Positions 1 to 64,000 of a DNA stretch of 64,000 nt are shown piece by piece; position 1 is the first letter of the stretch, and each line of letters opens with the position of its first letter. The notes below the pieces were generated by a model. That model did not search any database. It was given only the letters and a program-made list of their open reading frames with translations, and was not told the origin of the DNA. The DNA is from Protonemura montana (lineage: Eukaryota; Arthropoda; Insecta; Plecoptera; Nemouridae), in contig OX387612.1 in NCBI GenBank assembly GCA_947568835.1, positions 4,402,001-4,466,000 of the forward strand. Direction: 5' to 3'. A program made the translations under genes and the position numbers.

Positions 1-350
1 GGAAAAAAATTCGAGGGCCGTGCGGCCGTTTCACTACGTGGACGCGGCTGGCTTCGCTCGTAACTAAATAAAGATAATCTCTTCTCGCGGGGATACACCT
101 AGTTTGTAAAAAATACGTTGCGTTTACGCAGCGACCGTGGGCTTTGTATAAAAACAAACGGAATCGAAGCGAACTATTTAAACAGACGGAGTGGATCGAA
201 CGTATCGGGGCGATTCAGTCGCCCTCTTTGGTATGCAAAATAAACTTCGGGGCTGGCTTCGGACTCAGCTCCCCGTTGATTGAGGGAATGTTCGCCTGTG
301 AGGCTTCGGGGATGAGATTCAGACGGCAGACACCTGGGCATCTTCGTCAT
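1..350 (-). CDS. Gef26: PDZ-GEF terminal exon: last 9 residues, stop and 3' UTR
   Basis: The coding part is 350-319. The acceptor is a long T-run followed by CAG, just right of 350. The frame entered in phase 1 reads -DDEDAQVSAV then TGA at 321-319. This tail matches the -EDEDEQVSAV end of vertebrate RAPGEF2/6, and -SAV is a class I PDZ ligand. The sequence below 319 is 3' UTR. I see no AATAAA on the minus strand before the window edge, so the polyadenylation site probably lies outside. Two short ORFs that run across this exon on either strand are shadows. Confidence 0.95.
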
Positions 351-973
351 CTGAAAAAAAGATCGCAAATTAGACAACAAGAAAGATGCGACAGTTCATG
401 ATATGTGTATTGTGTATGTTATAATGATTGTGGCAAAGTACACTAACACGGTCCCAAACGCTCTTAAACAACGTTTCGGAGCGATTTTAACCAATGTTTT
501 TAACTTAAAAACAATGATTTTTCAATGACACTGTAAAACAAAAAGTTTAGACGTCAAACGAAGAACTAGAAAGGTGTTTTTAACAATGTGTTTGCTTCGA
601 AACAGAATATTTTGTGCCTTAGGAAAATACAGAAATTGATGGAACTACTTTCTTCGACTTTCGTCTTTGAACTGCGGATAGGGCTGAGAGAAAATAGCGG
701 AGGTTGCTAAATAAAATTTGTTTTATGTGACAGATTAAAAAAAGCCTTCCGAATTCACAAACAAATTCAAATTTAACTTTGCATCATACATACACTTTTT
801 AAACCTTTCAAAATTTCGGCTTATCGGAGAAAATCAATCTGTCAGTAAAATCTATCGTTAAGGGCCAATTAAACAAGATTTGAACAGTGTTGCTAAAATC
901 AGCCATTAGTGTGTCAATGAAATGGAGAAGGGAAGAAGTATTCTCTCTAACAAAGAGATAAATCTCGACTCAC
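351..973. other. Last intron of PDZ-GEF, no recognised content
   Basis: A 623-bp AT-rich intron bounded by a GTGAGT donor and a T-rich CAG acceptor on the minus strand. No ORF, tandem repeat or RNA-like fold was seen. Confidence 0.8.
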
Positions 974-1114
974 CATCTTCCTCGGGATCTGTCTGGTAGA
1001 AGGCGGTGCCCTCATGGGAATGCGCCCGGCCAAGGCGGTGAAGTCGTGCCATTTGCGCCGCAACGCTGTACGCTGGCGGCTGCCTGGCGCGCGCAGGGGG
1101 GCCCATAACGCAAC
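974..1114 (-). CDS. Gef26: PDZ-GEF exon: C-terminal tail, residues 1213-1258
   Basis: 141 nt, phase 1 in and phase 1 out. Acceptor is ...CTGCGCAG and donor is GTGAGT. It encodes a proline/alanine-rich segment containing PPAYSVAAQMARLHR, which aligns with the KPPDYSVAVQRSKM segment of RAPGEF6, and ends in TDPEED, leading into the acidic stretch before the PDZ ligand. The tail has no fold of its own and is GC-rich compared with its introns. The downstream intron (351-973) shows no feature I recognise. The upstream intron carries the 114-bp tandem array. Confidence 0.93.
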
Positions 1115-1166
1115 CTGCGCAGGAAAAACGTACCACGTTATTAAGGTTCAGAGGCCCAAAACAACA

Positions 1167-1680
1167 AGCATAGGAGATTCAATGGTGCCATAGAGACGCT
1201 GAGATCGCCTGACAGCTTCTCAATTCTGCTATCTTGTGTTACCACGGGTATATCATGGCCTAGCATAGGAGATTCAATGGTAGATTCTACGTTTGGTAGC
1301 CATGGAGATGCTGAGATCGCCTGACAGAGCTTCTCAATTCTGCTATCTTATGTTACCATGGGTATATCATGGCCTAGCATAGGAGATTCAATGGTAGATT
1401 CTACGTTTGGTAGCCATGGAGATGCTGAGATCGCCTGACAGAGCTTCTCAATACTGCTATCTTATGTTACCACGGGTATATCATGGCCTAGCATAGGAGG
1501 TTCAATGGTAGATTCAACGTTTGGTAGCCATGGAGATGCTGAGATCGCCTGACAGAGCTTCTCAATTCTGCTATCTTATGTTACCACGGGTATATCATGG
1601 CCTAGCATAGGAGGTTCAATGGTAGATTCAACGTTTGGTAGCCATGGAGATGCTGAGATCGCCTGAGAGAGCTTCTCAAA
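1167..1680 (+). repeat. 114-bp tandem array, family A, copy 1
   Basis: About 4.6 head-to-tail units with a period of exactly 114 bp; TAGCATAGGA recurs at 1261, 1375, 1489 and 1603. Each unit has TTCAATGGTAGATTC, GGTAGCCATGGAGATGCTGA and TTACCACGGGTATATCATGG blocks. Units are almost identical, so the array expanded or homogenised recently. It lies in the intron between exons 1114-974 and 2087-1953. The same unit recurs at 8614-8810 (inverted), 23418-23792 and 55452-56089. Confidence 0.95.
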
Positions 1681-1952
1681 TTTTGTTTCTTACATAGGCA
1701 ATACATATCAACGCAGAAATTGGCGCGCTAAGTTAAATACAATTTGAATGTCAATATCCGTGGCACGAAATAAAACCAGGAAAAATTACTTTGGTACACA
1801 ACATGAAATTAAATTTTTTTTAGCGCAGCTATTCTTCCATACGGATGGAACATCTAAGTCTGCACGAACAAAGCGTTATCACTCATTAGAAAATGCCCGA
1901 GACCTTTTGAAAACATCCTTGGCAACATCGGAAGTCCTCGGCTCCTGCCTAC

Positions 1953-2087
1953 CTTGCATGGCCGAATGTCGTCGTCCCTGCAACGGTGACAGGTTGCCGA
2001 CGGCGACCGAAGCCGCGGCCTCCATCGAGCTCGTCGAGTGCGAGTCGAGTTGCGTCGAGTGGCCAGAGTCGCTGGAGGTCACTGAAC
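1953..2087 (-). CDS. Gef26: PDZ-GEF exon: C-terminal tail, residues 1168-1211
   Basis: 135 nt, phase 1 in and out. Acceptor is ...TTCCTGGCAG and donor is GTAGGC. It encodes SVTSSDSGHSTQLDSHSTSS and then an alanine-rich run ending GRRHSAMQ. The SSDSGHS core resembles the ADSGRGSWTSCSS segment of the vertebrate proteins, a serine-rich phospho-regulatory tail. An open frame continues into both neighbouring introns (2274-1879) but is not conserved there; the splice sites define the exon. Confidence 0.9.
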
Positions 2088-2199
2088 CTGCCAGGAAACG
2101 CAAAGAGTTCAAATGCTTGTTCAGCTGCTGGTTGTGAGTTTGGACCGTGAAGTGCCACAACCATTGGACAAAACCCTCAGCGCTATTAGATAACTGTCC

Positions 2200-2535
2200 G
2201 AAAGGGAACCACCGGCTTAATGTGCTCATTGCGAAGGACGGAACAACGCGAACAGGATTTCTCAACAAATCCATGCTGTCAAGAGGTTGATAAGCAAGGC
2301 GAGTGAAGTTGTTGTACTAACTTTCATCCCTCCAAACTCTCTCCCGAACAGAACTGGTCATGTGTATGATGGTCACCCATTCAATACCTGACCCAGCGCA
2401 GTGTTGCTTAATTTTCATCCCTCCAACCTCTCTCCCAAACAGAACTGGTCATGTGTATGATGGTCACCCATCCAATACCTGACTCAGCGCAGTGCTGCTA
2501 ACTTCGGTGATCTCATGAGAACTGAGTTCCGAACA
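2200..2535 (-). mobile_element. 5S-derived SINE, partial copy in a small PDZ-GEF intron
   Basis: Reading the minus strand, this has the end of the 5S-like head, two 91-bp internal-promoter units, then the SINE body (AACTTCACTCGCC, ATCAACCTCTTGACAGCATG) and stops near 2200 without the usual AATC tail. It fills most of the 482-bp intron between exons 2860-2570 and 2087-1953. The 5' end of the element is degraded into GGAACTCAGTTC. Confidence 0.85.
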
Positions 2536-2569
2536 CACCATCAAGAACGCATTGAAGCCGTCAACTCAC

Positions 2570-2860
2570 CAGAGTTGGCTGTCTTGCGCAGCGGCAGGTT
2601 GCTGAGGGACGTCACAGAGCTGCTCTCGGCGCTGAGGTCGACGGGCAGGGTGGGCGTGTCCGAGTGCGAACGCTCGTGCAGTGAGCGGCCGATCGGCGCG
2701 GCTGACGAAGCCGGCGGCACTGACCCTACGCGGCGTGGGGCCCCGGGAGATGGGGAGGGCGACGGGGGGTGGTGGCCCAAGTGTCGTGGCTGGTGAAGCC
2801 GCGTCTTGGTTGTCTCGGAGAGCGCAAGCATCTTGCGGACGGCTTGCGGTGACGTTGAGC
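2570..2860 (-). CDS. Gef26: PDZ-GEF exon: post-catalytic tail, residues 1071-1166
   Basis: 291 nt, phase 1 in and out. Acceptor is ...TGCGTCTCAG and donor is GTGAGT. Three frames are open across this GC-rich exon. The phase carried from the previous exon selects the one starting GSTSPQAVRKMLALSE, which matches the conserved TSPQAVRKILSLSE of RAPGEF2, followed by a Pro/Ser-rich stretch, then PTLPVDLSAESSSVTSLSNL. The segment is a likely phospho-regulated linker. Confidence 0.94.
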
Positions 2861-3347
2861 CTGAGACGCAAAGGGGGCTTGGTTAGACAATTGCTTTGAC
2901 ATTCTCATCAAATGCACTAAAATCCTTTAGAAAATAATATGACCAAATAGTTCGATTGGCTAGAACAACACCTGCTAGTTGGGTAAGCACCTGAACAGGT
3001 GGTTCTAATGATGAAAATTGTAGCAAAACACGTCTCACCAATATGCATTTAGAATCTCTTTGGGTAGATGTACAAAACGATTCAACTTTTGGTGGCTGTT
3101 GGTACCTATCTCTGAATGCTTGTTGTATATAAATAACTTAATTTTAGAATTATGTTTAATCTACACAATGATTCAATGATCAATGATTAAACGATGACTT
3201 ATACTTTTTATTAGGACGATATTTTGCCTAGAGCTCTACAGGAAACGTGGACATAGCCCGCCAACAAAACACCGCCAGTACATTTAGGCTTGCAGATTAA
3301 AACAAATTCAAAATCACCGTAAATCCCTCGTAATAAGTTTCGCTCAC
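2861..3347. other. PDZ-GEF intron, no recognised content
   Basis: A 487-bp AT-rich intron, GTGAGC donor to TCTCAG acceptor on the minus strand. It has an ATTCAATGATCAATGATTAA stretch near 3175 but no other recognisable structure. Confidence 0.75.
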
Positions 3348-3567
3348 CGAACTTGATGGCGTTGTTGCGGTGGTTCTTGCCCTCGCTAGCGCTGCTCGTG
3401 CTGCTTGTCGTGGAGAGCGTCGGACTCGGGTGGCGCTTACGCACGGGTACGGAGTTCGGGGCGCTACCCGACGGTTCGCACTCTAGCGACAAGCAGTGAA
3501 GCTTCTCCTCGTCCGTCATCACTCGCATGTTGCCCAGGTAGGCTTTCACTCGACGGACCATTTGGCT
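3348..3567 (-). CDS. Gef26: PDZ-GEF exon: helix after RasGEF, residues 997-1069
   Basis: 220 nt, phase 0 in and phase 1 out. Acceptor is ...CGTTTGCAG and donor is GTGAGC. It encodes SQMVRRVKAYLGNMRVMTDE and LHCLSLECEPS, matching the [21 protein letters not shown] and LQTLSLQCEPA segment that directly follows the catalytic domain in RAPGEF2. A Ser/Thr-rich run (SPTLSTTSSTSSAS) follows. It ends NNAIKF plus one base of glycine. Confidence 0.96.
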
Positions 3568-4049
3568 CTGCAAACGAGGTAGAAATAGGTTATGTTTGGA
3601 GTGTTAGAAAGACTTGGGTTATGTCTGAAGCGTGAAGGGAACGTGTACCAGTAAGTTTCCGTGCATATTTTGCTAAGCTACGGCTTGACGAAGTCAAGAT
3701 TTGTGACAGACTTGTAGTAGGGGTATGACAGTGATTGGGGTTTGACCATGTTTATCAATTTTTTTGCATCTTTTAACAGGGATGATATTTTACTTCATGG
3801 TGAGGGAAATACAAAGATATCAGACCCTCATTTTTATGAACTGAATGACTTGTTAATGCAAAATATCAAAGAAATTTAACCATAACATATCTGTACCTAT
3901 TTTAGGCAACATTAATGTTCTACTTTCAGCTGTTATAGTTTAGTCAGTTTAGAAGTAAGCTTTCCTAACTCTTGGAGACAGGTCATACAAGAACCCTATG
4001 AAATTGACATTATAATTATTGTTATTCCGTAGTTTCGTCGTTCACTCAC
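3568..4049. other. PDZ-GEF intron, no recognised content
   Basis: 482 bp of AT-rich intron. No repeat, ORF or RNA-like element was recognised. Confidence 0.75.
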
Positions 4050-4364
4050 CTCTTCGAACATCTTCTTAGGATTCGGCTGCGCTGTCGACTTCTTCCTACG
4101 CTTGACGGTGGCCAGACCCGGTTGTCCCGTGAAACCAGACCCGGTGGTCATCTGGTTGAGAGCCACCATTGCCGTCGACGGAGGCTGACCTCCGAGCTCC
4201 AGCATCGTGAGCAGGTCATAGGGCGACGAGCACATGTTGGTCAACGCTCGCACCTCTTTGGCGATCATACGGAGCTTCTCGAAGTTGATTAGACCTTCGA
4301 CTGAGGAGTCGTTGCCGAGGTGGATGAACGTCAGGTCTTTTTTCACGACTGGGTAGAAGGGAAT
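4050..4364 (-). CDS. Gef26: PDZ-GEF exon: C-terminal part of RasGEF domain, residues 892-996
   Basis: 315 nt, phase 0 in and out. It begins [20 protein letters not shown], then [20 protein letters not shown]. This is the last structurally conserved region of the CDC25-homology domain, where N-F-E-K-L-R-M-I helps close the Ras-fold pocket. A less conserved region follows, with KRRKKS, then NPKKMFEE leading into the post-catalytic helix. Compared with RAPGEF2, the loop between EVR and the basic patch has a different, glycine-rich sequence. Confidence 0.97.
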
Positions 4365-4800
4365 CTGCGAAGGGAGCGGAGATATGTTTGATTAAGTTGT
4401 TCGAGTGATAGACCACCTTAGCAAAACTTTGACAACAAAGTTGGTCAAGTAAATTGACATAATATCCCATATGCAGGATCTACAATAAGACTAACTTGCT
4501 CTCATAAGCAGAGCTTGGTAAAAAGTTACCAAATTCCATGCAAATAACCAAATTGTAATAATCAACTTTAAATTGGTGTTACTTGAGCGTGAATGGATGT
4601 TGATGCAGTTTAGCATCACACAAAACAGAGTGACAGATGGTTCAACTCCATTGATACCTGTCACCAACCATATACACTAATTTTTTCTTAAAAAAGATTA
4701 AGCTACTTAGCTCATGTGGTACGTGAAAAAAAAAAACTATAAAAGACGCGATTTTTTGAGGGTATGCGTGTTCCTAACCCTAAAAAAAAATGCGACTCAC
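4365..4800. other. PDZ-GEF intron, no recognised content
   Basis: 436-bp intron with a poly(T)/poly(A)-rich stretch near 4680-4790. Nothing else was recognised. Confidence 0.75.
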
Positions 4801-5106
4801 GATTGGTGCCTGACTGTTCATGACCAGCTGCCGATACTTGGACATGTTCCGCGACGGGTCCATCAGTTCTTGCAGATCGTTGAACAGCTTCTGATACTTG
4901 CTCGGAAGTTTCTCCCACGAGAGTCGCAACCGCGAGACCGCCCGGTGCCCGAGGCCGCTCAGAATCGCGAACATCGAGTTGTAGTTCTTGCATTCCTTGC
5001 ACTGTCGGGCGACCTTGATGAACTGCTTGATGATTTTGAACCGTCGAACGATGTTCATCTCCGAGCACACTTCCGTGACGACCCAGAACATTTCTCGGTT
5101 CACCAG
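4801..5106 (-). CDS. Gef26: PDZ-GEF exon: RasGEF catalytic core, residues 790-891
   Basis: 306 nt, phase 0 in and out. It encodes REMFWVVTEVC, then RRFKIIKQFIKVARQCKECK, NYNSMFAILSGL and LRLSWEKLPSKYQKLFNDLQ, ending MDPSRNMSKYRQ. These are the central conserved regions of CDC25-type exchange factors. The NYNSMFAILSGL segment contributes to the helical hairpin that opens the nucleotide site of the GTPase. All family signature residues appear intact, so catalytic activity is expected. Confidence 0.98.
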
Positions 5107-5420
5107 CTGGAAAGAAATGTTTCGAGGTTAAAACCTGTCGTTTCGCTTGAGATTGCACTCGACAAGCAAAATCTTGCCTTAGCATACACCAATCATTGAT
5201 TTTAAACTCAAACAGGGACTCGAAGCTCAAACTCCATCTGTCACAGGTATTGCTATAATACCAGTTAGAGCGTAAGGTTAAATTAGGTTAGAGTAACACC
5301 CACGACAGGTGGAGATCAGGGTTCGAGTTCCAGGCTGGACACATTTGAGGTTAGAGTTCCTTTTCATAAAAAGGTAAAAATCTTACTTTAACCAAAAGCA
5401 AATCAGAAAACTGTCCTCAC

Positions 5421-5655
5421 CTCTGCAAACTGCTTGAGCATTGGCATGCCATAGCGACTCTTCAGCTCGAAGAGATCATCGACGTACTCGGTGCTCTCGA
5501 TCTGGCGGAAGATGCTGAAGTCCTGCAGCGTCAGCTGTATCGCAACTTCGACGGGGTTCAGCTGCAGAAGGTGTACCTGGCTCTCGCGGACAAGTTCGGG
5601 GGCCAGCTCGTCCGGCACTAGCGTCTCCGTCATGCCGATTGTCTTCAGGTAGTAC
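5421..5655 (-). CDS. Gef26: PDZ-GEF exon: start of RasGEF domain, residues 712-789
   Basis: 235 nt, phase 2 in and phase 0 out. It begins YYLKTIGMTETLVPDE, the linker out of the RA domain (YYLKNNMETETLCSDE in RAPGEF2), then HLLQLNPVEVAIQLTLQDFS and FRQIESTEYVDDLF, the first conserved region of the RasGEF domain. It ends MLKQFAE. Acceptor is ...TTCCTTCAG and donor is GTGAGG. Confidence 0.97.
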
Positions 5656-6617
5656 CTGAAGGAAATGGTGAGGTTAGATTGATGGTGACTTCTTTTAAGT
5701 CAACCACTTGGTGTTGAATATGATGCTACTCATATATGCAGGAAAAGGTGTAGAACTTTTAGTGAGTTTGAATATAAGAAGCAGAAAAAGTGGTATTTTC
5801 TGAGCTTGGTTTGTTTTCCATTGAAATTCCCCCTTTTTTTGGGGGGATATTTTGTAGGTAAAACTATGGTTGTCCCAAAAAAAAAAAAAAAACACTTTTT
5901 GACACTGTGTTTTTAAATTCTAGCCCAGTTATTAATAATTTTTTGTTTCAAAACTCGTGCTAAGGCTAGATAAAGATGTCATGATTTACAAAACCACATT
6001 TGTTGTCGCTTTTAGTTGTTCCTACGAAATCGCTGTCATTGGGCCTTGCCATAGCATCACTTGCTTGCAATCAGCAACTTTTCCTACTGAAATTTAGGAC
6101 ACTTCCAGTTCGGTGGGGTGATCCTGAGGTTTAGCTAGATGCAGATCAGCTTGAATTTGCCGTATCAATAACAAGAATAACAGATTACGATCAAATCCCA
6201 CTATTTTTTTTTCATCCAATTATTACAACAGGTAGAACATGTTTAATTTAAGGCATTTAACTTGATTATGCCAAATCGTTTTTTGCCTCTTCATGCTCTT
6301 TTTCATATTTCTTTTCATTCACCAACTTCTTCCATTTCTCCTTATCAACCCAATTCAACTCACTCCTGTCTTCTACTCCATTCCATTTCCCACCTCTTTC
6401 CCCCATATCTCATTGTACTGTTTGAATCAATCTTTCTCTTCGTCTTCCTCCTCCCTCCTCCCCTTTTCTCTTCTTCCAAGCTTAAAATCTTTCTTGGCAA
6501 TCTTGCTAACTCGATCTCATAATTTTTACAAACAATTTCAATCATATTTCTCGATAATCTACGATTGTTTCCGTACCCCACTGTCAGCCCGTAACCAACT
6601 CCATCGAATCCACTCAC
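5656..6617. other. PDZ-GEF intron with a long pyrimidine-rich tract
   Basis: 962 bp. From about 6270 to 6500 the plus strand is almost purely C/T (TTCTTCCATTTCTCC, CTTCCTCCTCCCTCC). In the transcript this is therefore a purine-rich tract. A similar pyrimidine-rich block occurs at 21150-21350, where the minus strand reads as a lysine-rich frame. I cannot tell whether this is a relic of a lysine-rich retroelement ORF or simple low-complexity DNA. An A15 run occurs near 5876-5892. Confidence 0.7.
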
Positions 6618-6793
6618 CGACTGCTGAGACCGATCCTCTCGGCGAGGTTCTGCATTTGGTCCGGCAAGCGTCGCTGCTTGATGATGCCGCCCTCGGCGAC
6701 GGAAACCTCGCACAGCGCAAAGTTGCTGCTGCTCGGATCGGTCATTCCGAACTCCTGCAGCGCGAGCATGACCACCTCGTGCGAAGTCGTCTC
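6618..6793 (-). CDS. Gef26: PDZ-GEF exon: C-terminal half of RA domain, residues 653-710
   Basis: 176 nt, phase 0 in and phase 2 out. It encodes ETTSHEVVMLALQEFGM, then SNFALCEVSVAEGGIIKQRR and LPDQMQNLAERIGLSS. It aligns without gaps to the TTAKEVV..., [20 protein letters not shown] segment of RAPGEF2/6. The Ras-association domain binds GTP-bound Rap or Ras, giving positive feedback and junctional targeting in family members. Acceptor is ACTTTGCAG and donor is GTGAGT. Confidence 0.97.
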
Positions 6794-6887
6794 CTGCAAA
6801 GTCACGAGACGTTACGGTGTTTGCACGGTTAGAATCGGATATTTGCGAGCAGTTGATGTGTTCGGCTCAACTTTATGTGTGAAATAT

Positions 6888-7004
6888 GATTTAAATTGCA
6901 AACGCTTGCAATGTGCAGGGTATTTTATAATTGGGAACACTAATAATCTCTTAAATATTGATACCCAAATGGGAAAAACATTTGGGCATCAATTTTTTAG
7001 GCTA
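6888..7004. mobile_element. tRNA-like fold-back element, internally deleted copy
   Basis: It starts with the family terminus TTGCAAACGCTTGCAA followed by GTATTTTATAATT and AATCTCTTAAATATTGAT, keeps only the acceptor-stem ends of the two tRNA-like arms (ACCCAAATGG ... CATTTGGGCA) and finishes in ATCAATTTTTTAGGC. Full copies are at 22660, 43566, 49605 and 51305. It lies in the intron between exons 7572-7392 and 6793-6618. Confidence 0.75.
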
Positions 7005-7391
7005 ATTTTTTAAAGGTGAACTTCATAGTTTATTAGCTTTATGAAACCTTGAAGATGATGCCATTTAAGATTGGGTAATTCTGAACTGGTTGAAGCTATC
7101 AGCAATCATCAGAAACAAGAAAAGGACTTTGAAAGAAGAATAAAAAATGACTTAACAATAGAAATGGTTAAAATGAGAATTAGGTTCAAAAAGCTTTTTT
7201 CCAAAAAGAGCATTATATGTTAAGAGAAGTCCAACAAAAATAAGATTTCTCCCTCATGATCACGATCTCCCTGCTTCTCTTACTTCTCCCTAGCGTTGGA
7301 ATGTTTCAAAAATTCACTACAAATCGTTAACCTTCCAATCCAAAGCCACCCCAGCATTGAACGTGGCTAGAGAACGGATCTCGAAGCGTAC

Positions 7392-7572
7392 CTTGTGAAC
7401 GAGCAGGTACTTGCAGGTCTGGTCGGGCTTGAACACCTTCAGAACGTGTTCGGGGAAGTCTGCCGCGCGCATGTCTTCGTAGCAGAGCGTCACCAGATCC
7501 GGGTGGCTGTGACTGTGGAACATCGCCGGCTGTCCGGCGTTAGAGTCGTCGCCAGCGTGGTGGGCGTCGCTG
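7392..7572 (-). CDS. Gef26: PDZ-GEF exon: N-terminal half of RA domain, residues 593-652
   Basis: 181 nt, phase 2 in and phase 0 out. After a variable stretch (SDAHHAGDDSNAG, LVTLCYEDM) it encodes DFPEHVLKVFKPDQTCKYLL then VHK, the first strands of the Ras-association ubiquitin fold (DIPDQVIRVFKVDQQSCYII in RAPGEF6). The acceptor is a CAGCAG tandem, so two splice forms differing by one codon are possible; either keeps the frame. The longer form is given. Donor is GTACGC, weaker than most in this gene. Confidence 0.95.
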
Positions 7573-7648
7573 CTGAGAAGGAACGGACGGTTAGACGAGA
7601 TCGTAGAACGCATAGCAGGGAAAAATCATAATGTCAGGTTGTGGCATA

Positions 7649-8040
7649 TTCAACTTTCACTGGACATCTGACTCTGTCCCAGTGCAACTTTCACGTGTCT
7701 GACTGGGCTTGTGGCTCTGCCCCAGTGCAACTTTCACGTGTTCGACTGGGCATGTGACTCTGTCCCGGTGCAACTTTCACATGTTTCACTAGGCATGTGA
7801 TTCTGTCCCAGTGCAACTTTCACGTGTTCGACTGGGAATGTGACTCTGCCCCAGTGTAACTTTCACGTGTTCGACTAGGCATGTGACTCTGTCCCAGTGC
7901 AACTTTCACGTGTTTGACTGGGCATGTGACTCTGCCTCAGTTCAACTTTCACATGTTTGACTGGGCATGTGACTCTGCCCCAGTTCAACTTTCACGTGTT
8001 CGACTGGGCATGTGACTCTGTCCCAGTGCAACTTTCACTC
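7649..8040 (+). repeat. 43-bp tandem array containing CACGTG motifs
   Basis: About nine units with a 43-bp period (CAACTTTCAC at 7685, 7728 and so on). The consensus contains CAACTTTCACGTGTTCGACT, GGGCATGTGACTCTG and CCCCAGTG. Most units carry the palindrome CACGTG; some have CACATG. It occupies most of the intron between exons 8480-8201 and 7572-7392. Confidence 0.95.
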
Positions 8041-8200
8041 GGAATTGATCATAAGTACACTTAAAACCGATTGGTACAACAGACCCTCCATAGTAATTTT
8101 AAAACCACCATAGATAAGATGAGCATTGGAATGAGATGGGTCGTCCACAGAAATCTTAGAATCGTGGTTCTTGAACCAATTCACCCGATCAAAAACTCAC

Positions 8201-8480
8201 ATAATAACATTCTTCGGAAGCATGTTAGACATCTTCAACAGCGCCTTCCGCAGCCGGTGTTTCGGCCCGAGTGTCGAGAATCCTTTGTGTCCGTCGCGCT
8301 TAGCTTCCTTCAGTGTGGTCGTGTGCAACGCGGCCATGGCAGAGGCGGCGCCGGGGTTCACTACTCCGTCCACAACGGACAGCCGCGCTCGTGGGTCTGG
8401 CTGTAGCCGGGTTATGTCGGAGACCTTGCGGCTGCGCGGCCGCGGGGAGTTTTCTGGCGTGGCGAGGATCTCTTTGAACA
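8201..8480 (-). CDS. Gef26: PDZ-GEF exon: linker between PDZ and RA, residues 500-591
   Basis: 280 nt, phase 1 in and phase 2 out. It begins MFKEILATPE (VFKELLTR in RAPGEF2), continues with a basic, Ser/Pro-containing stretch (NSPRPRSRKVSDITR, LQPDPRARLSVVDG) and ends with KHRLRKALLKMSNMLPKN, equivalent to NKLKKILDKTRISILPQK. The middle is not conserved with vertebrates. Acceptor is TGCGCAG and donor is GTGAGT. The ATG at the start is assembled across the splice and is not an initiator. Confidence 0.93.
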
Positions 8481-8613
8481 CTGCGCGGAGAACGGGGAAG
8501 AGAAACGGTGATATTGATAGTAGGTAGTAGAAGTAGCGGTAAAAAAACGTAAAAAAAAATGGGGTTTTTAATGCTAAGTGCCAGTCATAGCAGAATTGCT
8601 GAATTTTTAAGTT

Positions 8614-8810
8614 CGGTCAGGCGATCTAAGCATCTCCATGGCTACTGAACGTTGAATCTACCATTGAACCTCCTATGCTAGGCCACGATATACCCGTGGT
8701 AACATAAGATAGCAGAATTGAGAAGCTCTGACCGGCGATCTCAGCATCTCCATGGCTACCGAACGTTGAATCTACCATTGAACCTCCTATGCTGGGCCAC
8801 GATATACCCA
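8614..8810 (-). repeat. 114-bp tandem array, family A, copy 2 (inverted)
   Basis: About 1.7 units of the 114-bp repeat in the opposite orientation to 1167-1680: the plus strand reads CATCTCCATGGCTAC, GTTGAATCTACCATTGAACC and GATATACCCGTGGTAACATA. It lies in the intron between exons 9425-9266 and 8480-8201. Because two introns of the same transcript contain this repeat in opposite orientation, the pre-mRNA carries complementary segments about 7 kb apart. Confidence 0.93.
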
Positions 8811-9049
8811 AAATTCTTCGACTATAAGTTGGACCTCAAATTGATAGAAACATCTGAATTTCACTGCATGTAATTCTAAGTCATCATGGCAATTGTTTGC
8901 CATGGTCACGTCGCATGGACACACTTCTAATTTTGACTAGAAATTGGCTAATTTCAAAAGAATTCTATTCAATTTTAGCCCAAGAGAGAGCCTTGTTAAT
9001 GGAGAACACTGATTTATTCCAGTATATAATTCCATTAATGACTATAACA

Positions 9050-9200
9050 CATTATAGTTATTTGTTTATTTTCTTATTCTTAACTTTATATCAAACTTGC
9101 AATATTGTGGAGGTAAAGTGGAAGAGCGGGGTACCCCGAACTTCACCTCGTGTAAAAAAGACCAATAAATAAATAAATAAATAAAATAAATAAATTTCAA
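9050..9200 (+). mobile_element. Probable 3' end of a non-LTR element with (AATA)n tail
   Basis: AT-rich sequence ends GTGGAAGAGCGGGGTACCCC, GAACTTCACCTCGTG, then AAAAAAGACC and about nine AATA units. A unique end followed by a short A-rich microsatellite is typical of the 3' terminus of LINE-like elements. No coding remnant is visible here. Confidence 0.45.
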
Positions 9201-9265
9201 AACACCCAATTTGGTAACTCGTTTCGATCGAGCGGTCACGATAGTTTGGGGGAACGTAAACTCAC

Positions 9266-9425
9266 TGAGCAGGTTCGACTTGACGGTGATGCTGAGATGC
9301 GTCGTGCCGCGAAGAATCTCCGTTGCTTTGCTCAGCGTCACGGTGTCGAAGCTCTGGCCGTTCACCTCAAGGATCTGGTCGCCGCGCTTGAGGCCAACAT
9401 CCTCCGCCTTTGACGACTTCTCCAC
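9266..9425 (-). CDS. Gef26: PDZ-GEF exon: main part of PDZ domain, residues 446-498
   Basis: 160 nt, phase 0 in and phase 1 out. It encodes [40 protein letters not shown] and [27 protein letters not shown] is the typical PDZ strand-helix segment, and LSKATEILR is the second helix that lines the ligand groove. It aligns directly with [20 protein letters not shown] in RAPGEF2. The carboxylate-binding loop is in the previous exon. Confidence 0.97.
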
Positions 9426-9962
9426 CTGAACACCGGGAGCACGAAAGTCAGGGAACTATTTCACTAATTGCTTGCTATTGTTAAACGTCATGTCTTCGAA
9501 GGAAGTACTCGGTTTTAGGAAGAAATACTCGAATTCTCTGCTTTTTAGGGCCAATTTTTCGATGTCAAGTTCAACCACAGGTTAAGATGAGATAAGTCTT
9601 CAATTGGAAGTTATGTATTTTTCCATTAACCAAACATTGTAAAACTGGCCCTTACTCTTGTGCTTCGCTTGCTATGCTCATCAAGAAGAAATTTGATTTT
9701 TCTATTGTTGATTTAAGATGACTTTAATAATTTAACTAATTGAAGTTAATTTACGTGTAGAAATCCAGTCCTTAACGGCTTCAATAAAGAAAAAGACACA
9801 AAGGCACGGTAGGTCCTAGATTCAATTCTAATATCAAGCTACTCGCAGCTATTTTGGCTAATGAAGAGATATTCCTTCGTCAAATTAACACGGCCATAAG
9901 CAGCTCAACGGAATTTTAAATGCCTCGACGGGCTGTCCCACAAAAGAGAACGACGAGGTCAC
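9426..9962. other. PDZ-GEF intron, no recognised content
   Basis: 537-bp intron splitting the PDZ domain. AT-rich, with no repeat or ORF recognised. Confidence 0.75.
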
Positions 9963-10106
9963 CTTATCGATATAGATGCCGTATCCACGTTCATAGCCGC
10001 CGAGCACGGTGAAGTGGAGTATCTCATCGCGGCACGGTCGGGCGAGCGTTATGTTCCGCGTCCGCGCCTTGGCCGCGCACGCTATGTTCAGCAGACGGAG
10101 CTGACC
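9963..10106 (-). CDS. Gef26: PDZ-GEF exon: REM-PDZ junction and PDZ loop, residues 398-445
   Basis: 144 nt, phase 0 in and out. It encodes GQLRLLNIACAAKARTRNIT, then LARPCRDEILHFTVLGGYER and GYGIYIDK. LRLLNIACAAKA is nearly invariant in the family. GYGI replaces the GLGF/GFGI carboxylate-binding loop of the PDZ domain. The frame runs on into the intron (VTSSFSF...), but GTGACC is the donor and the next exon continues VEKSSKAED as expected from homologues. Confidence 0.97.
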
Positions 10107-10637
10107 CTGCGGAACAAACGGGCGGAGAGATGTTAAAAATAGCTTGGGGTAAAAGTGGTTCGTGCGGTTTATACAAAGGAGTTTGACTGATGAGGGGGTT
10201 CTCAAAATGAGATCTATTTGGTGTAGGTATAAAAAAAGTAAAAAAAAAAAAAAGGGGCAATGACCTGATTTGCAATCCTCTTAAATCAAACTAAATAATA
10301 TGGCCTAGCGGTTATAAGTCCTGGTTTACTGGATTGCTTCTTAAGAGCAGAGATGCTAATTTTTTTTTCCTAAGTTTGCCACAGAATTTACGGGCAGTTC
10401 CAAGAATTCTCGCCAGTTAGCTCAAGCTAACAAAATTGTCGAAGTAATACCCGACTTACACCACAACTGGTCGTGATTGGGCTGATTTGAGATAATTTAA
10501 ACAAAAAACAAAATGGTCAATGGCTAAAAGTTACAAAATAAACTATTTATTTGGAGCATGGCTAGTCTGACCTCATACAAATACAGCCAAGAGATACTGA
10601 TCTCTGAAAATATCTCTTCAAAAGACCGAGGGTTTAC
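10107..10637. other. PDZ-GEF intron, no recognised content
   Basis: 531-bp intron with a poly(A) run near 10240-10254; otherwise featureless. Confidence 0.75.
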
Positions 10638-10782
10638 CTGCATCTTCTCGCGCTCGAGTCCCGCTTCGAACGTTTGCAGGAAGTCCATCATTGCCGGGTC
10701 GGTCTCGAAGTCTGTGAAGTGATTGTTGACCCAAAGCAGGACAACTCGGGTCACTCGGTCTCGAATGCTCGCTTCACCAAAC
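10638..10782 (-). CDS. Gef26: PDZ-GEF exon: C-terminal half of RasGEF_N (REM), residues 350-397
   Basis: 145 nt, phase 2 in and phase 0 out. It encodes [20 protein letters not shown], then [20 protein letters not shown] and GLEREKMQ. This matches [20 protein letters not shown] of RAPGEF2. The REM domain packs on the catalytic domain and stabilises its helical hairpin. The first base completes the Trp of LLQW from the previous exon. Confidence 0.97.
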
Positions 10783-10921
10783 CTAACACCGGAGAATATC
10801 ACAAGGTTAGGAGAACTCTGACGGTAGATGTAAAGATATTATTAGATAAAACATGTAGCACTCCTGGGAATGAATAATGAGAATGATTGAATAAACAACA
10901 TTGCTAGACATTCCCCAACTT

Positions 10922-11425
10922 TAGCGTCCATGCCAAGCCAGCGCTTGTGTATCGATGACGACATCGTGACACATTCTCAGGCTATAGCGTCCATGCCAAG
11001 CCAGTGCTTGTGTATCGATGACGACATCGCGACACATTCTCCGGCTATAGCGTCCATGCCAAGCCAGTCCTTGTGTATCGATGACGACATCGGGACACAT
11101 TCTCCGGCTATAGCGTCCATGCCAAGCCAGCGCTTGTGTATCGATGACGACATCGCGACCTATTCTCTGGCTATAGCGTCCATGCCAAGCCAGCGCTTGT
11201 GTATCGATGACGACATCGTGACACATTCTCCGGCTATAGCGTCCATGCCAAGCCAGCGCTTGTGTATCGATGACGACATCACGACACATTCTCCGGCTAT
11301 AGCGTCCATGCCAAGCCAGTGCTTGTGTATCGATGACGACATCACAACACATTCTCCTGCTATAGCGTCCATCCCAAGCCAGAGCTTGTGTATCGATGAC
11401 AACATCACAACACACTCTAACAGCA
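10922..11425 (+). repeat. 63-bp tandem array (8 units) with open frames on both strands
   Basis: Eight units with a period of exactly 63 bp (TAGCGTCCATGCCAAGCCAG at 10922, 10985 and so on). Each contains the near-palindrome CGATGACGACATCG. Because 63 is a multiple of three, both strands stay open for about 200 codons, translating into a 21-residue repeat. Differences between units are spread over all codon positions. It sits wholly within the intron between exons 11669-11533 and 10782-10638, so I treat it as a non-coding minisatellite. Confidence 0.95.
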
Positions 11426-11532
11426 GTATTTACGAACGAAAAGAGTATGCACAATCGTCTACGCCTGAAATCAATCTTTCTTATGCTGAGAAATCTGAAA
11501 AAATTTCGCGGGCCCTTTTTAGCAAAACCTAC

Positions 11533-11669
11533 CACTGAAGCAGTTGTCCTGCCACCAGCAACGGACTGTCAATGAACGTGCGGTGTGTCAGTAGGAAGTC
11601 TTCCACGTAGGTCGGGTCCGTGATCGAGTTCTCCTCGATCAGCTGCTGCATGAGTCGCTCTGAAGAGCC
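11533..11669 (-). CDS. Gef26: PDZ-GEF exon: N-terminal half of RasGEF_N (REM), residues 304-348
   Basis: 137 nt, phase 0 in and phase 2 out. It encodes GSSERLMQQLIEENSITDPT, then YVEDFLLTHRTFIDSPLLVA and GQLLQ, with TG of the following Trp. It aligns with [36 protein letters not shown] of RAPGEF2. The acceptor is GGCCAG without a strong pyrimidine tract; the donor GTAGGT is good. Confidence 0.97.
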
Positions 11670-12106
11670 CTGGCCAAACACAAACAAGACAACGATAGTG
11701 GGACGCTCTCATCGGAGTTCGTGCACAACCGCTGGAGTTGAAACTTTGGCCGATCAGAACAAATTTCAAGTTCAGTTTTACAATATTTTTCAACTCTGTT
11801 GTGAGTCTGACAGAAACATTTAATTTCACTGCATGCAATTGGTAGTTGCCATGACAATAGTTTTCACCCAGGAGTTGAGAAAGTTATTATACCAAAGGCC
11901 AGTTTTTCCTTACCTTACAGTAAATTTGCTATCGCTTGGTTTGTTATCTGACGATGTTTTTTTTTAATTTTTTACGGCCTGTTACTTTCTTAACCGGCGC
12001 CTAGTCCAAGCGTAATGCAGAGCAAATCAATCAAACTGATCGTTTTTATTCAGTTTTTGTAAATGTTGAACAGAGAGTGACCAAAAATAAATAAAATTAC
12101 GGCAAA
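11670..12106. other. Left half of a PDZ-GEF intron
   Basis: AT-rich intron. A segment at about 11755-11870 (CATTTAATTTCACTGCATGC, TTGCCATGACAAT) resembles 8840-8905 (TCACTGCATGTAATTC, CATGGCAATTG), suggesting an additional low-copy dispersed repeat. Confidence 0.5.
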
Positions 12107-12290
12107 TATGTTGATTGGGAAAGTAAAGGGAGAGTATGGAACTTACCGAGCGGGAGTGCCAGGCCGCGATAGTCTCTTCTCTCCAGTGATAAAGGCAACA
12201 GCCGAAACGTTAACAGAGAATTTCCACTATCGCGACTTGCCACTCACAGCTCGGTAAGTTCCGTACTCTTCCTTTGCTTTCCCAACCAAC
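12107..12290. mobile_element. Fold-back MITE with ~65-bp inverted arms
   Basis: The left arm (TTGATTGGGAAAGTAAAGGG, AGAGTATGGAACTTACCGAG, CGCGATAGT) is the reverse complement, with some mismatches, of the right arm (ACTATCGCGACTTG, GCTCGGTAAGTTCCGTACTC, TTTCCCAACCAAC). A ~45-bp loop separates them. No transposase is present. The arms contain consensus-like 5' splice sites (CGGTAAGT) on both strands. Confidence 0.85.
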
Positions 12291-12299
12291 ATAATCGTT

Positions 12300-12495
12300 A
12301 TCCTAGCCCTTTGGCACATTAAAAATCAACATATTCATTATCCCAGCCCTTTGCACATTAAAAATCAACATATTCTTGTTATCCCAGCACTTTGGCACAT
12401 TACAAATCAACATATTCTTGTTATCCCAGCCCTTTGACACATTACAAATCAACACATTCTAGCTATCGCAGCCTTTTGGCACATTACAAATCAAC
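12300..12495 (+). repeat. ~41-bp tandem array next to the MITE
   Basis: Five imperfect units of 40-42 bp with TATCCCAGCCCTTTGGCACA and TTACAAATCAACATATTC. It starts directly after the right arm of the fold-back element, so it may be part of the same element or have arisen from it. Confidence 0.85.
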
Positions 12496-12541
12496 TACCA
12501 ATTAAATTCTGACGAATCTCGCAAGTCTCAAGCTAGCTCAC

Positions 12542-12665
12542 CCGTATGACGACGTGGCCGCGTCGCGCGCCGCCGTCCTGCAAAGCGCCGCGCTGCTCTG
12601 TGATCATCACCAACTTGCCGCCCTCTTCATGGCGCTTCGTGTTCTCCTCGCCCTGGTGTTGGATT
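12542..12665 (-). CDS. Gef26: PDZ-GEF exon: CNB2-to-REM linker, residues 263-303
   Basis: 124 nt, phase 2 in and phase 0 out, too short to stand out as an ORF. It encodes IQHQGEENTKRHEEGGKLVM, then ITEQRGALQDGGARRGHVVI and R. It matches the [28 protein letters not shown] linker of RAPGEF2. The acceptor is GTGCTTGCAG and the donor GTGAGC. Confidence 0.94.
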
Positions 12666-13602
12666 CTGCAAGCACGGGACAAGATTCAAACAATGTTCAC
12701 AATCGTCAGGCGGTCTTTGAGCAAAAAATCCAGGGTTTGTTATGGTTTTTAGAATCATGTCTACTTTATCTAACTTTTATCTAACCTTAGCACTAGCTTT
12801 GACCAAATAGTTTTAAACTGGGTTTTGAATGCTAAGTGAAGAACAACTAAATTTCCCAACGTTTCGTAACTTGTACCTGTTACTTTATCAACGGTTAAAG
12901 CAGTCCTGACAATTTTTCGAAAACCTGGTTTAAGAAGTTTTTGTCAAACTGGGGTTTAGAGTTTAACAACTTATTGTGGTTTTAACCTGATAAATAGTGC
13001 TAATCTCACAGTCTGAACCTGTTATTGCTGATATTAACCAAACTAAAACAGATCCTTTAACTATATGTGATTATAATAATTATATTTATATTATAATGTT
13101 TATGTTATTATGACATACAAATGTTCAAAAATGATTTCTTTGAGGTTTTGAGAGCCGTTGGTGTATGAGACTTGTGGTTTTTTTGGCTAATGCTTTTTTT
13201 TTAAGGGTTTTTAGACCTAAAAACAACTTGTCCCAAAGTTTCGACAGAGATCGCTCTGCCATCTTCAGGATGAGACTGATCATGGCTGCCTGAAGAGGGC
13301 AAAGTGATCTCTGCCAAAAAATTGGGACAAGTCCTTTGAAGAACTAAAAACCCTTCAAAAAAGAGCACTAACTGAAAAACTACACGTCTCACGTTCAAAA
13401 ATGTGTCCTGAATTTGAACGGCTGCAGAGCTAAATAAAATTTTGTTCATCATTCACTTACATTTTCTGATATTGTTTCACTAATCTAATCTGCAAATCTA
13501 ATACAAAAACAATGTATTTTGTCAGTTGGCAACAAATAAATAAACAAATAAACAAATCACCGAAACAGTTTTGAGGTTAGTTTCGACGAGCGCCGCACTC
13601 AC
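12666..13602. other. PDZ-GEF intron with two fold-back-type relics
   Basis: 937 bp. At 12805-12910 is a copy of the CCCAACGTTTCGTAAC repeat family (see 39895 and 42670). At 13200-13375 is an inverted repeat with a hammerhead-like core (separate entry). An ATAAACAAATAA microsatellite occurs near 13530-13555. Confidence 0.65.
13200..13375. repeat. Inverted repeat with hammerhead-like core
   Basis: The left arm (AAGGGTTTTTAGACC, AACTTGTCCCAAAGTTTCGA, CAGAGATCGCTCTGCCATCT) is roughly complementary to the right arm (CTGAAGAGGGCAAAGTGATC, GGGACAAGTCCTTTGAAG, AACTAAAAACCCTT). On the minus strand 13268-13238 reads CTGAAGA, a possible 7-bp stem (GGCAGAG/CTCTGTC), then CGAAAC. Confidence 0.6.
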
Positions 13603-13847
13603 CTGTAGTAATCCGTCTGCGTGATGCAAACAAACTGGCAGTCGTCGCAGCGGGTGCGCATGACGCCGCGATGGTACAGCTTCTCCATGGTAGGTTCGAT
13701 GCCGAAACTGTCTCCCAGATGGAGCTGATCTGGTTCGCCTTGCGAGTGCTCGACCTCGACGTGGCCGTTGATCAGCACCGACCACGAGTCAAGCTCCTCG
13801 CCGTCGTTCATTACCACGGTGCCGGCTTTTTCGACCACCGCAAACAC
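13603..13847 (-). CDS. Gef26: PDZ-GEF exon: second CNB-like domain, residues 181-261
   Basis: 245 nt, phase 0 in and phase 2 out. It encodes [80 protein letters not shown] and Y. The fold is that of a cyclic-nucleotide-binding domain, but the phosphate cassette reads GDSFGIEPT and lacks the Glu...Arg signature of true cAMP binders. This agrees with the known failure of family members to respond to cAMP. Acceptor is GTCTTCAG and donor is GTGAGT. Confidence 0.98.
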
Positions 13848-14768
13848 CTGAAGACAAAACGGTTTTGCGTTAATTTGGTTGGGGAGCCACAGGGTTAGTT
13901 AAATTTGCTGTTATTTAGTTGAGAGGTTAGGGACAAACGCTAGGCTTTACGTTTTTCTATTGGTTATCTAGGTTGGGTTAACATCCTGCCTTGGGTTTAT
14001 GGGTTTAGTCATGAGTCTCAGTGCTTGTGCTAAACATTATGCAATTGGGCAAAGTGGTTTAGACAGAGACCTAGCCATAATATCCTGCAAGGAAATTGCT
14101 CACTGTCAAATTCCAACAATAACCCTACATACCAGCAAGTGGAGCATTAGAAAAAAATGAAAAAGGTGAATTTTTTCAGAAAAAACATGTCAGTGGCTTG
14201 TATTTAAATAAAATTAGATTCTGTAGGTCTAATTGTTTCATTTGATATATTTGTTTAGATTCCAATTTCATCTCGTTGGTAAAGGGTTGACATTGTTTTG
14301 GTGATTTTTGGCCTAAAGTTGCTAAGAAAAACCTGTTTGGATTTTTACAAAAGATAAGAAACAAAAACCTTCAAAGGTTTAAAAGATATATCAGTTATCT
14401 ATTTGGGCTCTGTGGTAAAGACTAGTGAAATTTACCAGAAACATTGTTCTAATACAGTCAACTATGGGAAATAACATTTTGAAACCGGGTTTTCGAATGA
14501 GTTTACAACGTATGCCTGTTACTTCATCAAGGAGACCTACTGATTAAATACCAGACATAAGTTGCGACACACCGGCAAAATCACTCGTTTTACTTCTAGC
14601 ACTTGAAAACCTAATATGGAACAATTTTTTTTAACTCTTGCTCAGGTTATAAATAGTGGGAAAGAATCTAAGCAATGCTTGATTTTCATTCTCAGGAAAC
14701 AATTGCAGGAAACAACTAGCTTGCACTTGTTTTCCGAGTCAAACTTCCAAAGTGACCATCGCACTGAC
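13848..14768. other. PDZ-GEF intron
   Basis: 921-bp intron. At about 14470-14560 is a degenerate copy of the AAACCGGGTTTTCGAATGAG ... TTACTTCATCAAGG repeat related to the 39895/42670 family. Nothing else was recognised. Confidence 0.6.
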
Positions 14769-14924
14769 CATAACGCTGCAGAGTGCTCGACGGACGGCCA
14801 GGGTCATGTTGGTGAACGCCTTCAAGTGTTGCGTGAACTCGAGCAGCGTTTCAACGTCGTCTTCGCTCCGCTCCGAAGGGTCCTTCTCGAGGCACTCTCG
14901 CACCGTGTCTCGTACGGTCAAACT
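14769..14924 (-). CDS. Gef26: PDZ-GEF exon: N-terminal helices of CNB2, residues 129-180
   Basis: 156 nt, phase 0 in and out. It encodes [40 protein letters not shown] and [12 protein letters not shown]. It matches [20 protein letters not shown] and FANMTMSVRRELCAVM of RAPGEF2. Acceptor is GTTTCAG; donor is GTCAGT, just after the VM codons. The frame runs into the intron but the next exon resumes VFAVVEKAG. Confidence 0.97.
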
Positions 14925-15500
14925 CTGAAACGATAGGGAAATGTTTATAGCAACGGCAAAAAGTAGCTGACAGATCGGCAAGAGTATTTTCCGGATGAGA
15001 ACTGCCATTAAAAATGGCCAACACTACGCCTTCTTGCTTGACAGCTCTTACGGCTACAAGGCTGTGATTCAGCCATTTTTTTCTGGTGGTTCTTTTAGTG
15101 CTAAAACTATAACGCTTACAAATTACGTGTCAAAAGATCCCGGTAATCCCAACCCCGTCTAATGAAAATGCAGTCGTTCGAAATTTAAATCAAATATCAT
15201 CTTTGGTATCCACTGACAAAGTACACATTAAAAGTTTCTAATGTGCCCTCTTTTTATTCTCCAATGGAAATACAATACACAGAAACAAAATTTAACAAGT
15301 GATCGGATGTTACACGTGAATTAATAATACGATTATATTTTTATTATTTTCTGTAGTATACTGTTCTGGAAGCTGTTTGTTCATCAATTGCTAGAGTTTC
15401 TAATCCAAACAAATGCTACAACTAGCAGCACAAACTTTTTAGTTTAGAAGGCAACCATGATGCGACGGCCTCCCGAATATCGAAGTAACTCTCAACTTAC
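14925..15500. other. PDZ-GEF intron, no recognised content
   Basis: 576-bp AT-rich intron. No repeat or ORF was recognised. Confidence 0.75.
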
Positions 15501-15707
15501 GTCCATGCTCTCGGCAAGGTCGTCTTCTTCGTCGGAGTCGACGACCGACTCCATCAGCCCCGAGAGATCGGGCTCGTCGGCCTCGAGCGAGCTCTGCACC
15601 GACGCCATCGTGTCTGAGCCGCTGTACGCTGAACTCGTATCCGACGAGTGCGACGACCGGTTCGACTTGACGAACAGCTCCGGCCGACCAGACAGACATG
15701 GCGAGAA
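15501..15707 (-). CDS. Gef26: PDZ-GEF exon: Ser-rich/acidic linker between CNB domains, residues 60-128
   Basis: 207 nt, phase 0 in and out. It encodes FSPCLSGRPELFVKSNRSSH, SSDTSSAYSGSDTMASVQSS, LEADEPDLSGLMESVVDSDE and EDDLAESMD. This corresponds to the SITSDSGSSSLSDIYQ..., [20 protein letters not shown] region of RAPGEF2. The serine clusters followed by acidic residues are plausible casein-kinase targets. Acceptor is TTGCCGCAG and donor GTAAGT. Confidence 0.96.
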
Positions 15708-16356
15708 CTGCGGCAAAAAGTTAGGTTAGGTTCTGTTTTTAAGTGAAGAGAGATACCACAGCAAATAAGTGAAGCTAAGATTGGGGTAGCTTGTTATTGG
15801 GGAGACAGAAAAGGACTTGCTAGGTGTTAACACTTCAGAAGTCCGAGTTTATCTCTTAAGGTATCGATCGGGAACAGTGAAATTGTTCATTCAAATCAAC
15901 AAAACATTCAAATGCATTGGAAAATAAAACACTGATTGGCTTTGGACCATTAGAGACAATTCATGTCGGTACAGAAATGATTGAAGGTTCCCAAATAGGT
16001 GAATGAGGGGCTGAACAATACTGAAATCAGTAATCCTAATGTTTGATTATAATATTTTGCCTAAGTCATCTACTGCTTTGTAACATGTTTTTTGAAGGTG
16101 CGGTTATAAGAAATAAGATGCATAATCGCCAGGAGTCTGAATAGAAATCATACGCCTCTACCTTTTGATGCAGCGTACACATGACTAGCCTCAAAAACAT
16201 AACTCACTTTCAATACCCAGAACGTTATTAAAGTCCTCTCAATAGACCTAGTCAATCGGAACGCTTTAATTTCCTGTCCGCTTTTATCGTCAGGCTAAAA
16301 ATCGACCGCTGCAGAAACGGGTCGGCCCTCGTATGTGAAATGACGAACAAACTCAC
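15708..16356. other. PDZ-GEF intron, no recognised content
   Basis: 649-bp intron. An open frame extends from the exon at 16357 into it (to about 16252), but the GTGAGT donor and the match of the next exon show it is intronic. Confidence 0.75.
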
Positions 16357-16455
16357 ATTATCCTCGAAGACGAGATTGACTCCACCCCCGCGGTCCATGG
16401 CAGCGAGGTTTCGCGCCGCCCCCTGGCGGCCACCTTGCACTTCAGGGTAGTCCAC
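16357..16455 (-). CDS. Gef26: PDZ-GEF exon: linker after CNB1, residues 27-59
   Basis: 99 nt, phase 0 in and out. It encodes VDYPEVQGGRQGAARNLAAM then DRGGGVNLVFEDN. It follows LEPSEMIV of the upstream exon, where vertebrate RAPGEF6 has LEPSEMIVVENAKDN. The glycine/alanine-rich remainder is not conserved. Acceptor is TTTCGCAG and donor GTGAGT. The intron upstream is 18.3 kb, by far the largest in the gene. Confidence 0.9.
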
Positions 16456-17584
16456 CTGCGAAAGAAAGAGGGGAGCACGTCAGTCAAACATATCCATTGT
16501 TCGTTAGGTACGATTATCAACTGCATAACCGTATTGTTTCGTTACTGACATTTGATACGATTCTAATAATGGGCATGACTGCAGATCTTATTGATTTGAA
16601 CATGCAGATCTGCAATCTTTCTGTTTAATATGTGTCACATGGTTTAGTGACCTTTAAGAGGCCTGATGTTATGTCAGATGGGCATAAGGCTGAAGTTTAC
16701 AGACCATTTGACTAAAAGCTTAGGACAAATATGTAAAGAACAATGTAGATACTTATCAGCTAAATTTTTAACCAGATTGGCGCCCAACGTGGGGCAAACA
16801 TTTGATAAAACTTGTTGAATTTGGTTAGCTTGTTTTGATGTCAGGTCATCAAATCAGCCCACTAATCTGTTATGGAAAGATGAGACATAGCAGGGATGTA
16901 AAAACAGTTTCAAACTGGCGAGAATAGAATCTAAAGCGAGTGAATTCTCAACATTAAAATTCTTGATCTCTTAAAAAGGCCAAGCCGAAATTATACGATG
17001 GGAGATATTACAATATGACTTTATACTCTCGTGCTAAAAGGAAAATATTTTGTACTTTTGAGGATAATTTACTTTGAGCTATCTTTATGTATTCAAGAAT
17101 TAACACCTTAGCCCACGGGAAGAAATATTAGGGAGTGCCAGTTGACAGAATTAACACAACTCAAGATTTCAGTAGCCATTTATGCCAAAATAATTAAGCG
17201 TATAAAAAAAAAAACATCAAGGTGTTCCCTGACTGCGGAATTGTGCAAGCGAAGGTCAGACGTGACTGAAAGGTGCAATTAAAGTGCAATCGCGCAGATG
17301 CATCCAACTCGTCACATTTAGAATGCAAATTTATGCAGCGTGGCGTCGCGGCGCCGACGACGCCGTCGAAATTGCAGCAAAAAGCGCGACAAGATTTAAT
17401 TGGTTGAAGACGGAAGCTCAAACAAAACTGGGGCCTTTGACGATAACGTCGCCGGTGTACCTTGCTATGAAAAGGTTTGCACCTCACCTTTTAGGAGACG
17501 TATCTTGTGCATAAATCAATGACTATCACGGGGAATTCGAATCAATTACATGAAAAGTACGTTGCTTGTCAGCGAGAGAGCATA
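16456..17584. other. Start of the giant intron: LTR-like primer-binding motif and a GC-rich island
   Basis: At 16778-16794 is TGGCGCCCAACGTGGGG, the form of a retroelement primer-binding site, but no LTR or gag/pol could be seen nearby. At about 17270-17480 the GC content rises (GCGTGGCGTCGCGGCGCCGA) and octamer-like ATGCAAAT text appears. ORFs there on both strands look unconstrained. It could be a conserved non-coding regulatory element. Confidence 0.4.
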
Positions 17585-17925
17585 CTTTTTCCAGCAGAGG
17601 CGCCACCGGTCGTTTTGGGCTGACATGCCGGTCAAATGTAATTTAAAAAAAATATGATACAAATCAGCTCCGCTGATATCCGCCATTTTCCTTTTGCTCC
17701 AAAGCTTTTTTTGTGTGAAGATGTTTGTTTTTGGAGAAATTAAGATGTTTCTTTCATTTATACCAATCTTGGGAATTATTTTGCAGTTTAAATAACTATT
17801 TTGAAATCCCGGCAAAGCTTTGGGGCAGTTTTTGTGCTGGTATCTTTTCTCACGAGCTAGACTGTAGCAATCCTAGGGCTGGTGTCTATCAAATTGTGTC
17901 TTTGAGCTGGTATTATCTCACTTGG
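17585..17925 (+). mobile_element. Composite element (head plus 54-bp unit), degenerate copy
   Basis: The head (GGCGCCACCGGTCGTTTTGG, GCTGACATGCCGGTC, ATATCCGCCATTTTCC) is followed by one or two decayed 54-bp units (TTTGTGCTGGTATCTTTTCT, CACGAGCTAGACTGTAGCAA). Same order and orientation as the better copy at 47100-47861. Confidence 0.8.
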
Positions 17926-19734
17926 TATATACTATAAGACGCTACATGTCGTTTTTACAATGCGAAAAACAAAGCATTTTTTTGTAAATAAAAAAATAGG
18001 GCAATTATTTAATTTTGAATACAGTTGAAGCTTAAGATTTGTAAGCACATTACTAGCAGGTTTATGCCAGTGTGGTAACTACTTGGTATATCGGTAATGC
18101 GATACGTTGCGAAGCCATAAAGCTGTCGCTGTTCCCAACAGCAAGCCGTGTTAAATGACACGCGTGCTCGGCACATGTTTGACGTCGGTTACCTCGGAGG
18201 ATCCTACCGACCACGACCGCGACAGGAATCGTGATCGGCGATTCTTGCAGATGCTGCTCCGTCTCAGCGTGCAAGGCTCGTATGCGTATTTCAACATGTT
18301 CACTATACGTTGTCAGCGATTCAAATTAGAATAAAAGTCCTTTGAGAGGCTCGGTTTATATTCGAATAGCTTCTGGGTTAGTAATTGAAAAGAAAGTCAC
18401 TGTTTGGTTAAGGATGGTGATCAATAACTCGCCCATGTTTTATCTTGTCTTCAAGCTATTTCAACTCGAATCTTATAATCAAAAACATCTTGATTTCGAA
18501 CACACGTCACCGTTTATATATAACTTTAATTTTCCTAGAGGTTTTTTCCATAACACACACTTTTCCGATCAATTGCAATGGCATTAAGATTTTGACAAGT
18601 CAAACTACAGTTCTAAAAAATGCACAGACTACAAAATTACTTTTCTTTAGGTACAAATTACTCGGTAGGTGTTTTGAGTTCACATACGCGCACCAAACGG
18701 TGTTTTCACGGCCGGTTTTTGGTATTGTCGACAACATTTCGGGACTGTTCTCAACAACTTCACTAGAATGTCCTCAACGCCGACCGATCGACGACCCATG
18801 AGTCCGTTAAAATCAGCAAATGAGAACGTTTAGTCCAAGATTGTGCCATTCAAAACGTCAGGAAAGGTTTTTTCATTTGTTCTTATTGGGTCGTTAGTTT
18901 AGAAAAAGAATGCACTGAATTTCGGAGTTGACAATGGTTTTAAACGACAAAGCCAATAAACATTAGTTGAATGGTATTTGTTTTTGTAGCATAAATCGCA
19001 GTGATGTCAAGGGTAGTTTTCAGAAAATTATTATCAATTCTTGTAATATATCTTTTAGGTTTTCGAGGCACATTTGCAAATATCAAGTTCAAGCGCTTCT
19101 CATCTCTTATGAAAGATGACTCAAAGCGAGCGAAATTTACAGAAATCGTTCACGATATTGCTATAGAATCACAGAACGAGCGAGCGATAACTCGTTGAAG
19201 TTGAACGACTCGTTAAAAATATGAAATAATTGCTTCAAATCTTGAATCGAAAACGCCGTGATTCTGAATCTTATAACAATCGATCAAATTAGTCAACGCG
19301 AACTTTCTTGACAGCCAATTTCAAGATGAACCGATATCGGAAACTGATTATAAAAGGTTTCAGCGGTCGTTACTTCGATGTTGTGCAGTGGACTGGAATC
19401 GTAAGACTGGCAGGGAAATGATGCATTCGTCAAAGTCTCGGCGGCAACTTCCGTTGCTCAGTTCGAGCTGATAGCGAGTACCAGTGTGTAATCAGTTATT
19501 GTGTACGAAATGCCTACGCGCGAGCGGATCTTAGCTTTCGAAGAATTACACCTAGGAAATGGTGATTGATTCACGATAAAATTTGTCAGCCAGAGTGTTT
19601 TGTCAAAAGCGAGTTGGAATAATCAGAGGTGAAAAAAGAACCCTAATCATAAGAAGGAACTTACAATTTTAAAGCGCGAAGATCTTTTAGGTAGTAGCCG
19701 TATCACGAATACACTTTGTTTTCGAAAAAGGACC
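17926..19734. other. Giant-intron segment without recognised genes
   Basis: A GC-rich patch at 18140-18290 on the minus strand offers acceptor- and donor-like sites, but it does not match any segment expected between the flanking exons. Small ORFs at 18342-18801 and 19001-19198 show no recognisable domain. Confidence 0.5.
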
Positions 19735-19800
19735 AAAGTTCAGCAACACTGCGCTGCGTTCGGTAAATTGAATGGGTGACCATCATACGTGTACCTACAC
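19735..19800 (+). repeat. 5S-derived SINE fragment
   Basis: CAAAGTTCAGCAACACTGCG ... GAATGGGTGACCATCATACG is a decayed copy of the 5S internal-promoter unit. Confidence 0.65.
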
Positions 19801-19949
19801 TTGAACAACAATCACGAAAAAACATTATAGCTTTTTTTTAAGGACTACCCCTGTAGTTTTGGTCACCTTTGAAATGTGTAAATATACCATAAGGATAAAA
19901 GACTAGGAAGCTTGCAAAAAATTACAGCCAGGAGTGACGTAGGCTGATA

Positions 19950-20590
19950 AGAAATACATCAACGCTAAGCAAAGGACAGTCACTTGTATTCCACAAGGAA
20001 ATACGTTATCAAATCATAAGTGGCGTGCCACAAGGTGTTGGCGTCGGTCCTATCTCTGCTCCTCCTTTCTGTTCCCGTTTACCGGTTTCCTTGAATATTC
20101 TTACATTCATATTCCTTGCGGTCTAAAATCTTCTTTGCAATACCATCCAGGCAAACTCGAAATTATCATCCCTTCAGGCCGTCAAGGATAGGATTGACAT
20201 CCACAAGCACGGGTGCATCAAAAGACTAATGACTACCAACAATAAAATTACAACCACCTGCCCTGACATCGACATCCTTTCAGACTCCTTCATGACTTAC
20301 AACTACCGACTTGAACACTGCGATCAAACAGCTGCCCACGAAAACTTGGAAATATATCAAATATATTACCAACTGCAATCTCTTGTTGCGTGTTATGTTT
20401 TCAACTTAGCTTATGATTGTAATTGGCTGTGTTTTTCATCGTTAATGTTTTGATGTTACATTTTCACCATGTTAAATGTTTAATGTCCTGTTCTGTTCTG
20501 CAATGTCCCTGTATTGTTCTCATTTATTATATCACACTTGTGGACTTGCTTCCGTTATTTGATCAATAAATAATAAACAAATAAAAGAGA
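19950..20590 (+). mobile_element. Dead non-LTR retrotransposon fragment (reverse transcriptase relic)
   Basis: At 20019-20054 the plus strand reads SGVPQGVGVGPI, a decayed form of the SGVPQGSVLGP motif of LINE reverse transcriptases, preceded by YQII. Frames are broken on both sides, and the metal-binding YADD block is missing. The fragment ends with ATCAATAAATAATAAACAAA, an A-rich tail, immediately before a 54-bp satellite array. It is not functional. Confidence 0.55.
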
Positions 20591-20592
20591 GT

Positions 20593-21140
20593 ATACCAGC
20601 ACAAGGACTGTCCCCAGCATTGCTACAGTCTAGCCCGTGAGAGAAGATACCAGCACAAGGACTGTCCCTGCATTGCTACAGTCTAGCCAGTGAGAGAAGA
20701 TACCAGCACAAGGACTATCCCCTGCATTGCTACAGTCTAGCCCGTGAGAGAAGATACCAGCACAAGGACTGTCCCCAGCATTGCTACAGTCTAGCCCGTG
20801 AGAGAAGATACCAGCACAAGGACTGTCCCCTGCATTGCTACAGTCTAGCCCGTAAGAGAAGATACCAGCACAAGGACTGTCCCTGCATTACTACAGTCTA
20901 GCCCCTGAGAGATGATACCAGCACAAGGACTGTCCCCTGCATTGCTACAGTCTAGCCCGTAAGAGAAGATACCAGCACAAGGACTGTCCCAGCATTGCCA
21001 CAGTCTAGCCCGTGAGGGAAGATACCAGCACAAAGACTGTCCCCAGCATTGCTTCAGTCTAGCCCGTGAGAGAAGATACCAGCACAAGGACTGTCCCCTG
21101 CATTACTACAGTCTAGCCCGTAAGAGAAGATACCAGCACA
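20593..21140 (-). repeat. 54-bp tandem array (about 10 units)
   Basis: The plus strand repeats ATACCAGCACAAGGACTGTC, CCCTGCATTGCTACAGTC, TAGCCCGTGAGAGAAG with a period of 54 bp (53 where one C is lost). The same unit forms arrays at 33807-34488, 36455-36912, 47318-47861 and 52600-52756. Unlike those, this array abuts a LINE-like tail on the left and a pyrimidine-rich block on the right rather than the usual head. Confidence 0.93.
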
Positions 21141-21149
21141 TCCCAGCTT

Positions 21150-21420
21150 CTTTAACTATTTCCTAAAACTTTTTACATTTTTCATCCCTTTTTCGTCCGT
21201 ACCACTAATTCCATTCCACTTTTCACCACCTCTTTCTACAATCACAATCCTTTTATTTCCTAATTTTTTTTTCCATTTCAATTTAAATTCATGTCCATTT
21301 TTTCCTCTAAGCTTTACCTTCTCTAATCCATCTTCTATCTCCTTCCACAAATTCCGTGGAATGCATTAATATATATATATGTGTTTATTTTTTTATTTTT
21401 TTTTTTATTTTTTTTTTCTC
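21150..21420 (-). other. Pyrimidine-rich block with a lysine-rich minus-strand frame
   Basis: The minus strand from 21350 to 21156 is open for 64 codons (MWKEIEDGLEKVKLRGKNGH ...), very rich in Lys, Glu and Gly, like the basic ORF1 of some LINEs. It is followed by an (AT)n and a poly(T) run at 21370-21418. The function is not recognised and it could be chance in purine-rich DNA. Confidence 0.3.
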
Positions 21421-21901
21421 ATCTTAATTCAGAAATTTTCTGAATACGGCTTTATGCCCGGTATTTAAATTTCTTCTTTTGTATGTTCCTTATTTCTAAT
21501 AAAAAGAATTTTAGTAAATAATATCCAACAAAATTCCCGGGAGCGCATTTCGTACGGTTTCCCCAATTTTGCCCGTTGCAGTTCTAAATTTAGTCCGATC
21601 ATGTATACGGCCTCTTTAGGACGTCAGTGTCAATGTTGCAGAATGGCCGACAGCGACCTATTCCCACCGCGGCAGCGATATAATCCCTGCTCCCACATCA
21701 TCCTGAGTAGATACCGAAAGGTACAGTCAAGTTAAAAACCTAAGAAGCCACCGACATGACAGGATTACCGCATTGCCGCTTCGCTGACACCTAGATAGGC
21801 ATGTTGTGCAAACGACACGGATATTGCTTTAAAGCGAATGGTTTTTTTCCTGCGCGTTTCAGTGATTAAGAGGTTATGTAGGAGTCCTATGTAAAAACAT
21901 A

Positions 21902-22245
21902 GGAGTTCATATTTTCAATTATCTTCCGGACTGCATAAAAACGCTAACTGAAAAAAGGTCAGTTTTTAAAGAACAAACGAAGAGGTTCCTCTTAAATCAT
22001 GGTTTTTATACTCTTGACGAATTTCTAGCATCAAAGGATTGTAAATGTATTTATTGTGTAGATTTTATCTGTATAAATTGACTGTACATATGTATTAGGT
22101 TTTAATTTTTCATCTCGATGTATTTTATGCACATTCGGACCTTTTTTCATGCTCAAATTATGTTGCAATCCAACTAATGAGTGTTTCTGTAAAGAAATTG
22201 AAAAATAAAAAAACAATACAATACAATACAATACAATACAATTTA
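21902..22245 (+). mobile_element. 3' end of a non-LTR retrotransposon (ORF2 C-terminus, 3' UTR, tail)
   Basis: 21902-22081 reads GVHIFNYLPDCIKTLTEKRS, then FKEQTKRFLLNHGFYTLDEF and L..., closing with TGA. The pattern (F)N-LP--IK ... FK--LK-FLL-H-FYTLDEFL is the typical C-terminus of LINE ORF2 proteins. A short 3' UTR ends in AAAAAAACAATACAATACAA, a pentanucleotide tail of about six units. The rest of the element is absent (5' truncation). Confidence 0.8.
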
Positions 22246-22334
22246 GATTTGTTGTAATCAACAACTTGACCAAGGTTGATATTTTATGTTTTAGAGTCAC
22301 AGCGTTATTGTTAAAAGTTTTACGGCCATTAAAC

Positions 22335-22620
22335 AAGTAGTACCGGTTTTGACCATCTATTGGCGCTAATCGAACCCTAACCTTTACAATAATAGTAAAT
22401 TATGACTGAAAATATCGCGATACATGTTTATCAATCGTTGAGGCTAGTATTATTAAGGATGAATTAAGCGTAAACCAGTCTCAAATGCGAGTTATCTGCG
22501 AGAAATAACGAAATTTAACTTTTTAACCATCCGTAATTTTTGTCGCTGTAAAGCAGTAATTTTTCGGTAAATTTTAGCGACTAAAGTTCAACGTAAGCGC
22601 TATGGTAGCACGGTATGTCT
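22335..22620 (+). repeat. Family L repeat (GCGAGTAATCTGCGAGAAAT), copy 1
   Basis: It contains ATACATGTTTATCAATCGTT, GAGCGTAAACCAGTC-like text (AAGCGTAAACCAGTCTCAAA) and TGCGAGAAATAACGAAATTT. Related copies lie at 28125-28455 (minus), 29015-29342, 42355-42660, 50440-50770 (minus), 52195-52345 and 54765-54985. Confidence 0.8.
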
Positions 22621-22659
22621 CAGAGAAATAATGAAAAGCTGTATTAGTATGAAATCTGA

Positions 22660-22935
22660 TTTAAATTGCAAACGCTTGCAATGCGCGGGGTATTTTATTA
22701 TTATCACCACTATAACCGTCTCAAAAATGCCCAAAAGCGGACTCGAACCCCGATCTCCACCTATCGCGGGTGTTGCTCTAAACCATTGAGCTATTTGGAC
22801 ACTGGCTTTTTGTTAAAGGTCTTTTTGGTTTTTGTTTTTATTTAGAGCAACACCCGCGATAGGTGGAGATTGAGGTTCGAGTCTCCGTTTGGGCATCAAT
22901 TTTTGAGACGGTTATAGTGTTGATAATAATAAAAA
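22660..22935. mobile_element. tRNA-like fold-back element, copy 2
   Basis: The left terminus TTGCAAACGCTTGCAATGCG leads to a tRNA-like module on the minus strand (22800-22729) with GCTC...GAGC D-arm, TTCGAGT T-loop and paired acceptor ends. After a T-rich spacer, a second module on the plus strand (from 22845, 5' part lost) ends GGTTCGAGTCTCCGTTTGGG. Outer flanks AACCGTCTC and GAGACGGTTATAG are also complementary. The whole is a hairpin of about 270 bp. Confidence 0.88.
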
Positions 22936-22969
22936 GCTAATTAAATTTAAATATAGATATGTAAACGTC

Positions 22970-23197
22970 TTGCACCCCAGATATGACACAAGCGGAAAGT
23001 CCGAGCCAGTCACTCATCCAACATCAGAGGGTCTTGTCCGAATGTTAAGATCTTCCCGTGCCCATGTAAGACGGGTAACACAAGCTGTTACCGAAGTCGT
23101 GAAGAAGAAACGTCGAAATGAAAAGACGAGAAAAGGGAAAAGCGGGGTAAATATCTTGGGCAAGAGCGGAAAGTTATCGCTCGGCTATAAAGTTTAG
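22970..23197 (+). other. Unassigned short ORF
   Basis: 75 codons starting MHPRYDTSGKSEPVTH and ending in a basic run (VVKKKRRNEKTRKG). An AG acceptor-like CACCCCAG precedes it. I recognise no domain. Its position between two mobile repeats argues for a TE fragment or chance. Confidence 0.2.
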
Positions 23198-23417
23198 GGC
23201 CAATGTTATTATGTTACGAGGGGGAGACCGGAGAAAGTATACACAAGTAGTTTTTATGTAATATGAAAGATCCGAAAACGCGAAATGTTCCAGTTTTCGC
23301 CGGCTGGATTTGCCAGGTAGAATGGTGATGAGAATGCGGCGATACTGGAAGCTTTCTAAAAGAGACTTTTTGGTAGACAACACTTTGAAAACAAACAAAA
23401 TTATTTAGCAGGCGGGT

Positions 23418-23792
23418 ATAATGGTAGATTCAACGTTTGGTAGCCATGGAGATGCTGCGATCACCTGACAGAGCATCTCGATTCTGCTATCGTATGTTAC
23501 CACGGGTATATCATGGCCTAGCATAGGAGGTTCAATGGTAGATTCAACGTTTGGAAGCCATGGAGATGCTGAGATCGCCTGACAGAGCTTCTCAATTCTG
23601 CTATCTTATGTTACCACGGGTATATCATGGTCTAGCATAGGAGGTTCAATGGTAGATTCAACGTTTGGTAGCCATGGAGATGCTGAGATCACCTGACAGA
23701 GCATCTCGATTCTGCTATCTTATGTTACCACGGGTATATCATGGCCTAGCATAGGAGGTTCAATGGTAGATTCAACGTTTGGTAGCCACGGA
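23418..23792 (+). repeat. 114-bp tandem array, family A, copy 3
   Basis: About 3.3 units, same orientation as 1167-1680. Several units share the variant GATCACCTGACAGAGCATCT instead of GATCGCCTGACAGAGCTTCT, so this array has a private lineage history. Confidence 0.94.
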
Positions 23793-26700
23793 TAGAGGCA
23801 TGTGCCAACAAGCAAATTACATTTAAATGTCAATGTGCGTGGCACGGAATAAAACCACGAAAGGTTACTATTGTAAACAGACTGAAATTAAATTTAACAG
23901 CTAGATAAGTTGATGTTGAAAGTTTACGGCTGTTTTTTTTTTTTTAATAGGTTAAAGTTCAAAAGCACTTTATATAACTACTCTTCGTTTGGTTTAGGAG
24001 GTGTTTAGTCAAAATGACTTTATTGCTTTTGAACAATTGGGTTATGTTTGGCAGGACATACGTTCGTGGATCGCGCAAGATTCCTGCACTCTAAAATTGA
24101 GTAAAGCGCTAGCTTACATCAAACTGTCAAAGGAATTATGATTTTAAGAGATTGTACGCGTTTTCGGATGCTCACGTTATGCTTAACGTGTACTTAAAAG
24201 TACGTTAATAAATGTGATTATGCGCGAACAGGAAATTGTAAAATTAAAGCTTGCGCTGCGGGCCGGATTAATTTGAAACTGAAAATCGAATGTGATGCTA
24301 GCTACGACATGACAATTTCCGTTACCAGTGATTAATACGCTGATCAGCCGACAGGGAGCGCCGCGAGCACGCTGCACAAATTTGAATGAGGGGGAGAAAT
24401 TGGCGTTCATTTTACCCGCTCACCCCCACAATCTCCATGTTGGTCTCCCCGCTGTCATTACCATTTCCAGGCCGGCTTTTACGCTGCGTATATGGGTAGG
24501 GATGCAAATTGTTGTATATTTTCACTTTCCGGTAATTCCAGACGAAATTGGCGCACAGTTAGGGGTGGTTTCAGGCAGACAGGGGCGAGGGGCAGGTGTT
24601 GGGGTGGTGTTAAAACCGGGGGATCGACCCGTAAACATATTTCACATTTAACTTTTTGCATTATTTAACACACCGAAAACATTACAAAACGACAGTGGTC
24701 AATGTTTTAAAAACCGGAACGGGAGACGAGTTTTAGAATAGGAATCATTTTAACAGTTTGTAGACACAAAAACCGAATTTTTTGCATTTCAAAAGATGGA
24801 ATACCAAATTTATTAAGCGATAAAAAAAAACCTGAACGAATTCATTCTAAAAAAAAGGCGATATCAAATGATCAATTCTTCCAGTACGGGAATTAAGACA
24901 TGAAATTCTTCCAGATCTGCAGGCGATTTCAAAATATTTATTATTATTGTAGGGTTTTATCGGCACGTCAGCTACTAGGCTATTTGTGCCGAAAACATGA
25001 TTAAAAATTAAGATGTTTTAAGATAGACATGAAGTCTTTCTAAGTCGATGTGTTAAAATATGAGTCGTTCCTATCCCATTTTTTACAAATGCTTGCGAAA
25101 AGAATCAAATTATACACTATAGAAAGTGAATAATGTTCAAAAAACCATTTGCTAGTGACTCTTTAAGGATTTGTAATAGCTGTGAATTGTTAGTTGTTTC
25201 CCTGTAAGAGGGCAGTGTTTTCCGGGCTACTAAATTTCCCTACGTTTTGCAACACATACTAGTTACTTCTTCAGCGGTTTGAGCAGGACTGCTTTACTTA
25301 GCATTCAAAACCCAGTTCAAATAGTTTTTTCTTAAAACTTGTGCTAAGGATAAATCAAGTAGACATGAGTCTAAAAACCATCACAAAATTAAATCCCATC
25401 ATACAAAAATGATCCAAAAACATTTCGATGCACGGGCGCTCTCGTCACAATTCGCAATCAGCCGCGCTTTTGACCTAGCACCCAGTGACCTCTGACCTAC
25501 GACATGACACAGATGGGAGAGCGTTAAGCTGGGGTATCCCACGAGCCCAGCACATCCGCGGTGGTATTCATGTACCATGGACCCCACGGCGGCGATCGAT
25601 ACCCACTTTGTGTGCTGTGTTGGTCGGCGAAACGACTAAATTCATGGTGTGGACAAGTCGGGCGCCAAAGTAACGAAGGAATTTGAAAAAAAACGTGCCT
25701 TTTTTAAACTTGCCAGCTTTGAAACTGACCCACAATTAACTTGACAATGAGGAGAAGCATAGCGCACAATGAACTTGAAATTTAGGTATCATATGGGACT
25801 GCACACTATCGACACAAAACAGGTTGCGTAAAAGCATAACATTAAACAATGTTAAAATATTCAAACTTCCTTGTAATCACAGAGCTTTTTTTTAACAAAC
25901 ATGGCGGTTGCTGAACAGATGAACTTGACTGACTAGCGAAGTGGGTTGTTGAGTGTTTTTATTTTTTAAATTTTGTTCTTTAACAAGATAAAACACCATT
26001 GCTACTTAACTGTTTTGGTGCGATTTGTCAGCGAGTAGATTTAAACATAGAATGTTGTGGGAATCTTATTGTCAACAGGAAAATCTCCTTAAGATTATTA
26101 TGTAATTATTATCATTGTGTTCAAATACGCGTTTAAAATAAAATCTGATGTATTTTTTCGTTTTATAATCCGATCATAACTTTTCTATTTATATTTGTTT
26201 TAAGAATGGCTAAAATATGAATTCTCGTGGCGGGATGAAAACGGGCCGTGATTAACTACAGGTAGTTCTGACGTCATTTTGTTGTATCCTTTGCGTTCGC
26301 TTCTGTTTCTTGACGTCATACTGACGTCAGATTTCACTGTACGTCATAAAAAATGGCGACCCTCGTTTTCGTACGAGATTGAAACGCAAAAATTTAGAAG
26401 AATTTAGAAGAAAATAAAAAAATAGTTTCAAATTTAAAGAGATTTCCCTATTGACATGGCAATAAGCAAAAGCGGAGCGAAAAATCGAAATTCACGGTCA
26501 GCCGTCATCTTGAATTCCGAATCTAGCGCTATATTAAGAAGGCGCTGGCTCAGCTGTCACTTGTTTTCTTCAGTATGTTTTCTCAATTTGAGGTTATATT
26601 GAAAAATATTATATTTCTTAAAGTGAGATTGCCCCAAAATGGTATGTTTAACTTTACTCATTTGACGGGCTATGCTACGATAACACCATGACACACCATA

Positions 26701-26867
26701 CACCGGCTCAAAATTGCTCAATGCCTTGCTCAAGGCAATTAAAGAAAATGAAGGTAGCGCCTTTCAATCTCAGCTCAAGCTATATGTGATAGAGAAGTGC
26801 TTTTTATGATATTAAAGAATTTTTCTCTGCTAATTAAACAGTGTCCATATAATGTATTTAGGGTAGA
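23793..26867. other. Giant-intron segment, mostly unique
   Basis: No coding exon was recognised. GC-rich islands at about 24340-24620 and 25440-25680 contrast with the AT-rich surroundings and may be conserved non-coding elements. 25215-25410 is a copy of the CTGAAGAAGTAACTAGTA family. At 26260-26350 ACGTCA/TGACGTCA (CRE-like) motifs recur at least five times. Confidence 0.45.
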
Positions 26868-27292
26868 ACCGTTGAGCGTAGGTTATAGGTAGAGTTTCAA
26901 CGTCAATGTTACAGTCTCTGCGTGAAAGATGGCCGCCTAATGACTGCCTTACCGACAAAAATGCAGAGTACCGGAACGTCACGTTAAGTGGAGCCACTGT
27001 CGTATGAATTTTAATTTCGATATTTCTTGTAGGTTAACTCGCTTTTGAATATCGTTACGTGTAGTATATCAATCGTTGAGGTAAACATTGATGGAGATTT
27101 TTTGAGCATGAAAAGTCACAAAAGCGAGTTAACCTACGAGAAATATCGAAATTAAAATTCATACGACAGTGGCTCCACTTAACGTGATGTTCCGGTACTC
27201 TGCATTTTTGTCGGTAAGGTGGCCATCTTTCACGCAGAGACTGTAACATTGACGTTGTTTCTCTACCTATAACCTACACTCAACGGTAGCAC
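26868..27292. mobile_element. Fold-back element K with ~185-bp near-perfect inverted arms
   Basis: The left arm runs from GGTAGAACCGTTGAGCGTAG through GTCAATGTTACAGTCTCTGC, GTGAAAGATGGCCGCC and CACGTTAAGTGGAGCCACTG to GGTTAACTCGCTTTTG. The right arm is its reverse complement with few mismatches, ending CTACACTCAACGGTAGCAC. A 60-70-bp loop lies between. There is no coding capacity. A single arm recurs at 53672-53935. Confidence 0.92.
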
Positions 27293-28124
27293 TAACGAAT
27301 GTTTGCCACCACCCTGTGACTTCTTGCAGATTGTTATGATCAGCTTATTTGTTTATTTATTTTTCTCTAGACGACAGAGATTGTAAATCTATGATGTAAA
27401 GTTTATAAAGATAAGGACGATTGCCACATTACCATGTAATCAACCCAATAAAAAACCATTATTATTATTACCAAATTATCAAATCTCTGATTTCAGTTTC
27501 CTAACCAAACCTGTTAAACAAAGAATTGGTAAGCGATGCGGTTTGTTGCGGTCGCGGTTTCTGACGTCGCTCAGCTAACATTTCTCCAAGTCCATCGTTG
27601 TCCTAATGTAACGACGTATTTAAATACACATTGCCGAGTCCGCGCCGCGCACTGAAAATCCCCAGTGGAATATTATTGCCATTAGATAGAATATTACATC
27701 AGGTATAGAGCACTATACCTGCCACTACCTACTTCACTCTTCATCTCGGTTAGAACTCTATCAAAGGTAAATAGCACGCCAAAGTTTGGTGCACTTAGTG
27801 AATTGCGAGCGCTCTCTATTAAACAGGAGAAATTCCAACTCCAACCGCCAAGTTTACTTTGTTCCGTCTGGTGAACATTTTACCAGTGTTACCGGCGAGG
27901 TTCGGGGTGGGGTTGAGGGATAACTTACTTCATTAGCGTTTCAATTAAATTATGATTGGTGCTATTATTGTGGAAGAAACAAAACACGTACAAACATGCG
28001 AATTATTAGAAGCAAAACTGTGATAAAATAAAGGATAAATCATTTAAAAAAAACAACAGAGAAACCCTAGCAAGACTAAAAATTTTTTAAATTTAGCATA
28101 TACTAACATAGGGCTAATGTAAAA
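27293..28124. other. Giant-intron segment
   Basis: 27340-27475 ends AATAAAAAACCATTATTATT, resembling a retroelement 3' end with an (ATT)n tail. The remainder is AT-rich without recognised features. Confidence 0.4.
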
Positions 28125-29342
28125 ACTGTATTCGCGAAAAAATGACCGCCAAATGACTGCTTTAACGCGAGAAATAAGTATGGATGTCACCGTCGTTTTG
28201 ATTGCTATGAAAATTAATTTAATCTTTTCTCGCAGATTACTCGCATTTGAGACTGGTTTACGCTCAATTTATCTTTATTAACCTCAACGATTGACAAACA
28301 TGTATAGCGATATTTTGAGTCGCAATTATTTAATTTTAGAGGTTTGTTAAAAAGAACGGCAGCAAGCGCCATCGGATGGCACCTAACGTTACCACGTGTT
28401 GCCGGCCTCGTTTGCTCAGCAGCAAGTTTGACATTAACGCTGCCCCTCTTACCACAACTTTACCAACAAACTCAATTATACTGGTGAACTCGTCAAAATG
28501 GAACAAATCTCCATTTCCTGCAAGGTTCTAAATATCAACTGAATTACTCTCAAAATGACCGAAGACCTCCACCCACCCTAAAAAAGTTTCCCAAAAGTAG
28601 TCTTACATATTTAATACTCTTCGTTCGCTAGTTTTGCCCCGTAGGTTCGGGACCAGCGTGATTCTATGTAGCTGATACCAGTGTAACATGCAGCGAACTT
28701 GCCAAGTGAGGTAATTATGCATCAACCAGTGGCCCTACAGTTCCGTCGGCTCGCACGGTCGGCCAAAAAAACCTGCCGTGTTCAGGGTTTAAATGAAAAT
28801 TTACGGGCAACACGTTTCGTGCCCGCTTTTGTTAATATTGAGCGTCGTCCGCAGAGCTTTGCCCAACAAAACTGTGAGAGTTTTAGACTTTTTTTTTTTG
28901 TTGTTGTTTCAAAACACACAAAACGGTGGGCGAATAACAACGACGCCCCGCACGGGAGAGTTTATTAAACTTGTAGCAATTAGAGTTTATTGGTAAGGTC
29001 ATAGGGCCATCGTTGATGTAAAACTAACAAACGAGGCCGGCATCACGTGGTAACGGTAGGTGCCACACGATGGCGGTAGCAGCCGTTCTTTTTAACAAAT
29101 CTCTATAAAATTAAATAATTGCGACTTAAAATATCGATACATGTTTATCAATCGTTGAGGTTGACATCAATAATGATTAGTTGAGAGTAAACCAGTCACA
29201 AATGCGAGTAATCTGCGAGAAATAACGAAATTAAATTTCTCAAAACGACGGTGACTCCATGCTAGTAGCATCCTACAATTTTTGTCGCTGTAAAGAAATC
29301 ATTTGGCGGCCATTTTTCGCGATGACATGAACGCTATGACAG
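28125..29342. mobile_element. Inverted pair of family L repeats flanking a 560-bp core
   Basis: 28125-28455 (minus) and 29015-29342 (plus) are the same ~330-bp repeat in opposite orientation, meeting the core at GCCGGCCTCGTTTGC on the left and AAACGAGGCCGGCATCACGT on the right. This gives terminal inverted repeats around 28456-29014. The core has a small ORF (28699-28968) with no recognised domain. It looks like a non-autonomous element with very long inverted termini. Confidence 0.75.
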
Positions 29343-30011
29343 TATATGGTATTTGTGATTATATGGATCGAAATTACATTAGGAGCACGATGATAGGATT
29401 ACATTATATGTTATATAGAAGACATTGTTGACCACTGACACATTCAGAGACATGAGATGAGAGATTCTGTCACACAAGAGCAGAATTTGAACCTAGCTCG
29501 ATAACCGACAGCCGTTAGTCAACACTATTGACACTAATTGCTTAGTCAAACTATGCTAGATCCATACTAATTGATTGATTATTGATTTCAATTCCTACAC
29601 CTAATTGTCCCGTTGACACTGGCGCAGTTTTTGCTGCACGCTGAAATCACACAAGAAACTTGCCCCGTGTAAAGGCAAACTTGTCCCAATACTGCTGTCA
29701 AAAGCAGACTCGAGTTAGTTACACCAGACTGCTGCAGCATCTTTTCAATTAAGTTATTTTCTATTTGAACACAATTACGCTATGACAACAACCAATCAGA
29801 AACGTTCCTGACACCGCGTCATCGTGCATCATGGAGAGGGCAAATAAATAAACATGGCCGCCGAACAGTTTTGAGGTTATGCATTTACTGAGCACATTTT
29901 TTTTACCTTGCTAGTTCCTAAATCTAATTTTGAATAAGATAAGAATAATTTGAATTCGATGCGCACCAACAGCCTATCCATAAAAAATAATAAACAGTAA
30001 AACTGACGTGT

Positions 30012-30465
30012 TAAGAACCGAACGGATTGGCGTGTTGGAAACACTGGTTCTCTAAGATCACCGAAGTTAAGCAACACTGCGTTGAGTCAAGTATTGGAAG
30101 GGTGGCCATCATACACATGACCAGTTCTGTTAGGGAGAGAGGTTAGAGGAATGAAAGTTAGTACAGCAAATCCATTCGCCTTGCTTATCAACCTCTTGAC
30201 AGCATGGATTTGTGGAGGAATCCTGTTGTTCGAGTTGTACTGTCCTTCGGAAGGGAGGTTAAGCCGATGGTTCTCTTGGTGTTCTTCGACAGGAGTAGAC
30301 TACGTGCCGGCACCGGGTTTCACTTCCTCCCTTCTAGGCTAGGTTAATCATCATCCTTAGCAATCACTCATTCACCGACGCCATTAGACCAGTGCCGTAT
30401 GGCCAAATGTCAGAACAGTGCGTCGTTAAACACCACAAATCATGATGTGTTAAGTCAATCAATTC
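30012..30465 (+). mobile_element. 5S-derived SINE, near-full copy with one promoter unit
   Basis: Order: 5S head (TTGGAAACACTGGTTCTCTA, GATCACCGAAGTTAAGCAAC), one C-box-like GGAAGGGTGGCCATC, spacer (CATGACCAGTTCTGTTAGGG), body (CTTGCTTATCAACCTCTTGA, GTGCCGGCACCGGGTTTC), conserved 3' part (CGACGCCATTAGACCAGTGC, GTGCGTCGTTAAACACCACA) and a short AATC tail. This is the simplest layout and probably the ancestral one. Confidence 0.92.
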
Positions 30466-31128
30466 AAGAAAATGTGTCCCTTCTTAAACGGCTGGCTAAG
30501 ACTCGAGCTGCAGCAAGAGTTCGGTGAAAACGTCTCCCTTGTGAACAGGGCTAAATCAGAAACGCGAGCTCCGAATTCGCCCACGCGTTTGAAACATTCT
30601 GACAATCTCTTTGCAAGAAACTAGAAACGAAACCCGATTCGTTAACGTATACGAAGCCATCCAGCCATAGAATTGTAATAAGAAAGTTGAGAGAAGCCAC
30701 CTAAGATAAATTGGATAACCAGAGAGTCTAGGGACTTCGTCACGAAATTAAAATGTAATATTAAATTTTAAAGAAAACAAGCCAGGTTACGGAAAATTCG
30801 TACACGACGAACTTCGCGATCCGCAGCCAATCGAGCGAACGCTAAACTTTTTCAAGATCAACCTGCGTCAGGTTACAAGCACGCAGAAATAATTAGGTGG
30901 GTAGACAGGCAATTCCTATACGTGGCTTAGTACTTGAGCAGTACCTGACCACTTTAACCATGGCATGATTTAACAAGGTGAGTTCACCGTGATCCTCCAG
31001 TGCTCATCTTGAGAGGTAAGGGCACTTGTAATGGACCCAGTGCAAGCGGAAAGCAGACGCGGTGAAGGCAAACTTTACAGAAAGTTTTTTCAGACGAGAG
31101 GTAAACCACGCTGAGACCGCTGATTTTA

Positions 31129-31357
31129 AATAACCTGGATAGAGCATAGAATCACGCCAGCTGATCTCAAATGACCTGGATAGAGCATAGGATCCAGCCA
31201 GCTGATCTCAAATAACCTGGATAGAGCATAGGATCCAGCCAGCTGATCTCAAATGACCTGGATAGAGCATAGGATCTAGCCAACTGATCTCAAATAACCT
31301 GGATAGAGCATAGGATCTAGCCAGCTGAACTCAAATAACCTGGATAGAGCATAGGAC
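31129..31357 (-). repeat. 41-bp tandem array, short copy (inverted)
   Basis: About 5.6 units of AACCTGGATAGAGCATAGGA, TCCAGCCAGCTGATCTCAAA. It is the reverse complement of the unit in the large array at 40615-41438. Confidence 0.95.
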
Positions 31358-31738
31358 AATTGGTTAGATTTTGACAAAATCTGACTCTGAAGTTAGCTCA
31401 CTAATACTCAAGCCTCACAATTGGTGGCAAGCGGTGGGACGAACAAAAACCTACACTTGGTGCCTGGCGGTGGGATCTCAAAATATCCCCACCAATATTT
31501 GTGTATAAAAAATCGAGCAGCCCGAAAGTGAGTGTCAAGCACTTAACCCCCTTCCCTCTTTACTGATTTTTTTTTACATATAAAAAGTTACTTACTGTTC
31601 ATTTAAGGTTTGGCTACAGAACATACTGGAGCGGTTTACCATAAGCATTGCTTGATTCACGGCTGTGGCAGAAAAAATTTACTCGCCTAGGGGCTTAAAG
31701 CAACTCCCTAATAATACGCGTATTGAACTGTAGAAACA

Positions 31739-33478
31739 ATGAGCCGAAGGCAGAGCGCAATTCACAATAAGCTCAATAACAATATGTTCAGAAACAATAC
31801 GTGCAATGCCGTGCCATTGTTATGGAAATATCAGGCACACGAGCTTTTGTTTTCGATTTCAAGACAGTATCTACCAATACGCTCATGCAAGTTTTACCGC
31901 CAGGTAACTACGATAATCCTTCGTTTAATCCCTGTTTTGTAATTAATTATTTCGCTGGATTCACGATAGGTCATCCGTGTATGGATTTGAACCGTACCGT
32001 AGCAGAACAAAGCTACGCAACGGCAAGCGATAGGACTCTACGATCCAGCATCCGGAAGAGGAGGGAGTTTCCCGAACGGAAGTTGTAGGTGCAACACTCG
32101 GTTGGTGGGTGGTCAGAAATGTATGGAAGCAGCATGTTGAATAGAGTTGTCGGTTTCTAGCTTCAGGGTTCTTTATTCTCAAAGTTGGCGGAGGGCGGGT
32201 GGTAAAATATTGCAAACGCAACTCAAACTGAGGTGAATTCAGGCTAACTAAGTTATGATTAATAACTGAGAATAGACGAATATATAATACAATTTTAAAG
32301 ACAGGTTTAGCCACATGTACACTGTATCTGAGATGATATTACCGACATTTTAAAATAAATTTATTAGATGGAATTGGTAAGATTTTTTTTACCAAAAACG
32401 TTTTCAAGGTGCAAATAAAGACAACACGCACTTAAAACAGAAATCCTCTGGCGCAATTTTTACGTTTAAGCAAAGAAAAAAAAGCTGACTAAACGCGCGA
32501 AAAAAACAATAGATACATTTTAATTATGTGCCAGTCAGCAACCCTATCAATTGTGGAGCTCAGAGTGTTGGGCTAAGGGTACGGTGCATTAAGTTTAGTG
32601 GCAACAATACTTGGGTCTTTGTTCGATCCATGTTTATCTAGTCAGGTGTCAACATTTCAGCCATCTTTATCATCTAAACTGTGTTGTCAACTCACATATC
32701 TACCCCCAACCAGTGCCATCAGGTAAGCCAGAGATTTTTGCAAAAACCCAAACACACTGTGGTTACCGTCAGAACGAGAAACATTCGACAACGCAGCCCA
32801 ATCAATTCTGACAACTAACACCGATTTTTTAAAAATGACCATAGCTAGAAATCGATCCACTTGGATTTTTTTAGGAAACAATATGCCTATTTTTTTTTTC
32901 AAATATGCTAATGCCATATGCAGATACATTCTAATCCTACTCGCTATTGAGATGCAAACGAACAAGGTGCCTGTCGAGCCAGCGTGGATATCGATCGACA
33001 TGGGTCACAGCTCGGAGAGTAGAATCCGGTGGTTTCCACGGCTACACGATAAGGGTGCCAGAGAAACCTCTATCCACTTCCATCTCCCATATATAAGTAA
33101 TGCCATGGACGTAGAGAACGCACTAGGTGAACATTGGTCTAAGCTTGTGGTCTTCCAGCCCAAGTACATGTAATGCACGTTTTACACGCGTACAAAGAGA
33201 GTGTGGTACTTGAAAGTGAAAAGGAATGTTGCGTGAAACTCTGTGCGTATATGGATAGCATCAAATTTGTTTGCCGACGTAGATTGCTTGGAGATTCCCT
33301 TGTTTACTTGCAATCATCCGAAGTGGTCTACTCCTATCTCGACAATCTTCGTAATCGCCAGTTTTTTAATATCTCGAAATGGTCGGATGCTGTACTATAT
33401 TTTTTTTTAAATGAACCTTTGGCGTTGGCGTTTCAAAAATCTATTGTATTCTGCAGCGGAGTGCTTGAAACCAATTGA
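31739..33478 (+). other. Cluster of unassigned plus-strand ORFs
   Basis: Four short ORFs lie on one strand: 31739-31942, 31801-32088 (another frame), 32835-33173 and 33173-33478. The last two share a stop-start TAATG overlap. The third contains PAWISIDMGHSSESRIRW and ENALGEHWSKLVVF; the fourth contains SLVYLQSSEVVYSYLDNLRN. They look more protein-like than their surroundings, but I recognise no family. They could be a broken mobile element or an old viral insertion. 32590-32730 between them is a single unit of the 118-bp repeat. Confidence 0.3.
32590..32730 (-). repeat. Single unit of the 118-bp repeat
   Basis: GGGTCTTTGTTCGATCCATG, GTCAGGTGTCAACATTTCAG, TGTGTTGTCAACTCACATAT is the reverse complement of the unit arrayed at 61880-62630, more diverged than the array units are from each other. 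Confidence 0.85.
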
Positions 33479-33806
33479 CCTCTCCGACGCGCTCGAGCGC
33501 TGCTACAGAAGTTACTCTTTAGGTACTCGAGTTGCTGGATTCCAGGACATCGAATGCTCATTCTAGCAAAGCAAACAGACTTTGACATTGGAAATTCTTT
33601 CATTAGTTCCAATTACTTCCTAATGAAAACTTCGAGTGCACTCCCCGCTGGGATACAAATGACGAGGAAGAATAGGAATACAAGACATAAAGTACCTATT
33701 TGAAACTTTCTGCATCAAATTTGCCTTCAAACCCTTCTACAAAATTGATAACAAAAATCGATTAACAGATATTTGATATTTCGGTATGATTTTATTAAAT
33801 CATAAT

Positions 33807-34720
33807 GATACCAGGACAAGGACTGTCCCCTGCATTGCTACAGTCTAGCCCGTGAGAGAAGATACCAGCACAATGACTGTCCCCTGCATTGCTACAGTCT
33901 AGCCCGTGAGAGAAGATACCAGCAAGAGGACTGTCCCCTGCATTGCTACAGTCCAGCCCGTGAGAGAAGATACCAGCACAAGGACTGTCCCCAGCATTGC
34001 TACATTCTAGCCCGTGAGAGAAGATACCAGCACAAGGACTGTCCCCTGCATTGCTACAGTCTAGCCCGTGAGAGAAGATACCAGCACAAGGACTGTCCCC
34101 TGCATTGCTACAGTCCAGCCCGTGAGAGAAGATACCAGCACAAGGACTGTCCCTGCATTGCTACAGTCTAGCCCGTGAGAGAATATACCAGCACAAAGAC
34201 TGTCCCCTGCATTGCTACAGTCTAGCCCGTGAGAGAAGATACCAGCACAAGGACTGTCCCCTGCATTGCTACAGTCCAGCCCGTGAGAGAAGATACCAGC
34301 ACAAGGACTGTCCACAGCATTGCTACAGTCTAGCCCGTGAGAGAAGATACCAGCACAAGGACTGTCCCTGCATTGCTACAGTCTAGCCAGTGAGAGAAGA
34401 TACCAGCACAAGGACTGTCCCCTGCATTGCTACAGTCTAGCCCGTGAGAGAAGATACCAGCAAAAGGACTGTCCCCTGCATTGCTACCAACTCACGAATG
34501 AAATTATAGTTATTGGCGGAATTTAAAACTACTTTATGCATATGAAAAATAATTCCCAAAGTTCTTTGGTCAACATTTCTTATAACAAGTCTAAAAAACA
34601 AAAGACCTTGGCACGACAAAAGCTTTAGAGCAAAATAACGATAGTGAACACCAGCGGAGAAGATTTGAAGTGTTTTCAAAAATGACAGTTGGCCCGCATG
34701 TCACCTCCAAACGACAGGAC
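33807..34720 (-). mobile_element. Composite element: 54-bp array plus head
   Basis: A 54-bp array (33807-34488, about 12.5 units) passes at GCATTGCTACCAACTCACGA into a single-copy head that ends AAATGACAGTTGGCCCGCAT, GTCACCTCCAAACGAC. The array-head junction is the same in the copies at 36455 and 47100. It lies 70 bp from the exon at 34791-34866. Confidence 0.9.
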
Positions 34721-34790
34721 GGAAAATTACGTTGTACGGAGTTCACGCGTGCGTGCTGGAGAAGACTTGAGTCCCGTCAGAGCAACTTAC

Positions 34791-34866
34791 CACTATCATC
34801 TCCGACGGTTCGAGTATGAAACATTCGTTGGGACGACGTGCAGAGCCCCCGGTTCGCTTCCCGAAA
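34791..34866 (-). CDS. Gef26: PDZ-GEF exon: end of the first CNB-like domain, residues 1-26
   Basis: 76 nt, phase 2 in and phase 0 out, too short for ORF finding. Acceptor is CGCCTGTTTCAG and donor GTAAGT. In the phase required by the next exon it reads FGKRTGGSARRPNECFILEP then SEMIV. RAPGEF6 has SFGKQFGGKRGCDCLVLEPS followed by EMIVVE at the end of its N-terminal CNB domain. The other two frames are stopped or give no match. This exon proves that the gene extends 18 kb beyond its visible 3' cluster. Confidence 0.93.
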
Positions 34867-35069
34867 CTGAAACAGGCGAGACAAACAAGAACAGTTAGAG
34901 ATCAGGTCGAATAGTGGTTCACGGGGGAAAAGCATGAGTAGACATAATCACAAGTTTGGACTAGGACTTGGACAAGATTTCGCAATTTGGGCATGTGACA
35001 TGGTTAAGACTTCGTGAATCCTGTGGCGGCAGAAAGAACCCAGAAAAAAAATTCCTGGTTCCTCCCAAA
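34867..35069. other. Intron segment upstream of the CNB1 exon
   Basis: About 200 bp, no repeat recognised. Confidence 0.5.
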
Positions 35070-35330
35070 CATTCTCTGTCAAGAGGTTGATAAGGTAAGA
35101 GAGCGAAGCATAAAAAACTTAATCCGCGAAAAATCGTTCAAACTTGCCCGTGACCTGACACAGCGCAGGGTGGCTTACATATGGTGATCTCACAAGGACC
35201 GGTGTTTCCAAAACGTCAACCTTCCGGTGGTCACCCATCCAATAACTGACTCAGCAAAGTATTGCTTAACTTCGGCGATCTTTCAAGACCCAGAGTTTCC
35301 TAATCCAAAACCGTTCGGTAAATTAATTTG
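35070..35330 (-). mobile_element. 5S-derived SINE, rearranged partial copy
   Basis: On the minus strand it carries two 5S-like heads in a row (around 35320-35255 and 35225-35165) followed by a truncated body (TTATCAACCTCTTGACAGAG). Middle units are missing. Confidence 0.7.
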
Positions 35331-35885
35331 TCTGGCAGAACAAAACTTTTGATTCTTTGTCTGAAATTAGAGTTGATTTTTTTACTGCTGACTTCAGCGG
35401 GATAGCCAAAGTAGGATCACGAACTATGAATGAGAGTCACTTTAAGAGACGCAGATAAACAATTATTTTCGAGACATGCATTTTAAAAAAACGCTAACTT
35501 GAAAATGCACTTGCACATAAATCACGCTGAGCGCTGAAAATATTCCGCGCAGACATCTAGAAAACAGCAAGAAAAGACTTTTCCCACAACACAAAGAAGT
35601 GCATAATAACCACAAAAACTTTTCATCAAACAAAGGGCTGTTAATTCGAAGCAAAAAGCGTCGAGGGTCCCCCACCACCAACCATGGGCCATACTATAAA
35701 TTAAGCGTTTAATCCTGTCAACCGACTTAACCCACCCCAACTCCAAAAACCCCTTGGAGGCAACTTTCACACCCTCGCCGCAAAAGGGCAACGGCATAAA
35801 GTTCATCCCAGCGCTCTTATCTCACAACTAACCACTTTCCCATCCGTGGCAAAAATTTTCACACCCCATCCACACTGTGGCTTAC

Positions 35886-36198
35886 CACACAGAAAACCTC
35901 CTCCGAGGAAATGTCGGCGCCGACGGTGGCTGTTGTCCGACCCTAGCATGATCTTCCGACTCAGAACGCAATGCTAAGACACGGGGCAGCGTCTTGCCCC
36001 CAGCGCCGGTGATACTCTGGCCGGCGGTGATGTTGTGTTCTCGTCGGAACTGTTCTAAGCTCTGCACGACCGGGGAACGCTTGTCGCGCGTGTGGAACGA
36101 GTTCCAGCGGCGGATCGGGTCGAGCATTGGTGCTCGTTTACGCACCAAGCTGCCCGCTTCGATGGCGAGGTTAGGGTTGGAACCAGCACGAGGAGGTT
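35886..36198 (-). CDS. Candidate coding exon, possibly an alternative N-terminal exon of PDZ-GEF
   Basis: 313 nt bounded by AAAAAACAG and GTAAGC on the minus strand. The open frame reads PPRAGSNPNLAIEAGSLVRK, RAPMLDPIRRWNSFHTRDKR, SPVVQSLEQFRREHNITAGQ and on to FPRRRFSV, ending in phase 2, which is what the exon at 34866 needs. GC content and third-base choice resemble true exons of the gene. Yet it does not encode the beta-barrel strands expected before SFGK in CNB1. An upstream in-frame ATG at 36253 or 36235 would allow it to be a first exon. It may also belong to another gene. Confidence 0.55.
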
Positions 36199-36454
36199 CT
36201 GTTTTTTTCGTATATTGAATTGAATGTTTTTGCATTTTGATTAGCGTGCACACGTAGTGTTTTTTGAATGCACGTCGATTTTTTGTTGTTTGTGCGGATG
36301 TTTTAGCGCCGAAGATTTCATGGTTGCGAGATTAGATCCGAGGCATTACGGTCAGATTTTGGCTAAAATATCAATGAAACCTGAACAAAACAGAAATCAC
36401 TTTTATGAATAAAGCTTCGACTACGTTAGCTGTCAGCATAACTGCCCCTGAAAG

Positions 36455-37145
36455 AAGAAACCAGCACAAGGACTGCCCCCTGCATTGTTACAGTCTAGCC
36501 CGTGAGAGAAGATACCAGCACAAGGACTGTCCCCTGCATTGCTACAGTCTAGCCCGTGAGAGAAGATACCAGCACAAGGACTGTCCCCTGCATTGCTACA
36601 GTCTAGCCCGTGAGAGAAGATACCAGCACAAGGACTGTCCCCTGCATTGCTACAGTCTAGCCTGTGAGAGAAGATACCAGCACAAGGACTGTCCCTGCAT
36701 TGCTACAGTCTAGCCTGTGAGAGAAGATACCAGCACAAGGACTGTCCCCTGCATTGTTACAGTCTAGCCCGTGAGAGAAGATACCAGCACAAGGACTGTC
36801 CCCTGCATTGCTAGAGTCTAGCCCGTGAGAGAATATACCAGCACAAAGATTGTCCCCAGCATTGCTACAGTCTAACCTGTGAGATACAAGGACTGTCCCC
36901 TGCATTGCTACCAACTCATTAATGGAATTTCAGTTCTGATTTTTGTGCCAGGATTTCAAAATACTGATTTTAACTGCAGAATAATTCCCAGGATTGTAAT
37001 AATTGAATGAAAAATTCTAAAAATAGCTCGAAAAAAAACACGCGATAAAAGCTAGAGAGCAAATGGAAAATAGCGGACATTGGCGGCGATAATTTGTAGT
37101 GTTTTTAAAAATGGCAGTTGACCCAAAACGACCGGTGGTGCCTAC
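36455..37145 (-). mobile_element. Composite element: 54-bp array plus head
   Basis: Array 36455-36912 (about 8.5 units), then GCATTGCTACCAACTCATTA and a head ending ATGGCAGTTGACCCAAAACG, ACCGGTGGTGCC. Same orientation as 33807-34720 and only 2 kb away, so the two could recombine. Confidence 0.9.
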
Positions 37146-37869
37146 GCCGGGACAAGTGCGCTCTCTCATCGTAAGAAGTTAGATCAGCATCATTTCTGAG
37201 AAACACTGTCAGCTATACCGACTTGCGACATCAAAGAGTCAGCAAAAACTGAGTGAAAATCGCAAAAACTACTTAATAAACCATTTCACCTAAAACTATC
37301 ACAGTTAAAAATCTTTTGCAACGTCAAGCGAAACAATGATTCAACTTCAGAACAATAAAAAAAAACACTATTTACATTCACAAAAACCCGCACGCCTTAA
37401 AAGTAAATTTTAAAGCCGACAAATCTAGTTCTGTAATCGTACACTTTCCTAGAATTCCAGGAACACACAGAGGTGCAAAACTTGTGCGGTTCTTTATCAC
37501 AAAACGCAGCGAAATGTGGTTTGTTGAAAAGCGTACCACCACGTGAACACGACTGCATGAAACAGATCAGAGGACTGATCTTTCCAAGCAAGCGCTTCAC
37601 GTGACGTCTCTCTCTGTTTTACGCAACATTTTCAGATGCATGTCACATACATGTGATATTATGTGTGCATCTACAGTTTCAATTTCACTCCGGTGCTAAC
37701 AATGCGTTTCTCTGTTTGAAAAATGCACCCAGGCGAAACAAACGCTCTGAATAGTTCAATTGTAACGGCATAGAAAATTCGCTATAAAATATATTCAAAA
37801 CTTATGGTAAAATGTAAAAGTGAAAAAAAAAACTATGCTGACGAAGAGTTCAATAAAACTTTTCTGTGT
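37146..37869. other. Unique AT-rich DNA
   Basis: No gene or repeat was recognised. The 67-codon minus-strand ORF at 37600-37397 has no recognisable domain. Confidence 0.5.
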
Positions 37870-38230
37870 TTAAAATAATTCTGAAAGACGCGCTGTTTTG
37901 ACAATGGGTCATCTGGTACTGGTATAATTGCGTCGGTGAATGAGTGAAAATGAGCCTTACTTAGCCTAGAAGGAATTAGGGGAAACCTGGTGCCGGCACG
38001 TAGCCTACTCCTGTCGAAGACCAAGGGGACCACCGGTTTAACGTTCCTTCCGAAGGACGTTACAACGCGAACAACAGGATTCCTCCACAAATCCATGCTG
38101 TCGAGAGGTTGATAAGCAAGGCGAACCTCTCTCCCGAACAGAACTGGTCATGTGTATGATGGTCACCCATCAAATACCTGACCCAGCGCAGTGTTGCTCA
38201 ACTTTCATCCCTCCAGCCTCTTTGCCAAAT
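37870..38230 (-). mobile_element. 5S-derived SINE, 5'-truncated
   Basis: The body and 3' part are complete (GACGCGCTGTTTTGACAATG at the 3' end, GTGCCGGCACGTAGCC, CCTTCCGAAGGACG); only one promoter unit remains and the 5S head is cut at TTTCATCCCTCCAGCC. Confidence 0.88.
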
Positions 38231-39894
38231 GGCGCTATTATACGTTGAAATCGTTAAAAATCATTAAAACTTGTCAAGATAAGACAATGGACAAGTTGCA
38301 ACACTGTTTCAAGAATTGTTTAGCGGTCTAAAAGGATTTGATCTCGCTTGCGAGAGTACACGAAAATAGAATTTTGTAACATCTGGCATTTTATATAAAA
38401 ACGGAGTAAAAAAAAATTAAAATACTTTTAAGATAATTTCGCGGGGAGTTTCAACCTCACTTAGGCAAGACGTTCTCGTACGCTGTTCGGTTTAAAAGCA
38501 AGCGGACCACCGCAACGTTTTAGAAGAAGAGTTACTCTAGTTTTTAGAGAATAATAGAATTAAGGGAAATTGCTATCTCCTTTAGAATGTCGAGTGTGAA
38601 AGGTTCATTTACGCCCGGGGTAAAAGAGACGGTATCATTCGCTTGGCAAGAGTGGTAAAATAGTTTCGCCATTAAATATGAAGAGATATTGGCAATGGTA
38701 AGCAACGATACCGAAGTGCATGTAGCATAGCTTCATTACTGCAAACATTGACGCCGTCTCGATAGATAATTTCATTGAAATCTCGGCTCTAAAAGTGGAA
38801 TACAAAGGGAAAATTACACGGTTTGTTTAAACAAATTAACGAGACACGAAACGGCGCGAAATGAAACGATTCCATTTGCAATTTAAATTTGAAAATATAC
38901 GGTCGCACAGCGCCACCATGAAACGTCAAAATGCTCTTTTTTTTCTTTTGAACGGAAAGATTGAATTTCAAAGTGAAACTAGCTGATGACAATTTTGTCA
39001 ATTTAAACTTGGCATACTGAATCGTCTATTAATAACAAATCTACGTTATTTCACTAGCGCATCCTTTGAAATGAACTAAAATACTAAAGTTTTTGACGTT
39101 TAACGACGCATTTACGTTTATATTTAAATTGTAATCACCGATCACCAACACAAGCACTAGTTAGAGCTAAACACGACTCCTGCAAACCGGCACAGTTTGA
39201 CGACGCACTGACGGCATACGCGTAATGCGTTTCGCGGACGAACTCGACTCGTTCGCCATGCCCCGACGCCGTCAACGAGCGACTGACGTTCGGGAACCTC
39301 TGGCGCAGATACGGGGTCCACGGGATGCTGGAGTCGCAAGCGAGATGGAGAGAGTGGGCAAAGCGACTGGTGCTAGTGAGACGGGAGATTTGTGGTGGGG
39401 GCGGGAATGGAGGGTGGAGGGGGTGACATCCCTGGCGGCAATGCATACACACGGGGGACAGAATAATAGGATTTTGTGGGAGACGGGAGAGAGATTTCGA
39501 GGATTCTATTAATTGTTCTGTGAGCGGGGGCGACCGTCTCTTTTTTTTTCAGGAATAAAGAGGACCTGACGTCATTCAATCATTATTTTTCTTGATAAAG
39601 AAACATTTTAGCTAAGAAAAGCAGCGAAATCGGCTCAAAGCGACGAAATATTCTAGTTAAAATAATGAAAAAATATTTTTATTTTCAGCTTTGGTTGCGT
39701 AAATTGACTTACAATATCGATTCTAGACCATAGCGCACAGGATTCATCCGCTAATTCACCCAAGAGTCGAATCCGCAGACCAGAGTTTACTCTAATCACA
39801 CTTAAATGTGGCAGTAAATTTGTTACAACAACCCATGGAAGTCTGCGATTGGCAGATTTTAACTTCACTTTTAGTTACCCATGCCCTAGATGAC
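38231..39894. other. Unique DNA with one CpG-rich island
   Basis: 39165-39450 is markedly GC- and CpG-rich (TGCGTTTCGCGGACGAACTC) and open on both strands (plus 39225-39512, minus 39452-39135). No known domain is visible in any frame. It could be a promoter, a 5' UTR or a non-conserved first exon. The rest is AT-rich without features. Confidence 0.4.
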
Positions 39895-40290
39895 TATGAT
39901 TCTTCCTGATGGTTTTTAGACTCATGTCTACTTGATTTATCCTTAGCACTAGTTTTAAGAAAAACTATTTCAACTAGGTTTTGAATGCTAAGTAAAGGGC
40001 TACTAAATTTCCCGACGTTTCGCAACATATACTAGTTACTTCTTCAGAGGTTTGAGCAGTCCTGAAATTATAACAATTACATAGTTCAAGCTTCCTAAAT
40101 GCATCCAAACAAAATAATCAGGGTTAATAACTTAAAAACTAATGTATTATGTATTTTCTGAAATAAGATCTCGAACACATTGGCGTTTTTTAACTAACTA
40201 ATTATGTGTATGGACGGTCAAACGTCGGGAAATTTAATAGCCCTTTACTTAGCATTAAAAACCCAGTTCAAATAGTTTTTCTTGTGATTC
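39895..40290. mobile_element. Inverted-repeat element M with hammerhead-like core
   Basis: The left arm (TTTAGACTCATGTCTACTTG, AGGTTTTGAATGCTAAGTAA, TTTCCCGACGTTTCGCAACA, TTACTTCTTCAGAGG) is partly repeated inverted on the right (CGTCGGGAAATTTAATAGCC, TTACTTAGCATTAAAAACCC). On the minus strand 40047-40016 gives CTGAAGA, a GTAAC/GTTGC stem, then CGAAAC. Related copies: 12805, 14470, 25215 and 42670. Confidence 0.75.
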
Positions 40291-40614
40291 CTCCTGGTTT
40301 TGGTTCTCATCTCCCAAAGTTGATTCCGAGGTTGATCGAGATCCGCCAGACTAAACCTGACCATAAGTACGCACCGGTCATGAGTAGCTTCCATATCCAA
40401 TCGTAACATCGATATTTGGAGCGACATGCAAGGCTAGTCCAGTCGAGTCGACAAGGAGGTTCCACCGTGGATAGAAGCCAAGGCCGCCATTTTGAGAGAG
40501 CCTGATTTCGAGTTCTCTAAAAGAGCCCGTTGCTAATACAGGTGTTTTCACTAGTCGTCTTCGTAGTTTTCACCACTTTAATGGTGAAAATTTGTAGAAA
40601 ACGTATTTTAAAGA

Positions 40615-41438
40615 CTCAGCTGGCTGGATCCTATGCTCTATCCAGATTATTTGAGATCAGCTGGCTGGATCCTGTGCTCAATCCAGGTTATTGGTGATCA
40701 AATGGCTGGATCCTATGCTCTATCCAGGTTATTTGTGATCAGCTGGATGGATCCTATGCTCTATCCAGGTTATTTGAGATCAGCTGGCTGGATCCTATGC
40801 TCTATCCAGGTTATTTGAGATCAGCTAGCTGGATTCTATGCTCTATCAAGGTTATGTGAGATCAGCTATCTGGATCCTATGCTTTATCCAGGTAATTTGA
40901 GATCAGCTGTCTGGATCCTATGCTTTATCCAGGTTATTTGAGATCAGCTGGCTGGATCCTATGCTCTATCCAGGTTATTTGAGATCAGCTGGCTGGATCC
41001 TATGCTCTATCCAGGTTATTTGAGATCAGCTGGCTGGATCCTATGCTCTATCCAGGTTATTTAAGATCAGCTGGCTGGATCCTATGCTCTATCCAGGTTA
41101 TTTGAGATCAGCTGACTGGATCCTTTGCTCCATCCAGGTTATTTGAGATCAGCTGGCTGGATCCTATGCTTTATCCAGGTAATTTGAGATCAGCTGTCTG
41201 GATCCTATGCTTTATCCAGGTTATTTGAGATCAGCTGGCTGGATTCTATGCTCTATCCAGGTTATTTGAGATCAGCTGTCTGGATCCTATGCTTTATCCA
41301 GGTTATTTGAGATCAGCTGGCTGGATTCTATGCTCTATCCAGGTTATTTGAGATCAGCTGACTGGATCCTATGCTTTATCCAGGTTATTTGAGATCAGCT
41401 GGCTGGATTCTATGCTCTATCCAGGTTATGTGAGATAG
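40615..41438 (+). repeat. 41-bp tandem array (about 20 units)
   Basis: The unit is GCTGGCTGGATCCTATGCTC, TATCCAGGTTATTTGAGATC. CTGGAT and ATCCAG within each unit can form a 6-bp stem with a 10-base loop. Variants (GTCTGGATCC with CTTTATCC; GGATTC) recur in blocks of two to four units, i.e. a higher-order structure. The inverted short array is at 31129. Confidence 0.96.
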
Positions 41439-41639
41439 CTTCAGCTTTCTACGCAAGCATTTACAGATCAGAGCATAGACCTACCTACGTCTCATTGACA
41501 GACATATGGTCATATGACTGGTACCGCGTGGCACTAGACTGTACTTGACGGGCGAAGTGGGCGATCAGAGGCGAGCCATGAGGCTACCAAAAGGTTGGAT
41601 CCTCTTTAGATAAAGCGTAAATAGAAAAAGAATCACAGA
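41439..41639. other. Unique DNA
   Basis: No feature was recognised. Confidence 0.5.
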
Positions 41640-41860
41640 GCATAGCGTGTTGGAAACACCGTTCGTTGTGAAATCACCGAAGTTAAGCAACTCTGTGCTG
41701 GTTCAGATATTGAAATGGTGACCATCCGAATGGTTTGGCGTGTCGGAAACACCGGTTCTCTTGAGATCACCGAAGTTAAGCAACACTGCTCTGGTTCATG
41801 TATTGGATTGGTGACCAAAGAACTGTTTGTCGTGTTGGAAACGCCTGTCCTTGTATCTAT
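41640..41860 (+). repeat. Tandem 5S-like heads without SINE body
   Basis: Two and a half copies of a 5S-derived head in a row: GCGTGTTGGAAACACCG ... GAAGTTAAGCAACTCTGTGC ... ATTGAAATGGTGACCATCC, then GTTTGGCGTGTCGGAAACAC ... ACCGAAGTTAAGCAACACTG ... ATTGGTGACC, then TTGTCGTGTTGGAAACGCCT. No CATGACCAGTTCTG spacer or SINE body is present, so this is closer to 5S pseudogene dimers. Confidence 0.85.
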
Positions 41861-42354
41861 GTTACCCATTTATACGATAAACTTTATTAGTCAACAGAAT
41901 ATTCACTGTTATACCACCATTTTAAATGACTTTTAGCAGCAATAACGCCGGTTAGCAATCACAATGTCAGCCATTTTAGCATGGGGACTTTCAAGCCTTG
42001 GTAGCATAACATGCTAAACGTGTGACGTCTAAGCGAACGCATGGCTTGGGGGAAAACCACGAGATTAAGCTGGTGAAATGGGGTAGACGGCTGACCATTC
42101 CATTACGCCAGCCACGACGTGCAGGGGCAATTGCATTAGCCGTGATCGAACGACGCATGGGCTAGGCAACCCTAATGTATCGAGGGTTATGTAGGGGGCC
42201 GGTAGCTGAGAATCAAGTTAGAGAAACCAGTAGCAAAGTAAATTGATTGTGGAGATGGTACGTATCGGTTCTAACTATATTATAGGTTGAGTTGGATTTT
42301 CAGATTAGAGCGTTGATTTTATAGTTTTAGTCAGAGAGCCGGCGGGAATGTTAA
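41861..42354. other. Unique DNA
   Basis: No gene was recognised. 41940-42240 is less AT-rich than average, without an ORF of note. Confidence 0.45.
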
Positions 42355-42660
42355 AGTTTTTGGTCGGCAAACGAGGCTGGCAATACGTTGTAACGGTAGC
42401 TGCCACTTGATGGCGCTTGCGGCTGTCATTTTTTTTTACAAACGTCTACGATTAAGTACCGAAAAATATTGATACATGTTTGTCAATCATTGAGGTTAGC
42501 TTTAATAAAGATTAATTGAGCGTAAACCAGTCTTAAATGCGAGTAATCTGCGAGTAATCTGCGAGAAATAACGAAATGAAACGAAACGACAGTGACTTAG
42601 TAGCATCCACAATTTTTGTCGCGGTAAAATGGGTTTATTTTGCGACTACAGTTTGAAATT
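42355..42660 (+). repeat. Family L repeat, copy
   Basis: It contains AAACGAGGCTGGCAATACGT, ATACATGTTTGTCAATCATT and a duplicated GCGAGTAATCT; same orientation as 29015-29342. Confidence 0.82.
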
Positions 42661-42669
42661 AGCGCAAAC

Positions 42670-42950
42670 TAACTAATATTCATAAGAAAAACTATTTGTA
42701 ATGGGTTTTGAATGCTAAGTAAAGGACAAATAAAATTTCCCGACGTTTCGTAACATGTACTAGCTACTTCTTCAAGGGTAGGACTGCTCTAACCCTTGAA
42801 GAAGTAACTAGTATATGTTACGAAACGTCGGGAAGTTTTAGTTGTCCTTTACTTAGCATTCAAAACCCATTTCAAATAGTTTTTCTTAAAACTAGTGCTA
42901 AGCATAAATCAAGTAGACATGAGTCTAAAAACCATCATAACTATAGTAAG
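42670..42950. mobile_element. Inverted-repeat element M, compact palindromic copy
   Basis: The left arm (GGGTTTTGAATGCTAAGTAA, TTTCCCGACGTTTCGTAACA) and right arm (TGTTACGAAACGTCGGGAAG, TTACTTAGCATTCAAAACCC) are near-perfect inverted copies around a ~50-bp centre. It ends in the subterminal ATGAGTCTAAAAACCATCA shared with 39895 and 25380. Confidence 0.88.
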
Positions 42951-43565
42951 ATATATTATTTTTGAAGCTGCTCTAGATAAACGTAAAATTTTCGGAAAGT
43001 AACACTTGACAACGCATAAAAAAAAAAATAACAACAAATGCAGATGTCTGATACAATTATCAACATCAGAAATAACCGGTGATGTGGCAGTTATTTTTAT
43101 AAAACTAGCATCTGTTCCAGTACGGGACTGAGAAGTATTCAAATGTAGGCACAAGATGTTGTTCTGTAGCAACGACAGTAACAAAACCTTTTGGTCACTT
43201 ATGGCAATTGAAATTCCTACCCAAGCCACTGAACGCACTGGTTCGGTACTTCCCTAAAGCTCAGGTGCATCAGTTTTTCAAGAGGCAATTAATAATGGCT
43301 TTATTGCATCCTTGTCTTTACTTGCTAGTCTAGCCCCTTTGTAGCACCCTTAAATACTTACTCCCACCTTTTCCCGGTAAGAAAACACCAGAAAAACAAT
43401 TGCAATGCAATACATTTGACACATTTTGTTAGCATTGACTTGGGTGGGCAAAAGCACCCATGATTACAAATCGGTGCACATGTGTTTTTAATGTACAATT
43501 TACAATATAAATTTATGTTTATGGAAGAAATAAAACAAAATGTTTTAGGATAAAATCTTATTCAA
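42951..43565. other. Unique AT-rich DNA
   Basis: No gene or repeat was recognised. Confidence 0.5.
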
Positions 43566-43835
43566 ATCGCAAACGCTTGCAATGCGCGAGGTATTTTATT
43601 ATTAACAACACTGTAACCGTCTCACAAATTGATGCCCAAACGCGGACTCGAACCCCGATCACCACCTATCGCGGGTGTTGCTCTGAACCATTGAGCTACT
43701 TGGACACTTTTTTTCAGTGTCCAAATAGCTCAATGGTTCAGAGCAACACCCGCGATAGGTGGTGATCGGGGTTCGAGTCCGCGTTTGCGCTTCAATTTTT
43801 GAGACGGTTATAGTGTTGATAATAATAAAAAATAA
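43566..43835. mobile_element. tRNA-like fold-back element, copy 3
   Basis: Two complete 72-nt tRNA-like modules face each other: minus 43705-43634 and plus 43719-43790, separated by only 13 bases. The right module reads GTCCAAATAGCTCAATGGTT, CAGAGCAACACCCGCGATAG, GTGGTGATCGGGGTTCGAGT, CCGCG and a TTTGCGC end. Flanks AACCGTCTC and GAGACGGTTATAGTG extend the pairing. The left terminus TCGCAAACGCTTGCAATGCG is present; the right terminus is lost. Confidence 0.92.
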
Positions 43836-44249
43836 AATGTGTCCAGGACTAATTTGTTAATGTTACTCCAGAGAAGTCTTTCGTTTCAGCGGACAGAACG
43901 ATTTGAAGAGAAATTAAAAATCATCGTAGCGAACGGCAATCATAGCTACAACAACCTTAACTTGATGAACTGCTGGCACAGACTGGATTTCATTCGAGTT
44001 AATAAAAAAAGTTTTAACTAGTTTATCACTTCAAGTGTAAGAAAAGCAATGGCTGCATATTAACAGGAGCCGCCATTTAATCTAAATAGCGCAGGTCTGC
44101 AAACGAAATTGTCTTGTTTTTTTAAAGAAAAATAACAGTCAACATGGGCATGGACGAAACGGTTAGGTTGGCATGATTGGTAAGAACGATCAAACGCATT
44201 GCACATGCGTATTATAAGTTTGTTTGGGTGTTAACTAGATGGGGGACCA
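43836..44249. other. Unique AT-rich DNA
   Basis: A 60-codon ORF (43839-44021) has no recognisable domain. Confidence 0.45.
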
Positions 44250-44695
44250 CCGAACGGTTTGGTGTGTTGAAAACATCGGTTCTTATGAGATCACCGAAGT
44301 TAAGCACCACTGTGCTGAGTCAGGTATTGGATGGGTGACCATCATACACATGACCAGTTCTGTTCGGGAGAGAGGTTGGAGGGATGAAAGTTAGTACAGC
44401 AACTTCACTCGCCTTGCTTATCAACCTCTCGACGGCATGGATTTGTGGAGGAATCCTGTTGTTCGCGTTGTACCGTCCTTCGGAAGGGACGTTAAGCCGG
44501 TGGTCACCTTGGTCTTTGACAGAAACAGGCTACGTGTCGTCACTGGGTCCTCCCTTCTAGGCTAGGTTAAGTTCATCATTATCCACATCATCGTCCACTC
44601 ATTCACCGACGCCATTAGACCAGTGCCGCATGGCCAGATGTCAAAACAGTGCGTCGTTAAACACCACAAATAAATCAATCAACGAAGGTGTAATG
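44250..44695 (+). mobile_element. 5S-derived SINE, near-full copy with one promoter unit
   Basis: Complete order of head (GTGTTGAAAACATCGGTTCT, GATCACCGAAGTTAAGCACC), one C-box GATGGGTGACCATC, spacer, body (GTACCGTCCTTCGGAAGGGA) and 3' end with a short AATC tail (AAATAAATCAATCAACG). Confidence 0.92.
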
Positions 44696-44799
44696 TTTTT
44701 CTAAATAAAGGTCCTGTAAGTATATTTGATTTGGTATTCTTAAAATGGATACTGTTGAATAAATATATGAAGACAGGTTTATTTAAAATCTCGTCTGTA

Positions 44800-44935
44800 G
44801 CATGACAAAAGTTTTAGAGCAAAAGGAAAATGGCGGACATCTACGGAGATGATTTTTAGTGTTCTTTTAAAATGTCAGTTGGCCGACATGGCAGCCCAGC
44901 ACGACCGGTGGCCCTCATGCCGGGAAAGCTTTGAA
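44800..44935 (-). mobile_element. Composite-element head without array
   Basis: CAAAAGTTTTAGAGCAAAAG, GAAAATGGCGGACATCTACG, AAATGTCAGTTGGCCGACAT, ACGACCGGTGGCCC matches only the distal part of the head, so this is a truncated copy. Confidence 0.75.
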
Positions 44936-45724
44936 GTTGCTATTAATCGCTAAAAAAATATCTTATGGTAAATTATACAGAATTCAGATAAACAGAAACG
45001 TTATATATTTTGAATAAAAATATTCAGAATCAAAGATACACTTTCGGAACAATAGCAACAAATGAAAAGACATCAAACGGGAACCGATCAGTTTTCTGAG
45101 CCGCAAGAAAACTTCCATCAAAGTTGATGCGATCAAATCAAATCTCTGCAGTCGTCCAATCTTTATTTATCTCTAGGTAATAGTTATGTGAAATCGCTGG
45201 ACATCGAAGCACAATCTTGTGAAAAGAGTATTTGGGCTTTCGACAACAACAACAACAAAAAAAAGCGGCCCCCAACCAAAAACCAATATATCTTTTGCCG
45301 ATTCAACCGTAAGCTAGATGTTCCTAGCTGAATAAATCTTAAAAAAACCAGTCCCTACCAATGCTTTATGTTTTCTCCCCTAAACTGGAAGCTTTCTTTG
45401 ACGATGACGCCCCACAAGAAAAAAAAACATGAAATACGAGAAAATTGCATTTTCAAAACGATTTTCCGAACGATTTACATTGAGACACAACTTTTCAGAG
45501 AAACTTGAAAATGACGGTACTAGCGACGAAATTCATAAATAAAATTTCAAAGATTTTGACAAGCGATGTCACAGGGAATCGGTGCCAGTGCAAGCTTTCT
45601 TCATTATATATTTACTCAGTTTCTTCTTTATCTGATTTCGAACAGATATTGAAAAGCTGAGCTTTTGTGCATTATTTTCAATTTCTTGTATTTTAACTTG
45701 CTTACTGTCATATAAATACCGAAC
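44936..45724. other. Unique AT-rich DNA
   Basis: No feature was recognised. Confidence 0.5.
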
Positions 45725-46235
45725 TGTTTACCGAGTTTTAATGTCCGGGTCTCGTTAGATCACCGAAGTTAAGCAACACTGCGCTAGGTCAGGTGTTGGA
45801 TGGGTGGCCATCATACACATGACCAGTTCTGTTCGGGAAGGAGGTTGGAGGGATGAAAGTTAATCAACACTGCGCTGGGTCAGGTATTGGATGGGTGACC
45901 ATCATACACATGACCAGTTCTGTTCGGGAGAGAGGTTGGAGGGATGAAAGTTAAGCAACACTGAGCTGGGTCAGGTATTGGATGGGTGACCAGCACACAC
46001 ATTACCAGTTCTGTTCGGGAGAGAGGTTGGAGGGATGAAAGTTAAGCAACACTGCTCTGAGTCAGGTATTGGATGGGTGACCATCATACACATGACCAGT
46101 TCTGTTCGGGAGAGAGATTCCACCTCTACCCTTCTCGACTAAATTAGGTTCATCACCCTATCATCACCGGCGCCATTAAACCAGTACCACATGACCCGTC
46201 ATCAAAATAATTCAATCAATCAATCAATATCCAAT
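45725..46235 (+). mobile_element. 5S-derived SINE with four promoter units
   Basis: A short head (GGGTCTCGTTAGATCACCGA) leads into four 91-bp units, each with TTAAGCAACACTG-type A-box, GGTCAGGTATTGGATGGGTG C-box and CAGTTCTGTTCGGGAGAGAG spacer. The body is then mostly deleted, resuming at CCACCTCTACCCTTCTCGAC and ending in CAATCAATCAATCAATAT. Confidence 0.93.
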
Positions 46236-46388
46236 AACAATACTGATGATGATGGAACTAATAAACAAGATATCATAACTACAGATGCTTTAAATCCCCA
46301 CGATTTCCTGTATGTCAGCAGAATTGCTTTGATTATAAAATATAGATGTGATTTACTATTCCGTCAGTGGAAATATGACTAACACAGA

Positions 46389-46928
46389 ATGCAAACAACC
46401 TCGCCATTGCATTATTCAATTGCACGCAGCTCTGATATTGAGGGTGAAATACAGCAGTTGGTGATTACAACAATGGTATTGAAGTCATCTGTAATTGAAG
46501 CCCAACTGCAGCGGGTTCTGTCCGTGGCATTACGCACAATGTTTAGCCCAGAATTACGCTTTGTATGCAACAAAAGGACCACAAATATCTCTAGGTATGT
46601 GGGATCACAACGATATTACTGGCATTAATCATGTACTACAGTGCAATTAGATTTGATTATAATACAATTGATTGTTTAATTGAATTGCCATGAAAGCAAT
46701 CATGTTTAATCGCGTTCTGTTTAATTGCTTTGTTTTGATTTGTTTTTAGTGAATGTTGTTTTTCCAGTTGTCAGAAAAACTGGCCGCCAATTAAGTATTT
46801 TACCGCCACAACAGTTGCAAAAACTTCTTGAGTTGGTGAACGAAAATGCGATTCCGAACAGTACTAAATCGATCGAAGTTACCACCGTTTTTCAACGGGT
46901 AACAAATTTATTTATCGCCCAGGTGTAA
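46389..46928 (+). other. Two unassigned plus-strand ORFs with splice-like borders
   Basis: 46389-46628 contains EIQQLVITTMVLKSSVIEAQ and ends near a GTATGTG donor-like site. 46725-46928 contains GRQLSILPPQQLQKLLELVN after TTTTTAG/TTCCAG acceptor-like sites. The phases at these sites do not join cleanly. No domain was recognised. It may be a small gene fragment or a TE relic. Confidence 0.25.
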
Positions 46929-47099
46929 GGTAAAAAAAGAATTGCAAAGCAGTTTGAAAATGTGATCTTATTTTCTGGATATCTCGGTGCTATGCACTCC
47001 TGTTGAAAACTTGAATAAAATCTGAATATCGGAATCGTTTACCATTCCCTTTCACAGGCTAACTATACTTCGATTAGCAACGTAACATATCATTCCGCT

Positions 47100-47861
47100 G
47101 GAGGCGCCACCAGTAGTTTTGGGGTGACATGTGGGCCGACTGTCATTTTTAAAAACACTACAATTCATTTCCGTTGATGTCGGCCATATTTTTTAAGATC
47201 TTATTCGAGACGGTTTGCTTTTCAAGTTCATGTAAGATTTTCTTTACCGATAACAATCATGGGAATGTTTTTTCAAAAATAAATAGTAATTTTTTACGCA
47301 AATGTAATTCATGGATTGGTAGCAATGCTGGAGACAGTTCTTGTGCTGGTATCTTCTCTCACGGGCTAGACTGTAGCAATGCAGGGGACAGTCCTTGTGC
47401 TGGTATCTTCTCTCACGGGCTAGACTGTAGCAATGCAGGGGACAGTCCTTGTCCTGGTATCTTCTCTCACGGGCTAGCCTGTAGCAATGCAGGGGACAGT
47501 CCTTGTGCTGGTATCTTCTCTCACGGGCTAGACTGTAGCATTGCAGGGGACAGTTCTTGTGCTGGTATATTCTCTCACGGGCTAGACTGTAGCAATGCAG
47601 GGGACAGTCCTTGTGCTGGTATCTTCTCTCACGAGCTAGACTGTAGCAATGCAGGGACAGTCCTTGTGCTGGTATCTTCTCTCACGGGCTAGACTGTAGC
47701 AATGCAGGGGACAGTCCTTGTGCTGGTATCTTCTCTCACGGACTAGACTGTAGCAATGCTGGGGACAGTCCTTGTGCTGGTATCTTCTCTCACAGGCTAG
47801 ACTGTAGCAATGCAGGGGACAGTCCTTGTGCTGATATCTTCTCTCACGGGCTAGACTGTAA
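47100..47861 (+). mobile_element. Composite element: head plus 54-bp array
   Basis: The head starts GGCGCCACCAGTAGTTTTGG, GGTGACATGTGGGCCGACTG, includes GATGTCGGCCATATTTTT and meets the array at ATTCATGGATTGGTAGCAAT (47318). About 10 units follow to 47861. Orientation is opposite to the copies at 33807 and 36455. An open frame of 172 codons runs through the array because 54 is a multiple of three; it ends where one base is lost. Confidence 0.92.
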
Positions 47862-48349
47862 TTGACTGTTCAAAAAGTGTCTTCACATAAGAGAGGAAGT
47901 TTGATTCGGAAGGGTTCAATGGTTTGAAGTTAAAAGTCTGGTTGGAGTGCATTCCTGTGTAGTGAGCTGACGTAAGCAGGCTAAAAAAATAATAGTTTGT
48001 GTCACCGAATGGCTGTCGCTATCCTAAACACATGTTTAGGAAGTGTATGCTCAGAGATTTAACTACAAATACAAAGAAAGAAAAACCAACAAAAAACGAG
48101 AGTAAGCATCCTTATCCACAAGTGTCATTAATATAGCTTAAAAGCGAGATGAAAAGTGTGATTATGAATCGAGTGACGTGCTTATGTCGCTTTTAATTAA
48201 CACACAAATCTTTTCTACCATGAAAATTTCGAGCTGATTATCAAGCATGTCTCAGGCGATGTCTCTATTCAATTTTCTGTATTTGTCTCCCACGATTTAA
48301 CCTACGAACTTATTAAAGTTGTTCAACAAAATGAAAGACAAGCCCAGAA
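47862..48349. other. Unique AT-rich DNA
   Basis: No feature was recognised. Confidence 0.5.
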
Positions 48350-48900
48350 GATTGATTGTTGTGTTTTAACGACGCACTGTTTTGACAACTGGCCATGTGG
48401 CATTGGTCTAATGGCGTCGGTGAATGAGTGGATGATGATGATGAGGATGATGATGATGAACGTATCGTAAAGAAGGGAAGAGGGGAAACCCGGTGCCGAC
48501 ACGTAGCTTGTTCATCTCGAAGAACACCAAGAGGACCACCGGCTTAACACCGGCTTAACGTCCTTCCGAAGGACGGTACAACGTAAACAACAGGATTCCT
48601 CCACAAATCCATGCTGTCGAGAGGTTGATAAGCAAGGCGAGTGAAGTTGCTGTACTAACTTTCATCCCTCCAACCTCTCTCCCGAACAGAACTGGTCATG
48701 TGTATGATGGTCACCCATCCAATACCTGACCCAGCGCAGTGTTGCTTAACTTTCATCCCTCCAACCTCTCTCCCGAACAGAACTGGTCATGTGTATGATG
48801 GTCACCCATTCAATACCTGACCCAGCTCAGTGTAGCTCAACTTCGGTGATCTCACGAGGACCGGTGTTTCCAACACGCCAAACCGTTACGTTTACAGCAT
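48350..48900 (-). mobile_element. 5S-derived SINE, full copy with two promoter units
   Basis: On the minus strand: head (TTGGAAACACCGGTCCTCGT, GAGATCACCGAAGTTGAGCT), two 91-bp units, body and 3' part with GTCGTTAAAACACAAC. An ATCATCATC-rich segment lies near 48430-48460. One local duplication CACCGGCTTAA occurs at 48536-48560. Confidence 0.93.
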
Positions 48901-49604
48901 GAATGATTGATTATCTTATGATGATCTAAAACATTGATTCTATTGAATAAAATTACTTTAAATCACAAGTGATCCCATTTCCGGCGTGACTAAGCGAATT
49001 CTCTTATCGTTTCTTTTATTTAAAAAAATCTGACCGTTGATTCAAACAATTGAACGCTGTCGTAAATTTTTCAATTAAATCCAGTCCGACGCATCTGCGA
49101 TCAGTTCCACAACGAACACGAGATCGAAATGTAAAAGCTACGAAAAACTAAAATGTTTACAAAGGACGCGACTTTCTTAAACGAAAAATAAAAGATCTTT
49201 TCGACTTCTTCCTACCATCGTGGCACCCCTTCGAAACATCTTACAAGGAGTCAAGCGCAGGGGAAGTGCGCATGCATTTGACATAGGGGCTGTCCGCTTA
49301 TGTTTATTGCCTTTTGGGGGAGAATTAGGCATCAGCGGAAACTTCCCGCCCCTTGCAGCTGATCGCCCTCCCTAACACTTGGTTCCGTATCTTCGCTGCA
49401 CGCACCCCTCCGTAAGCAAGCTTGATTGAAAGTCAACAAATTGCTCATTTACTTCGTTAGTTAGAACTTTCAGAATTCAATTGGCGTTAGCTCGAAGTCT
49501 GCTGCGAAGATGTTTGAAATGTTTATCAGTCAACTCAAGTTATGAAATGATGGCAGTGTTTTCACAGATATTTTCCCCTTTCTGTCGTCATTAGGTGAAA
49601 TCTG
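48901..49604. other. Unique DNA
   Basis: A moderately GC-rich patch lies at 49250-49400; no ORF or repeat was recognised. Confidence 0.5.
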
Positions 49605-49865
49605 ATTTAAATTGCAAACGCTTGCAATGCGCGAGGTATTTTATTATTATGAACACTGCTACTATCTCAAAAATTGATGCCAAAACGGGGACACGAAGCC
49701 CGGTCTCCACCTGTCGCGGGTTTTACTGTAAATTAAGCTACCTGTACATCATTTGCTAATGTTAAAATTATTATTAATTACTTTATTTATAATAATTTTT
49801 CTGTTTTACTTTTTAAGTTTGGTTATCAATTTTTGAGAGGGTAACGTAGTGTTTCTAATAATAAA
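49605..49865. mobile_element. tRNA-like fold-back element, degenerate copy 4
   Basis: Left terminus TTGCAAACGCTTGCAATGCG, GAGGTATTTTATTATTATGA and a decayed minus-strand tRNA-like arm (CGAAGCCCGGTCTCCACCTG). The right arm is largely replaced by AT-rich DNA; only ATCAATTTTTGAGAGGGTAA and TAATAATAAAACATC remain. Confidence 0.8.
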
Positions 49866-50439
49866 ACATCTAGAAACTAGAAAATGTACTACTTTATGAA
49901 GAAACTATTAAATAGTGAATACCAAAAACTGCTGCATATGAACCAATGAGTCACTATTTACCTCTGAAACAAGTTTGCTGTCAGAATTGATTGATTTGGC
50001 TTCGTTATCGAATGAATTACACTGCAATTATTTTTCTGGTGTGTTTGAAAGTAGGCTTGCGAGATGGCAACACAGCTAGGATGGTCGAGTCGTTTCGACA
50101 CCAAATGTTGACAAGAATCAAAGAAAGACCCAACTAATTTCCAATCAAAAATTAAAAATCCAATACCACTGAGTTTTTGGGATATACCATATTACAAGAA
50201 AAAAAAAGCTATTTTAAAGGTCTCGTGAGTACGGACTTCCGATTTCCACTTACCAACTTGAACGTAATGCAAACCAGGAATAGACATACCGGAAGTGATG
50301 ATTACCGATATGGACAGAACAGTATCGCAAAACATATCTGACAGATACAAAAACCAAGAAAACAACTTTAAGAATCAGTGGTGAACTCGATTTGTATCTT
50401 TACCTACAAAGTATGACCGCTATGACCGTACTAAAATAG
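49866..50439. other. Unique DNA with one 118-bp-repeat fragment
   Basis: 50060-50130 (GAGATGGCAACACAGCTAGG, ATGGTCGAGTCG, TGTTGACAAGAATCAAAG) is a truncated unit of the 118-bp repeat. The rest has no recognised feature. Confidence 0.6.
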
Positions 50440-50770
50440 CGCTAAGGTTGAAAATTAATACAAAAAAGCCGCCAAATGACTGCTTTACCGCGACAAAAAC
50501 GGAGGATTGCTACAAGATGGAGACACCGTCGTTTTGAGTATTCAGAAATTGTATTTCGTATTTTGTTTCGCAGATTACTCGCATTTGAGACTGTTTTACG
50601 CTCAATTAATCTTTATTAATGCTTACCTCATTAATTGATAAACATGTATCGATATTTTATGACTTACTTTTTGAATTGTAAAGGTTTTCATAAGCGAACG
50701 GCTGCAAGCGCCATCGGCTGGCACATAGCGTTACCACTAAATACCATCCCATTTGCTCAACAAAAATTAA
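50440..50770 (-). repeat. Family L repeat, copy
   Basis: It reads, on the minus strand, TAGTGGTAACGCTATGTGCC ... ATCAATTAATGAGGTAAGC ... CAGTCTCAAATGCGAGTAAT ... TTTGGCGGCTTTTTTG. Confidence 0.8.
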
Positions 50771-51064
50771 AACATTACTAATGCTTTTTAACTACACCTG
50801 TAAACTAAACGGTATGACCAATGCATGTACACGACATGTGTTTACTATTCGATCACGCAAGCCAACATACGTGAATGAACTCTAGTGTTTTAGCAACGTT
50901 AACCTCACTAATACTTGTTGCCAAAAGCTACAATGACACGGGTTGGTACGTGTCTTGGCTGCCATGTTATTTATTGCTGTGAATGCGTTATTTAAGTGAC
51001 TAAAGAATTTGACAATCTGCCAGAGAAAGAGACAACATACTACAGATACAACAGGCGAAGCGGG

Positions 51065-51304
51065 TTTAGAGTTAGTTTTCTTTTCCGGTAGAGCCGCCAC
51101 TGGTTTTATGGGGTGACATGTGGGCCAAATTATGAATTATATTGCAGTTATGACAGTGGCGGGGATTTTAAAATACCTATATCTGCAAAATAATTCATAA
51201 TGATGTTAAAAAAGGTAGATAAATTTGTAAAAGAGCTCGAAAAGCTGAAGTTTTAGAGACGACAAAAGTTTTAGAGCGATAGGAAAATGGTGGGCTACAG
51301 CGGG
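51065..51304. mobile_element. Composite-element heads in inverted arrangement
   Basis: The left part GCCGCCACTGGTTTTATGGG, GTGACATGTGGGCC is a head start in plus orientation; the right part GACAAAAGTTTTAGAGCGAT, AGGAAAATGGTGGGCTACAG is a head in minus orientation, cut by the tRNA-like element at 51305. No 54-bp array is present. Confidence 0.65.
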
Positions 51305-51590
51305 GATGTTTTATTATTAACAACACTATAACCGTCTCAAAAATTGATGCCCAAACGGTGACTCGAACCCCGATCTCCACCTATCGCGGGTGTTGCTCTG
51401 AACCATTGAGCTATTCGGACACTGGCTTTTTGATTTTTGAGTGTCCAAATAGCTCGATGGTTCAGAGCAACACCCGCGATAGGTGGAGATCGGGGTTCGA
51501 GTCCGCGTTTGGGCATCAATTTTTGAGACGGTTATAGTGTTGTAAATAATAAAATACCCCGCGTATTGCAAGCGTTTGCAATTTAGAAGA
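51305..51590. mobile_element. tRNA-like fold-back element, best-preserved copy
   Basis: Two intact 72-nt tRNA-like modules: minus 51420-51349 and plus 51443-51514, loop of 22 bases. The plus module has a 7-bp acceptor stem (GTCCAAA/TTTGGGC, one G-T), a 4-bp D-stem (GCTC/GAGC), an anticodon-like arm CACC-CGCGATA-GGTG, and a T-loop TTCGAGT. Position 33 is G instead of T. The right end keeps TACCCCGCGTATTGCAAGCG, TTTGCAATTT; the left end is truncated. It is inserted in a composite-element head. Confidence 0.94.
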
Positions 51591-52194
51591 TCGGGCCGCA
51601 CGACGGTAAATTTTAAAATTTCTTCAAATCGATTTCGTTTCAAACGTAAATTACCTCTGTTCAAAAAAAAAAGCTATGTTCATTCTATACGAAAAACTAA
51701 ATGGGGTAGTTAGTACTTGGTAGCTATACGTAGGTATTTCAATGTGCAACTATCCTTTACCGCAAACTAAAATTGCCAGAATCCTGTTCTAAACAAGTAT
51801 ACTTACAGAAATTCCCATGACCCTGCCTACAAAAATTAACTAATAACGCGTACATGTTTACAAATACTTCATGGCCGAGTACGCTATTTCCATAACAGAA
51901 ACCGCAAACTATTCCCGGACACATTGGTCGCGTACATTCTGCATAAGTACGCACATGCACGTACCGCTAATAATTATTACTCCCAGATGAGCGGAGTCGA
52001 CAGCAATGGAAAGTTACAGCTAGATCACGTGCAATTGCATAATTGCAGCGTCGCAAATCCTAATGGCGTTACAATATGCATTTTCTTTATCTGACAGACA
52101 TGACATGCTTAGGCTCAATGAATCGTCTTTAGACTCCAGAAAAGATAACTCGCATATCTTAAACTGTGGTTTAGGAATCGAGTTTATATGTGTA
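51591..52194. other. Unique DNA
   Basis: No feature was recognised. Confidence 0.5.
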
Positions 52195-52345
52195 TAGTCA
52201 GAGGGCCTGCGGTAGTGTAAGACTTTCTGCCGAGCGTCGAAGCCGTGCCCATCCGATGGCGCTTGCGACCGTTCTTTTCAACAAACCTCTAAGATTAAAT
52301 GATGACGATTCATAATATTGATAAATGTTTATCAATCGCTACAAA
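52195..52345 (+). repeat. Family L repeat, 3'-truncated
   Basis: CCATCCGATGGCGCTTGCGA, CAACAAACCTCTAAGATTAA, TGATAAATGTTTATCAATCG, then interrupted by the composite element that begins near 52365. Confidence 0.7.
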
Positions 52346-52364
52346 CGAAAAACAAATAGCTTGC

Positions 52365-52756
52365 CGCTAAAGGCGCCAAAGATCCTTTTGGTATGCATTG
52401 TGGGCCAACCTCTCATTTAAAAAAACACTGCAAATAATCTTCGCTGAGGTCTGCCATTTTTCTTGATTTAAAGCTTGCCATGCAAACATGTTTTGTTTTT
52501 GCAGTTACGATAAGAATTGTTATAGCAGAAATAATTAGGATAATTCCCAGAAATAATAATCCGGTCAAATAAATTATTACTGAAATTTCATTCATGGTTG
52601 GTGGCAATCAGTCTTTGTGCTGGTGTCTTCTCTCACGGGCTAGACTGTAGCAATGCAGGGGGACAGTCCTTGTGCTGGTGTCTTCTCTCACGGGCTAGAC
52701 TGTAGCAATGCTGGGGACAGTCCTTGTGCTGGTATCTTCTCTCACGGGCTAGACAA
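52365..52756 (+). mobile_element. Composite element: head plus short 54-bp array
   Basis: Head from AAAGGCGCCAAAGATCCTTT, ATTGTGGGCCAACC and CTGAGGTCTGCCATTTTTCT to ATTCATGGTTGGTGGCAATC, then about 2.7 units of the 54-bp repeat (52600-52756). Same head-array junction as at 47318. Confidence 0.88.
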
Positions 52757-53671
52757 TAGCCAGTAGTTAACTTTTTAACAATCCAATAATAAAGATCGAG
52801 AAATCGTTGTCAAAACGTGCTAATCAATCATTCAATCAGACGAGAAAGTCAGACTCAGCTGCCTCATTTATTCACCTAATTGCTTGCAAGTCCACAAATT
52901 TAAAAGTTTCACAGTTTGGAAGACACGCACACAGCCTTGTCCTAATTTTGTTATTATTTTCTCGTTGCACCTTCTGCTCAAGGGAGTGACACGGAGCGAA
53001 GGGAGTGGCTAATCGTACGCCGCCGTCAATGGACGTGATGAGCTACCGGAAATAGTCGCATGCGTCACTTCCTGACCTAAGACTAGGCACACGGCATTAC
53101 TATGCATACTTGCGTCCCCTTAGTTGTATCAATGCAGTCGTTGATAGATAAAAAACCCACAACAAATGGTGTCAACTTGGTGGCGGTTATTTTAAATGAT
53201 TCAGACATGGAAATATGTAAATAAAAATCGCACCCGAATAGCATTGTTGCGTTGAGTCTTGTATCTTGAATGTCTGATCATTTAACAGGAAATTATCAAA
53301 GGGTTTGTGTTTATAAAATGTTCAATGTGGCCGCCAGTCTGGTCCACTTTTGTCATCTTCACGAAGCATCAGATTTAGACATTTCTGGTAAAGTTACCTT
53401 CTGAATCGTAAGTGCAAACGAGTCCTAAACACACATACCGATTCCGCTATAATTAGTGCGTGCCGGTACCTGCCTTCGTTGGCAATGTGTACAGTATTGC
53501 CAACCCAAACAATGTCGCTAAATATGTAATTAAAAACATGACCCAATGTCCTTGAACTACAGTGCATCAATGTCATCATCGGATCGATAAGATATTTACA
53601 GCAACTTCTATGACATTGCACGAGTTGCCAGATGCAGCAATAATGTGGCGTTTTCGACTGACTGTCCCGGT
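52757..53671. other. Unique DNA
   Basis: No gene or repeat was recognised. Confidence 0.5.
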
Positions 53672-53940
53672 GGGGTATTACCGTTGAGTGTAGGTTATAG
53701 GTAGAGAAACAACGTCAATGTTACAGTCACTGCGTGAAAGATGGCCGCCAAATGACTACCTTACCGACAAAAATGCAGAGTACCGGAACGTCACGTTAAG
53801 TGGAGCCACTGTCGTCTGAATTTTAATTTCAATATTTCTCGTAGGTTAACTTGCTTTTGAGACTGTTCATGCTCAAAAAAATCTCCATCAATGTTTACCT
53901 CGACGATTGATATACACGTAACGATATTAAAAAGCGAGTA
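53672..53940 (+). mobile_element. Family K, single arm
   Basis: Same arm as 26868-27065 (ACCGTTGAGTGTAGGTTATA, GTGAAAGATGGCCGCCAAAT, CACGTTAAGTGGAGCCACTG), running through the loop (GACTGTTCATGCTCAAAAAA, CTCGACGATTGATATACACG) but without the second arm. The 87-bp array begins right at its end. Confidence 0.85.
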
Positions 53941-53956
53941 ATATGTAATATTACTA

Positions 53957-54415
53957 CAATGTAATAGAAATGGGTGGGTGAAACAAGGGTTGTCATGGCA
54001 ATCTAAAACAAGTAACCCGTGCCCGGCATCGGGCAGTTCATCACAATGTCATGGTAATGGGTGGGTGAAGCATGGGTTTTCATGGCAATCTAAAACATGT
54101 AACCCGTGCCCGGCATCGGGCAGTTCATCACAATGTAATAGTAATGGGTGGGTGAAACAAGGGTTGTCATGGCAATCTAAAACAAGTAACCAGTGTCCGG
54201 CATCGGGCAGTTCATCACAATGTAATAGTAATGGGTGGGTGAAACAAGGGTTGTCATGGCAATCTAAAACAAGTAACCCGTGCCCGGCATCTGGCAGTTC
54301 ATCACAATGTAATAGTAATGGGTGGGTGAAACAAGGGTTGTCATGGCAATCTAAAACAAGTAACCCGTGCCCGGCATCGGGCAGTTCATCACAATGTAAT
54401 AGTAATGGGTGGGTA
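53957..54415 (+). repeat. 87-bp tandem array (5 units)
   Basis: Units contain GTAATAGTAATGGGTGGGTG, AAACAAGGGTTGTCATGGCA, AACCCGTGCCCGGCATCGGG and CAGTTCATCACAAT. CCCGTGCCCGGCATCGGG has a short self-complementary core. The 87-bp period keeps a 146-codon frame open (29-residue repeat), but changes between units are not biased to silent sites, so I do not call a protein. Confidence 0.93.
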
Positions 54416-54764
54416 TAACGAGGATTCTCACGAAGAGAACTCGGACCGTATTGTAGCCAAAGAAGAAAAGTGCATTGCGTCGCTCATTTTTAAATAATTC
54501 CTCATTAATTAGCGTAACTACCATATAATTACCAAATTAAACCTTGATATTCGACCGTCATGTGCCGTTATCGTATGCGTCGGTCGGTACTGAGCTTATA
54601 ACGGAAGGATTGGAGATCCTTAATGACATCAGACAATGGGGTTGAGGTTGGCGATGTGGGAAACAACATTCTTTGATATCAAAATGTGATTAAATTAAAT
54701 AATATGAGACGTTTGGCTGAAAAAGTTGTCTGATTTTTACTGACAGAAACTCTCTAAGAGTTTA
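54416..54764. other. Unique DNA
   Basis: No feature was recognised. Confidence 0.5.
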
Positions 54765-54985
54765 TAAATACAGTTAGAGAGCCAGCGTTTATGATAAACT
54801 TTCTGCTGAGCTGGCAACATGGGGTGACGATAGCTGCCACCTAATAGCGCTTTTAAAACACCTCAAAAATTAAATAATTACGACTTAAATTAACCGATAC
54901 AGGTGTATTAACCGTTGAGGTTAGCATTAATAAAGATTAATTGAGCGTAACTAATTAAATTAAATTTCTTAACACTCCTTAAACT
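54765..54985 (+). repeat. Family L repeat, copy
   Basis: AGAGAGCCAGCGTTTATG, GAGGTTAGCATTAATAAAGA, TTAATTGAGCGTAACTAATT; internally shortened. Confidence 0.7.
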
Positions 54986-55020
54986 ACGGAGCCCATAATC
55001 AGGAGTGGCGATAGCTGCAA

Positions 55021-55275
55021 TTGCAAGAATTTGTGGATCCGGCCAAGGTAGAGGAAATATCCAAAACATTTTTCGTTCGAGCGATTTGGTCTTCCTCGGG
55101 ACAGCTTTACCACTATCGTTCTCAACGTGAAATGCAGTTTGGGGTAAAACCGAGAGTCTCGACCGCCGGCGAAGCGCAGTTCCTGACGAAATCTTACTTG
55201 TTGAACGTCAACGGAAGTGACGTCTACAGTTGGGAGAAAGACGTCGGTCTAACGAAACTGTTCGTTTCGGCGTGA
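55021..55275 (+). CDS. Unassigned coding-like ORF, possibly a terminal exon
   Basis: 84 codons ending in TGA. After an acceptor-like TTGCAAG the frame reads EFVDPAKVEEISKTFFVRAI, WSSSGQLYHYRSQREMQFGV, KPRVSTAGEAQFLTKSYLLN and on to LTKLFVSA. GC content rises to about 50 percent and third positions favour G/C, like the verified exons of PDZ-GEF. I do not recognise the family. No donor is needed if this is the last exon of a plus-strand gene, but I found no upstream exon. Confidence 0.45.
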   Translation: MQEFVDPAKVEEISKTFFVRAIWSSSGQLYHYRSQREMQFGVKPRVSTAGEAQFLTKSYLLNVNGSDVYSWEKDVGLTKLFVSA

Positions 55276-55451
55276 TACGTTACTGCCAGGCACGAGGCGA
55301 AAATAATTACTAACGAGATTTTTATGTTCTGAAATATATTTTATATTTTGATTATGAATAGAAGCGGAATGCAAATGGACTGTTACCTTGTTAAATTCGC
55401 CAAAGTTACTAGCAATGGCCTATTAATAACCAATAATCAATCAAACGTTCA
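55276..55451. other. Unique AT-rich DNA after the ORF
   Basis: No AATAAA was seen within 150 bp downstream of the TGA at 55273-55275. Confidence 0.5.
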
Positions 55452-56089
55452 AGCATAGGAGGTTCAATGGTAGATTCAACGTTTGGTAGCCATGGTGATG
55501 CTGAGATCGCCTGACAGAGCTTCTTAATTCAGCTATCTTATGTTACCACGGGTATATCATGGCCTAGCATAGGAGGTTCAATGGTAGATTCAACGTTTGG
55601 TAGCCATGGAGATGCTGCGATCGCCTGACAGAGCTTCTCAATTCTGCTATCTTATGTTACCACGGGTATATCATGGCCTAGCATAGGAGGTTCAATGGTA
55701 GATTCAACGTTTGGTAGCCATGGAGATGCTGAGATCGCCTGACAGAGCTTCTCAGTTCTGCTTTCTTATGTTACCACAGGTATATCATGGCCTAGCATAG
55801 GAGGTTCAATGATAGATTCAACGTTTGGTAGCCATGGAGATGCTGAGATCGCCTGACAGAGCTTCTCAATTCTGCTATCTTATGTTACCACGGGTATATC
55901 ATGGCCTAGCATGGGAGGTTCAATGGTAGATTCAACGTTTGGTAGCCATGGAGAGGCTGAGATCGCCTGACAGAGCTTCTCAATTCTGCTATCTTATGTT
56001 ACCACGGGTATATCATGGCCTAGCATAGGAGGTTCAATGGTAGATTCAACGTTTGGTAGCCATGGAGATGCTGAGATCGCCTGACAGAG
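55452..56089 (+). repeat. 114-bp tandem array, family A, copy 4
   Basis: About 5.6 units in the same orientation as the arrays at 1167 and 23418. It is the longest and most uniform of the four arrays. Confidence 0.95.
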
Positions 56090-56629
56090 ATGGGGAGCGT
56101 TTGACCTTTATAAGAAGACGTCGTCGTATTGAGATCTTTACGTTTTAAGCTATAAAAACATCTCCGATATGTCGAGTGCCATTATTTGAAAAATTCCCTT
56201 TTGAAATCTTCAATTCAAGAAACTCAAGGTAGGTCGAGAAAATTTCTCTCCGCTGCATCCGTGTTTTCCGCCACCCATTCCATTCCACGAAGATTAAAAA
56301 CATACAAAAGAACAAAAACTCGCAACCCCCCAATCGGGAGGGAAAATCGCTCTGATATGGAATCTATGTGCCCTACAGAAATATTTGAAAATGACATTTC
56401 TTCGGTCTCGGTTATGAAAGGCACCTTTCAATGATATTTCATTTTATTTGATTCCTGTGGAAAACGATCTCGAGTTGATTGAAAAAGGGGGCAGCGTTTG
56501 CAGTGGCGGGCAGACCATAAACGCAATGGCATATCGCAAAAATATTTTTTTTTTTTATAAAAACACATTTAATGAATAGGTTAAGTCTTGATTCTTATTT
56601 TTTATTCCGTACCTATTTTGTATGCCTAG
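56090..56629. other. Unique DNA with small opposing ORFs
   Basis: The plus ORF 56186-56434 and the overlapping minus ORFs 56424-56224 and 56333-56145 share the same DNA; none shows a domain. Confidence 0.4.
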
Positions 56630-57225
56630 TTTTAAGGGGAGGATGGGAAACCCGGTGCCGGCACGTAGCCTACTACTGTCGAAGACCAAGGCGACCACCG
56701 GCTTAACGTCCCTTCCGAAGGATGGTATAACTCAAACAACAGGATTCCTACACAAATCCATGCTGTCAAGAGGTTGATAAGCAAGGCGAGTGAAGTTGCT
56801 GTACTAACTTTCATTCCTCCAGTCTCTCTCCCGAACAGAACTGGTCATGTGTATGATGGTCACCCATCCAATACCTGACCCAGCGCAGTGTTACTTAACT
56901 TGCATCCCTCTAACCTCTCTCCCGAACAGAACTGGTCATGTGTATGATGGTCACCCATCCAATACCTGACTCAGCGCAGTGTTGCTTAACTTTCATCCCT
57001 CCAACCTCTCTCCCAAACAGAACTGGTCATGTGTATGATGGTCACCCATCCAATACCTGACTCAGCGCAGTGTTGCTTAACTTTCATCCCTCCAACCTCC
57101 CTCCCGAACAGAACTGGTCATGTGTATGATGGTCACCCATCCAATACCTGACTCAACGCAGTGTCGCTTAACTTTGGAACTCATGAGAACCGGTTTTTCC
57201 AGCACGCAAAACCATTCGGTAACGC
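56630..57225 (-). mobile_element. 5S-derived SINE with four promoter units, 3'-truncated
   Basis: Minus strand: head (CGGTTCTCATGAGTTCCAAA variant), four 91-bp units, then a body ending at GGTGCCGGCACGTAGCC/GGGTTTCCCATCC; the 3' conserved part and tail are missing. Confidence 0.92.
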
Positions 57226-58109
57226 ATCATTTTTTCAAGTCAACTGTTCCACCACGCACTATGCCCCCCGTCACACTATTTTGGATATTTGATCGGTGTG
57301 ACCTACCGCAGTAGATGGCCCACCAACCGTGACCTTTGCCCTTTGCAAATTACAGAGTGGTAGGTCTGTGGCCAGCATGAAATATGTAACCAAATTGAAA
57401 TGGCTTGGCGGTATTAAAACCGTAGACGCAGGGGAACATGTTTTGAATTATTGAACGTCATGTTCACAGAGAGATGAATAGCAGGGGTACACCACAGCAT
57501 CATGGAGCGAATTGAATTAATGCACCTTTGATGGTTGGTGTCAGGTGGCAGCAGTGAAAAACTGTTGCGGTTTTTGAAGAAATTTGCATTCAAGTTTTAG
57601 TTTTTGTCTGTTCAGCTTTTTAAATATTTGTTTCACGTCAAGTCATTTTGACGAATTTTTAGCTAAATACGTGTCAAAATTGAATAAATGTCAGTTATAA
57701 TTAGCTATATTTTACTTTTTTTTCTGTTTTGGGACTTCGAATGTACATTTTAGTAAATACGAGTAGCGAAAAATGAAGATTTGTAATTAGTTTCCCAGGC
57801 CATTTAAAACGTATTCCAAAAACTCTGGTGTTCAATTAGCAATCATGCGGGTTTCGGTGCAAATCTTGGTATTTGTGAAGTATTGTAGAAAGATTCCACA
57901 ACGCAACGCAATCAATCAATTCTGACAGCGAACATGTTTCAGAGGTAAATATTGACTTGTACAAATGATTGAACATCATTAATAATTGTTACGCCTCAGT
58001 TTTAGAGATACACTAAGAACTAGCTAAACTAGAGGTTCATGAACACAATTTGAGTTCTGTTGTTAGAAAAGCGTAGCGATATATTTAAGAATGATAATTT
58101 TATTTATTT
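57226..58109. other. Unique AT-rich DNA
   Basis: No gene or repeat was recognised. Confidence 0.5.
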
Positions 58110-58725
58110 GTGATGTTTAACGACGCACTGTTTTGACATCTGGCCATGCGGCACTGGTCTAATGGCGTCGGTGAATGAGTGGATGATGACGAGGATGATT
58201 ATGAACCTGACCTAGCCTAGAAGGGAGGAGAGGCAACCCGGTGCCGACACGTAGGCTTTTAGTGTTGATGAGAACCAAGAAGACCACCGGCTTAACGTCC
58301 CTTCCGAAGGACGGTACAACTCGAACAGAAGGATTCCTCCACAAATCCATGCTGTCGAGAGGTTGATAAGCAAGGCGAGTGAAGTTGCTGTACTAACTTT
58401 TATCCTTCCGACCTCTCTCCCGAACAGAACTGGTCATGTGTATGATGGTCACCCATCCAATACCTGACACAGCACAGTGTTGCTTAACTTTCATCCCTCC
58501 AACCTCTCTCCCAAACAGAACTGGTCATGTGTATAATGGTCACCCATCCAATACCTGACTCAGCGCAGTGTTGCTTAACTTTCATCCCTCCAACCTCTCT
58601 CCCGAACAGAACTGGTCATGTGTATAATGGTCACCCATCCAATACCTGACTCAGCGCAGTGTTGCTAAACTTCGGTGATCTCATGAGAACCGGTGTTTCC
58701 AACACGTCAAACCGTTCGGTTTTCC
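58110..58725 (-). mobile_element. 5S-derived SINE with three promoter units, full length
   Basis: Minus strand: complete head (GACGTGTTGGAAACACCGGT, TCTCATGAGATCACCGAAGT), three units, body, CGACGCCATTAGACCAGTGC and GTGCGTCGTTAAACATCACA. Confidence 0.94.
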
Positions 58726-59464
58726 GATGATAAAATGTGAAGCTGATCTATTGCATAGGTCAAAGCAAAGCTGTTAAAATTCCCTAAAGTCGTGAATAAA
58801 GAGAGAAAGACACAAAAGGGCTCAAAAAGTTTACAACTACTCGATTTTGATTTATTCAACATCGTTGCAAAGTTTGGTAAAAAAATATCGAAAACTTTTG
58901 GCAGTACAATTCTAAAAAGTTTTTACAACATTTAAAACAAATCGTAAATGTTAAAAATTTTAAAAACTCTTCGACCGATTTTGCTGAAAAACGTAGGGTG
59001 TTTAGGTTGAAAACAAGAAAATGTGCTCTGCAAATATCGTTCAAATCGGAGGAGAAGTTTAGACGCTAGAGCGCGAACAAAGAAAAAACACAATCGATAT
59101 TTTGTTCTGGTGTTACTGAATTTTAAGATTTCGCTTCACTCGCTACGCTCATCGATACGGTATAACCTGAACAAAATTGCTTGATCAGTGCTGGAAATTC
59201 GGTCGCGTCACGAATAGCTCATTTGTAGGTCGTGGCTTTGGCTTGGTCAGGCATCGCCAAAATCGAATCGGGTGGAACAAATGGCGACCGCGGCGCTTGG
59301 AAAGTTTGCCCCTTAATCCAAGTTCAAATGTTTGAACAAGATTTCAAGAATAAGTGCTTTTTAATGCACTTTCAAGACAGTGAAATTGGAAATTAAAACA
59401 AATATTGATCAGGGTTAGCTTTTCTCCCTTCCCGACTGAGTTCATTTTGAACAGATTTATTGAT
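58726..59464. other. Unique DNA
   Basis: No gene or repeat was recognised. Confidence 0.5.
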
Positions 59465-60112
59465 TTGGGGAGTTTGACGAAGCACTTTTTTGCTGACGGG
59501 CCCTATCGCAGTGGTCTAATAGCATTGATTTATAAAATGATGTGAACCGATCCCTACTCTTAGCCTACTCCTGTCATAGAGCACCAAGGGGACCATCGAC
59601 TTAACGTCCCTTCCGAAGGACGGTACAACGCTAACAACAGAATTCCTCCACAAATCCATGCTGTCGAGAGGTTGATAAGCAAAGCGAATGAAGTTGCTGT
59701 ACTAACTTTCATCCCTCCAACCTCTCTCCCGAACAGAACTGGTCATGTGTATGATGGTCACCCATCTAATACCTGACCCAGCGCAGTTTTGCTTAACTTT
59801 CATCCCTCCAACCTCTCTCCCGAACAGAACTGGTCATGTGTATGATGGTCACACATCCAATACCTGACTCAGCGCAGTGTTGCTTAACTTTCATCCCTCC
59901 AACCTCTCTCCTGAACAGAACTGGTCATGTGTATGATGGTCACACATCCAATACCTGACTCAGCGCAGTGTTGCTTAACTTTCATCCCTCCAACCTCTCT
60001 CCCAAACAGAACTGGTCATGTGTATGATGGTCACCCATCCAATACCTGACCCAGCACAGTGTAACTTAACTTCAGTAATCTCTCAAGAACCGACGTTTCC
60101 AAAAGGCTAAAC
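59465..60112 (-). mobile_element. 5S-derived SINE with four promoter units, diverged body
   Basis: Minus strand: head (CGTCGGTTCTTGAGAGATTA), four 91-bp units, body with GTTAAGTCGATGGTCCCC and a decayed 3' end (CCACTGCGATAGGGCCCGTC). Confidence 0.9.
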
Positions 60113-60604
60113 GCCATTAAGATAAAAAACCAGTGCCAAAAGCACCGTTGTCAAAACAACGTATCTTTGAAATCCACAAATCTACGAAAACAAACAAAAC
60201 TGTTTTAGAAAGCGCTACAAAATGCAAGCCAGTAAACTTCCGATAACGACAGGTTGAGAATTTCTCAGACCAGTGACCGCGTTTTTAGACCGTGGTATTG
60301 AAACGGTGACCGTGAATACGGTAATTGTCAACTGTCCAACGGTCGCCGCCGAGGATATTCAAAACTACACTCCGTAACAAGGTTGCACGGGCACTGCATA
60401 AATATCGAGCTAAGTACTGTTAAAAAGCTTTCGAGGGAAGGAGGAGCACTGACAATATTATAATTAACTCGAAAACTGAAACGTCGTAAACAAGACTTTG
60501 TCGACAATTGAATGCAGCTGCGAGTTCAGCTGTTATAGACATCGATACGGATAATTTGCGAAATGACAACAGGAGAATTAGAATAATTTGATGTGTTTTG
60601 AAAA
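60113..60604. other. Unique DNA
   Basis: No gene or repeat was recognised. Confidence 0.5.
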
Positions 60605-61335
60605 CTGACGTTAGTGTAAGACCGGGTGATGATGAGGATGATGATGAAACAAATCAGGCCAAGAGCGGAGGAGGGAAAACTTGGTGCCGGCACGTAGTCT
60701 AGTCCTGTTGAAGACCAAGGGGACCAACGGCTTAACGTCACTTCCGAAGGACGGTGCAACGTGAACAGCAGGATTCCTCCACAAATCCATGCTGTCGAGA
60801 GGTTGAAAAACAAGGTGAGTGAAGTTGCACTAAATTTCATCCCTTCAATCTCTCTCCCGAACAGAACTGGTCATGTGTATGATGGTCACCCATCCAATAC
60901 CTGACTCAGCGCAGTGTTGCTTAACTTTCATTCCTCCAACCTATCTCCCGAACAGAACTGGTCATGTGTATGATGGTCACACATCCAATACCTGACCCAG
61001 CGCAGTGTTGCTTAACTTTCATCCCTCCAACCTCTCTCCCGAACAGAACTGGTCATGTGTATGATGGTCACCCATCCAATACCGGACTCAGCACAGTGTT
61101 GCTTAACTTTTATCCCTCTAACCTCTTTCCCGAACAGAACTGCTCATGTGTATGATGGTCACGCATCCAATACCTGACCCAGCGCAGTGTTGCTTAACTT
61201 TCATCCCTCCAACCTCTCTCCCGAACAGAACTGGTCATGTGTATGATGGTCACCCATCCAATACCTGACCCAGCGCAGTGTTGTTTAACTTCGGTGATCT
61301 CACAAGGATCGGTGTTTTTAACACACCAAACCATT
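60605..61335 (-). mobile_element. 5S-derived SINE with five promoter units
   Basis: Minus strand: head (GTGTTAAAAACACCGATCCT, TGTGAGATCACCGAAGTTAA), five 91-bp units and the body to GCACCAAGTTTTCCCTCC; the 3' conserved part is lost. Confidence 0.93.
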
Positions 61336-61879
61336 CAATTGGAGCTATGAACCATATTAAAAAATAAACACATTGGTTGACCTGTACCGACCCCAGTTTT
61401 CACCGAGCTGCTTTCATCTCGAATCATTACCATCCGTCATAACAACTGCAATCATTTAATTGATTAGATCGCGATGCTGTGATCACTCGCATTTTTCAAT
61501 TCTTTTCTGACTGAAAGAATGCCAAGGAAATGCACAGATCAAGTTATAAGACGTCAATGTGAAAGTGAACAATCGACGAGCAGACAAACAATAGTGAATT
61601 ACAGATAATGAATCCGTATACTTTCAAAAGAATGTTTCGTCTTTACAATAAACAATCAATTAATGAAATCTAGATCAAAGGCAAATTGAATTTATGGAAT
61701 CATATCAGTGTAAAGTGAATGCAAACACAAAAAGGTTCCAATTTTTAAGGTATTTCTTAACGGATTTTCAAAAGTCAATATTTACCGTTAAAAATGTTAG
61801 CTTTCAGATTTATTTGCTTGGGCTGCGTTGTCAAATTTACATACATTGCATTGTAATTATTTTTCTCGGTGTTGACCTC
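61336..61879. other. Unique AT-rich DNA
   Basis: No feature was recognised. Confidence 0.5.
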
Positions 61880-62630
61880 ACGGGCAGGGGTGGGGATAGG
61901 TATGTGAGTTGGCAACACAGCTTAGATGGTCGAGTCGAGACGGGTTGAAATGTTGACACCTGACAAGATGGACATGAATCGAACAAAGACCCTCCTGATG
62001 GGAAGGTGTGGGGGTAGGTGCGTGAGTTGGCAACACAGCTTAGATGGTCGAGTCGAGACGGGTTGAAATGTTGACACCTGACAAGATGGACATGAATCGA
62101 ACAAAGACCCTCCTGATAGGAAGGGGTGAGGGTAGGTACGTGAGTTGGCAACACAGCTTAGATGGTCGAGTCAAGACGGGTTGAAATGTTGACACCTGAC
62201 AAGATGGACATGAATCGAACAAAGACCCTCCTGATGGGAAGGGGTGGGGATAGGTATGTGAGTTGGCAACACAGCTTAGATGGTCGAGTCGAGACGGGTT
62301 GAAATGTTGACACCTGACAAGATGGACATGAATCGAACAAAGACCCTCCTGATGGGAAGGGGTGGGGGTAGGTACGTGAGTTGGCAACACAGCTTAGATG
62401 GTCGAGTCGAGACGGGTTGAAATGTTGACACCTGACAAGATGGACATGAATCGAACAAAGACCCTCCTGATGGAAAGGGTTGGGGGTAGGTACGTAAGTT
62501 GGCAACACAGCTTAGATGGTTGAGTCGAGACGGATTGAAATGTTGACACCTGACAAGATGGACATGAATCAAACAAAGACCCTCCTGATGGGAAGGGGTG
62601 GGGGTAGGTACGTGAGTACCATACCAGTTA
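61880..62630 (+). repeat. 118-bp tandem array (about 6.4 units)
   Basis: The unit contains GGGGTGGGGGTAGGTACGTG, AGTTGGCAACACAGCTTAGA, TGGTCGAGTCGAGACGGGTT, GAAATGTTGACACCTGACAA and GATGGACATGAATCGAACAA. The period of 118 is not a multiple of three, so the overlapping ~116-codon minus-strand ORFs that start once per unit are by-products. Isolated older units occur at 32590 and 50060. Confidence 0.96.
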
Positions 62631-62974
62631 GACATTTTGAAATTAAATATCGTCTTCTTAGAATTTAAGAACGTTACCGGTCGGATTGGATAAACAATCG
62701 AATAATTGCCCAGAAATAAAATAAAGAACTTATAAACAATCAGAGTTTATTCTCAATTAGATTTTAACTTTAAATTCGTCTCAAGTGAGTAATCATGAGA
62801 CAAGTGAGCTTCTCGGACTTCTAGACCCAGCTATCATTTTAATTAATCACTTGAACTAATTGTCTTAATATCAACAATTATAATTGGAATTGGAAGGACG
62901 TCTCATTAAGACATCGCGTACTGGATATGATTTTAACAATATTTTCTGACAGAACAGCAATTGTCTACCTCTTT
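62631..62974. other. Unique AT-rich DNA
   Basis: No feature was recognised. Confidence 0.5.
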
Positions 62975-63850
62975 TACACATGACCAGTTCTATTCGGGAG
63001 AGAGGTTGGAGGGATGAAAGTTAAGCAACACTGTGCTGGGTCAGGTATTGGATGGGAGGCCATCATACACATGACCAGTTCTGTTCGGGAGAGAGGTTGG
63101 AGGGATGAAAGTTAAGCAACACTGTGCTGGGTCAGGTATTGGATGGGAGGCCATCATACACATGACCAGTTCTGTTCGGGAGAGAGGTTGGAGGGATGAA
63201 AGTTAAGCAACACTGTGCTGGGTCAGGTATTGGATGGGAGGCCATCATACACATGACCAGTTCTGTTCGGGAGAGAGGTTGGAGGGATTAAAGTTAAGCA
63301 ACACTGCGCTGGGTCAGGTATTGGATGGGTGACCATCATACACATGACCAGTTCTGTTCGGGAGAGAGGTTGGAGGGATGAAAGTTAAGCAACACTGCGC
63401 TGGGTCAGGTATTGGATGGGTGACCATCATACACATGACCAGTTCTGTTCGGGAGAGAGGTTGGAGGGATGAAAGTTTAGCAACACTGTGCTGGGTCAGG
63501 TATTGGATGGGAGGCCATCATACACATGCCCAGTTCTGTTCGGGAGAGAGGTTGGAGGGATGAAAGTTAGTACAGCAACTTCACTCGCCTTGCTTATCAA
63601 CCTCTCGACAGCATGAATTTGTGAAGGAATCCTGTTGTTCGAGTTGTACCGTCCTTCGGAAGGGACGTTAAGCCAGTGGTCCACTTGGTGCTCTCCAACA
63701 GAAGAAGCCTGCGTGCCGGCACCGGGTTTCCCCTCTCACTTCTAGACTAGGCTAGGTTCATCATCATCCTATCATTAACCGACACCTTAAAATCTGCGCC
63801 ACATGACGCGTTGTCAAAAAAGTGCGTCGTTAAACACCACAAATCAAAAA
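62975..63850 (+). mobile_element. 5S-derived SINE with six promoter units, headless
   Basis: It starts inside a spacer (ACACATGACCAGTTCTATTC), carries six 91-bp units starting at 63023, 63114 and so on, then a complete body (CTTGCTTATCAACCTCTCGA, CCGTCCTTCGGAAGGGACGT, GTGCCGGCACCGGGTTTC) and 3' end (GTGCGTCGTTAAACACCACA). The true 5S head is missing. Some units share the variant GGATGGGAGGCCATC, showing recent unit-by-unit spread. Confidence 0.95.
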
Positions 63851-64000
63851 ACACACTGCAAGCAAATAATCGAGCTTACATATTCAAAAAAAAATTGTGA
63901 ATTGCGAAACCAATCTTCCCAACATGGGAACTTGAATCTGACCAGGCATTCCAAAATTCTACCCGCTGTGAACTTTAACATAGAAATCAGCTCACGCACA
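63851..64000. other. Right edge, no feature
   Basis: AT-rich DNA with nothing recognised. Confidence 0.5.

Follow-up and report, generated by a model that had tools for sequence, protein, structure and literature searches.

According to the accounts in PMC10886601 and PMC8010984, SINE3-type elements such as HaSE3, PxSE4 and PxSE5 consist of a 5S-derived head containing the A box, the intermediate element (IE) and the C box, followed by a body and a 3' tail; for PxSE4 and PxSE5, 4415 and 1952 copies are given. Minisatellites originating from other SINEs were also described, namely Alu-derived minisatellites with short direct repeats at their borders (reported by Jurka and Gentles 2006, according to PMC3389668) and the B1 VNTR of the mouse, which is listed as a SINE-derived minisatellite (Bois 1998, in PMC9659126). 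For human tandem repeats derived from transposable elements, PMC3389668 reports no obvious genomic hotspots. Furthermore, Hydromantes Hy/Pol III and Xenopus satellite 1 are listed as tandem repeats originating from the small-RNA-like head of a SINE-like element (PMC9659126). A 5S promoter is also found in Cassandra, a retroelement whose tandem arrays were attributed to recombination (PMC7215508), and in the LTR element Ajax, which generates 5-bp target-site duplications (PMC10886601).

The SINE family analyzed here resembles HaSE3, PxSE4 and PxSE5 in its 5S-derived head, body and 3' tail. Unlike these elements, as far as their descriptions go, it contains an internal array of promoter-spacer units ranging from 1 to >40. 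No 5S SINE with internal tandem units was recognized in the open-licence literature searched, to the extent of what those sources present. Like the Alu and B1 minisatellites, the present family shows part of a SINE in tandem, and in the Alu case short direct repeats form the borders as well; in contrast to what is related for both, one segment has been expanded here in very many copies, according to chromosomal zone. The Hydromantes and Xenopus repeats are tRNA-related and appear in their source as satellites, not as arrays within single insertions. Cassandra and Ajax are LTR elements, and the Cassandra array unit is described as LTR plus internal domain.

The window, i.e., the whole stretch of 64,000 nucleotides under analysis, represents positions 4402001–4466000 of contig C15 of Protonemura montana, and the genome searched comprises 258.5 Mb in 34 contigs. 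By means of a profile aligner, the SINE family of the window was parsed into the modules H-P-S-B, with a head derived from 5S rRNA. The head H (48 bp) occupies the place of 5S nt 1–48 and the promoter module P (48 bp) corresponds to 5S nt 49–92, followed by the spacer S (43 bp) and the body B (~300 bp) with an (ATCA)n tail. The repeated unit P+S accordingly measures 91 bp, of which 48 bp are 5S promoter and 43 bp non-5S spacer. Compared with the 5S gene of the host genome itself, P aligned to nt 49–92 with a score of 51 (best of 300 shuffles: 23), and H+P aligned to nt 17–92 with a score of 95 (maximum in 300 shuffles: 24). The spacer S reached a score of 14 against host 5S, which is below the shuffle maximum of 20, and the body B gave no alignment to host 5S above shuffles. 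These alignments of P and H+P confirm the 5S origin and the A/IE/C region per unit proposed in the first-pass annotation; of the alignment of the unit to 5S nt ~45–100 named there as support, the part formed by P at nt 49–92 stands, whereas the spacer is not part of it. The region of A box, IE and C box, located at positions within 5S that we take to be theirs, is present in every consensus unit. As in SINE3 elements, the head is 5S-derived with A box, IE and C box, and an internal Pol III terminator is missing, the stop signal TTTT being absent from the one-unit sequence.

Searches with Rfam revealed seven 5S_rRNA matches in the window with 39–55 bits. Since the best 5S genes of the genome score ~117 bits, the matches in the window represent SINE heads or 5S-derived pieces and not 5S genes. 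C11 begins with a repeated block of ~9.5 kb (C11:70–105743) containing host 5S genes, three per block in mixed orientation; others were observed on C23 and at the beginning of C15.

According to the profile parse, ten insertions in the window carry 1, 1, 2, 2, 3, 4, 4, 4, 5 and 6 units, and fragments are present in addition. The copies and related pieces are as follows; assignments are based on the parse unless indicated otherwise.

2202..2540, minus strand: SINE with partial head, two units and truncated body
19732..19788, plus strand: lone promoter fragment P
30016..30442, plus strand: SINE with head, one unit and body, flanked by the target-site duplication TGACGTGTTAAG/TGATGTGTTAAG
35059..35319, minus strand: tandem 5S heads (H-P-H-P) and a short, degraded piece of body
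37884..38229, minus strand: truncated SINE consisting of partial S, P, partial S and body
41645..41851, plus strand: tandem 5S heads H-P-H-P-H with a 93-bp period and without S (TRF, Rfam, parse)
44249..44681, plus strand: SINE with head, one unit and body; a 5S-like remnant, recognized by eye, lies immediately upstream
45718..46207, plus strand: SINE with head and four units, body mostly missing
48350..48892, minus strand: SINE with head, two units and body (parse, Rfam)
56637..57220, minus strand: SINE with head, four units and truncated body
58099..58721, minus strand: SINE with head, three units and body (parse; Rfam 5S_rRNA match of 54.7 bits covering head and first unit)
59454..60112, minus strand: SINE with head, four units and body, 3' part diverged
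60628..61341, minus strand: SINE with head, five units and body, 3' part not recognized
62975..63569, plus strand: array of the copy flagged in the first-pass annotation, six S-P units of 91 bp each plus a last S, no 5' head
63564..63847, plus strand: body B of the flagged copy, including the 3' end (parse; BLAST to other bodies)

Tandem Repeats Finder (TRF) reported the 91-bp array at 62975–63569 with 6.5 copies (97% matches) and additional arrays of this period at 2318, 45766, 48656, 56805, 58394, 59703 and 60831. The unit numbers given originally (1, 1, 2, 3, 4, 4, 4, 5 and 6) were correct regarding the variation among insertions; one further two-unit copy has to be added, resulting in ten insertions. 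The statement that the head stays single was not upheld, as tandem 5S heads occur at 41645–41851 and 35059–35319 and also at loci L014, L024 and L025. Such heads (H-P-H-P, ~93 bp, without spacer) represent a second route by which the 5S part is multiplied. In the flagged copy, the C box is altered (GGGAGGCC for GGGTGACC) in units 1–3 and 6, and units 4–5 show the usual form. For this copy (62975–63847), an Rfam search of the copy alone returned no match and the search for target-site duplications gave nothing above control level. Because it lacks both a head and a duplication above control, it is regarded as 5'-incomplete and is not the best exemplar; better ones are the copy at 58099–58721, with three units and full head and body, and the one at 30016–30442, with one unit and a duplication.

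The window is also dense in tandem repeats of several families. Arrays of a 54-bp unit, belonging to another family, are located at 20586–21140, 33807–34487, 36444–36884, 47319–47860 and 52609–52754, and 114-bp arrays of a third family, perhaps residing within dispersed repeats, at 1183–1679, 23420–23792 and 55452–56089. Open reading frames of the window presumably resemble a RapGEF.

Target-site duplications exceeding the 95% level of 400 random pairings were detected for 28 of 58 sampled insertions with both ends readable, identifying the element as a retroposon; this SINE3 feature, and the duplications expected by the first-pass annotation, were thereby found. Among the duplications, 24 of 28 comprise 9–14 matching bases, up to three of which may belong to the element, and the others 7, 15, 15 and 17. 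An assignment to Cassandra/Ajax-like TRIM elements with 5S is not supported by this length distribution, given that 5-bp duplications are reported for Ajax in PMC10886601. Within the group of copies starting at the head, duplications accompany 11 of 16 with one unit (or none) and 12 of 24 with several units.

A start of headless copies at an inner transcription start was considered and rejected. Only two of the 58 insertions begin at S position 1, namely the flagged copy and L005, whose duplication is a mere TTC run, so ordinary 5' truncation is sufficient. L060, a copy without P, also starts near S position 1. A cluster of 5' ends was noticed elsewhere: six of the 58 (L004, L010, L037, L038, L053 and L003) begin in the last nine bases of H or at P.

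Genome-wide abundances were determined with short tags allowing ≤3 mismatches. A body tag of 28 bases was counted 11,784 times, the S-B junction marking element ends 9,584 times, and the S-P junction, which exists solely in arrays and represents extra units, 26,835 times, corresponding to ~2.8 extra units per element end (S-P relative to S-B tags). The longest array observed, L069, contains at least 46 units, the stretch ending within the array.

Unit number follows the chromosomal zone. Insertions on contig C1 were sampled in coordinate order by an exact body tag, blind to unit number, yielding 30 loci at 0.1–1.5 Mb and 20 at 1.7–10.8 Mb (51 rows); rows with bodies of <240 columns were dropped for the Fisher test and the tree (51 to 48), and L014 with its 5S dimer head was counted as one unit in the Fisher data. 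Multi-unit copies account for 25 of 30 rows below 2 Mb versus 2 of 18 at 2.6–10.8 Mb (Fisher p = 1.6e-6, with the 2 Mb split picked after the data were seen). Both interior multi-unit rows belong to the L065 pair, which has one common 5' flank. The 18 interior rows, showing body identities of 0.87–0.98, comprise 14 with one unit, two truncated copies with none, and the L065 pair with three and five units. Body identity does not differ between the end zone and the interior of C1 (p = 0.30).

Exact tags along C1 gave, among the matches listed, 43 S-P junctions in 16 arrays and 12 S-B junctions at 0–2.5 Mb, one S-P and 23 S-B at 2.5–19 Mb, 30 S-P in nine arrays and 13 S-B at 19–24.5 Mb, five S-P in three arrays and 11 S-B at 24.5–28.7 Mb, and 21 S-P in ten arrays and 11 S-B at 28.7–29.6 Mb. 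Genome-wide, 35 of the best 40 of 6026 candidates for a six-unit query are located ≤2.5 Mb from a contig end, compared with five of the best 40 of 1873 candidates for a one-unit query; 22% would be expected under uniform placement in both cases. These placements refer to the first 40 rows out of 88 and 51, respectively, the remainder being further pieces. Moreover, of 67 arrays carrying a rare variant of the S-P junction on six large contigs, 61 lie ≤5 Mb from an end (uniform expectation 38.5%). The head tag H-P is likewise enriched near ends (18 of 25 ≤5 Mb, two neighbours on C3 being taken as one), and the comparison of arrays with heads gave p = 0.038 and 0.008. These counts refer to the completely listed contigs, covering 86 of 223 S-P and 25 of 52 H-P matches. 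Exceptions to the zonal rule are the arrays inside C1 at 19–24.5 Mb and one-unit copies at 26–29 Mb of C16 (29.6 Mb). Contig C16 accounts for 13 of the 40 top matches of the one-unit SINE, 11 of them at 26–29 Mb, as if well-kept copies gathered there.

Contig ends are not all proven chromosome ends, since terminal repeats, (TTAGG)n or (TTTGG)n, were found at five of the 20 ends examined, three others being N. The repeat (TTAGG)n was observed at the end of C12 (L095) and the start of C16 (L100), and (TTTGG)n at the ends of C1 (L085) and C11 (L103) and the start of C13 (L102).

The zonal effect is wider than the SINE, as an unrelated 54-bp array (window 33807–34487) is similarly distributed. The best 39 of 603 candidates for this array, merged by hand, correspond to 38 loci, 22 of which are spread along both C14 and C15 (13 Mb each) and 16 of which are mostly a few Mb from the ends of larger contigs. 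In total, 34 of these 38 best-scoring loci are ≤4.5 Mb from an end, a weak criterion on contigs of 13 Mb such as C14 and C15. On C1, tandem repeats with a period ≥15 occupy 10.7% of the bases around 30 end-zone loci versus 1.3% around 17 interior loci when the SINE is masked; tested locus by locus, the excess does not reach significance (p = 0.068; any such repeat present at 17 of 30 versus 7 of 17 loci, p = 0.37). Flank GC content amounts to 0.439 in the end zone versus 0.400 in the interior (p = 0.007). L025, L027 and L030 were omitted from the flank comparison to avoid overlap, although L030 would not have required it. A signature of GC-biased conversion, as expected under high recombination, is absent from the SINE bodies, and the trend is opposite: the ratio of strong-to-weak to weak-to-strong rates is 3.4 in the end zone and 1.7 in the interior (p = 6e-4), calculated relative to a majority consensus dominated by end-zone copies. 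GC-biased gene conversion was accordingly dropped as support for recombination.

Based on these results, it is probable that the arrays are minisatellites which grew after insertion in expansion-prone zones, inside a SINE3-type element. A 5S-rRNA-headed SINE of this type would have spread genome-wide mostly as the one-unit form H-P-S-B. In certain zones, mostly located in the few outermost Mb of large contigs or extending widely along the small contigs C14 and C15, slippage or repair between short repeats would then have duplicated P+S after insertion, and unequal exchange among the 91-bp copies may have led to arrays of 2 to >40 units. An array formed by post-insertion duplication and unequal exchange would amount to a minisatellite that originated within a SINE, its additional 5S promoters being by-products of the positions of the seed repeats. 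We infer that change ran from one unit to many after insertion, that a 6-bp repeat served as seed, and that meiotic recombination or break repair may have been the driver.

Haber and Louis in 1998 and Taylor and Breden in 2000, both cited in PMC3389668, reportedly proposed that minisatellites arise between short direct repeats, and the borders observed here fit this proposal. P+S in the one-unit form is bordered by two AAGTTA motifs, one at the start of P and one at the start of B, with a spacing of 91. At L013 (positions 1–1335), a 15-bp segment between two TGACCA motifs, located at the end of P and the start of S with a spacing of 15, was expanded to 89 copies; this is the sole array of its kind among 103 loci examined. 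Direct-repeat borders as assumed in the minisatellite model for transposable elements were thus found for both arrays. Direct repeats are common by chance, however, 17 of ≥6 bp being present in the one-unit form compared with 11 expected by shuffling, so a seed of this sort is not special. The start of B (AAGTTA-GTAC-AGCAAC) is similar to that of P apart from a 4-bp insert, so a dimer may have been the origin of the one-unit form itself.

Turnover of units within an insertion, as claimed in the first-pass annotation, was evident. With long arrays left out, the nearest unit comes from a unit's own element in 25.6% of cases (251 units) versus 2.2% expected, and rare unit variants recur inside one element in 13.3% versus 2.0% expected (6.6-fold). 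Identity of units per element is 0.950 within arrays versus 0.943 between arrays, and the within-array distance divided by twice the distance from the consensus is 0.82 (36 arrays). Units within an array are therefore nearly as diverged as those of different arrays, implying early growth of the arrays, their inheritance, or an exchange of units. Had the arrays grown in place recently, their units should be almost identical, contrary to the divergence seen. Column 22 (G/A) is mixed inside many arrays and mostly A in interior single copies. The overlapping loci L026 and L027 are both included in the identity comparison and the column-22 data, and L027 was removed for the analyses of turnover and box conservation.

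The main rival of growth in place is that multi-unit source elements carried the array in their RNA, retroposition copied it, and little changed afterwards, which we regard as possible and clearly the less likely course. Such behaviour is familiar from SVA, whose VNTR array forms part of the RNA and is propagated with it by retroposition, and the 5' monomers of mouse L1 are likewise variable tandem promoter units inside a retroposon. The present family resembles SVA and L1 monomers in having variable tandem units within a retroposon; in SVA and L1 the array belongs to the mobile source, whereas most sampled interior C1 copies of the present family have one unit. The near-equality of unit divergence within and between arrays speaks for multi-unit sources, as do the target-site duplications of the 12 multi-unit copies starting at the head and the case of L018, which begins at S position 5, has seven units and shows a 14-base mismatch-free duplication. 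Zone labels are also clustered on the body tree, with 10 changes versus 15.4 after shuffling (0 of 500 shuffles gave so few), and the tree test does not reject a single interior group (p-AU 0.136). The tree, comprising the 48 rows plus eight bodies from six-unit-query loci that were left out of the Fisher test, is poorly resolved and too weak to decide against this rival: phylogenetically independent pairs number 10 on the unsupported best tree and one on supported branches. Bodies nearest to the module sequence, with an identity of 0.98, are those of L024, L052 and L065+; they have two, one and three units, and two of the three being multi-unit counts against growth in place. In favour of growth in place, L052 (C1, 2.63 Mb) combines a zero end branch in the body tree with one unit and a 14-base mismatch-free duplication match.

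Against multi-unit sources, interior C1 copies of similar body identity nearly all have one unit, and an RNA would be blind to the zone in which it lands. Furthermore, no near-fixed variants separating first, second and last units were found, and at least three rare variants over two neighbouring units are shared between insertions only in the long arrays L069–L071. Further points for growth in place concern exchange: L070 on C5 and L071 on C11 agree at 98.9% over a stretch of 3.7 kb that extends into the flank, and on C12 L069 has the array in common with both, followed by 14 further units before the body. The members of the L065 pair have a common 5' flank and head, three and five units, and different 3' sides, a pattern as after exchange between two copies.

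Growth in place also has to be weighed against selection of the extra 5S promoter units for more starts, stronger Pol III transcription or TFIIIA binding, which we consider improbable. The A, IE and C region of each consensus unit, the 26,835 S-P junctions and the missing TTTT stop in the one-unit sequence would be in line with such selection. Across 386 units, excluding CpG sites and column 22, which is polymorphic, the box columns are not better conserved than the rest: divergence from the consensus is 2.0% for A, 2.3% for IE, 3.0% for C and 2.1% for other columns (p = 0.33). In addition, the flagged copy has a changed C box in four of six units, arrays are bound to zones, the unrelated 54-bp array shows a similar pattern, and 5' ends do not pile up at the predicted inner start. 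The first-pass interpretation of promoter amplification as a functional architecture is not supported by these results: unit number depends on the zone, the boxes are no more conserved, and L013 expanded another piece of the element. The presence of the boxes is the one point in favour of a functional promoter array here. Carried further, the promoter ladders would bind TFIIIA and Pol III at each unit, initiate several RNAs that retropose, and turn the ~26,800 extra units into a regulated Pol III or TFIIIA-binding layer in certain zones, a scenario judged quite improbable.

It is very doubtful that insertions arrive with several units and that interior copies lose them: the similarity between the starts of B and P would allow a dimeric ancestor of the one-unit form, but 14 of 18 interior rows have exactly one unit at body identities of 0.87–0.98. 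Spread of a satellite by segmental duplication of a few loci, an option named in the first-pass annotation, is hardly credible, for although L069, L070 and L071 have long arrays in common (two of them with flank), and common 5' flanks occur in the L065 pair and, judged by eye, in second copies within L061 and L068, it is contradicted for most sampled copies by the 28 of 58 insertions with their own target-site duplications above the 95% control, and printed flanks mostly differ by eye.

The genome of P. montana contains about ten thousand near-identical insertions, each with an expandable 91-bp segment. If growth in place is true, these insertions would be natural reporters of tandem DNA expansion, their unit number would serve as a map of regional instability (possibly of recombination) where a genetic map is lacking, and they would provide many parallel tests of minisatellite birth from short direct repeats. 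An internally repeated retroposon promoter need not be an adaptation of the retroposon.
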